36,772 nt of DNA from an uncultured Clostridia bacterium (GTDB lineage Bacteria > Bacillota > Clostridia > Oscillospirales > Acutalibacteraceae). The stretch lies in NCBI GenBank assembly GCA_946186665.1, contig CAMHOE010000024.1, positions 1 through 36,772 of the forward strand, given 5' to 3'. A program made the translations under genes and the position numbers. This document shows, one piece after another, positions 1 to 36,772 of the stretch (the first letter of the stretch is position 1; each line of letters opens with the position of its first letter). The notes below the pieces were generated by a model that worked only from the letters and a program-made list of their open reading frames with translations, searched no databases and was not told the DNA's origin.

Positions 1-162
1 TTAAAAAAATTTTCTTTCTCTACAAATTGTATATTTTTCTTCTTTGGAAATATAAGACAAGCTTAATAATATTACTGTTTGTATATATTCTTCAAGATCC
101 GAACGAAAATAATAAGCACTTTGATCTTAAAAAAACTTTAGCAATACAATAATCCGGCATAT

Positions 163-189
163 AAAAAACGGCAGGGATAAACCTTGCCG
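163..189 (-). terminator. Rho-independent terminator of mgsA
   Basis: Stem CGGCAAGG/CCTGCCG (one bulge) with a TTTATC-like loop, followed on the minus strand by TTTTTTA. It lies 25 bases after the mgsA stop, so it should end the minD-mgsA transcript. Confidence 0.8.
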
Positions 190-214
190 TCAGAACTTTA
201 TATGTATATTTAAT

Positions 215-613
215 TTAATTACGGACAATATTGCGCCAATCGAGATCGCCGCGCTCCAGACCATGTATAAGCACCTCGCCTGTTGCGATGTTTGTTGCAA
301 CAGGAATATTGTGCATATCACACAATCTCAGAAGGTTCATGTCGTTAGGCTCATGCGGTTTGGGATCAAGAGGATCTCTGAGGAAGATAAGCATATCTAT
401 TTCATTGAAAGCTATTCTGGCTGCGATCTGCTGATCACCGCCCTGCGAGCCGCCAAGAAACTTCTGTATCTCAAGTCCGGTTGCTTCTGAAACCATTTTG
501 CCTGTGGTGCCGGTAGCGCAAAGAGTGTGTCTGCTTAGGATGCCGCAATAGGCAATACAGAATTGTACCATTAGTTCTTTTTTTGCGTCATGTGCTATCA
601 ATGCTATATTCAT
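215..613 (-). CDS. mgsA: Methylglyoxal synthase
   Basis: Converts dihydroxyacetone phosphate to methylglyoxal and phosphate, the glycolytic bypass used under phosphate limitation; cytosolic. The 132 residues are full length for the family. Visible motifs are AHD at 7-9, TGTTG at 34-38, the phosphate-binding GGSQGGDQQ with catalytic Asp60, and PHEPND with His87. The base aligned with E. coli Asp101 is Asn90 followed by Asp91, which I believe is the usual clostridial form (PHEPND). It follows minD by 38 bp and shares its transcript. In many clostridia mgsA closes the mre-min-rodA cluster, which explains its place beside cell-shape genes. Identification is secure from sequence. Confidence 0.96.
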
Positions 614-651
614 TTCTAAAACCCCCGAGCTAATAAGATATTATTTGATTT

Positions 652-1389
652 TTACTCCATAAGTAAAGGAACACTTCTGCCGTCAAGTCTTGCACCTATC
701 CTGTCAAAAGCATACGCAGCCTTAGTTCTGCCCTCTATCGGCATACCCTTCTGAGAATCCGAAGCTGCTGTGCCATCCTCAGGCACCACACCCAGAAGCC
801 TTGCACCGGCTTCATCGATCACAGCATCAAGATCCGGGTACACTCCCATTCTGCGGAACTTACGCTCATTGAACCTGTTGATAATAAGACTGATATCATT
901 GACTGAACAATATTGCAGCTTTCTTCTGACCTTCTCGCAGCCTCTTACAGAAAGAGGCTCGGCATTTGTAACAAGAACAGCTCTGTCAGCAGGAGCAACT
1001 GCGGCTTCAAAGCCGGAGCCGATACCTGCCGGACAATCTATCAGAATATGGTCATAATACCCTTTCAGAACCTTTGTAAGCTGTTTCATGACCGAAGGGC
1101 TGAGCTCGTCACGGACATTCTGCGGTGCCGGCAGTATGTACAGTTCCGGTATGGTCTTGCAGGGATATATTGCGCTTGCAGGCGGACAATTGCCGTTAAT
1201 GATATCAGCGATATCAAACACAAGCTCGCCGCTGACGCCAAGCATAAGATCTATTCCCCTCATGCCCGCATCACAGTCTATGAGCAAAACACGGCTGCCT
1301 CTCCTCACAAGGGCAGCACCCAGTCCTGCTGTAACTGTAGATTTACCTGTTCCACCCTTTCCGGATGTTATTACCGTCACTTTACCCAT
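652..1389 (-). CDS. minD: MinD-like septum-site ATPase
   Basis: ParA/MinD ATPase of 245 residues. It has the deviant Walker A SGKGGTGKST at the N terminus, the switch I-like CDAGMRGIDLMLG typical of MinD, and the Walker B-like region ILIDCPAGIGSGF. I chose the ATG at 1389 because AGAGG lies 9 bases upstream; an upstream in-frame ATG would add ten residues outside the family alignment. The C terminus (ending RSVPLLME) lacks the Lys/Phe-rich amphipathic helix that anchors canonical MinD in the membrane, so binding may be weak or different. Neither MinC nor MinE is encoded nearby. It shares an operon with mgsA. MinD is the best call; a related orphan ParA-type ATPase is the alternative. Confidence 0.8.
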   Translation of the reverse strand: MGKVTVITSGKGGTGKSTVTAGLGAALVRRGSRVLLIDCDAGMRGIDLMLGVSGELVFDIADIINGNCPPASAIYPCKTIPELYILPAPQNVRDELSPSVMKQLTKVLKGYYDHILIDCPAGIGSGFEAAVAPADRAVLVTNAEPLSVRGCEKVRRKLQYCSVNDISLIINRFNERKFRRMGVYPDLDAVIDEAGARLLGVVPEDGTAASDSQKGMPIEGRTKAAYAFDRIGARLDGRSVPLLME

Positions 1390-1409
1390 TTTCAAATACC
1401 TCTTTATTA

Positions 1410-1438
1410 ACCATATCACACAAATTAAATAAAGTCAA
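1410..1438 (-). promoter_or_regulatory. Probable promoter of minD-mgsA
   Basis: TTGACT, 17-bp spacer, TATGGT on the minus strand. The leader would be only about 14 bases, so the transcription start may lie close to the Shine-Dalgarno sequence; the call is tentative for that reason. Confidence 0.5.
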
Positions 1439-1492
1439 GTTATAATTGCAATATTTTTCATTCATTTTGCTAAAAATGTAAATGATACGATA

Positions 1493-1520
1493 ACATCAGC
1501 TGTCGGGGGACAGCCGATGT
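1493..1520 (-). other. Hairpin between PBP2 and minD
   Basis: GCTGTC/GACAGC with a GGGG loop (CCCC on the minus strand), extended by ACATC/GATGT after one mismatch. No U-run follows on either strand, so it is not a classical terminator. It could attenuate or stabilise the 3' end of the PBP2 message. Confidence 0.45.
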
Positions 1521-1579
1521 CATCAAAAATTATACCCTAAGAAACGTGAGTGCTATACACGCAATACATTTTATACATA

Positions 1580-4018
1580 TCACTCCCCTGTTTCTTCATC
1601 CGGTTCATAATATTCCTCGTCTTCATATTCCTCATCGTCAGCTTCATAATAGTCATCGGGTTCGTAATAGTCGTCACCTGTGTCGTCGTCAGGTTCATAG
1701 TAGTCATCGTCGGTGCCGTCATCGGGGTCTATGTAATCCTGCCCGGTGTCGTCATCTTCATCGGGCGCGGTATTATCCTGCGCAGTATCGTCATCGGGAG
1801 ATGCAGTCTCGTCCGTTTCTGCGCTGCTGTTATGTGCATCCTCATCCTCCTGAGCTGATGAACTGCTTCCCGTATCGTCATCGGGGGCGGATGAAGCTGA
1901 GCTGCTTTGAGATGTCTGCGCTTCCGCCTTTGAGGTCTGCGTTTTTTTATTGTTTTTATCAGCCTTTGAGTTCTCCTTGCTGCTCTCCTCATGTTCCTTA
2001 GTTATTACTGTAACGCCTATCTCAGGGATATCCTTTATGCCCTCTCCCTTGAAATACGCATTTATCAATTTTTTCGCAACATTTATCGCCACATAGCTTT
2101 TTGCGCCATGCTCCACCATAACGCCAATCGCTATCTGAGGATTGTCATAGGGCGCATAGCAGATAAAGTTGGCATGGTCAGAGCCGCTGTTTTCCGCAGT
2201 ACCGGTCTTGCCTGCTATATCCATATCGAAGTCACTAAGGGCATCATAGTTGCTTGCAGCTATGTTCATAGCCTTCTGGACCTCTTTCAGGTTCTTTTCG
2301 CTGACACCCATTTCTTCGACCAGCTCAGGCTCACTCTGATATATGATATCCTCCCCTGAATATGACACCACCTTATCCACCACATGGGTTCTCATCCGCT
2401 TGCCGTTATTGGCAAGGGTAGCCGCATAGGTAGCAAGCTGTAAGGGAGTAAACTGGTTATCAGACTGTCCTATAGCTGCCTGCGATACAAAGCTCTCATA
2501 CCATTCGGAGCCCATAAGCTCACTATATTCAGGTCCCGCAAGAGTACCTGCACTCTCTGTTACCTCAACGCCTGTCTTTATTCCAAGACCGCAGCGCTTT
2601 GCATAGGCGTCCATATTTTCAATGCCCAGCAAACGTCCTGTTTCCGCAAAATATACGTTACAGGAATTTTTCATAGCGTTGTAGAGATCCTGATCTCCAT
2701 GATATCCCATACACCACAATCTCAGACCGCCTGTTGTGTAAACACCGTCACAGGTTATCGAGGTGTGTATAGATATTTTCTTTTCCTCTAATGCAGCAGA
2801 CGCAACAAGCGGCTTGAAGGTGGAGCCGGGAGCCAGCGCACCCATGAACGCTCTGTCAAAAAGCGGCACTGTTTCATCCGTTGCAAGCTTTGAATAATCA
2901 TCATAATATTTCGCAAGGTCGTAACTGGGATAATTTGCCGCGCATATAACGGAGAAATCCTTGACATTCAGCATTACTACAGCTGCACCCTTGCAGTCTG
3001 CCCCCATACTTTTATCGTCCACTTCCTTTGCGTAATCGTTAGCTTCCTTTACAGCCTCCTTGAGTGCCTTCTGAGCAACGACCTGCATTCTTGCGTCAAT
3101 GGTAAGATAGACGGAATTGCCCGGCTTTGTACTGCGTGATTCCGATATAAACACATTTCCGTCAGGCTCTATCTCATAGGTTTTTGTTCCGGCAGTTCCC
3201 CTCAGCTCTGATTCATAAGCGTATTCTATACCGCTTTTGCCAAGACTGTCGGTATATGAATATCCCTTTGACTGAAGCTCAGTATATTCATCCTGCGATA
3301 TAAGACCCGTAACACCTACGATATGCGGCGCAATAGTTCCATTTGTATATTTCCTTATCGCAGTCGATTCTACCGTCACGCCCCTTACATCATTCATACG
3401 CTCTGTTACAATGGACATCGTATTTGTACTTATACTGTCCGCAAAGGTATAGGGCTGGGTCATACTATATGCCATACGGGTCATATTGTAGCGTACACTT
3501 ACAATGTTTCTCTGCTGTTCTTTGGGGAACTTTTCACATTCGTATCTTTCCACGAGCTTTACCATACACTCGTCAGCCGTAGAGTAAGGATTCATATTCA
3601 GCTCATTCTTGCTTTTGAGTGTATCTATCTCATCCCGCTTTTCTTCATCAAAAACGTATTCACCGCTTTCATCCAGAAGTATAGGAAGCTCATCCGTCCA
3701 GTACTCGCCGCACTCATCCATTATATCAATAAGTCTTGATATGATATCATTAAGCTCTTCATTTTCGATATAGATCTTGTTCAGCACTATTTTATAGCCT
3801 GTCAGATTAACAGCAAGCTCCACACCGTTGACATCATATATCTCTCCGCGTACAGCTTCACCTGTTACAGTATATTTTTCTCCGGAGTCTATCAGATCGT
3901 CATAGTAATCCGCCTGTATCACCTGCCACTGTATCAGTCTGACAAGGAACAGTGCGATAACAACGATCATCACGGACAGCATTATTGCATATCTTGCCTT
4001 ATACGGTTTCGTTTCCAA
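1580..4018 (-). CDS. mrdA: Penicillin-binding protein 2 (elongation transpeptidase)
   Basis: Class B PBP that cross-links peptidoglycan in the elongation machinery with MreC and MreD. One N-terminal membrane helix (about residues 14-36) is followed by the dimerisation domain (RGEIYDVNG) and the transpeptidase domain. All three active-site motifs are present: STFK with Ser402, SCN at 455-457 and KTG at 607-609 (numbered from a GTG three codons upstream). The family core ends near residue 680. A further ~135 residues form an extracellular Ser/Asp/Glu/Tyr-rich tail with repeats like DDYYEPDDDTG. I chose the TTG at 4018 because AGGTGA sits 5 bases before it; the GTG at 4027 overlaps that site and has no ribosome binding site of its own. 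Last gene of the mreC-mreD operon. Confidence 0.93.
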   Translation of the reverse strand: METKPYKARYAIMLSVMIVVIALFLVRLIQWQVIQADYYDDLIDSGEKYTVTGEAVRGEIYDVNGVELAVNLTGYKIVLNKIYIENEELNDIISRLIDIMDECGEYWTDELPILLDESGEYVFDEEKRDEIDTLKSKNELNMNPYSTADECMVKLVERYECEKFPKEQQRNIVSVRYNMTRMAYSMTQPYTFADSISTNTMSIVTERMNDVRGVTVESTAIRKYTNGTIAPHIVGVTGLISQDEYTELQSKGYSYTDSLGKSGIEYAYESELRGTAGTKTYEIEPDGNVFISESRSTKPGNSVYLTIDARMQVVAQKALKEAVKEANDYAKEVDDKSMGADCKGAAVVMLNVKDFSVICAANYPSYDLAKYYDDYSKLATDETVPLFDRAFMGALAPGSTFKPLVASAALEEKKISIHTSITCDGVYTTGGLRLWCMGYHGDQDLYNAMKNSCNVYFAETGRLLGIENMDAYAKRCGLGIKTGVEVTESAGTLAGPEYSELMGSEWYESFVSQAAIGQSDNQFTPLQLATYAATLANNGKRMRTHVVDKVVSYSGEDIIYQSEPELVEEMGVSEKNLKEVQKAMNIAASNYDALSDFDMDIAGKTGTAENSGSDHANFICYAPYDNPQIAIGVMVEHGAKSYVAINVAKKLINAYFKGEGIKDIPEIGVTVITKEHEESSKENSKADKNNKKTQTSKAEAQTSQSSSASSAPDDDTGSSSSAQEDEDAHNSSAETDETASPDDDTAQDNTAPDEDDDTGQDYIDPDDGTDDDYYEPDDDTGDDYYEPDDYYEADDEEYEDEEYYEPDEETGE

Positions 4019-4057
4019 TGCGATCACCTGCGATATAAAAATTAACGGGCAGTTTCT

Positions 4058-4100
4058 TCGGGGGAAACCCTTTGTTTGAAAACAAAGGGTTCTCCCCCGA
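4058..4100. repeat. Long near-perfect palindrome between mreD and PBP2
   Basis: A 20-bp stem with one bulged C (at 4092) and a TGAA-like loop. The arms carry GGGGG/CCCCC and ACCCTTTGTTT/AACAAAGGGTT. No U-run follows on either strand, so it is not an ordinary terminator. The outer flanks GGGCAG and CCCTTTCCTAAAA are also found around a smaller hairpin at 12171-12204, which suggests a dispersed element. Confidence 0.7.
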
Positions 4101-4217
4101 ACCCCTTTCCTAAAAAAACTAAATTCCTATATTTATATACTTACAATATACATATTTTATAGCCACAGAAAAATATAAACAGCCAGAACATCAGGACGGA
4201 TAACATAAGCGGAAGCA

Positions 4218-4718
4218 CTATTTCAAGTGCTTGTTCAAAAGCTTATTAAGTCCGTAGAATACAGGAACAAATGCTATGGTATAGATAATTCTTGAAATGT
4301 AATGTCTTGCAAAGAAGCTCCACGCATCCGTATATCCTGCAAAAACATAGTAAAACAAAAACTGTAAAAATATTATTACCGGAATACCAATGACCGCCAA
4401 GAGCATGGCTGTCAGCAGATTTGTCTTGATATAGCTGCCGTTCAGGTTGCTTACTGTAAAGCAAAGAATGAGCAGTGTAATAACATAAAAGCCTATAGGA
4501 CCGCTGTATGAGCAGTCAGCAAGAAAACCGCATATCACCGCAAAAACCATTGACGGGATATCCGATTCAAAAATTGCAAAGGACAAGGCAAGAGGCAGCA
4601 TGAGTACAGCCTTTCCGCCGTAAACCTCAGGCAGCAGATAAGGCGTCCCCTGAATAAGCAGAGAGAGAGCTATCTCCACTGCATACACTGCGTATTTCAA
4701 TATCCGCAATTTGTTCAT
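4218..4718 (-). CDS. mreD: Rod-shape protein MreD
   Basis: A 166-residue integral membrane protein with about five predicted helices and short loops, ending in a basic tail (NKLLNKHLK). Size, topology and position between mreC and mrdA identify it as MreD, the membrane partner of MreC in the elongasome. MreD is poorly conserved in sequence, so context carries much of the assignment. The ATG at 4718 is preceded by GAGGGG. It is followed by 200 bp containing a long palindrome before PBP2. Confidence 0.85.
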   Translation of the reverse strand: MNKLRILKYAVYAVEIALSLLIQGTPYLLPEVYGGKAVLMLPLALSFAIFESDIPSMVFAVICGFLADCSYSGPIGFYVITLLILCFTVSNLNGSYIKTNLLTAMLLAVIGIPVIIFLQFLFYYVFAGYTDAWSFFARHYISRIIYTIAFVPVFYGLNKLLNKHLK

Positions 4719-4777
4719 CCTTGCCCCTCACCTCACCTTTTTAATGACTGATGAATGTATTCGCTATAAAATGTCAC

Positions 4778-5257
4778 TCAGGACTCTTCACTTAGTCCCT
4801 TGCTATCCTCCTGCGGAAATGTATGATCCCACTGCTTTTCGGCTGACAGCGCAAATGACACTATCATAGCACCGATTGCCCCGATAAAACACAGCAAAAG
4901 AAAATAGCCGCCGCTTATATTCTGTGAACTGTTTGCCGCTTCATTCCCTGATAAAAGCAGATCTTGAAAAAATGACGTGACACCAGTTATTTTACAAAGC
5001 CAAAAAGTTAACAAAGCAAATACAACAGATGACGCCGCACTAAAAAAATAACTGCCGATATTATCGCATATAAGAAGCTTTCCGCACAGTATTGAGATAA
5101 GCAATGGAAGTCCGTAAAGCAATAACATGTCGATAAGATACAGACTGCCAAGTCCAAAAAAACCTTCTGCATAGGAAATACAAAAGAAACACACAAGCAC
5201 CGAAAACAATACTCCTATGCCTGCACCCTTCGTCAGTGCAAGAACCGCTTTCTTCAT
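4778..5257 (-). CDS. Unknown four-helix membrane protein in the mre operon
   Basis: I do not recognise this family. The 159-residue protein begins MKKAVLALTKG. It has about four hydrophobic segments (roughly residues 8-30, 38-60, 68-92 and 115-140), a Ser/Asn-rich loop before the last one, and a charged C-terminal tail (about 20 residues, SAEKQWDHTF onward). The ATG at 5257 was chosen over an upstream in-frame start because CGGGAGG lies 6 bases before it and the longer frame would overlap the mreC end. It sits 25 bp after mreC and 59 bp before mreD, so it is co-transcribed with elongasome genes. It resembles a TIGR04086/YrzE-type small membrane protein in topology only. Confidence 0.8.
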   Translation of the reverse strand: MKKAVLALTKGAGIGVLFSVLVCFFCISYAEGFFGLGSLYLIDMLLLYGLPLLISILCGKLLICDNIGSYFFSAASSVVFALLTFWLCKITGVTSFFQDLLLSGNEAANSSQNISGGYFLLLCFIGAIGAMIVSFALSAEKQWDHTFPQEDSKGLSEES

Positions 5258-5282
5258 GACGAACCTCCCGCTCTGCAAAAAA

Positions 5283-6179
5283 TCACTTTTTACTGCTTTC
5301 ACCGGACTTTGAGCTTTCAGCTTCCTTTATTTTTTCAGCTTCCTCAATTTCACCCTTGCCGCTGAAATTGACCACCACAGCCACAGATGAAACTGTTTTT
5401 ATATCCTCAAAGGGTTCAATTATAGCCACAGGCTGTCCTGTGTAATCATCAAATGTTCTCTCTGTTATCTTTCCTATCTTGATGTTTTTCGGGAACACAC
5501 CGCCGTAACCCGAAGTTACTGCTATATCCTCAGGCTCCACCTTGTTCTTTGTGGGTATGTTTATCATCCTTGTAAGACCCTCATCGGATATTGCAGGACT
5601 GCCGGATAATATTCCGGTGTCTGATGTTCTCTTGTCGACTGCTCCGATACTGGCATCGGGAGACAGTATCGTAGTGACCTGACATGACTTTGGGGAAACC
5701 TCGCAGACCCATCCCACAAGACCGTTCTCCGTCATTACAGGGTCGTTCAGCTCTATGCCGTCAGAGCTTCCCTTGTCAAGCGTGAAACCATAAAAATTCT
5801 CATTAGGATCCCTGCTTATTACCGTAGCCGTAACCACAGAAAAATCCTTGTTTTCAGCTTTTATCTCATAGAACTTTTCCAGTTCCTCATTTTCAGCCTT
5901 AATATCGTAATAATCCACAAGCAGGTCATTCAGACGGCGGTTTTCTTCCTGAAGCTCACTGATCTCCTTTTGCAGCTCTTCACTGCTCTTAGCCGGAGTC
6001 ATGGTATCGCCGGCTGTAGTAACTCCTCCTGTAAAAACCTGCCGGACGGGAGTAAGTATAAAGCCAGTTACAAAATTGTTCACGTAACTGTTGCCTGATG
6101 AGACAAGAGCGAAAATCAGAAAAAAAACAATAACTGTAACGAGTATCTTGAAGCCCTTGCCGGAAAACACACTTTTCAA
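5283..6179 (-). CDS. mreC: Rod-shape protein MreC
   Basis: Bitopic membrane protein of the elongasome: a basic N terminus, one helix (GFKILVTVIVFFLIFALVSS), a coiled coil (SSEELQKEISELQEENRRLN onward), then two beta-barrel domains with ITSGYGG-like and IGKI motifs and a Lys/Glu/Ser-rich tail. An ATG at 6224 opens a frame 15 codons longer, but it lies in a 7-bp repeat array and has no Shine-Dalgarno. The TTG at 6179 (MKSVFSGKGF) has GGGAGAG about 8-10 bases upstream and is preferred. A GTG at 6188 is another option. Second gene of the Nudix-mreC-mreD-mrdA transcript. Confidence 0.88.
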   Translation of the reverse strand: MKSVFSGKGFKILVTVIVFFLIFALVSSGNSYVNNFVTGFILTPVRQVFTGGVTTAGDTMTPAKSSEELQKEISELQEENRRLNDLLVDYYDIKAENEELEKFYEIKAENKDFSVVTATVISRDPNENFYGFTLDKGSSDGIELNDPVMTENGLVGWVCEVSPKSCQVTTILSPDASIGAVDKRTSDTGILSGSPAISDEGLTRMINIPTKNKVEPEDIAVTSGYGGVFPKNIKIGKITERTFDDYTGQPVAIIEPFEDIKTVSSVAVVVNFSGKGEIEEAEKIKEAESSKSGESSKK

Positions 6180-6220
6180 TTTATACACTCTCCCATCCTT
6201 TGTTGTTTTAAAACATACCT

Positions 6221-6255
6221 TCATTATTCATTTTTAAGTTTTCAGTATTCATTTT
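6221..6255. repeat. Heptamer array (TATTCAT/TTTTAAG/TTTTCAG family)
   Basis: Consecutive 7-bp units TATTCAT, TTTTAAG, TTTTCAG, TATTCAT, TTTTCAT. The same family recurs at 10786-10800, 18750-18772, 22853-22887 and 29678-29712. Here it supplies the stop codon of the Nudix gene and the upstream ATG of the mreC frame. Confidence 0.7.
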
Positions 6256-6749
6256 TCATAAAGCTCACTGTCAGCAAGGATTGAGGCCCCGCATGAATCA
6301 AGTATTTCTCCGATATGTTCTTTAAGTGAAACGGGGTACAAAAATTCGTCCCTTATTCCGGTAACACTTGCAAATTTAAAGTAATGACGTACACCGTCAC
6401 TGTCGTCCATTTCAAAGCTATCCTCTTCCGGCAGCTTGTCAGGGTCTGTAGTTATCCTGAAAAAGAAACCCAGTTCATGCACTTTTTTCCCGTTAAGAGT
6501 GAAAAAGTTTTCATTCACAAGAGCCAATCCCAAACCTGAAACTTCAATGCCAAGCTCCTCTTTAAGCTCACGGCGCACCGCCTGTCCGGAAGTCTCAAAC
6601 ATACGTACACGACCTCCGGGAAGATACCAGTGTTCCATGCCTTCATCTTTTATCAAAAGCAATTTGCCGTCTCTCACTATGAGTCCTGCCGCTCTGAAAT
6701 TAAAGACACTGCTTTCATTATTCCCATCAGTTTCAAATGTAATATCCAT
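6249..6749 (-). CDS. Nudix hydrolase
   Basis: A 166-residue pyrophosphohydrolase. The Nudix box runs from Gly46 to Ile68 and fits Gx5Ex7REUxEExGU exactly (GRVRMFE then RELKEELGI), with the metal-binding RELKEE at 60-65. The substrate cannot be told from sequence: it could clean up a nucleotide or a nucleoside-diphosphate sugar. The gene lies between mreB and mreC, which are normally adjacent, and AAAGGGA precedes the start. Its stop codon lies in a heptamer repeat array. No separate strong promoter is visible in the 95 bp after mreB, so it may depend on readthrough of the mreB terminator. Confidence 0.9.
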   Translation of the reverse strand: MDITFETDGNNESSVFNFRAAGLIVRDGKLLLIKDEGMEHWYLPGGRVRMFETSGQAVRRELKEELGIEVSGLGLALVNENFFTLNGKKVHELGFFFRITTDPDKLPEEDSFEMDDSDGVRHYFKFASVTGIRDEFLYPVSLKEHIGEILDSCGASILADSELYEK

Positions 6750-6762
6750 AATTATTCCCTTT

Positions 6763-6796
6763 AAAAAGGCGGCGGATACAGATCCCTGACCGCCGC
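6763..6796 (-). terminator. Terminator after mreB
   Basis: Stem GCGGCGG/CCGCCGC (7 bp, 14-base loop) followed by CTTTTT on the minus strand. A second hairpin (ACAGCA/TGCTGT, about 6814-6836) precedes it. It separates mreB from the Nudix-mreC operon. Confidence 0.75.
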
Positions 6797-6844
6797 TTTC
6801 ATCTCGCTTACAACACAGCAGTCTCTAAAGTGCTGTGATCATAC

Positions 6845-7849
6845 TTATCTTCTTTTTGATCTTGACGACTTTCCTGCAAGCCTTTCAAGACGTCTGCCTG
6901 CGCCGTCAACAACACAATCAAGAGGTCTGTCCGCTGTATAGACCGGCATTCCTGTTTCCTGAGCCACAAGAAGATCCAGTCCTCTCAGCAAAGCTCCGCC
7001 TCCTGTCAGGGTTATGCCATTGTCGATAATGTCGGCAGAAAGCTCCGGAGGTGACTGCTCCAGTGTAGTCTTTATCGCTTCGATTATTACGGAAAGCGGA
7101 TCTGCAAGTGCATCTCTTACCTCAGAAGCAGAAAGCACGATATCATTCGGCAGACCATCCATAAGATTGCGTCCCTTTATCTGGATATTGCCCTCGCCCT
7201 CATATGGGTATGCAGAGCCTATTTTTATCTTTATATCCTCTGCTGTTCTTTCACCTATCAGAAGATTGTATTTTTTCTTTACGTACTGTATTATGGACTC
7301 ATCGAATTTATCGCCTGCAACTCTTACCGAGCAGGCTGTAACGATATCATCCAGGGATATTATTGCCACCTCAGCCGTACCGCCGCCGATATCCACTACC
7401 ATGCTTCCCGTAGGATCCTCCACCGGAAGTCCGGCTCCGATAGCCGCAGCCATAGGTTCCTCTATAAGCTCCACCTGCTTTGAGCCTGCCTGACGCACCG
7501 CATCCTCAACAGCTCTTCGCTCTACCTCTGTACAGCCTGAGGGTATACATACTATAACTCTGGGCTTGCTGAAAGCAGATGCCTTGACCACTCTGCGTAT
7601 AAAGCGGTTGAGCATTGTCGCAGTTATATCAAAATCTGCAATAACGCCGTCCTTCAGCGGACGCACTGCAACTATAGAACCCGGAGTCCTGCCTATCATT
7701 TCCTTTGCTTCTGTACCTACTGCAAGAACACTGTCCGTTCTGACATCCACTGCCACAACAGAAGGCTCTCTCATTACTATTCCCTTATTCCTCATATATA
7801 CCAAAGTATTGGCTGTACCCAGATCTATTCCTATATCTCTTGAAAACAT
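6845..7849 (-). CDS. mreB: Actin-like cell-shape protein MreB
   Basis: Cytoskeletal ATPase that orients lateral wall synthesis. The start [15 protein letters not shown] carries the phosphate 1 loop; [12 protein letters not shown] is phosphate 2; [12 protein letters not shown] is the adenosine motif. The ATG at 7849 has AAAGGGG 7 bases upstream and matches the family start; the frame six codons upstream begins with TTG. It is 334 residues, the normal length. It is flanked by a strong promoter and a terminator, so it is probably monocistronic, unlike the usual mreBCD operon. Confidence 0.97.
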
Positions 7850-8149
7850 CCTTTTACCCCTTTCCAAAAACGACAGTATAAAAAGCTGTCCTCACATCAA
7901 GCCTTTTGCTTGTATGCTTATATATGTTCCTTTTTTTCCTTTTGCAGAATACCAAAATATATTATAAACTCAAACAATGTTAATCTCAACAAAAATTTTG
8001 TCATATTTTTGACTTCTACTTTACATTTAAAAATAAGGGGATCAAGAGATATTTTTTTGTTCTTTTTGCTTAGGGAAGCTTATTAAGGAATTTCAGGTCA
8101 ATTATCGGTACACACGCATACGATGTCCTGATAAGCTATACCGGTCTGC
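7850..8149. other. Gene-free stretch between dut and mreB
   Basis: It holds the mreB promoter and leader, an AT-rich section at 7960-8070, and a nested inverted-repeat structure at 8077-8137 just after dut. No coding frame with a usable start is visible. Confidence 0.6.
7961..7989 (-). promoter_or_regulatory. Promoter of mreB
   Basis: TTGAGA, 17-bp spacer, TATAAT on the minus strand: a near-consensus housekeeping promoter, giving a leader of about 105 bases before mreB. Confidence 0.75.
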
Positions 8150-8596
8150 TTACATTTTTCCGCTGGAACCAAAGCCGCCCTCTCCCCTTTCAGTTGTGCC
8201 AAGCTCTTCGGCTTCGATAAATTCCGCACATACAACAGGCATTATCACCATCTGTGCAACTCTTTCATCAGGCTGTATAGTGTAAGGCTCGCTTGAAACA
8301 TTACAAAGTCCTACGCATATCTCCCCTCTGTAATCGCTGTCAACCACTCCAACACTGTTCGACAGTGTGATGCCATGCTTTACGCCAAGTCCGCTCCTTG
8401 CAAACAGAAACGCCGCAAGACCCTTGTCTGCAAGCTCTATTGCTATACCCGTAGGAATCTTTACAAGCTGTCCCGGCGCAAGAGTGACGGGCTTGTCTAT
8501 GCAGGCATAAAGGTCGGCGCCTGCTGAACCGCTTGTGGCTCTTTTGGGTACTACTGCATTTTCTTTAAGCTTCTTTACTTTTACAATGTTGTTCAT
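8150..8596 (-). CDS. dut: dUTP diphosphatase
   Basis: Trimeric dUTPase that hydrolyses dUTP to dUMP and pyrophosphate, keeping uracil out of DNA and feeding thymidylate synthesis. All five family motifs are present in 148 residues: GSAGADLYA, RSGLG, GVVDSDYRGEI, RVAQMVI and the C-terminal lid GEGGFGSSG. The start is preceded by AAAAAGGAGAGG. The 107 bp upstream hold three copies of a TGTTGAAAA motif. Confidence 0.97.
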   Translation of the reverse strand: MNNIVKVKKLKENAVVPKRATSGSAGADLYACIDKPVTLAPGQLVKIPTGIAIELADKGLAAFLFARSGLGVKHGITLSNSVGVVDSDYRGEICVGLCNVSSEPYTIQPDERVAQMVIMPVVCAEFIEAEELGTTERGEGGFGSSGKM

Positions 8597-8652
8597 TTTA
8601 TTGACCTCTCCTTTTTAAATCACTGAAAAACTCAATTCGTTTTTATAGTATT

Positions 8653-8705
8653 TGTTGAAAATCATATTTAAACATTTTCAACATTTCACATTAACATTTT
8701 CAACT
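8653..8705. repeat. Three TGTTGAAAA-type motifs upstream of dut
   Basis: TGTTGAAAA at 8653-8661 faces TTTTCAACA at 8675-8683 as an inverted pair. A second ACATTTTCAAC occurs 22 bp further on (8694-8704), touching the U32 peptidase stop codon. The arrangement resembles an operator with an extra half-site; no regulator can be named. Confidence 0.4.
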
Positions 8706-10755
8706 ATTCTACTCCTCTGTAGTATAATCCCCTTGTAAACGACCCTTTTCGACTTGTTCCTCTTTTGAATGTGTTTAAAGTTTCCCCAATTTCAACCGAG
8801 TTTTCAACACTGAAGCGCAAAACCTCAAAATCAATGTTGAAAACTTCATTTTTCCTGTCAGACAAAATAAGCAGTACAGAATTGAGTACCTCTGTACAGG
8901 AACCATATGTATGCAGAGGAAAGTCCATTCCTTTTCTGTCGTGGAGAACTTTCCGGAAACCACTGCTGTGTCCGAGCGAAGAATTATCCGACGGGTCATT
9001 CCTTGTGAGCATAAGCGGCAGACGGCCGCCGCTTACAATTCCTATAGGCAGCTTTCCTCCAAGCTTTGCAAGCTGCTCTAAGGTCAGCTCAAAGGACACC
9101 TCCACATCAAGCATACCCATACTCTCTGCCCATTCAATAGCAGCAGTATTTGTGATATTCAAACCAAAACCGCCATGTATATCCATTCTGAGCTGTCTTG
9201 CAAGCTCCACCGCTCCAAGATTTGAAGCAAGGACTTCATTTATGCCAAAGGATTGTATATGTCTGAGCCTGTCGGCAATTTTCCTTTCAATGCCGAACAT
9301 TCCGCGAGGTATCTCAACAGCCACTGCAAAGCCCCTGTCAAGCAGACTTTCATATTCTTCATCCCTGAGGTCAAACGGAACATAGATAAGCTCACTGTCC
9401 AGAAAGTCATCAGGAACATTTCCGCTTGTAAAACGCGCCCTGTAATTCACTGCTTTTCTATTACTTCTTGTATTTGTTTCCGGCATAGTGATATTTGAAA
9501 ATACAAAAGCATCTCTGTGCTTACGCTTTTCAAGAAGCTCGTCAAGGGCTTTGCGCCTTAATGAATTAAGCTCCGGCGCAGACATGAACAAGCCATCATC
9601 TATCACTGCGGAAAACCCTTCAAGATAAAAAGGTGTTCCGCCGGTTTTCCGTATATAGGACAGACACTTTTCCTCTGTAAGCGCGGCATTTACAGCAGGC
9701 ACCGGAACAGCACCTTCCGCTTTGACTGTCCTGCCCTGCTTATCGCTGACTGTAAGCATACTGCTCCTGCCGTCCTTCACTTCCAGCGAAGCCTTTATTG
9801 GTACTGACTGTCTTTCGTCCTTATACATAGTATGTATTGAATTGTATATTTTATTTGTTGCTGAGGCCACATCCTCCTTAGAACGGATACCAAACATATT
9901 TTTCCCAAGCTCGCCCTTATAGTACCCGTCCGTAAACCCTGAACGTGAAAATACAGCTTCAAGTCTTTTGTACAATTCATCATCCACAAATCCCGTGTCA
10001 AGACTCTGACGGCAGGCAGCAGTCGCCGCCGCTGTATACTCCGGACGTTTCATCCTGCCCTCTATTTTTGCAGAAGTCACTCCAAGCTGTTCAAGCTCCC
10101 GAAGATATGATATCAGCGAACAGTCCTTCAGACTCAGGTCATGTCCTGTACCTCCGTCCACATAAAAGGGCAGTCTGCACGGCTGAGCGCACGAACCCCT
10201 GTTGCCGCTGCGTGAGCCAAGCATAGCGCTGAAATAGCATTGTCCGGAAACACTCATACACAATGCCCCATGCACAAACACTTCAAGCTCTATAGGAGAC
10301 ATATCCGCTATTTCTTTGATTTCATTCCTGCTCAGCTCCCTTGAAAGGACAACTCTCTTAAAGCCCATTTTATACAGACGCTCCACACCCATAGGTGTAT
10401 GCACAGACATCTGTGTTGAACCGTGCAGTCTGACCTGAGGTGCGGCAGAATGTATCATACCTGCAAGTCCCACATCCTGAACTATCAGCGCATCCACAGG
10501 GATACTGCAAGCGTATTCCACAAGCTCCATAGCTTTTTTCATTTCATCGTCACGCACAAGGGTATTGCACGCAAGATAAACCTTCACGTCCCTTTCGTGG
10601 CAGTACTCAACAGCTTCCTTAAGCTCATCCTTATTAAAATTATGTGCAGAGCTTCTTGCGCTCAGAGAGCTTGCTCCAAGATAGACTGCATCCGCGCCTG
10701 CCCTTACTGCAGGCAATAACGAATCCGGTCCTCCCACAGGCGACAATATTTCCAT
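8704..10755 (-). CDS. U32 family peptidase-like protein (RlhA/TrhP type)
   Basis: A 683-residue U32 protein: an N-terminal TIM-barrel-like domain (MEILSPVGGPDSLLPAVRAG, GADAVYLGA) and the conserved cysteine block ALCMSVSGQC...RGSCAQPCR, followed by a DUF3656-like C-terminal half. Long U32 proteins of this layout are related to E. coli RlhA, which hydroxylates 23S rRNA; TrhP/YegQ act on tRNA. Protease activity in the family is old and doubtful, so an RNA-hydroxylation role is a reasonable inference but unproven here. The ATG at 10755 was chosen because GGGAGGAAGG lies just upstream; the longer frame runs through repeat DNA. Third gene of the zinc-ribbon/zapA/U32 group. Confidence 0.9.
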   Translation of the reverse strand: MEILSPVGGPDSLLPAVRAGADAVYLGASSLSARSSAHNFNKDELKEAVEYCHERDVKVYLACNTLVRDDEMKKAMELVEYACSIPVDALIVQDVGLAGMIHSAAPQVRLHGSTQMSVHTPMGVERLYKMGFKRVVLSRELSRNEIKEIADMSPIELEVFVHGALCMSVSGQCYFSAMLGSRSGNRGSCAQPCRLPFYVDGGTGHDLSLKDCSLISYLRELEQLGVTSAKIEGRMKRPEYTAAATAACRQSLDTGFVDDELYKRLEAVFSRSGFTDGYYKGELGKNMFGIRSKEDVASATNKIYNSIHTMYKDERQSVPIKASLEVKDGRSSMLTVSDKQGRTVKAEGAVPVPAVNAALTEEKCLSYIRKTGGTPFYLEGFSAVIDDGLFMSAPELNSLRRKALDELLEKRKHRDAFVFSNITMPETNTRSNRKAVNYRARFTSGNVPDDFLDSELIYVPFDLRDEEYESLLDRGFAVAVEIPRGMFGIERKIADRLRHIQSFGINEVLASNLGAVELARQLRMDIHGGFGLNITNTAAIEWAESMGMLDVEVSFELTLEQLAKLGGKLPIGIVSGGRLPLMLTRNDPSDNSSLGHSSGFRKVLHDRKGMDFPLHTYGSCTEVLNSVLLILSDRKNEVFNIDFEVLRFSVENSVEIGETLNTFKRGTSRKGSFTRGLYYRGVE

Positions 10756-10801
10756 AACCTTCCTCCCAACTACACAATAATAAAATGAATACTGAAAGCT
10801 T

Positions 10802-10904
10802 AACCGGCAAGCTGCCGGTGCCAATTCGCGGCGCAAGGCTTGCGCACCCGACTCGCGCTGCGGCTTTAAATAAACAATAAATGATTGTGTCCGCGATTAC
10901 AACT
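10802..10904 (+). repeat. Repeat B fragment (B0)
   Basis: Partial 5' end of repeat family B: hairpins ACCGGCA/TGCCGGT and GCGCAA/TTGCGC, then the CACCCGACTCGCG and TGTCCGCGATTA segments shared with copies at 29121 and 36328. It lies directly before repeat A1. Confidence 0.65.
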
Positions 10905-10914
10905 TTTATCAGCG

Positions 10915-11022
10915 AAACTACAGACGTGTACAGCAATAGCCAAAGTTGCTCCCTGAGGAGCACGACGCGGACGGTTCAGTAAAAAGTATATGCGTTTTAA
11001 GTCGTCCAGTGCGGTCACGCAC
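10915..11022 (-). repeat. Repeat A copy 1
   Basis: A near full-length family A copy on the minus strand, starting immediately after the zapA stop codon (11023-11025). It contains GTGCG-TGAC-CGCAC and the GTGCTCC/GGAGCA hairpin, and ends at ACACGTCTGTAGTTT. It lies between zapA and the U32 gene in the same transcript direction. Confidence 0.8.
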
Positions 11023-11514
11023 TCAGAGTGTTGTTTCGTCTGTTTCGGAAGGGTGGCTCGTTTCATCCTCAGCCGCTTCCTCAGACTCGGATACAGCCAC
11101 CGCTCTTCTCAAAGGCTTCACCGCAGCTGACAAAGGCTCATCCTCATTTGCTCCGGGACTTTCCTCAATAAGCCTTTTACGGTATGTATCTATATCTGCT
11201 CTCAGCTTTGCGTTTTCCTTTTGAAGCTCGCTGTATTTTTCATTCTGCTTTGTGATATCTTCAAGGTACTTATTCAGCTGATCTTTAAGCCTTTCAATAT
11301 CATCATTTGCTTTTTTCAGATCATCGCAGCAATTTACTGCCGTAAGTATTGCCGCCGCAGTAACGGATATCCTGCCGTTCTTGCACATTTCCCTGATGCT
11401 TGTATCCACTTTCTTTGCAAGTCCTCTGGAATATTCCTCGTCCTCTGAGGACAGCACCGTAAAATGATTTCCTGCTACTGTTATCTGAATTTTTTTCTTA
11501 CCGTTTGTTTCCAT
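11023..11514 (-). CDS. zapA: Cell division protein ZapA
   Basis: FtsZ-ring-associated protein that bundles FtsZ filaments. The N-terminal globular domain (KKKIQITVAGNHFTVLSSED) is followed by TAAAILTAVNCCDDL and a long coiled coil (about residues 65-115). The remaining ~45 residues are an acidic Ser/Thr/Glu tail, longer than in most ZapA proteins. It starts 16 bp after the zinc-ribbon gene and precedes the U32 peptidase, a pairing I know from other Firmicutes. Repeat A1 abuts the stop codon exactly. Confidence 0.92.
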   Translation of the reverse strand: METNGKKKIQITVAGNHFTVLSSEDEEYSRGLAKKVDTSIREMCKNGRISVTAAAILTAVNCCDDLKKANDDIERLKDQLNKYLEDITKQNEKYSELQKENAKLRADIDTYRKRLIEESPGANEDEPLSAAVKPLRRAVAVSESEEAAEDETSHPSETDETTL

Positions 11515-11530
11515 AATATTACATCATCCT

Positions 11531-12133
11531 TTAATATATGAACGATTTTATAAGCCCTGTAAGTTCAAGAATACGGGCATTTGTAAGCATCGCTTTATTG
11601 TTTGTGCCTATCAGCGGATTATTTCTTTCCGCATCCAGAAGCACCTCATACCGATAGTTTTCAGGAACGGTCTGTCCCATGAAGAGTGAAACATTTGCAG
11701 GGGTCGTCAGCTGAACACCTTTAAGCATATCAGAGACCTGCTGCATCTGAGCTTCACTTATAAGTGTACCGTTACTGTTCTGAGCATTTCCGCCCTCACC
11801 TGTCAGTGCATAGAAGCAGCCGTTTACACTTTTTACACCGCACACGAACACACGCCCGCAGGAAGTGTTTTCAAAAACCGAAATGCTGTTCATTCTGTTT
11901 GTACGAAAAGCATCAGACATAGAAAACATCAGCATCCCTGCCACAGGGAGCATATATCCCTGCATATCACCGAAGCCGAAAAACACGGTACCCATTAGCG
12001 GCTGCGAAACATCATTATTGCTGCCATTGTACTGTTTTGTTATGCCGCCGTTTCCGCTTGTTGCAGTTTTGCAGTACGGACATCCCGAAATCCCCGTCGG
12101 TATCATTTTACCACATTCGGAACAATACATCAT
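11531..12133 (-). CDS. Unknown protein with N-terminal zinc ribbon
   Basis: A 200-residue protein. It opens with a CxxC...CxxC ribbon (MYCSECGKMI, CPYCKTAT), a Gly/Asn-rich linker to about residue 42, then a mixed domain with a hydrophobic stretch (MLPVAGMLMFSMSDA) and a region around RYEVLLDAERNNPLIGTNNKAM. I do not recognise the main domain. Zinc-ribbon-plus-linker proteins of this layout are common in Ruminococcaceae. It is 16 bp upstream of zapA and should be co-transcribed with it. Two adjacent ATGs are possible; GGGGAG favours the first. Confidence 0.8.
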   Translation of the reverse strand: MMYCSECGKMIPTGISGCPYCKTATSGNGGITKQYNGSNNDVSQPLMGTVFFGFGDMQGYMLPVAGMLMFSMSDAFRTNRMNSISVFENTSCGRVFVCGVKSVNGCFYALTGEGGNAQNSNGTLISEAQMQQVSDMLKGVQLTTPANVSLFMGQTVPENYRYEVLLDAERNNPLIGTNNKAMLTNARILELTGLIKSFIY

Positions 12134-12170
12134 CTCTCACTCCCCATAAACACGAAACTCAATTTTGCCG

Positions 12171-12204
12171 GGGCAGCTGCATAGGGAAAACCCTTTTCCT
12201 AAAA
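12171..12204. repeat. Small hairpin related to the 4058 palindrome
   Basis: GGGCAG, then AGGGAAAA/TTTTCCT, then AAAA. The order of flanks (GGGCAG ... CCCTTTTCCTAAAA) matches the longer palindrome at 4058-4100, suggesting a shortened relative. Confidence 0.35.
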
Positions 12205-12333
12205 CCGCTGAATAATTTCTGTCTATAATCTAAGCTTGCAATACGTAAAAATTGATTTCCGTGCCCTATAAACTATTTGTATTTTTATTATAGTACATTT
12301 TTTCAGAATATAAAAGCCCTCTTACTAAAAAAT

Positions 12334-12386
12334 GTGCGTGACCGCACTGGACGACTTAACAACGCATCTGCTTCTGATGGAACCGT
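12334..12386 (+). repeat. Repeat A copy 2 (truncated)
   Basis: Shares GTGCGTGACCGCACTGGAC through the AACCGT segment with other A copies, then diverges. It lies in the 420-bp divergent gap between the zinc-ribbon gene and glgP, about 80 bp before the glgP promoter. Confidence 0.7.
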
Positions 12387-12466
12387 AATCGCGGGCTCAA
12401 ACCTACCCTTTCATTCAAAAGCCGTAGGGCGAAAAAATATTTGCTTAAAAATATTTTTATTTTTTG

Positions 12467-12495
12467 TTGAATTTTTATTAAATATGCGGTATAAT
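12467..12495 (+). promoter_or_regulatory. Promoter of glgP
   Basis: TTGAAT, 17-bp spacer, TATAAT, about 65 bases before the glgP start. Confidence 0.75.
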
Positions 12496-12561
12496 AGTTG
12501 TTGAATTGTTCGAATGACATAGCGGCAATTCATTTTCGCAAATAAAGAGAGGGGTATGAAT

Positions 12562-14970
12562 ATGTCAAAATCCAAGCTTACACCGAGTGAGGCAAGAGAG
12601 CTTATCATCGCAAAGCTTTCGCATAATTTCGGTGTTACACCTGCCGACGCTACAGATGAACACTACTACAAGGCTGTTGCGCTTGTGCTCAACGATATCA
12701 TGCGTGTTCAGCAGAAAAGCTTCGCTGCTGCTTCGGTAAAGGAAAACGCAAAAACTGTTTACTATCTTTGCATGGAGTTCCTTATGGGTCGTTCACTCAA
12801 AAACGATCTGTACAATCTGGGACTTGAAGAAACTATGTCTCAGGCACTGAAGGGACTTGACATCAAAATCGATAATATATATGAGTGTGAGCCTGACGCC
12901 GGTCTTGGCAACGGCGGTCTTGGCCGTCTTGCTGCCTGCTTTATGGACGGACTTTCCACACAGAACTATTCCGCTATGGGATATTCACTGCGCTATGAGT
13001 TCGGTATTTTCAGACAGAAGCTTGTTGACGGCTGGCAGACCGAGCTTCCTGATTTCTGGCTGCCCGGCGGTTCTATATGGCTCCAGCCTCATCCGGAAAA
13101 GTCCATACCTGTTTTCTTTGACGGACATATCAAGGAAACATGGGACGGTGAGCACCACTCAATAGAGCTTGAAAATCCCACAAAGATCATCGCTACTCCA
13201 TACGATATGCTCGTTCCGGGCTACGGCGGAGAGGGCATAAACAGACTTCGTCTCTGGGCTGCAACATCCGACAACTTTGATATGCAGCTGTTCAACTCCG
13301 GCGATTACGTTCGCGCTATGGAGCAGAAGGCTCTTGCAGAGAGTATAACAAAGGTCCTCTATCCTGAGGACAACCATTCTGAGGGCAAGAGTCTCAGACT
13401 CAGCCAGCAGTACTTCCTTGTATCCGCTACTGTACAGGATATCATACAGCGTCACCTGAGAAATTACGGTACACTTGACAATCTCCCTGACGTTGTGGGA
13501 ATACACCTTAACGATACTCACCCAGTACTTGCGGTTCCTGAGCTTATGAGAATAATGCTTGACGAATGCGGATACGACTGGGATAAGTCATGGGATATCG
13601 TTACAAGAACTATCGCTTACACCAACCACACAGTAATGAGTGAGGCTCTTGAGTGCTGGCAGGTAGATCTGTTCTCCAGAAGACTTCCCCGTATCTATCA
13701 GATCGTAGAGGAGATAAACAGACGCTTCTGCGAGCAGATGCACAAGAACGGTGTTGAAGGCTGGAAGATAGGCAGAATGGCTATTATCAATGACGGTATC
13801 GTCAAGATGGCAAACCTTGCTGTTATCGCAAGCCATTCCGTAAACGGTGTTTCAAAGCTTCACAGCGAAATACTCAAGGATTCTGTATTCAATGATTTCT
13901 ACACAGTGACACCTGAAAAGTTCAAGAATGTTACAAATGGTATAGCTCACAGACGCTGGCTGAACCAGTCCAATCCCGGACTTGCCACCCTTATCACTGA
14001 CCTTATCGGCGATGAGTTCGTAAATAACGCAGATGCTCTTGAAGGTCTTATGGCATACAAGAACGATTCTTCCGTACTTGAAAAGCTGGGCAAAATCAAG
14101 AAGGAAAACAAAGAGCGCATGGCTAAATACATCAAGGAAAACAACGGTATCGTTGTAGACACAGACTCTATCTTTGATGTACAGGTAAAGCGTCTGCATG
14201 AGTATAAGCGTCAGCTTCTCAACGCTCTTCACATCTACAGCACATATCAGTGGCTCCGTGATAATCCGAATGCTGACTACAAGCCCAAGACCTATATCTT
14301 TGGCGCAAAGGCAGCTCCCGGCTATTATTTTGCTAAGCAGATAATCCAGTTTATCGTAGAGCTGGCAAACAAGATAAACAATGACCCGAGAGTTAACCAG
14401 AAGCTCAAGGTCGTATATCTTGAGGACTATCGTGTATCCGTTGCTGAGAAGCTAATTCCTGCCGCTGAGATAAGCGAACAGATATCACTTGCAGGTACAG
14501 AAGCATCAGGCACGAGCAACATGAAGTTCATGATAAACGGTGCAATAACGCTCGGCACACTGGACGGTGCGAATGTAGAGATACACGAGGTCGTAGGAGA
14601 TGACAATGCACTTATCTTCGGTATGACAACACCGGAGGTAAATCAGCTGCGCAAGCAGGGCTATTATCCCTCTGTGCCTTATAACAACAATAATATCATC
14701 AGACAGGCTGTTGACGGTATCCGTTCTGAGTTCGGTCCCCACTTTGATGATATATTTGTATCACTCTCTACAAAGGACCCGTACATGGTGCTTGCAGACT
14801 TTGCGGACTACTCACTGACTCAGCAGAAAGCTTCAAGACTGTATCTTGATACACAGACATGGAACAGAATGTCCCTTGTGAACATTGCAAAGGCAGGACG
14901 CTTTGCTTCCGACCGTTCCATCCGCGACTACGCTGAGACGATATGGGGCAGCAATCCTGTAAAGCTCTGA
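12562..14970 (+). CDS. glgP: Glycogen/maltodextrin phosphorylase
   Basis: Phosphorolysis of alpha-1,4-glucans to glucose 1-phosphate. It is 802 residues, the usual length for the long GT35 family. Visible landmarks are GLGNGGLGRLAACFMDGLST near residue 117, the phosphate/substrate loop NVTNGIAHRRW near 458 and the pyridoxal phosphate lysine in GTSNMKF (Lys655). The ATG at 12562 was chosen over the one at 12556 because AGAGGGG is 7 bases from the former and only 1 from the latter. It has its own promoter and a long terminator, so it is monocistronic. The N-terminal allosteric region is short, as in bacterial enzymes, so direct phosphorylation control is unlikely. Confidence 0.97.
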   Translation: MSKSKLTPSEARELIIAKLSHNFGVTPADATDEHYYKAVALVLNDIMRVQQKSFAAASVKENAKTVYYLCMEFLMGRSLKNDLYNLGLEETMSQALKGLDIKIDNIYECEPDAGLGNGGLGRLAACFMDGLSTQNYSAMGYSLRYEFGIFRQKLVDGWQTELPDFWLPGGSIWLQPHPEKSIPVFFDGHIKETWDGEHHSIELENPTKIIATPYDMLVPGYGGEGINRLRLWAATSDNFDMQLFNSGDYVRAMEQKALAESITKVLYPEDNHSEGKSLRLSQQYFLVSATVQDIIQRHLRNYGTLDNLPDVVGIHLNDTHPVLAVPELMRIMLDECGYDWDKSWDIVTRTIAYTNHTVMSEALECWQVDLFSRRLPRIYQIVEEINRRFCEQMHKNGVEGWKIGRMAIINDGIVKMANLAVIASHSVNGVSKLHSEILKDSVFNDFYTVTPEKFKNVTNGIAHRRWLNQSNPGLATLITDLIGDEFVNNADALEGLMAYKNDSSVLEKLGKIKKENKERMAKYIKENNGIVVDTDSIFDVQVKRLHEYKRQLLNALHIYSTYQWLRDNPNADYKPKTYIFGAKAAPGYYFAKQIIQFIVELANKINNDPRVNQKLKVVYLEDYRVSVAEKLIPAAEISEQISLAGTEASGTSNMKFMINGAITLGTLDGANVEIHEVVGDDNALIFGMTTPEVNQLRKQGYYPSVPYNNNNIIRQAVDGIRSEFGPHFDDIFVSLSTKDPYMVLADFADYSLTQQKASRLYLDTQTWNRMSLVNIAKAGRFASDRSIRDYAETIWGSNPVKL

Positions 14971-14992
14971 TAATATACTGACTATATCAATT

Positions 14993-15040
14993 AAATCAAC
15001 TTTCACATTCAGCTCCGGCTCTATGTGAAAGTTGATTTTT
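14993..15040 (+). terminator. Terminator of glgP
   Basis: A 16-bp perfect stem (AAATCAACTTTCACAT with its complement), 14-base loop, ending in TTTTT. Very strong. Confidence 0.92.
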
Positions 15041-15100
15041 ATAATAACTTATTTTCCGCCCTTAATTATGGCAAATGAAAAGTGTATGGAGGTAACATTT

Positions 15101-15712
15101 ATGACTGAAAAAGAAAAAATGCTCGCACAACAGCTTTATGATTCCCGTGACAAAGAACTGAGAAGTGACGCAGCGCGTTCCAGAAGACTGACGCGTCTGT
15201 TCAACAGCACTACAGAAGAACAGGCAGACTGCCGTACACAGCTTCTCAAAGAGCTTTTCGGCAGCACAGGAGAAAGGATATATGTTGAACCTCCATTTCG
15301 CTGCGACTATGGCTGCAATACATATATCGGAGAAAACTTCTATGCAAATTTCGATTGTATAATACTTGATGTTGCAAATGTGTATATCGGTGATAACTGT
15401 CTTTTCGGACCGAGAGTATGCCTTTATACACCTGGTCATCCGATAGATGCAGAGGTAAGAAGCAGCGGTATAGAATTCGGCAAAGAGATAAGAATAGGAA
15501 ATAACGTCTGGATAGGCGGCAGTGCCGTAATAAATCCCGGAGTTACTATCGGAAACAATGTTGTTATCGGCTCCGGTTCTGTAGTGACAAAGGATATTCC
15601 GGACAATGTTGTTGCCGCCGGAAATCCATGCAGGGTCATACGCCCCATCACAGATGAGGATAAGCAATACTGGATGAACAAGCTTGAAGAGTACAGAAAG
15701 GAACTTGAATGA
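15101..15712 (+). CDS. Maltose/galactoside O-acetyltransferase family protein
   Basis: A 203-residue hexapeptide-repeat acetyltransferase that would transfer acetyl from acetyl-CoA to a sugar hydroxyl. The N-terminal helical region (MTEKEKMLAQQLYDSRDKEL) is typical of the Maa/LacA group; left-handed beta-helix repeats run from about 70 to 185, with the catalytic His113 in YTPGHPID. The ATG at 15101 has GGAGG 8 bases upstream; an in-frame start at 15032 would lie in the glgP terminator. The acceptor sugar cannot be inferred. Its 3' end converges on the asparaginase gene. Confidence 0.93.
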   Translation: MTEKEKMLAQQLYDSRDKELRSDAARSRRLTRLFNSTTEEQADCRTQLLKELFGSTGERIYVEPPFRCDYGCNTYIGENFYANFDCIILDVANVYIGDNCLFGPRVCLYTPGHPIDAEVRSSGIEFGKEIRIGNNVWIGGSAVINPGVTIGNNVVIGSGSVVTKDIPDNVVAAGNPCRVIRPITDEDKQYWMNKLEEYRKELE

Positions 15713-15756
15713 TATACTTGAATGGCCCGCAGTAGACTGAGGATATTTTTCATATC

Positions 15757-16776
15757 TCATAATAATTCAAAACAGATATCATCATTTATCTCAAAACGTT
15801 CTGAAAACGGAAGATTGAAGTACAGCAGAAGCTTTGCGAATGCTGCTTCATTACATATGCTTTCAAGAGGGACCGCACCGTGCTTTATCAGCGTATCGGC
15901 TGTTTCATATATCCTGTCCGCACTCTTTGGAAAAGAAGCAAGATACATTGGTATACCGATACCATTACAGCGTTCAAGAAAAGACAGCGCACTGTTTTCT
16001 GCTGATGTACACGCTGTAGAGGAATGGTATGTTATATGAAGAACAGCCTTTGTATTTTCTGACGGAACAATACATGAATAATCCATTGACGGATAGGGAC
16101 GGACAACAAGTACATCATTTTTCAGCTCAAGCTTTTTACCATGCAGTATATCTGTATTCTTATTGTAAATATCATATAGACTGATATCTTTGTTATTCTG
16201 TATGAAGCTGTCGTTTCTGACTGTTCCGAAGCTCATACCGTCAAAGGATGAAAAACGACCGAACACCCTGTCTGCCTCCTGAAGCCTTGCAGGAAGAAAC
16301 ACCGAACAGAAATCATCTCCGGAATTCCGGTACACGGTAAAGACTCCTCTTTGCAGACTATTTATCATAACAACACAAGCCCTGAGGTTACAAAGCGCGT
16401 TGCTGTCAGGGTCGTCAGGCACACGGTCAGCAGCAGTAATTATTATCGGCACTGGCAGCGTACAAAGACACATAGAGAGCATGGCGGAGCTGTAAGACAG
16501 GGTATCGCTCCCGTGTGTGACAATAACACCACAGTACCTGTCCATATCGCAGGATAACAAATAGTTCACAATAATTTCCCAATGATGCTTATTCAGGTTT
16601 TCGCTCAGAATATTCAGCACGGAAACACATTCAAAATCATATTCACTCATTTCTCCGGAATATTTTTTCCTATACAGCTCCAAAGCACGGACCTTGTTAT
16701 TATCGGCAGATATCACGCCGTTATTCTCACAGCTCCCTATAGTACCGCCGGTAAGTATCACAAGTATTTTTTTCAT
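15757..16776 (-). CDS. L-asparaginase (type I-like)
   Basis: Hydrolyses asparagine to aspartate and ammonia. The protein has 339 residues and no signal peptide. The first active-site motif TGGTIGS carries Thr12, and VTHGSDTLSYSS at 86-97 carries Thr87, Asp91 and neighbours. The ATG at 16776 has GGAGGGG upstream; the longer frame would extend into the promoter. The C-terminal half is more divergent than in characterised enzymes, so a related amidohydrolase specificity is possible. Confidence 0.9.
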   Translation of the reverse strand: MKKILVILTGGTIGSCENNGVISADNNKVRALELYRKKYSGEMSEYDFECVSVLNILSENLNKHHWEIIVNYLLSCDMDRYCGVIVTHGSDTLSYSSAMLSMCLCTLPVPIIITAADRVPDDPDSNALCNLRACVVMINSLQRGVFTVYRNSGDDFCSVFLPARLQEADRVFGRFSSFDGMSFGTVRNDSFIQNNKDISLYDIYNKNTDILHGKKLELKNDVLVVRPYPSMDYSCIVPSENTKAVLHITYHSSTACTSAENSALSFLERCNGIGIPMYLASFPKSADRIYETADTLIKHGAVPLESICNEAAFAKLLLYFNLPFSERFEINDDICFELL

Positions 16777-16804
16777 ATACTCCCCTCCATAATATAACTG
16801 ATTA

Positions 16805-16833
16805 ATTATACCATCATAACAAAGTGTTGTGAA
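16805..16833 (-). promoter_or_regulatory. Promoter of the asparaginase gene
   Basis: TTCACA, 17-bp spacer, TATAAT on the minus strand, about 30 bases before the start codon. Confidence 0.75.
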
Positions 16834-16922
16834 CCCCTTCATCAAATTTTTATCCAGAGCACTCCAAGAGTACTTGATTCACAGTGCCTGCACTTCCCGG
16901 ACTGCAAACGTCTGCTTTTTGC

Positions 16923-16967
16923 ATTTCATCCGTGATAGTATAGTAAGCGACAATTATTTCTTTTTAA
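16923..16967 (+). repeat. Left 45-bp direct repeat of the XRE/lipoprotein islet
   Basis: Begins ATTTCATCCGTGATAGTATA and matches 18710-18754 at 44 of 45 positions. The pair brackets the divergent regulator/lipoprotein genes. Confidence 0.8.
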
Positions 16968-17042
16968 ATATTATTACCACTAATCGTTGACTTTTGCAGC
17001 TTTTCTCAACAGCTCATTATATTAGCCGCGCCAATCAAATGG

Positions 17043-17080
17043 CTAATAAAACAGCGTACCACAATCATCTGTGGTACGCT
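17043..17080 (-). terminator. Terminator of the XRE gene
   Basis: Stem AGCGTACCACA/TGTGGTACGCT with loop GATGAT, then GTTTTATT on the minus strand; it abuts the stop codon. The hairpin is the same, with one mismatch, as the lipoprotein terminator at 18671-18700. Confidence 0.8.
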
Positions 17081-17397
17081 TAAACTGTTTGTTGTAAATT
17101 TGTTTCTTTAAAGCATTGTATGACCTCATATACGGCGGCGATTTGTTTTTCATTCAGACCAAATACTGAAATGCTTGCTGTATCTTTAATACCAAGAAGA
17201 TAGTCCGCAGATACATTAAAAAATTTTGCAAGTTCAATAATATACTGTGTAGATGGAACTGATAGCCCCATTTCCCAATAGTTAACAGCCGAACGGGATA
17301 ATTTAAACTCTTTTGCAAGCTGTGCTTGTGTTAAACCTTTATTTTCTCTCAACTGTTTTATCCTTTCCCCAATAGAAAACAACTCTTTCGTCATCAT
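17080..17397 (-). CDS. XRE-family transcriptional regulator
   Basis: A 105-residue single-domain repressor with an HTH_3 fold at about residues 9-62: ERIKQLRENKGLTQAQLAKE, the recognition helix region SRSAVNYWEMG, then YIIELAKFFNVSADYLLGI. The C-terminal ~35 residues may mediate dimerisation. It is divergent from the lipoprotein gene and AGGGTGA precedes the start. A perfect 8-bp inverted repeat overlapping the lipoprotein promoter is its likely operator. Base composition is more AT-rich than in flanking genes, which suggests acquisition. Confidence 0.93.
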   Translation of the reverse strand: MMTKELFSIGERIKQLRENKGLTQAQLAKEFKLSRSAVNYWEMGLSVPSTQYIIELAKFFNVSADYLLGIKDTASISVFGLNEKQIAAVYEVIQCFKETNLQQTV

Positions 17398-17489
17398 AAA
17401 AAATCACCCTGTATGATAATTATTTCAATCATTATGATAATTATAATTAATTTTAGATAAATATTATAAATCATCTTGATTAATTTTAC

Positions 17490-17518
17490 TTGACATTTTG
17501 ATAGTTTAGTGATAAACT
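17490..17518 (+). promoter_or_regulatory. Promoter of the lipoprotein gene
   Basis: TTGACA, 17-bp spacer, TAAACT. The -10 and spacer are covered by the palindrome at 17501-17520. Confidence 0.75.
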
Positions 17519-17520
17519 AT
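17501..17520. promoter_or_regulatory. Candidate operator for the XRE regulator
   Basis: ATAGTTTA-GTGA-TAAACTAT: a perfect 8-bp inverted repeat with a 4-base centre, lying across the -10 of the lipoprotein promoter. A bound repressor would block polymerase. Two ATGATAATTAT direct repeats nearer the XRE gene (about 17413 and 17435) could be further sites. Confidence 0.6.
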
Positions 17521-17581
17521 ATACACAAGCGAATATTCTCATAAGATTTATTTGCAAAATACATAATACAAGAAAGGTTGG

Positions 17582-18562
17582 ATGATTATGAAAAAAGTTA
17601 CGGCATTCTTGTTGGCTGTAACGACAGTAATGTCAATGTCAGTTTTCTTATGTTCATGTGGGGAACAACCTACAAATTCTAACAGCCAGAATTCCATTGA
17701 ACAATCTTCAAAAGAAACGGATATAGACAACAGCGAGGTATCTGAAGAAAGCACTGATACTGAACAGATATCTGAAAACGAATCTTCTGTAGTACCGGAA
17801 GTATCTAAGAAAACAGTTGAAAAAATCTCTCTGTCTGAAGCTTGTTATGACCTGACTGTTGAAAACGATTATACGGATTCTGTAGAAGAGAATCCTTATA
17901 ATCTTCCAGAATACAGAGTCAAAGAGGAATATGAAGAAAAAATCAATCAAGGACTTATGGAAATTGAGTATACTCAAAACGATGTTGTAAGATATGCAGT
18001 ATTAAAAAATGAAATTCCAGCCTACTCAACTGATACGGAAGTAATCCGTGCAGAGCCGATTCCATCAGGTTCAATAGTTGGCATAGTGTCTATGACATGT
18101 AGGTTTTATAAAATAGGTATGGAAAACGAAAAAGGTGGTATATGTTATACCTTTGAAATCTACAATAATGGCAGTACTTTTTCTTTATTAGAATATGTTA
18201 ATTATGCAGAATTTGATGAGGATACAAGTATCGAGCTAATCGAATATTTAGAGTTATTATCCCCTGATTATACTCCGAGTAGTTCAGATAATGTTTATGG
18301 AATGAGTGATGAAAACCAAATAAATATTTACGCAAAAGTTACGACCTGCGATTTACCAGATAATGAGCCCAAATCCTATATTGCTGCAAAATCATACTCA
18401 TTCGCAGAAATAGATGATCCGGATGTTATTACAAAAATTCAATCCGGAGAGACGGTTAGTGTATATAAAGAAGAAAAAGACTATTACATTTGCCAATATT
18501 ACAGCGACAAAGGGTATCGTATTGAAAAGTCATTTTTACAAGAAAATGACCAGAGTACATAA
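17582..18562 (+). CDS. Putative lipoprotein of unknown function
   Basis: A 326-residue secreted lipoprotein. The signal sequence MKKVTAFLLAVTTVMSMSVF is followed by a lipobox-like LCSC. Next comes a Ser/Glu/Asn-rich spacer to about residue 75, then a mixed alpha/beta region. The last ~60 residues (ITKIQSGETVSVYKEEKDYY onward) look like an SH3-like fold, but this is weak. I do not recognise the family. ATG at 17582 or 17588 could start it; AAAGG is 4 or 10 bases away. Codon use is AT-rich compared with neighbours. Divergent from the XRE regulator, with its own terminator. Confidence 0.88.
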   Translation: MIMKKVTAFLLAVTTVMSMSVFLCSCGEQPTNSNSQNSIEQSSKETDIDNSEVSEESTDTEQISENESSVVPEVSKKTVEKISLSEACYDLTVENDYTDSVEENPYNLPEYRVKEEYEEKINQGLMEIEYTQNDVVRYAVLKNEIPAYSTDTEVIRAEPIPSGSIVGIVSMTCRFYKIGMENEKGGICYTFEIYNNGSTFSLLEYVNYAEFDEDTSIELIEYLELLSPDYTPSSSDNVYGMSDENQINIYAKVTTCDLPDNEPKSYIAAKSYSFAEIDDPDVITKIQSGETVSVYKEEKDYYICQYYSDKGYRIEKSFLQENDQST

Positions 18563-18670
18563 TATAAAGCCAAAAACATGATACAAGTTACCGTATTCGT
18601 TTTAACAGCTTCTTAATGAACTTGCCTCATGTTAAATATCATATAACAAACATAATATCAGACTTTTATA

Positions 18671-18708
18671 ACAGCGTACCACAATCATCTGCGGTACGCT
18701 GTTTTTTA
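18671..18708 (+). terminator. Terminator of the lipoprotein gene
   Basis: Stem AGCGTACC.CA/TG.GGTACGCT with loop ATCATC, then GTTTTTTATA. Near identical to the XRE terminator. Confidence 0.85.
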
Positions 18709-18709
18709 T

Positions 18710-18754
18710 ATTTCATCCGTGATAGTATAGTAAGCGACAATCATTTCTTTTTAA
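18710..18754 (+). repeat. Right 45-bp direct repeat of the XRE/lipoprotein islet
   Basis: Matches 16923-16967 at 44 of 45 positions and starts one base after the terminator U-run. Confidence 0.8.
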
Positions 18755-18789
18755 GTCTTAAGTTTTAGCATTCATATATTTTTGTACCA

Positions 18790-18929
18790 CTTTCCACATT
18801 AAAACTATAGACGTGTGCAAAAATAGCCAAAGTGCTCCTCTATGGAGCACGACGCGGACAGTTCTATTGAAAGTTGATGCATTGTTAAGTCGTCCAGCGG
18901 GGTCACCCGCTCCGGTGCAGTCACGCACT
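18790..18929 (-). repeat. Repeat A copy 3
   Basis: A full family A copy on the minus strand whose first hairpin is duplicated: one version is GTGCG-TGAC-TGCAC and the second GCGGG-TGAC-CCCGC. The GTGCTCC/GGAGCAC hairpin and ACACGTCTATAGTTT end are present. It fills much of the 463-bp gap between the lipoprotein gene and the nifJ terminator. Confidence 0.8.
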
Positions 18930-18939
18930 TCATTAATAT

Positions 18940-18990
18940 AAAAACTTCTCCCCCGAAAGGTGGTGAATGAAAACACCTTTCGGGGGAGTT
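18940..18990 (-). terminator. Terminator of nifJ
   Basis: A 15-bp perfect stem (CTCCCCCGAAAGGTG with its complement) followed by AAGTTTTTA on the minus strand, 36 bases after the nifJ stop. Confidence 0.88.
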
Positions 18991-19025
18991 ATTATTTAAC
19001 TGAAAGCTTTAATGCTGTAGTATAA

Positions 19026-22000
19026 TTATGACTCAGCACGGGACTTCAGCTCATCATATCTGTCAACGGACTTAGCCTCTGCCTTCTTGAAGAGCTCTTC
19101 TGCTCTCTCAGGGAAGGAACGTGTAAGAGCACTGTAACGTGCCTCGCCGAGAATGAAGTCACGGTATGATGTTGTGGGAGCTTTGCTGTCAAGTGTGAAG
19201 GGGTTCTTACCCTGAGCCTTGAGTGTCGGGTTGTAACGGAACATATTCCAGTAACCGCAGTCAACAGCCTTCTTCATCTCTGCCTGACAGTTCTTCATGC
19301 CGCCCTTGATGGAGTGCATCTCACAAGGAGCATAACCGATGATGAGTGACGGACCCGGATAAGCTTCTGCTTCCTTGATAGCCTTGAGTGTCTGGTTCTG
19401 GTCAGCACCCATAGCGATCTGTGCAACATAGATGTAGCCGTAGGACATAGCGATATCTGCAAGGCTCTTCTTAGCGATAGATTTACCGGCTGCTGCAAAC
19501 TGTGCAACCTGTCCGATCTGTGAAGCCTTTGATGCCTGTCCGCCTGTGTTGGAGTAAACTTCGGTATCGAATACCATAATGTTTACATCCTCGCCGGAAG
19601 CGAGTACATGGTCAACGCCGCCGAAGCCGATATCATATGCCCAGCCGTCGCCGCCGAATATCCATACAGACTTCTTAGCAAGGAACTCTTTGTTCTCGAG
19701 AACATCAAGTCTTGTCGGGCAGTCGCAATCAAGCTTTTCAAGCTCTGCAACAACAGCTTCTGCTGCTGCGCCGTTCTTCTCGCCGTCATCCTTTGTAGCC
19801 ATAAACTCAGCAATAGCTGCCTTTACGCTTTCGGGAGCCTTCTCGCCGGCTGCGATCTGCTCCAGATCACCGATGAGTCTCTCACGGATAGCCTTCTGTC
19901 CAAGATACATACCAAGACCATGCTCTGCGTTGTCCTCAAAGAGTGAGTTAGCCCATGCAGGACCCTGACCCTTCTTATTTACTGTGTAAGGACAGGTAGC
20001 AGCAGGACCGCCCCAGATAGAAGAACAGCCTGTAGCATTGGAGATGTACATTCTGTCGCCGAAGAGCTGAGTAACGAGACGTGCATAGGATGTCTCTGCA
20101 CAGCCTGCGCATGAACCGGAGAACTCAAGAAGCGGCTGCTTGTACTGGCTGCCGATAACATTGAGGTTAGCAGTTGTTTCGGGCTTCTCTGTTACATTAG
20201 CAACACAGTAGTCGAATACCTTCTGCTGATCTTCCTGTGACTCACGGGAAACCATCTTAAGTGAATTTGTCGGGCAAACGCCTACGCAGACGCTGCATCC
20301 CATACAATCCATAGGTGATATAGCGAGTGTATATTTGTAGTCTGTCTTAACAACAGGCTTAGGAGCGATCTTTGTATTTTCGGGAGCTGCCTTAGCCTCT
20401 TCCTCAGACATAGCAAAAGGTCTGATAGTAGCGTGAGGACAAACGAAGGAACACTTGTTACACTTTGCACAAGTCTCTGCATTCCACTCAGGAACCATAA
20501 CAGCAACACCGCGCTTCTCATAAGCGGATGCGCCAAGCTCGAATGTACCGTCAACGTGGTCAACGAATGCGGATACAGGCAGAGAGTCGCCGTCCATCTT
20601 GTCAACAGGCTCAAGGATACTCTCAACCATCTTGACTGTCTTTTCATAGCCTGTAAGCTTGCTCTCAGCAGCAGCTTCAGTTGCGTCAGCCCATGCAGCA
20701 GGAACGTCTACCTTAACATATGCGGTAACACCTGCGTCGATAGCCTTATGGTTCATGTCAACAACGTCCTGACCCTTCTTCAGGTAAGACTTTGTTGCAG
20801 CGTCCTTCATGTGCTGTACAGCCTCTTCAATGGGCATTACCTTTGCAAGAGCAAAGAATGCAGCCTGAAGGATAGTATTTGTACGCTTGCCCATGCCGAT
20901 CTTCTCAGCAAGGTCGATAGCGTTTACTGTATAAAGCTGGATATTGTTCTTTGCGATATACTGTTTTGTTTCAGCGTTAAGGTGCTTGTCAAGCTCCTCA
21001 GCTGTCCACTGACAGTTGATAAGGAACACACCGCCGGGCTTAACGTCCTGTACCATCTTATAGCCCTTGAGGATGTAAGACGGGTTATGGCAGGCAACAA
21101 AGTCAGCCTTGTTTATGTAATAAGGGCTCTTGATGGGCTTATCACCAAAACGAAGGTGTGAAATAGTTACGCCGCCTGTTTTCTTTGAGTCATACTGGAA
21201 GTAAGCCTGAACATACTTCTGAGTATAGTCACCGATGATCTTGATGGAGTTCTTGTTAGCACCAACAGTACCGTCACCGCCGAGACCCCAGAACTTACAT
21301 TCGATAGTACCCTCAGCAGCGGTATTCGGTGAAGGCTTCTCATCAAGTGAGAGGTTAGTAACGTCATCCTTGATACCCAGTGTGAACTGAGCCTTAGGAG
21401 CGTCCTTAGCAAGCTCCTCATATACAGCGAATACGCTTGCAGGAGGAGTATCCTTTGAACCAAGACCATAACGTCCGCCGATAACCTTTATACCTGTTCT
21501 GCCCTGAGCAGCCAGTGCAGCGATAACATCAAGATACAGAGGCTCGCCGAGAGCACCGGGCTCCTTTGTTCTGTCAAGAACAGCGATTTTCTTACAGCTT
21601 GCAGGTATAGCCTCAACGAGCTTGTCAGCTCTGAAGGGACGATAAAGTCTTACCTTAACAAGACCAACCTTCTCGCCGTTAGCATTCATATAGTCAATGA
21701 CCTCTTCTGCAACGTCACAGATAGAGCCCATAGCGATGATAACACGCTCAGCATCCTCAGCACCGTAGTAGTTGAAGAGCTTATAGTCTGTACCAAGCTT
21801 ATCGTTGATCTTGCCCATATACTTCTCAACGATTTCAGGTACAGCTTCATAGTACTTGTTGCAAGCCTCTCTGTGCTGGAAGAAGATATCTCCGTTTTCA
21901 TGAGAACCTCTCATTACAGGATGCTCAGGATTAAGTGCTCTCTTTCTGAATGCCTTAACAGCGTCCATATCGCACATTTCCTTAAGGTCCTCATAATCCC

Positions 22001-22556
22001 AGATCTGGATCTTCTGGATCTCATGAGATGTTCTGAAGCCGTCAAAGAAGTTGATAAACGGAACTCTGCCCTCGATAGCTGCAAGGTGAGCAACAGGAGC
22101 CAGATCCATTACTTCCTGGGTATTAGTCTCTGCAAGCATTGCAAAGCCGGTCTGACGACAGGCGTAAACATCTGAGTGATCGCCGAAGATATTCAGCGCA
22201 TGAGAAGCGACGCATCTTGCGGAAACGTGGAATACGCCCGGAAGAAGCTCACCTGCGATCTTGTACATATTAGGGATCATCAGAAGAAGACCCTGAGATG
22301 CGGTAAAGGTAGTAGTAAGAGCACCGGCATTAAGTGAACCGTGAACAGTACCGGAAGCACCTGCTTCAGACTGCATTTCGGATACCTTTACAGTTGTGCC
22401 GAAGATGTTCTTAAGACCCTGAGCGGACCACTGATCAACGTAGTCAGCCATAGGGCTGGACGGAGTGATAGGATAGATACCGGCTACCTCTGTAAACGCA
22501 TACGCAACGTGAGCGGCAGCGTTATTACCGTCCATGGTTTTCATTTTTCTTGCCAT
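19026..22556 (-). CDS. nifJ: Pyruvate:ferredoxin (flavodoxin) oxidoreductase
   Basis: Oxidises pyruvate and CoA to acetyl-CoA and CO2 with reduction of ferredoxin, the central fermentative step in anaerobes. It is a single 1176-residue chain with all PFOR domains in order: the pyruvate-binding domain (YPITPSSPMADYVDQWS), the gamma and EKR regions, two 4Fe-4S clusters (CAKCNKCSFVCP, Cys696-706; CMGCSVCVGVCP, Cys751-761), the proximal cluster cysteines (816, 819, 844, 1078) and the thiamine diphosphate site GDGWAYDIG near 969. The start at 22556 has GGAGG 9 bases upstream. Its promoter and terminator make it monocistronic. Length and motifs are complete. Confidence 0.98.
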   Translation of the reverse strand: MARKMKTMDGNNAAAHVAYAFTEVAGIYPITPSSPMADYVDQWSAQGLKNIFGTTVKVSEMQSEAGASGTVHGSLNAGALTTTFTASQGLLLMIPNMYKIAGELLPGVFHVSARCVASHALNIFGDHSDVYACRQTGFAMLAETNTQEVMDLAPVAHLAAIEGRVPFINFFDGFRTSHEIQKIQIWDYEDLKEMCDMDAVKAFRKRALNPEHPVMRGSHENGDIFFQHREACNKYYEAVPEIVEKYMGKINDKLGTDYKLFNYYGAEDAERVIIAMGSICDVAEEVIDYMNANGEKVGLVKVRLYRPFRADKLVEAIPASCKKIAVLDRTKEPGALGEPLYLDVIAALAAQGRTGIKVIGGRYGLGSKDTPPASVFAVYEELAKDAPKAQFTLGIKDDVTNLSLDEKPSPNTAAEGTIECKFWGLGGDGTVGANKNSIKIIGDYTQKYVQAYFQYDSKKTGGVTISHLRFGDKPIKSPYYINKADFVACHNPSYILKGYKMVQDVKPGGVFLINCQWTAEELDKHLNAETKQYIAKNNIQLYTVNAIDLAEKIGMGKRTNTILQAAFFALAKVMPIEEAVQHMKDAATKSYLKKGQDVVDMNHKAIDAGVTAYVKVDVPAAWADATEAAAESKLTGYEKTVKMVESILEPVDKMDGDSLPVSAFVDHVDGTFELGASAYEKRGVAVMVPEWNAETCAKCNKCSFVCPHATIRPFAMSEEEAKAAPENTKIAPKPVVKTDYKYTLAISPMDCMGCSVCVGVCPTNSLKMVSRESQEDQQKVFDYCVANVTEKPETTANLNVIGSQYKQPLLEFSGSCAGCAETSYARLVTQLFGDRMYISNATGCSSIWGGPAATCPYTVNKKGQGPAWANSLFEDNAEHGLGMYLGQKAIRERLIGDLEQIAAGEKAPESVKAAIAEFMATKDDGEKNGAAAEAVVAELEKLDCDCPTRLDVLENKEFLAKKSVWIFGGDGWAYDIGFGGVDHVLASGEDVNIMVFDTEVYSNTGGQASKASQIGQVAQFAAAGKSIAKKSLADIAMSYGYIYVAQIAMGADQNQTLKAIKEAEAYPGPSLIIGYAPCEMHSIKGGMKNCQAEMKKAVDCGYWNMFRYNPTLKAQGKNPFTLDSKAPTTSYRDFILGEARYSALTRSFPERAEELFKKAEAKSVDRYDELKSRAES

Positions 22557-22658
22557 TGGGTTTGTCCTCCTTTTTATTATTAAGGTCATCCACAACATAT
22601 TGTGTTGCCTTAAATAAGATCAGGTTTTAAATACAGCATACCTGTTGTATCATCATTA

Positions 22659-22687
22659 ATTTTAACACTTTTTTTTCTTCATGTAAA
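22659..22687 (-). promoter_or_regulatory. Promoter of nifJ
   Basis: TTTACA, 17-bp spacer, TAAAAT on the minus strand, about 100 bases before the start codon. Confidence 0.65.
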
Positions 22688-22732
22688 GTGCTATTTTGTA
22701 AATAATAAATATTTTTTCTGCGGTGCGTGACC

Positions 22733-22840
22733 GCACTGGACGACTTAGAACGCATCTACATTTGTCTGAACCGTCCGCGTCGTGCCCCTATGGGGGGCAC
22801 TTTGGCTGCTACCGTACACGTCTACAGTTTCAATGTGGAA
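22733..22840 (+). repeat. Repeat A copy 4
   Basis: A clean full-length family A copy. Its second hairpin is GTGCCCC/GGGGCAC where other copies have GTGCTCC/GGAGCAC, a compensatory change. It ends AGTTTCAATGTGGAA and is followed by a heptamer array and inverted repeat B1. Confidence 0.85.
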
Positions 22841-22852
22841 AAAAAAATTAAA

Positions 22853-22887
22853 TGAATACTGAAAACTTAAAACTGAAAAATGAATAA
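22853..22887. repeat. Heptamer array between A4 and B1
   Basis: Units ATGAATA, CTGAAAA, CTTAAAA, CTGAAAA, ATGAATA in exact 7-bp register. Confidence 0.65.
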
Positions 22888-22889
22888 TA

Positions 22890-23387
22890 GTGGTACGTTT
22901 TCGCTAATGCGAAAACGAAATATAGTAAGTATAATATAAACTACAGTTTTATACTGTACAGGCGCATAAAGTTGAGTAAGTGAAAGAACTTTACGCCTAT
23001 AAGAAACAGCCAAAACAGCAGGCTCTTAGCCTGCGCCGGCGGATGGGGAATAGTGTCCTACAAGTCTGCGCCGCCAATCGCGGACAGGAAAATGTTAGGT
23101 CAGAATATCAGAGTGAGCTTTAGCGAACGCAAACGCGAATCGGGTGTGGCAGCACGTCAATCTAATTTGGAAATTATTTTGTTACTTTTCAGAATCAACC
23201 TTCTTTCTTGAGCTTGCCGAAAGGGCTTAAAGTGCGTTTTTTCTAATTAATTAAACCTGACAGGCATAGTAAAGTGTGCATAAGTCACTCAAAGATTATT
23301 CGCTTAACGCTCAAAATGACATCTTATTAAACTTTGTATCATTTTGATGTCTGAATTAGATTGACGTGGGTGTGGCAGCTTGCCACC
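22890..23387 (-). repeat. Repeat B copy 1, interrupted by a MITE-like insertion
   Basis: Read on the minus strand: H1 (GTGGCA/TGCCAC, split by the insertion), the CACCCGATTCGCG segment, H2 (GCAGGCT/AGCCTGC), TTTATGCGCC, ACTTACTATA and H3 (CGTTTTCGC/GCGAAAACG), then GTACCAC. Without the insertion it is about 270 bp. Confidence 0.8.
23154..23367. mobile_element. MITE-like insertion, 214 bp
   Basis: Terminal inverted repeats ACGTCAATCTAATT (23154-23167) and AATTAGATTGACGT (23354-23367) are perfect over 14 bp. GGGTGTGGCAGC is duplicated exactly on both sides (23142-23153 and 23368-23379). Depending on where the outer C/G is placed, it is a 15-bp repeat with a 10-bp duplication. There is no internal coding frame, so it must be moved in trans. 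It sits inside hairpin H1 of repeat B1 and ends about 10 bp before the ruvC promoter. Confidence 0.85.
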
Positions 23388-23416
23388 TTGCCAAAAAGTT
23401 GAATATGTAGTAGAAT
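23388..23416 (+). promoter_or_regulatory. Probable promoter of ruvC
   Basis: TTGCCA, 17-bp spacer, TAGAAT, 32 bases before the ruvC ATG. The -35 starts 8 bases after the MITE target duplication. Confidence 0.55.
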
Positions 23417-23448
23417 AGTGGTGTGATAAAAAACAGGATGGTGCGTGT

Positions 23449-23961
23449 ATGAGGATTTTGGGAATTGACCCCGGATATGCTATTGTGGGTTATGGAGTTA
23501 TTGAATTCAGCGGCGGCAGATATTATGCTGTAGATTACGGTGCTGTCACTACCGATGCCGATACCCCCTTCCCTGAAAGATTACAGCAGATATATAACGG
23601 TATTCTCTCAGTCATTATCCGGAATGACCCTGATGAGATGTCTATAGAAAGACTGTATTTCCAGAATAACCAGAAAACAGCTATTGCAGTTGCCGAAGCA
23701 AGGGGCGTTATACTTCTCGCCGCTCAGAACAGCAATATCCCTATAAGTGAATATACTCCATTACAGGTGAAAACCGCTGTGACAGGTTATGGTCAGGCTC
23801 ATAAACCTCAGGTAATGGAAATGACTAGACGACTGCTTAAGCTTGACAAGGTGCCTAAACCGGATGATACCGCCGATGCACTTGCTATAGCAATATGTCA
23901 CGCCCAAAGCTCCGGTACAAAACTCAGGTCACTGCTTAACCGCAGAAACAGCACTATATAA
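23449..23961 (+). CDS. ruvC: Holliday junction endonuclease RuvC
   Basis: Resolves Holliday junctions as a dimer together with RuvAB. The 170 residues carry the four catalytic acids: Asp7 (GIDPG), Glu67 (SIERLYFQNNQ), Asp140 and Asp143 (DDTADALAIAICH). Start at ATG 23449 after AGGATGG. It leads a plus-strand group with ruvA and ruvB, but a histidine phosphatase gene and repeat DNA lie between the ruv genes. Confidence 0.97.
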   Translation: MRILGIDPGYAIVGYGVIEFSGGRYYAVDYGAVTTDADTPFPERLQQIYNGILSVIIRNDPDEMSIERLYFQNNQKTAIAVAEARGVILLAAQNSNIPISEYTPLQVKTAVTGYGQAHKPQVMEMTRRLLKLDKVPKPDDTADALAIAICHAQSSGTKLRSLLNRRNSTI

Positions 23962-23965
23962 ATTT

Positions 23966-23993
23966 GGAATGTGGAAAGTGGAATGTGGAATTA
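23966..23993. repeat. Heptamer array (GGAATGT family)
   Basis: GGAATGT, GGAAAGT, GGAATGT, GGAATTA: four 7-bp units starting 4 bases after the ruvC stop. The inverse TTCCACA form recurs at about 25704-25717. Confidence 0.65.
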
Positions 23994-24065
23994 TAGTGAG
24001 TTTCCGCTGAGGTGCCTTTAAGAAGTGTCTTTGGGTACGACAACATATTACAGAGGGGATTTTAA

Positions 24066-24653
24066 ATGACATATTTGTATTTTGTAAGGCACGCCCAGCC
24101 GGATTATAGAATTGGTTCAGACAGTACATACTTACTTTCGGAGGAGGGTATGTCCGACCGTCTGAAAGCCGCCGATGCACTCAGGGATGTGCGTTTTGAT
24201 GCGGCTGTTTCAAGCCCATACACAAGAAGTATAGAAACTATACGACCAATAATCGAGAGTCAGGGACTTGAACTGAAAATGGATATAAGGCTTCGTGAAC
24301 GTGATAAGGGTGTGGGTAAAACAAACTGCCGTGAAATGTTTCTGAAGCGTTGGAATGACCACAGCTTCTGCGAGGAGGGCGGCGAATGTCTGCGCTCTGT
24401 GCAGGAGAGAAACATTGACGCACTCAGTGATATTCTGCGTGAATACAAAGACAAGACTGTCCTTGTGGGGACTCACGGAACTGCACTTTCAACAATATTG
24501 AATTACTATGACACAAGCTTTGGATTTGAAAGCTTTATGAGAATAATAGATTATATGCCCTATGTTGTAAGGCTCAGCTTTGAAGGTCTGAAGCTTGTGG
24601 AAACAAAGGAAATATTTTATATTGAAAAGGAATTTCACGGAGTAAGCAAATAA
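24066..24653 (+). CDS. Histidine phosphatase family protein
   Basis: A 195-residue phosphoglycerate-mutase-like phosphatase. RHAQP (Arg8-His9) gives the phosphoacceptor histidine; SSPYTRSIET holds the second arginine, and VGTHGTALS gives His137. The substrate is unknown; candidates include sugar phosphates and nucleotides. AGAGGGG precedes the ATG. It is inserted between ruvC and ruvA. Confidence 0.9.
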   Translation: MTYLYFVRHAQPDYRIGSDSTYLLSEEGMSDRLKAADALRDVRFDAAVSSPYTRSIETIRPIIESQGLELKMDIRLRERDKGVGKTNCREMFLKRWNDHSFCEEGGECLRSVQERNIDALSDILREYKDKTVLVGTHGTALSTILNYYDTSFGFESFMRIIDYMPYVVRLSFEGLKLVETKEIFYIEKEFHGVSK

Positions 24654-24684
24654 AACCGGAGGATTTTTTTGAGGTGACTTAATT

Positions 24685-25293
24685 ATGATATACAGTCTGA
24701 ATGGAAAACTAATTCACAGTGAACCCACATTTGTTGTAATAGAATGTGCAGGAGTAGGATACAAATGCCTTGTCACTATGAACACTGCAAGAACACTGCC
24801 GAGACTCGGTGAAAATGTTATGCTATATACACATATGCTTGTACGTGAGGATGCAGTAGAATTGTGCGGCTTTGCGACTGCTGATGAAATGAACTGTTTC
24901 AGGCTGCTGACTTCTATAAGCGGCGTGGGCGCAAAGGTAGCTATAGCTATATTGTCGGTGCTTACCCCTGAACAGGTAGCTCTTTCGGTATCGCTCGGAG
25001 ACAGCAAGGCACTTACAAAAGCAAGCGGCGTTGGAAATAAGCTTGCCCAGAGAATTATATTAGAGCTGAAGGACAAGATAAAAAAGCTCGGCATAACAGA
25101 AGCTTCATCAAGCGAGACCGTCCCCTCTTCTTCTGTTCCTGCCGCTTCGGGTAATATATCTCAGGCATTGGGTGCTCTCGCCGTTTTGGGCTATACTCCG
25201 GATGAAATACTGCCCTTTATGAACGGTATCGACACAACTCTGCCTGTTGAAAAAATAATAGCTGAAACTCTTAAAGCAATAGGAAAGAAATAA
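24685..25293 (+). CDS. ruvA: Holliday junction DNA helicase subunit RuvA
   Basis: Tetrameric junction-binding protein that loads RuvB. The N-terminal OB domain (MIYSLNGKLIHSEPTFVVIE) is followed by the two helix-hairpin-helix motifs (ISGVGAKVAIAIL; ASGVGNKLAQRIILELKDK), a Ser-rich linker at about 140-155 and the C-terminal RuvB-binding domain. It is 202 residues. GAGGTGA lies 7 bases from the ATG. It is separated from ruvB by 447 bp of repeats. Confidence 0.97.
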   Translation: MIYSLNGKLIHSEPTFVVIECAGVGYKCLVTMNTARTLPRLGENVMLYTHMLVREDAVELCGFATADEMNCFRLLTSISGVGAKVAIAILSVLTPEQVALSVSLGDSKALTKASGVGNKLAQRIILELKDKIKKLGITEASSSETVPSSSVPAASGNISQALGALAVLGYTPDEILPFMNGIDTTLPVEKIIAETLKAIGKK

Positions 25294-25298
25294 GATTA

Positions 25299-25319
25299 TT
25301 AGTGATTAGTGGTTAGTGG
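25299..25319. repeat. Heptamer array (TTAGTGG family)
   Basis: TTAGTGA, TTAGTGG, TTAGTGG, starting 5 bases after the ruvA stop; the same family as the larger array at 34375-34458. Confidence 0.6.
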
Positions 25320-25346
25320 AAGTCCAAAGCTCAAAGCTCAAAGTTT

Positions 25347-25437
25347 CTCCCCTTTCAGGGGAGGCTTTTGGTTACGTACACCTGCCACTGCCTCCCCTGA
25401 AAGGGGAGGTGTCAGAAATTCACGAAGTGAACTTCTG
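25347..25437. repeat. Repeat C: inverted pair of self-complementary arms plus hairpin
   Basis: CTCCCCTTTCAGGGGAGGC (25347-25365) and its exact inverse (25390-25408), each arm itself a hairpin; then TCAGAA.TTCAC-GAA-GTGAA.TTCTGA (25412-25438). The first part would also work as a strong transcript-end structure for ruvA, but no clear U-run follows beyond CTTTTGG. Confidence 0.65.
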
Positions 25438-25465
25438 ACGGAGAGGTTCCCACACAAAAGCCTGA

Positions 25466-25703
25466 GACGTAAACAGTAATAGCCAAAGTGCTCCCATAGG
25501 AGCACGACGCGGACGGTTTAATTAGAAGTTGATGCGTTCTAAGTCGTCCAGTGCGGTCACGCACAGCACGACGCGGACGGTTTAATTAGAAGTTGATGCG
25601 TTCTAAGTCGTCCAGTGCGGTCACGCACAGCACGACGCGGACGGTTTAATTAGAAGTTGATGCGTTCTAAATCGTCCAGTGCGATCACGCACCGGTCACG
25701 CAC
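25466..25703 (-). repeat. Repeat A copy 5 with triple 64-bp tandem
   Basis: The 64-bp core is repeated three times with exact period (25501-25564, 25565-25628, 25629-25692) and only a few base changes in the last unit, followed by an extra CGGTCACGCAC. The GTGCTCC-CATA-GGAGCAC hairpin is at the left end. It fills the ruvA-ruvB gap. Confidence 0.9.
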
Positions 25704-25740
25704 CACATTCCACATTCAAAATTATTAATGGGGTGATATT

Positions 25741-26781
25741 ATGGATGATTTTGATTTTGAAAACAGAATAGTCGCACCTACGGAAATTATGGGCGACAAT
25801 GACAGCGATAACCCTCTGCGCCCGAAAACACTTGATGATTACATCGGTCAGAAAAAAGCAAAACAAAATCTTGCAGTTTTTATTGAAGCCGCAAAACAAA
25901 GAAATGAAAGTCTTGACCATGTTCTGCTGTACGGACCGCCGGGTCTTGGCAAAACTACCCTTTCGGGAATAATAGCAAATGAGCTGCGTGTAAATCTTCG
26001 CATAACTTCCGGTCCTGCAATAGAAAAACCCGGAGATTTAGCTGCAATACTTACTAATCTCAACGAGGGCGACGTGCTTTTTATAGATGAGATACACCGC
26101 ATTTCCCGTGCAGTCGAGGAAATTCTGTATCCTGCAATGGAGGACTTCGCTATAGATATCGTGACAGGTAAGGGTCAGATGGCGGCTTCGTATCACCTGC
26201 CGCTGCCGCACTTCACACTTGTGGGGGCAACTACCCGAGCAGGACAGCTTACAGCACCTCTGCGCGACCGTTTCGGAGTGTCTCTGCGGCTGGAGCTTTA
26301 TACGCCTGAGGAGCTTGCACGTATCGTAACAAGAAGCGCTTCTATACTGAATATTGAAATTGAGCCGGACGGGGCACTGGAAATTGCGTCCCGTTCAAGG
26401 GGTACTCCGAGAATTGCAAACCGTATGTTAAAGCGTGTGCGCGACTTTGCACAGGTGATGTCTGACGGCGTTATCACACTGCAAACCGCACAGATAGCTC
26501 TGGAACGTCTGGAAATAGACGAGCTGGGGCTGGATGCAAACGACAGAAGAATGTTATCCGCAATAGTCAAATTCTACAGAGGAGGACCCGTTGGTCTGGA
26601 AACTCTTGCAGCCGCTATCGGTGAAGAGGCTGTAACTATAGAGGACGTGATTGAGCCTTATCTCATGCAGATAGGATTCCTTAACCGTACACCGAGAGGC
26701 CGCTGTATAACAAAAGCCGCCTGTCTGCATATGGGCTTTGATATGCCTGATGCACAGGACGGTCAGATAAAATTCGAGTGA
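25741..26781 (+). CDS. ruvB: Holliday junction branch-migration helicase RuvB
   Basis: Hexameric AAA+ motor that drives branch migration on RuvA-bound junctions. It is 346 residues with Walker [10 protein letters not shown], Walker B LFIDEIHR, sensor I VGATTRAG and the arginine-finger region APLRDRFG, then a winged-helix C terminus. GGGGTGATATT precedes the ATG. It is followed by xseA after 6 bp, so it heads a ruvB-xseA-xseB-ispA operon. Confidence 0.98.
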
Positions 26782-26787
26782 TAAATT

Positions 26788-28035
26788 ATGGACAATAATA
26801 TTTTAACAGTATCAGGACTTAATCTGTACGTAAAGACTCTTCTGTCATCCGACAGAAATCTTCGCTCGGTATATCTCAGAGGTGAGATATCCAATCTTAC
26901 CGACCACTACCGTTCGGGGCATATCTATTTGACTCTTAAAGATGACAGGTCGGCAATCAAGGCTGTGATGTTTGCAGGCAATGCAAAATATCTGAAGTTC
27001 AAGCCAAAGGATGGCATGATGGTAATAGTACGGGGAAGTGTATCGCTGTATGATGTTACCGGAACCTATCAGTTTTATATTGAAGATATGCAGCCGGATG
27101 GTGTTGGCGCTCTGAGTCTTGCATTTGAGCAGCTGAAGGAAAAGCTCCGTTCAGAGGGACTTTTCGATGAAGCGCACAAAAAGCCGCTGCCGCCCTTTCC
27201 GAAACGCATAGGAGTAATAACCTCTCCTACGGGTGCTGCGGTACAGGATATTCTGAGGATACTCAAAAGACGATATCCTGTGGGTGAAATAATCATGTGT
27301 CCCGTCGCAGTTCAGGGAGAAAACGCTGTTCCTCAGCTTATAGAAGCTGTCAGAAGATTTGACCGTCTGGGCTGCGCCGATGTTATTATAATAGGCAGGG
27401 GCGGAGGTTCTATAGAGGACCTGTGGGCGTTCAATGATGAAGGTCTTGCCCGTGCAATATTTGACTGCGGTACACCCGTTGTGTCCGCCGTAGGACACGA
27501 AACCGACTTTACAATATGCGACTTTGTTTCGGATGTCCGCGCATCTACTCCATCCGCCGGCGCAGAGCTTGTATCGCCTGAGATCGACTCCATTATCTCC
27601 ACTGTAAGCTATTGCAGAAGGCGCATAGGGGATGAAATGATATCGCGGCTGAAATATGAAAAGGAACGTCTTGAAAGGCTGTCAAAGGCAAAGGTGCTGA
27701 AGTCACCTATGGAGATAGTAGAACACCGCAGACAAAGACTTGATATGCTCAGCTCCGGACTGAAAAACAGTTATTCGGCTGTGCTTTCCGGAAAACAGCA
27801 AAGCTTTGCATATCTCAATTCAAAGCTTGACGCACTCAGCCCTCTTAAGGTGCTTTCAAGAGGATATTCCATCACAATGAAAAACAACAAGCCGGTTCTT
27901 TCCGTAAAAAATGTAGAAGAAAACGATCAACTCCAAATAAGACTTTCAGACGGAGACATACTGTGCAAGGCGGAAAAAATAAAGCCGCTGTCCCCTGAGC
28001 AAAAGCTTTCGAATAAAAATTCGGTGGGAGGATAA
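26788..28035 (+). CDS. xseA: Exodeoxyribonuclease VII large subunit
   Basis: Catalytic subunit of the single-strand exonuclease VII. The N-terminal OB-fold (LTVSGLNLYVKTLL, VYLRGEISN) is followed by the catalytic core (PKRIGVITSPTGAAVQDI; GRGGGSIEDLWAFNDE; VGHETDFT), a coiled coil (about 285-350) and LSRGYSI. It is 415 residues. It is 6 bp after ruvB and 3 bp before xseB; the holoenzyme needs both subunits. Confidence 0.97.
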   Translation: MDNNILTVSGLNLYVKTLLSSDRNLRSVYLRGEISNLTDHYRSGHIYLTLKDDRSAIKAVMFAGNAKYLKFKPKDGMMVIVRGSVSLYDVTGTYQFYIEDMQPDGVGALSLAFEQLKEKLRSEGLFDEAHKKPLPPFPKRIGVITSPTGAAVQDILRILKRRYPVGEIIMCPVAVQGENAVPQLIEAVRRFDRLGCADVIIIGRGGGSIEDLWAFNDEGLARAIFDCGTPVVSAVGHETDFTICDFVSDVRASTPSAGAELVSPEIDSIISTVSYCRRRIGDEMISRLKYEKERLERLSKAKVLKSPMEIVEHRRQRLDMLSSGLKNSYSAVLSGKQQSFAYLNSKLDALSPLKVLSRGYSITMKNNKPVLSVKNVEENDQLQIRLSDGDILCKAEKIKPLSPEQKLSNKNSVGG

Positions 28036-28038
28036 ACT

Positions 28039-28254
28039 ATGAAGAAGAAATTAGATTATGAAAAGTCCATCCTCAGACTTCAGGAAATAGTGGAGCTTCT
28101 TGAAAACGGAGATATGCCTTTAGAGGACTCCATGAAGCTGTTTGAGGAAGGCACGATGCTTTCTGCGCAATGCTACGAAGTGCTGCAAAAAGCCGAGCAG
28201 AAGATAACTCTTCTGTCTGATATCGAAAAAAAGGAGGACATTGAAAATGAGTGA
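28039..28254 (+). CDS. xseB: Exodeoxyribonuclease VII small subunit
   Basis: A 71-residue helical partner of XseA. It shows the family pattern YEKSILRLQEIVELLENGDM then LEDSMKLFEEG. The ATG at 28039 has GGGAGG upstream. It overlaps the ispA start by 8 bases. Confidence 0.95.
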   Translation: MKKKLDYEKSILRLQEIVELLENGDMPLEDSMKLFEEGTMLSAQCYEVLQKAEQKITLLSDIEKKEDIENE

Positions 28255-29119
28255 CAGCTTAAAGCTATTTGAACAGGAGCTTATTTCGTATCTGCCAAAG
28301 GAAGACGGATACATAAACACTGTTATTGAGTCAATGCGGTACAGCCTGACAGCAGGCGGAAAACGTATTCGTCCCATGCTTGTCATAGAGTTTGCAAAGC
28401 TGTGCGGCGGAAATGAAGAAGCCGCCATGCCCTTTGCCTGCGGCATAGAAATGATACACACATATTCTCTGATACATGACGACCTTCCCTGTATGGACAA
28501 TGACGACCTCAGGCGTGGAAAGCCCACAAATCACAAGGTATTCGGTGAAGCTGCCGCCGTACTGGGAGGGGATGCGCTTCTGACTTTAGCATTCGGAACA
28601 GTACTGTCCGAAAGGTCGGTCACTCTGAACGGATACGAAAAATGCGCCCGTGCGGCAAGACTTCTTGCCGACAACGCAGGCGCAGAGGGTATGATAGGCG
28701 GACAGATAATTGACACAGAAAGCGAAAACAGAGAGGTCACACCGGAGCGTTTAAGGATAATGGACTCCAAAAAAACCGGTGCGCTCATAAAGGCATCCTG
28801 TCTGCTGGGCTGTATCTGTGCAGGCGCATCTGCTGAGGAATTCAAAGCCGCAGAGGATTACGCCGAAAACATAGGATTAGCCTTCCAGATAGTTGATGAC
28901 ATTCTGGATGTTACATCAGACGAAGCCACACTGGGAAAGCCCATCGGCAGTGACAAAGAGAACAACAAGTCTACCTATGTATCACTTTTAGGTCTTGAAA
29001 AATGCAGAGAGCTATGCGACGAGCTTACGAACAAAGCCCTCAGCTCCCTTGACATTTTCACAGCTGACACCTCTCCCCTTCGTTCCCTCGCCCTCACCCT
29101 CCGTGACCGAACCTCCTAA
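28247..29119 (+). CDS. ispA: Farnesyl diphosphate synthase (polyprenyl synthetase)
   Basis: Condenses isopentenyl and dimethylallyl diphosphates to geranyl/farnesyl diphosphate for undecaprenyl carrier and quinone synthesis. First aspartate-rich motif IHDDLPCMDNDD, second QIVDDILDV; GGKRIRPML binds diphosphate. The start was set at ATG 28247 with GGAGG 9 bases upstream, overlapping xseB; a TTG two codons earlier is also open. It is 290 residues. In many clostridia dxs follows; here repeat B2 begins 1 base after the stop instead. Confidence 0.95.
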   Translation: MSDSLKLFEQELISYLPKEDGYINTVIESMRYSLTAGGKRIRPMLVIEFAKLCGGNEEAAMPFACGIEMIHTYSLIHDDLPCMDNDDLRRGKPTNHKVFGEAAAVLGGDALLTLAFGTVLSERSVTLNGYEKCARAARLLADNAGAEGMIGGQIIDTESENREVTPERLRIMDSKKTGALIKASCLLGCICAGASAEEFKAAEDYAENIGLAFQIVDDILDVTSDEATLGKPIGSDKENNKSTYVSLLGLEKCRELCDELTNKALSSLDIFTADTSPLRSLALTLRDRTS

Positions 29120-29120
29120 G

Positions 29121-29490
29121 CGCCGGCGCAGAGCCTGCGCACCCGATTCACGTTGGCGTTCGCTAAAGCTCACTCTGTTATTCTGACCGAACATTCATTG
29201 TCCGCGATTGACGGCGGCGCAAAGCTTGCGCACCCGATTCGCGGCGGCGTTCGCTTGCGCTCACTCTGTTATTCTGACCGAACATTCATTGTCCGCGATT
29301 AACGGCGCAGAACCGAAAGACACTTGTCCCCATCCGCTGGCGCAGCCCTTAGGGGCTGCTGTTTCGGCTATTTTTTCCAAACATACACTCCCTCCACTTC
29401 CTCGACTTCATGCGCCTATACAGTGTAAAGCTGTAATTTTTATTATACTTACTATAATTCGTTTTCGCATAAGCGAAAACGTACCACAAC
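29121..29490 (+). repeat. Repeat B copy 2a with internal 91-bp duplication
   Basis: H1 GCGCAG/CTGCGC, CACCCGATTCACG through TGTCCGCGATTGACGG, then the same segment repeated 91 bp later with H1 GCGCAA/TTGCGC; H2 GCAGCCC/GGGCTGC; TTCATGCGCC; H3 CGTTTTCGC/GCGAAAACG; GTACCACAAC. It fills most of the 585-bp gap between ispA and the FAD-dependent dehydrogenase gene. Confidence 0.85.
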
Positions 29491-29546
29491 CATTCACTAT
29501 TCACTATTTACTATTCACTATTCGTTATTCACCATTCACTATTCAC
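29491..29546. repeat. Heptamer array (TATTCAC family), eight units
   Basis: CATTCAC, TATTCAC, TATTTAC, TATTCAC, TATTCGT, TATTCAC, CATTCAC, TATTCAC directly after the GTACCACAAC end of repeat B2a. Confidence 0.85.
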
Positions 29547-29553
29547 TTTTTCC

Positions 29554-29677
29554 GGGCTGCTGTTTCATGTGAAAATATAAATCTTTTTCCTACTCAACTT
29601 TATGTGCCTGTACTGTGTGAAGTTGTAGTTTTTATTATACTTACTATAATTCGTTTTGCTTTAGCAAAACGTACCAC
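29554..29677 (+). repeat. Repeat B copy 2b (truncated 3' half)
   Basis: Starts in the second arm of H2 (GGGCTGCTGTTTC), then CAACTTTATGTGCC, ACTTACTATAATTCG and H3 CGTTTTGC/GCAAAACG with GTACCAC. H3 has lost one base pair from both arms compared with B2a. Confidence 0.8.
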
Positions 29678-29712
29678 TATTATTCATTATTAAGTCTTAA
29701 GTTTTCAGTATT
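29678..29712. repeat. Heptamer array at the dehydrogenase stop
   Basis: TATTCAT, TATTAAG, TCTTAAG, TTTTCAG, TATTCAT. It supplies the TGA stop (29705-29707) of the gene on the minus strand. Confidence 0.6.
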
Positions 29713-31294
29713 CATTAATTATAATTTTCTCCGCCGCCTTTATTCCGTCTACTGCTGCGGACATTATGCCGCCGGCGTATCCGGCTCCCTCTCCGCAGGG
29801 ATACAGCCCTTTGAGGGAAACCGACTGCATACTTTCGTCACGCAATATCCTGACAGGCGAGGAACTCCGGCTCTCAACAGCTGTAAGTACGGCGTCCCCG
29901 TCATCAAAGCCGCTGAGCCTTCCGCCCATCAGCGCGATACCCTCACGAAGAGAGTCCGTCATAAACTGCGGCAGACACATATCGAGGGATGTCAGCTCGT
30001 ATCCCGGCTCATAGCTCGGTACAACGGAACCTATTGCAGTTGACCGCTGCTTTTTTATGAAGTCACACACACGCTGTACCGGAGCATTGTAGCTTCCTCC
30101 TCCAAGCTCAAACGCCTTTGCTTCGAGCTTTCTTTGCAGTTCAACTCCTGCAAGAATGTCACTGCTGCCAATATCGTTTGTGGTAATGCCAACAAGCAGT
30201 GCGGAATTTGCGTTGCGCTTGTCCCGTGCAAATTCACTCATACCGTTTGTGACAAGCCGTCCCTTTTCACTTGCCGCTGCAACTACGGTTCCGCCGGGAC
30301 ACATACAGAAGGTGTATACTCCCCTTCCGCTTTTAAGATGTACTGCAAGTTTATAGTCAGCTGCGCCAAGATACGGGCTGTTGTAAAAGCTGCCGTATTG
30401 ACTGCGGTTTATCATTTCCTGCAAATGCTCTATGCGCACTCCCATTGCAAATGGTTTCTGCTCCATCTTTATTCCGCTGTCATAAAGCATTTTGAATGTA
30501 TCTCTTGCGCTGTGACCTATGGCAAGGATAATGTTATCAGCTTCAAGGAAAATCTTTTTGCCGTCAGTCTCCAGCTCAGCACCTGTTACAGTGCCGTCCT
30601 TTGCTCTCAGTGCTGTAAGCTTCGTGCCGAACATAAACTCGCCGCCAAGCGAAATTATATCCTGTCTGATATTCTTTACTGTACTTTTGAGGATATCCGT
30701 ACCGATATGCGGCTTTGCAAGATATAGTATCTCTTCCGGAGCGCCATGCTCTGCAAATTCCATAAGTACCTTTCGTATACGGCTGTCCTTAGTTCCGGTG
30801 TTGAGCTTGCCGTCGGAAAATGTTCCGGCTCCGCCCTCACCGAATTGTATATTGGATGATGTATCAAGCTGTCCTGATATTCTGAAGCGTTCAACATCTC
30901 TTGTTCTGCTGTCAACATCACGTCCTCTTTCAATGACTATTGGCTGCTGTCCTGCCTGAGCAAAGATAAGAGCGGCAAACAAACCGCAGGGCCCGCTGCC
31001 GATAACCACCGGTCTGCGTCTGAGCTTACGGCAATCTGGCAGTTCATATTTGTATTCCTGCACAACAGCGGCGCTTCTGCATCCCCGCACAGCTTTTTGT
31101 TCACTGACGGACAATCTGATATCCAGTGAAGCCGTAAAGTGTATGTCGCTTTTTCTTCTTGCGTCCACACTGCGTTTGTACAGCGAAATATATTTTATAT
31201 CTCCCGCGCTGATATTCAGTTTTTTAGCCGCCGCTTTTTTCAGCGCTGATTGGTCATAATCCAGCGGCAGAGAAATATCGTTAAGTCTTATCAT
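29705..31294 (-). CDS. FAD-dependent dehydrogenase, uncharacterised
   Basis: A 529-residue flavoprotein. After an N-terminal domain of ~90 residues with a conserved SLYKRSVDARRK stretch comes a Rossmann FAD site (VVIGSGPCGLFAALIFAQAG near residue 96), then ERGRDVDSRTRDV, FGEGGAGTFSDGKL, and a C-terminal FAD contact (GLYPCGEGAGYAGGI). The family is widespread in anaerobes and annotated only as NAD(P)/FAD-dependent oxidoreductase; the substrate is not known to me. GGAG precedes the ATG. It follows ptsH, but a terminator lies between them. Confidence 0.9.
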   Translation of the reverse strand: MIRLNDISLPLDYDQSALKKAAAKKLNISAGDIKYISLYKRSVDARRKSDIHFTASLDIRLSVSEQKAVRGCRSAAVVQEYKYELPDCRKLRRRPVVIGSGPCGLFAALIFAQAGQQPIVIERGRDVDSRTRDVERFRISGQLDTSSNIQFGEGGAGTFSDGKLNTGTKDSRIRKVLMEFAEHGAPEEILYLAKPHIGTDILKSTVKNIRQDIISLGGEFMFGTKLTALRAKDGTVTGAELETDGKKIFLEADNIILAIGHSARDTFKMLYDSGIKMEQKPFAMGVRIEHLQEMINRSQYGSFYNSPYLGAADYKLAVHLKSGRGVYTFCMCPGGTVVAAASEKGRLVTNGMSEFARDKRNANSALLVGITTNDIGSSDILAGVELQRKLEAKAFELGGGSYNAPVQRVCDFIKKQRSTAIGSVVPSYEPGYELTSLDMCLPQFMTDSLREGIALMGGRLSGFDDGDAVLTAVESRSSSPVRILRDESMQSVSLKGLYPCGEGAGYAGGIMSAAVDGIKAAEKIIINEY

Positions 31295-31387
31295 TATGTT
31301 ATCTCCGTTAAATCAATTATTTCACAGCTGTTTTCATTCAGCGTAAAGCATAGCTTTCCTCAGCCCTCCGCAAATGCAGTAAAGGAT

Positions 31388-31417
31388 ATAAAAAATGCGC
31401 CCGAAAAACGGACGCAT
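31388..31417 (-). terminator. Terminator of the HPr gene
   Basis: Stem ATGCGTCCG/CGGGCGCAT with loop TTTTT, then TTTTTTATA on the minus strand, 45 bases after the stop. Confidence 0.85.
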
Positions 31418-31462
31418 GTTACGGCGAAAACGCCAAAGGATTCATTTGCAGTTCAGGACTGA

Positions 31463-31726
31463 TTACTCAGAAAAGCCTGACTGGATAAGTTTGATAAGAC
31501 TGTCAACGGCTGCTTCCTCATCTGCACCGTCAGCCATTACCTTGATGGTAGTACCGCCAACGATACCGAGAGACAGAACACCGAGAAGGCTCTTTGCATT
31601 AACTCTTCTTTCTTCCTTTTCTACCCATATAGAAGACTTGAACTCATTAGCCTTCTGGATGAAAAAGGTAGCAGGACGAGCGTGGAGACCAACCTGGTTC
31701 TGAACCATTACTTCCTTAACGTACAT
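31463..31726 (-). CDS. ptsH: Phosphocarrier protein HPr
   Basis: An 87-residue HPr. The phosphorylatable His15 is in GLHARPA and the regulatory Ser46 in NAKSLLGVLSLG, so it can serve both PTS sugar transport and, through HPr kinase, catabolite control. His15 excludes Crh. No PTS enzyme I gene is adjacent. GAGGAGG lies before the ATG. Monocistronic, with its own promoter and terminator. Confidence 0.96.
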   Translation of the reverse strand: MYVKEVMVQNQVGLHARPATFFIQKANEFKSSIWVEKEERRVNAKSLLGVLSLGIVGGTTIKVMADGADEEAAVDSLIKLIQSGFSE

Positions 31727-32233
31727 GATAAATTCCTCCTCAACAATAATTTAACCCCTAAACATTATAAACAACTACAGGATATCTTTCTACCCCTTTG
31801 CCCTTAAATGTATACTACAATTATAACACAATTTACGCTTTGGTCAACAGTTTTATAAAACTTTGGGCTTATGTACGATTTAAAAAGTTTACTCAAAGAA
31901 TGATTTTGTGCAAAGTGCTACAAATGTTGAAAACTTTTAGTTTTGAACAGGCAGAATGATGTCGTATTTACCCAACTAGGGTATATGATTGCGATGATTT
32001 TGTATATTTTTGTATTTTATTTTTCTTTATACAATTTAAGATTATATGAAAATCAATTATTTTGTCAACATGCACAAATCACGCTAAATATCTTGAAAAA
32101 ATTATGTCGGCTTTTAATCTGGACATTTTAATAATTTATTAACAAGATTTCCTGACGATGTATAAATATGAATTTTACACTGTTTTTACTCATGTTTTCT
32201 TTCACAAAGCGAATTTATTATTCCGAATAGTAA
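31727..32233. other. AT-rich gene-free stretch upstream of HPr
   Basis: Holds the HPr promoter (31820-31847). A 62-codon plus-strand frame at 31943 starts at TTG without a ribosome binding site and I do not accept it. Otherwise nothing recognisable. rplS, which often follows trmD in Firmicutes, is not here. Confidence 0.5.
31820..31847 (-). promoter_or_regulatory. Promoter of ptsH
   Basis: TTGACC, 16-bp spacer, TATAAT on the minus strand, leader about 85 bases. Confidence 0.7.
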
Positions 32234-32353
32234 TTAAAAGTTTTTATCATCCGCAATACAAAACTGGCAATATTGACCACATTTACATTCTTTCGGATAC
32301 CAGTTTATATCAGCGCATAATTGTACAATAGTGCTTTTTCTACAATAAACCAT
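32234..32353 (-). CDS. Putative 39-residue cysteine-rich microprotein
   Basis: An ATG frame overlapping the last 14 bases of trmD in another frame. TGGAG lies 5 bases upstream of the ATG. The 39 residues include six cysteines (4, 13, 23, 25, 29, 32), with CKCGQYCQFC forming a CxCx3CxxC pattern that could bind zinc or an iron-sulfur cluster; it ends DDKNF. Translational coupling to trmD is plausible. I do not recognise the family, and a frame this short could be chance. Confidence 0.45.
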   Translation of the reverse strand: MVYCRKSTIVQLCADINWYPKECKCGQYCQFCIADDKNF

Positions 32354-33077
32354 TTTTCTCCAGAAGCTTTTTGTCGCTTTCGGACAGTTCAAGCTTTACG
32401 AGCATATCAGGACGTTTTTTTGCAGTCTCTATAAGCGACTGCTCATGCCGCCATTTTTCTATATTCGCATGATGACCGCTGAGCAGTACCTCCGGCACAT
32501 CCCTGCCTCTCCACTGCGCAGGCTTTGTATACTGAGGATATTCAAGCAGTCCGCTGTAGTGGCTTTCCTCTTCAAAACAGATATCATCCGACAGCACCTC
32601 AGGTATCATCCTGCACACGCTGTCTGTCAGCACAAGCGCAGGAAGTTCACCTCCTGTAAGAACATAATCGCCTATAGATATCTCCTCATCTATATATTCA
32701 TCAAGCACACGCTGGTCAACGCCCTCATAGTGTCCGCAGAGTATCGCTATATTTTCAAGTCCGGCAAGCTCCCTTACCTTTTCCTGAGTCAGCACCTTAC
32801 CTTTAGGAGACATATATATAAAATGCGGGCGTTTGCCTATAGTCCTGCAAAGCTCTTCAAAACAAAGCGCTATAGGCTCTGCTTTCATCAGCATACCCAT
32901 ACCGCCGCCATAGGTAGTATCATCCACCCTCCTGTGCTTATCAAAGGCAAAGTCTCTCAGCTGATGACATCTCAGCTCCACTGCGCCTTTTTTCTGTGCC
33001 CTGCCAATAATACTCTCCCCCAGCACTGTATCGCACATTTCCGGAAAAAGCGTTATCAAATCAATCCTCATCATCAA
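32340..33077 (-). CDS. trmD: tRNA (guanine37-N1)-methyltransferase TrmD
   Basis: SPOUT-knot enzyme that methylates G37 and prevents frameshifting. It is 245 residues with RIDLITLFPEMC at the start, GGGMGMLMK, LCGHYEGVDQRV and the knot SIGDYVLTGGELPAL. The real start is probably the ATG at 33074 or 33071 (AAGGGA upstream); the reading frame shown opens with TTG. It overlaps the end of rimM, so the two are translationally coupled. Confidence 0.97.
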   Translation of the reverse strand: MMMRIDLITLFPEMCDTVLGESIIGRAQKKGAVELRCHQLRDFAFDKHRRVDDTTYGGGMGMLMKAEPIALCFEELCRTIGKRPHFIYMSPKGKVLTQEKVRELAGLENIAILCGHYEGVDQRVLDEYIDEEISIGDYVLTGGELPALVLTDSVCRMIPEVLSDDICFEEESHYSGLLEYPQYTKPAQWRGRDVPEVLLSGHHANIEKWRHEQSLIETAKKRPDMLVKLELSESDKKLLEKNGLL

Positions 33078-33573
33078 ATAGTCCCTTCATAGGTCTGAGC
33101 TTTATAACACCGCCGTCAATATCCTTCTCCACAACTACATCCGGTATCACCGGAACAAGATAGTCCCTGCCATCCTTTGTGACCTGATATAGGTCATTTG
33201 CACCCGTTTTCAATACATCAGTCACTTCGCCGTAATACTCACCGCTGTCAGCATCCTCAACCCTCAGTCCGATAAGGTCCTGTATAAAGTTTGTACCCTT
33301 CGGCAAATGCGCATCATCACGGTCGATATACAATATCTTTCCTCTGAGCATATCAGCCTGTTCCACATTATCCACACCGTCAAGCTGTACTATCGCTATA
33401 TTCTTATGCGCTCTTGCCTTTATTATTTTCATCTCCGTACCGTCTGCATAAAACAGTCTTTTAAATCTGCACAAAAAAACGGCGCTGTCGCACCAGGGGT
33501 CTATTCTCACTTCTCCCTTAAGCCCATGTGTTCCTACAATTTTTCCGACTTCAATATACTTCTTCTTCATCAT
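33061..33573 (-). CDS. rimM: Ribosome maturation factor RimM
   Basis: Assists 30S head assembly around S19. It is 170 residues: VGKIVGTHGLKGEVRI starts the N-terminal barrel and the PRC-barrel domain follows (LIGLRVEDADSGEYYGEVTD; VPVIPDVV). It lies between khpA and trmD in the standard order. Confidence 0.96.
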   Translation of the reverse strand: MMKKKYIEVGKIVGTHGLKGEVRIDPWCDSAVFLCRFKRLFYADGTEMKIIKARAHKNIAIVQLDGVDNVEQADMLRGKILYIDRDDAHLPKGTNFIQDLIGLRVEDADSGEYYGEVTDVLKTGANDLYQVTKDGRDYLVPVIPDVVVEKDIDGGVIKLRPMKGLFDDED

Positions 33574-33631
33574 TTCATCTCCTGTTCTGTAAAAAAACGG
33601 GGAAAGCGCATAACGGCTTCCCCCTGATTTG

Positions 33632-33865
33632 TCAGTCTATCTCGACCTGAATTTTTTCTTCGTGTCTTGCAGCGGCCGCTCTCATAACTGTACGGATAGC
33701 CTTTGCAATACGTCCCTGGCGTCCGATAACTCTTCCCATGTCTGCTTCGTCAACATGAAGATGATAAACGGTTACTCCCTCTTCATTCTTCTCGTCAACT
33801 GTGACATTGATAGCATCGGGCTTCTCAACGAGTCCCTTAACAATTGATACTAATAACTCTTCCAT
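33632..33865 (-). CDS. khpA: KH-domain RNA-binding protein KhpA
   Basis: A 77-residue single KH domain with GRQG at 48-51 in the RNA-binding loop (GRVIGRQGRIAKAIRTVM). KhpA works with KhpB on cell division and envelope messages in other Firmicutes. It starts 17 bp after rpsP. Confidence 0.95.
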   Translation of the reverse strand: MEELLVSIVKGLVEKPDAINVTVDEKNEEGVTVYHLHVDEADMGRVIGRQGRIAKAIRTVMRAAAARHEEKIQVEID

Positions 33866-33882
33866 TGTTACCTCCGCAGGAC

Positions 33883-34125
33883 TCAGATGATGTTATTCTT
33901 CTTCATAAGTGCCTTTACGGTATCTGTGGGCTGTGCGCCGTTAGCGATCCACTTCTTTGCCTTATCCTCATCGATTTTGAACTCTGAGGGATCTGCAAGG
34001 GGATTGTATGTGCCGATTTCCTCGATAAATCTGCCGTCACGGGGATATCTTGAATCTGCAACTACCACACGATAAAAAGGTGCTTTCTTTGCTCCTACAC
34101 GACGAAGTCTGATCTTTACTGCCAT
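33883..34125 (-). CDS. rpsP: 30S ribosomal protein S16
   Basis: An 80-residue S16: [40 protein letters not shown], and a C-terminal helix. GGAGGT lies before the ATG. A small hairpin (34149-34169) is in the leader. It heads the rpsP-khpA-rimM-trmD operon, which is cut off from ffh by repeat DNA. Confidence 0.98.
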
Positions 34126-34223
34126 TTTTATTTACCTCCATAAATTCTGACACTGTGCTTAGCACTGTCTTTTGTTTTTATATTTTCACCAATAATACAT
34201 TGGATGAAAGACCACATAAAAAA

Positions 34224-34251
34224 GTGAATAGTGAATAGTGAATAGTGAATA
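34224..34251. repeat. Heptamer array (GTGAATA family), four units
   Basis: Four exact GTGAATA units, the inverse of TATTCAC, adjoining the GTGGTACG end of repeat B3. Confidence 0.8.
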
Positions 34252-34254
34252 GTT

Positions 34255-34312
34255 GTGGTACGTTTTTACTAACGTAAAAACGAATTATAGTAAGTGAAAT
34301 AATAACTACAGT
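34255..34312 (-). repeat. Repeat B copy 3 (truncated)
   Basis: Only the H3 end remains. H3 is CGTTTTTAC/GTAAAAACG where other copies have CGTTTTCGC/GCGAAAACG: two paired substitutions. Then CGAATTATAGTAAGT. Confidence 0.75.
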
Positions 34313-34374
34313 CTCTCCTCTGAGTGAAAGCGTCTTTAAAATGTGAAAATAGAATTGATCACTGACCATAAATC

Positions 34375-34458
34375 ACTATCTGCTAACCACTGACTACTAA
34401 CCACTGACTACTAACCACTGACTACTAACCACTAACTACTAACCACTAACCACTATTA
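34375..34458. repeat. Heptamer array (ACTAACC family), about twelve units
   Basis: Units ACTAACC, ACTGACT, ACTAACT in strict 7-bp register, with ACTAACC/ACTGACT alternating three times. The array runs into the ffh stop codon (34456-34458). It and repeat B3 fill the 330 bp between rpsP and ffh. Confidence 0.85.
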
Positions 34459-35841
34459 TTTCTTGCGCTTGCTGTTTCCCTGTCCGTGAAGCATGCTGGG
34501 GTTCATCGGCAAGCCGCCCAGTCCCGGAAGCTTTTTCTTCCTTCCGTGCTTGTCCCTTGCGTTCATATTCTTCATGAACTTCTGCATTTCCTCAAACTGC
34601 TTCATCAGGCGGTTAACGTCCTCTACCTTCATGCCGCTTCCGGCTGCTATTCTGCGCTTGCGTGAGGGATTTATGATAGACGGGTCAGAACGCTCCTGCT
34701 TTGTCATTGAAGATATCATAGCCGCAACTCTGTCCATCTGTCTGTCGTCAAAATCCATCTCTCTTACTTCCTTGCCGATATTCGGTATCTTGGAGAGGAT
34801 ATTTTTAATGGAACCCATTCTCTTTATCTGCTGAAGCTGCTCATACAAATCGTTCATATCGAATTTGTTCTGCTGGAACTTTCTCGCCATTTCCTCAGCT
34901 TTCCTCTGGTCAAGTCTGCTCTCAGCGTCCTCAATAAGGGTAAGCACATCACCCATATCAAGTATTCTTGAAGCCATGCGGTCAGGATGGAACACCTCAA
35001 GGTCATCCAGCTTTTCGCCTATACCTGCGAACTTTATCGGCTTGCCTGTCACAGCCTTTACAGAAAGGGCTGCACCGCCTCTTGTATCGCCGTCAAGCTT
35101 TGTAAGTATAACGCCGCTTATATCCAGAAGGTCGTCAAACGACTTCGCAACATTTACAGCGTCCTGACCTGTCATGGAGTCTACTACAAGAAGTATCTCA
35201 TTGGGGGCAACCTCAGCCTTTATTTTTTTAAGCTCCTCCATCAGCACCTCGTCAATATGCAGACGTCCTGCTGTATCAAGGATAACTATATCGTTGCCAT
35301 AGTCCTTTGCGTGTTTTACCGCAGCCTTTGCGATTTTCACAGGATTTTCCTGTCCCATCTCAAAAACTGCCGCACCTGCCTGTCCGCCTACTACCTTAAG
35401 CTGTTCTATAGCCGCAGGTCTGTAGATATCGCAGGCAACCAGCAGCGGACGGTGTCCCTGCTTTTTCATCATTTTTGCAAGCTTTGCGCTATGTGTTGTT
35501 TTACCTGAGCCCTGCAAGCCGCACATCATAATTATTGTAGGCGGTTTGGAAGCGAACTTTATTTTTGTCTCTTCCGAGCCCATAAGAGCTGTAAGCTCCT
35601 CATTAACTATTTTTATGACCATCTGTGCAGGTGTAAGGCTTTCCATTACATCAGAACCGACAGCACGTTCGGTCACCTTTGCTGTAAACTCCTTAGCCAC
35701 CTTATAGTTTACGTCAGCTTCAAGCAGTGCCATACGAACCTCACGCATTGCACTTTTCACATCGCTTTCGGTAAGCTTACCTTTGTTGCGCAGCTTTTTG
35801 AACGCCGCACTAAGTTTTTCGGACAATCCCTCAAATGCCAT
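34456..35841 (-). CDS. ffh: Signal recognition particle protein Ffh
   Basis: SRP54 GTPase that targets nascent membrane proteins with SRP RNA and FtsY. The N domain is followed by the G domain with GLQGSGKTTHSAKLA (G1 at 108-115), DTAGRLHID and TKLDGDTRGGAA. The Met-rich M domain carries SRKRRIAAGSG and LMKQFEEMQKFMKNM; the tail is basic. It is 461 residues. It follows ylxM by 31 bp and shares its promoter. Confidence 0.98.
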   Translation of the reverse strand: MAFEGLSEKLSAAFKKLRNKGKLTESDVKSAMREVRMALLEADVNYKVAKEFTAKVTERAVGSDVMESLTPAQMVIKIVNEELTALMGSEETKIKFASKPPTIIMMCGLQGSGKTTHSAKLAKMMKKQGHRPLLVACDIYRPAAIEQLKVVGGQAGAAVFEMGQENPVKIAKAAVKHAKDYGNDIVILDTAGRLHIDEVLMEELKKIKAEVAPNEILLVVDSMTGQDAVNVAKSFDDLLDISGVILTKLDGDTRGGAALSVKAVTGKPIKFAGIGEKLDDLEVFHPDRMASRILDMGDVLTLIEDAESRLDQRKAEEMARKFQQNKFDMNDLYEQLQQIKRMGSIKNILSKIPNIGKEVREMDFDDRQMDRVAAMISSMTKQERSDPSIINPSRKRRIAAGSGMKVEDVNRLMKQFEEMQKFMKNMNARDKHGRKKKLPGLGGLPMNPSMLHGQGNSKRKK

Positions 35842-35872
35842 TTTCTCACGCTCCTGTATTCAGATTACGATT

Positions 35873-36238
35873 CTATATTTCAGAGAGCCTATCAAGCTCC
35901 TTCAGGATTCTCTTGATACTCTCATTGATATCATTTGAGCGATACCTTTTGATATTCAGCTCATCTATAATATCTATATTCCGTCTGAGTTCCGCAAGAC
36001 CTTCTCTTATCTGTTTATCCTTCATCACAAGTCCCAGTTTATCCTCAGCTTCTGTCATAACAGCCTCTGCTCTTTTTATACTGTCACGCACTCCCTGTCT
36101 TGAGATATTCAGATTTTCAGCTATTTCTCCAAGAGAAAGGTCGTCATTATAGTAATACTCTACCGCTTCACGCTGTTTATCAGTCAGAAGCAGACCGTAA
36201 TAATCAAGCAATTCCGATATCTTCAAATTCTTTGACAC
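35873..36238 (-). CDS. ylxM: YlxM-like SRP-associated DNA-binding protein
   Basis: A 121-residue UPF0122 protein with a sigma-70 region 4-like HTH (LTDKQREAVEYYYNDDLSLG, EIAENLNISRQGVRDSIKRAE). YlxM proteins precede ffh in Firmicutes and are linked to SRP function. The start is GTG with AAAGGGG upstream. Confidence 0.94.
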   Translation of the reverse strand: MSKNLKISELLDYYGLLLTDKQREAVEYYYNDDLSLGEIAENLNISRQGVRDSIKRAEAVMTEAEDKLGLVMKDKQIREGLAELRRNIDIIDELNIKRYRSNDINESIKRILKELDRLSEI

Positions 36239-36291
36239 ACAGCCAACCCCTTTCCTCCATTCTGTAAAGCGTTTTTCTTTACACCTTTGTT

Positions 36292-36320
36292 ATTATACAC
36301 CATTCCCCATCGTTTGTCAA
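36292..36320 (-). promoter_or_regulatory. Promoter of ylxM-ffh
   Basis: TTGACA, 17-bp spacer, TATAAT: exact consensus, leader about 45 bases. Repeat B4 begins 7 bp upstream. Confidence 0.85.
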
Positions 36321-36327
36321 GTGTGCA

Positions 36328-36620
36328 GGCGCAAAGTTTGCTCCCGGCGCAGAGCCTGCGCTCCCGATTCGCGGCGGCGTTCGCTAAAGCTCACTCTGAT
36401 AGTATGACCTCAACTTTTCCTGCCCGCGATTAACGGCGCAAACTTGCCGAAAATCCGTCCCCATCCGCCGGCGCAGCCTTAGGGCTGCTGTTTCGGCTGT
36501 TTTATCCGAGCAAAAAGTTTTTTCGCTCATTCAACTTTATGCGCCTGTGCTGTTTGAAGTTTTAGTTTTCTATTACACTTACTATAATTCGTTTTCGCCT
36601 AAGCGAAAACGTACCACAAC
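36328..36620 (+). repeat. Repeat B copy 4
   Basis: A full copy: H1 GCGCAG/CTGCGC, CCCGATTCGCGGCGGCG, CCCGCGATTAACGGCGC, H2 GCAGCC/GGCTGC, CAACTTTATGCGCC, ACTTACTATAATTCG, H3 CGTTTTCGC/GCGAAAACG, GTACCACAAC. It lies in the 534-bp stretch after ylxM. Confidence 0.85.
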
Positions 36621-36662
36621 TATTCACTATTCACTATTCACCATTCACTATTCACTATTTCC
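36621..36662. repeat. Heptamer array (TATTCAC family), six units
   Basis: TATTCAC x3, CATTCAC, TATTCAC, TATTTCC between repeat B4 and repeat A6. Confidence 0.8.
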
Positions 36663-36721
36663 GCACGACGCGGACGGTTCAAAAATAGCAGATGCGTTCT
36701 AAGTCGTCCTGTGCGGTCACG
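36663..36721 (-). repeat. Repeat A copy 6 (core only)
   Basis: GCACGACGCGGACGGTTC ... GATGCGTTCTAAGTCGTCC ... GTGCGGTCACGG, the 64-bp core without the second hairpin. Confidence 0.75.
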
Positions 36722-36729
36722 GAAATCAA

Positions 36730-36759
36730 TTTTCAAAAAAGTAGAAAATGTGATATAAT
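36730..36759 (+). promoter_or_regulatory. Possible promoter reading out of the right edge
   Basis: TTTTCA, 18-bp spacer, TATAAT. The ATG at 36766 is too close to be a start codon, so the gene lies beyond the window. Confidence 0.5.
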
Positions 36760-36772
36760 ATTCGTATGAAAA

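Follow-up and report, generated by a model that had tools for sequence, protein, structure and literature searches.

The A and B repeats of this DNA are parts of a composite that is probably a non-autonomous, non-coding repeat of DNA palindromes, found at more than 100 places in the genome, comparable to BOX in build and copied as a unit. It is tied by position to the -35 boxes of promoters, and the same slot is also occupied by a 216-bp MITE, flanked by a TSD, whose promoter targeting is near-exact. We read the two as layers in a single slot. The older layer is a palindromic mosaic that ends at -35 boxes, and the younger is a MITE positioned by its distance from the -35. Such a system would make target choice by bacterial transposons through promoters directly testable, and it would show how sets of promoters can lose the control DNA upstream of them; a presumed LexA-site-like sequence, judged by eye, stands at ruvC in several relatives and is lacking in this genome.

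Module architecture and copies of the composite

The full layout is B(n)-M1-M2-heptamers-C-A(n), varied via tandem and nested copies, with a B module of about 91 bp, an A module of about 64 bp, and M1, M2, a heptamer array, and C as the other parts. Within the window (the whole stretch of 36,772 nucleotides that was analyzed), the three places where a sequence-only reading had put A and B together (36328-36721, 22733-23387 on the minus strand, and 10802-11022) all exist, and modules were mapped in each (Table 1). That reading gave the three one arrangement, with B forward and A inverted; B does precede A in all of them, and the inversion is a matter of definition, since our models put A and B on the same strand. 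The second place is composite apart from the MITE inserted inside it. The description of all other copies as fragments proved too simple, given that tandem arrays, short B-C-A elements, longer forms, and nested duplications also occur. For this genome, the clusters and the module architecture support the proposal of a single non-coding composite element some 400 bp long. Elsewhere in the window, a 14-bp tandem array (34360-34455) adjoins the M2 fragment, and a reading frame of 326 aa (17582-18562) that lies between two repeat pairs (16912-17080 and 18667-18760) may represent another mobile element.

Table 1. Composite modules, MITE, and promoter features mapped in the window
Feature	Position	Strand	Remarks
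Copy 3, 5' palindrome and B remnant	10802..10898	+	Profile match 10830-10861; earlier profile 10830-10898
Copy 3, module C	10905..10961	+	
Copy 3, module A	10960..11022	+	
Lone A	12334..12386	-	Preceded by bases resembling the B end (CCCGCGATTA)
C-A without B	18792..18908	+	
Copy 2, module A	22723..22785	-	
Copy 2, module C	22788..22840	-	
Copy 2, module M2	22890..22965	-	
Copy 2, module M1	22984..23069	-	
Copy 2, module B	23071..23156	-	MITE interrupts terminal palindrome
Target duplication, left copy	23143..23152	+	10 bp, GGTGTGGCAG
MITE, 216 bp	23153..23368	+	TIR CACGTCAATCTAATT; 15-bp inverted ends
Target duplication, right copy	23369..23378	+	
Terminal palindrome GTGGCAGCTTGCCAC	23372..23386	.	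Kept whole through target duplication
ruvC -35 box TTGCCA	23388..23393	+	-10 TAGAAT at 23411-23416; 19 nt from MITE edge
C then three tandem A	25452..25692	+	Between ruvA and ruvB; AAA at 25502-25692
B-B-M1-M2-heptamers-M2 copy	29125..29677	+	BB at 29125-29305
M2 fragment with heptamers	34252..34312	-	
ylxM -35 box TTGACA	36315..36320	-	-10 at 36292-36297; spacer 17; 7 nt from trimmed element end
Copy 1, 5' end	36328..36345	+	Adjoins ylxM-ffh promoter
Copy 1, module B	36346..36436	+	Terminal palindrome GGCGCAGAGCCTGCGC and core CGTTCGCT..GCTCACTCTG
Copy 1, module M1	36438..36523	+	GCAGCC..GGCTGC hairpin
Copy 1, module M2	36541..36620	+	GTTTTCGC..GCGAAAAC hairpin
Copy 1, ATTCACT heptamer array	36619..36659	+	
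Copy 1, module A	36663..36721	+	Terminal GTGCGGTCACG.. hairpin, final bases altered here

A covariance model for each of A and B, built from this genome alone, was run separately over its 2.55 Mb (101 contigs) and gave at least 150 listed matches for A (151 counted; 150 of 1100 candidates scored) and at least 142 for B (150 of 1220 candidates scored). These matches form 177 clusters, 60 with both modules, 61 with B only, and 56 with A only. B lies upstream of A on one strand in every one of the 60 shared clusters, none of the 177 mixes strands, and 63 of the 142 B matches have an A within 500 bp, all in the correct order and strand, compared with a mean of 9.8 and a maximum of 20 B matches in 200 runs of random placement. 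The fixed order and orientation claimed from the sequence alone thus hold up in this genome, where A and B are neither adjacent at chance frequency nor oriented at random. Whole or partial copies of the composite occupy well over 100 places in this rumen Ruminococcus genome. Copies of the composite or the MITE lie at or close to the ends of several contigs (C2, C3, C24, C36, C58, C61, and C93); assembly is probably interrupted by the repeats, which makes the copy numbers low estimates.

Five module profiles, run over 423 kb of stretches holding 135 of the 177 clusters, delimited 147 clusters, four of them mixed in strand; the three of these four that were inspected involve only the palindromic M2 hairpin. 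The commonest forms are C A (14 clusters), B M1 M2 (13), B C A (8), and M2 alone (8), with B M1 C A (6), B C A M1 M2 (5), and B M1 M2 C A (5) among the further ones and B M1 C A M1 C A M2 as an example of nested duplication. For the short B-C-A form, the gap between B and A is 94 to 98 bp, a length found in 22 of the 65 gaps of up to 700 bp. Expansion can proceed at the B end by a palindrome-linker unit roughly 27 bp long and at the A end by the unit CGGTCACGCAC, and a period-7 array follows M2 in 49 of 73 copies (versus 25 of 2000 stretches drawn at random from the same sequences). Joints after A, read by eye, tend toward short shared stretches (e.g., CACC/GGCGCAG), which suits duplication and deletion, processes that by themselves preserve orientation. 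The composite appears to have been copied whole and to have been remodelled later through tandem duplication and through deletion between such stretches; the order of modules would be fixed because neither unit copying nor duplication and deletion can flip a module.

The hairpins invite another interpretation, also raised in the sequence-only reading, in which the composite is a structured non-coding RNA with accessory modules. Hairpins are conserved, changes in A, B, and M2 are double-sided, and in the genome RUG248 a B core is followed by modules that look similar by eye. In the four clear hairpins, 201 alignment cells hold a new Watson-Crick pair, 19 hold G:T, 21 A:C, and 16 other mismatches, pair counts that are inflated by the non-independence of cells from paralogous copies; for all seven helices the figures are 203, 45, 55, and 45, including 21 A:C from one badly aligned M1 helix and 22 G:T from one inner A helix. 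The stems do vary jointly, but as alleles. A:C is the wobble pair of the opposite strand, and an RNA maintained on the given strand would be expected to have an excess of G:T over A:C. The near equality of the two in the clear hairpins reveals no such strand bias, no Rfam family reaches its gathering cut-off in the window, a lax Rfam search of 36320-36730 returned only RT-11 at 18 bits against a cut-off of 143.5, and composite copies are oriented either way relative to genes. The RNA interpretation is thus not supported, and we consider it quite improbable.

Promoters at the B end of the composite

Promoters beside B and A ends were counted at a score cut-off of 9.5, genes being taken as long reading frames (no gene finder). 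Where a B end faces a gene start, it is followed by an outward promoter in 37 of 67 cases (shuffled, 1.9), and the -35 begins within 0 to 9 nt in 25 of them; for A ends facing a gene start the corresponding figures are 6 of 40 (shuffled, 1.8) and 1 of 40 (25/67 versus 1/40; Fisher, 1.6e-5). A looser threshold of 9 raises the B-end counts to 46 of 67, with 31 within 0 to 9 nt. Gene ends are faced by 27 of 94 B ends, with promoters at six of these and three within 0 to 9 nt, and for A ends on that side the counts are 4 of 51 and 0 of 51. From terminal palindrome to -35 the distance is 1 to 8 nt in 22 of 35 cases, with a mode of 3 and an overall range of 1 to 80 nt. In the frame of the element, the genes flanking B-first elements (n = 90; nine more lack one flank) are arranged as '<<' in 40, '<>' in 25, '><' in 15, and '>>' in 10, so that co-directional gene pairs are split 40 versus 10 by orientation (p = 2.4e-5). 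The same association extends to four other genomes with B (see below), where 28 of 52 B ends have a promoter (shuffled, 1.0), 11 of them within 0 to 9 nt, compared with 1 of 43 on the opposite side of B. In the genome G017, the repeat-poor contigs yielded no more than 19 promoters in a survey, too few to be informative. Another small palindrome (CCAGCGTCACGCTGG and variants) lies close to -35 boxes in the B-end flanks of contigs C7 and C11 and at locus L185 in G006.

The ylxM promoter offers a view of one such site in relatives. ylxM was matched in 59 of 64 genomes, and 30 orthologous loci were fetched, this genome included. TTGACA-N17-TATAAT is kept in 29 of the 30, and in a profile scan of these loci B, M1, and M2 occur only in this genome, and of the others L321 alone has an A match, a short one; the promoter is therefore old and the element a newcomer there. 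An element that carries its own promoter was rejected on the same 29 orthologues, and the presence in many of them of a promoter with a G-rich spacer means that the G-rich spacers seen earlier, in a comparison with only 10 control promoters, need not be special. At ruvC, B or A matches somewhere in the locus in 6 of 29 other fetched loci, and by eye L164, L165, L172, and L175 carry a match just upstream of the -35.

From its dispersal and its absence at an orthologous promoter, we infer that the composite is mobile. The 44 B..A elements have no target duplication (mean shared stretch of 3.93, versus 4.08 by chance), and a transposase search of the composite's own genome found no enzyme that moves it. 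Together with the many tandem repeats, these two results agree with a history free of mobility, in which founders that arose by chance multiplied through nothing but ordinary recombination and slippage, but the 177 A and/or B clusters and the absence of the element from relatives' orthologous promoters suggest dispersal to new sites, and we regard that history as highly improbable. Selection offers another account: the composite could be a cis-acting DNA element whose B-end palindrome serves as a regulator-binding site or as an insulator between divergent promoters, as the 1- to 8-nt spacing of the B end from the -35, the orientation bias, and the coordinated stem changes might indicate. We think this unlikely, because palindrome sequence and spacing vary (1 to 80 nt, several hairpin alleles), B, M1, and M2 are absent from all 29 of the other ylxM loci fetched, 28 of which retain the promoter, and many B ends (27/94) face gene ends.

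A MITE in the slot upstream of the -35

The MITE in the window splits the terminal palindrome of the composite and lies 19 nt from the -35 box of ruvC. All listed copies, 24 full or nearly full and two partial, are 100% identical after rounding. Target duplications of 9 to 10 bp flank 22 of the 23 readable targets (none at L361); a composite module is present at the target in 16 of 23 at E < 0.01, some weakly, and a hairpin stem of at least 5 at the site in 11 of 23. In its 15-bp TIR, its target duplications, and its near-identical copies the 216-bp element is like other MITEs, and it differs from them in standing mostly at a fixed 19-nt distance from a -35 box. Distances were counted for 33 sites, i.e., the 24 copies (both flanks) and nine further ends (contig ends, C39, and C41), with promoter scores of at least 9. 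The distance from the edge of the MITE or related end to the start of the -35 is exactly 19 nt in 22 of the 33 and 18 to 20 nt in 25, every other distance occurring at most twice; the sites that miss the 18- to 20-nt range are L344, L345, L346, L350, L360, L363, L378, and L379, the last two having a single side present in the assembly. By a looser score, 20 of the 24 MITE copies have a promoter near 19 nt (shuffled flanks: mean, 6.7; maximum, 13). We take this placement of the MITE and of the ends of the same kind as promoter-targeted insertion. The idea of a MITE that seeks hairpins was dropped because sites without a module match (L347, L353, L356, L361, and L367) also stand at 18 to 20 nt.

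Six further ends carry a TIR with a one-base variant, mostly at contig ends, and are probably those of a larger element; its body was not found, and such an end also occurs in RUG248 (L232). The 14 smallest contigs contain no TIR-like string, and an IS transposase was not recovered, with no plasmid match and with 15-mer matches in viral contigs that were judged to be chance. A narrow search of titles and abstract openings, largely from non-subscription journals, returned nothing fitting on promoter-targeted bacterial insertion. At L380 (contig C39, 400-1885) and L389, a single MITE or IS end lies 19 nt from TTGACA beside a long CRISPR-like array, and neighboring reading frames look like cas genes (by appearance only).

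The slot just upstream of the -35 seems to be a landing place, as the MITE and its related ends lie mostly 19 nt from that box. Tentatively, we propose that promoters in this lineage may serve as landing pads. Integration of the IS/MITE would occur at a set distance from the -35 (10-bp target, 9 bp upstream), guided perhaps by the -35 hexamer itself or by RNA polymerase bound at the promoter, and the composite would have arrived by a related promoter-guided route. Its mover could conceivably act through hairpin recognition on single-stranded DNA. Weighing against the reading of the composite as a non-autonomous repeat copied as a unit are its missing TSD and mover, the B ends that face a gene end (27/94), and the loci in G071 with A on both strands.

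Relatives and comparable repeat families

Among 64 genomes of the genus, under stricter filters and with capped scoring, the B model matches at least 35 and the A model at least four (this one, G071, G043, and G012). Among the matches listed for a 398-bp composite DNA query in 40 genomes, its own included (17 candidates scored per genome), only those from this genome are long, and those from relatives are short pieces. Eighteen A loci were fetched from G071, G043, and G012, three of which also hold B, always on one strand: L244 (G012) reads B-C-A, L255 (G043) B then A, and L251 (G043) A then B. At L243 and L260 (G071), A modules stand side by side on both strands, unlike the fixed orientation in the window genome. 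The arrangement proposed from the sequence is thus less clear-cut in relatives, where two loci follow it, one reverses the order, and two mix strands. An exact B pattern found 54 stretches in four other genomes only (searched in genome_contigs, from which the records closest to the window may be absent), namely, RUG248, RUG13152, RUG757, and RUG11818, which we take from their RUG names to be rumen genomes. In RUG13152, two clusters have A model matches beside B on the opposite strand, which we read as end units resembling the terminal palindrome of A in reverse; in the window genome, an A-type hairpin lies within 130 nt of a B end in 0 of 99 elements. The genomes compared include no closely related strain and hence provide no true empty site for the composite.

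We know of no settled mover or purpose for modular intergenic repeats such as BOX. BOX of Streptococcus pneumoniae is a modular, non-coding, hairpin-forming repeat of the form boxA-boxB(n)-boxC that has TIR and causes TSDs, and in S. suis different end modules surround a common boxB (PMC3049150). The composite shares the fixed order of end modules around a variable tandem module, and its B, common to several species with differing partners, parallels the boxB of S. suis. It differs in that no TIR or TSD was detected (44 elements), and in having more module types, palindromes at both ends, and a B end docked on the -35; the likeness is one of build. Because TIR and TSDs define BOX, we do not file the composite there, although it works like BOX.

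The sources on REPs and REPINs describe high-copy extragenic palindromes with coordinated stem changes, as in the composite, and CGTC REPs that also have no dedicated transposase (PMC3733652, PMC3116915). REPINs, however, are inverted doublets, whereas the composite is a directional multi-module unit, and REPs lie mostly downstream of genes (PMC3733652), whereas the B end prefers gene starts. CGTC REPs have CGTC beside a stem of 8 to 9 bp (PMC3733652); the CGTC of A precedes CA and a stem of only 5 bp, which places A outside that class. The strings clostrid, firmicutes, and ruminococc have no mention in the available text of PMC3733652. GTAG REPs and REPINs were rejected, there being no clear association with RAYT and an inverted doublet of one palindrome in 0 of 99 elements. 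Scored for presence only, RAYT/Y1 transposases gave two matches in the composite's own genome, one with a stop and one under the cut-off, and none in six other genomes with A or B (G071, G043, G066, G054, G059, and G040); among B-rich genomes, G041 has five and G017 one. Phage origin was set aside after the exact A pattern gave no matches in viral_contigs. Titles and abstract openings, largely from non-subscription journals, showed nothing fitting on repeats of Ruminococcus or Faecalibacterium.

Cyanobacteria have small dispersed repeats that sit as tiny inserts in other repeats, with heptamer STRRs alongside, which resembles the inserts and arrays of the composite. Complementarity between A and B (CGCGGAC/GTCCGCG) was also seen. 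One 24-nt insert, CCCCAAGGGCACTTCCTACGGG, has 30 pattern matches in the 423 kb, every one in a hairpin loop and all 30 in a single direction; by hand count its hosts are the B core (20), M2 (7), and the B-end palindrome (3).
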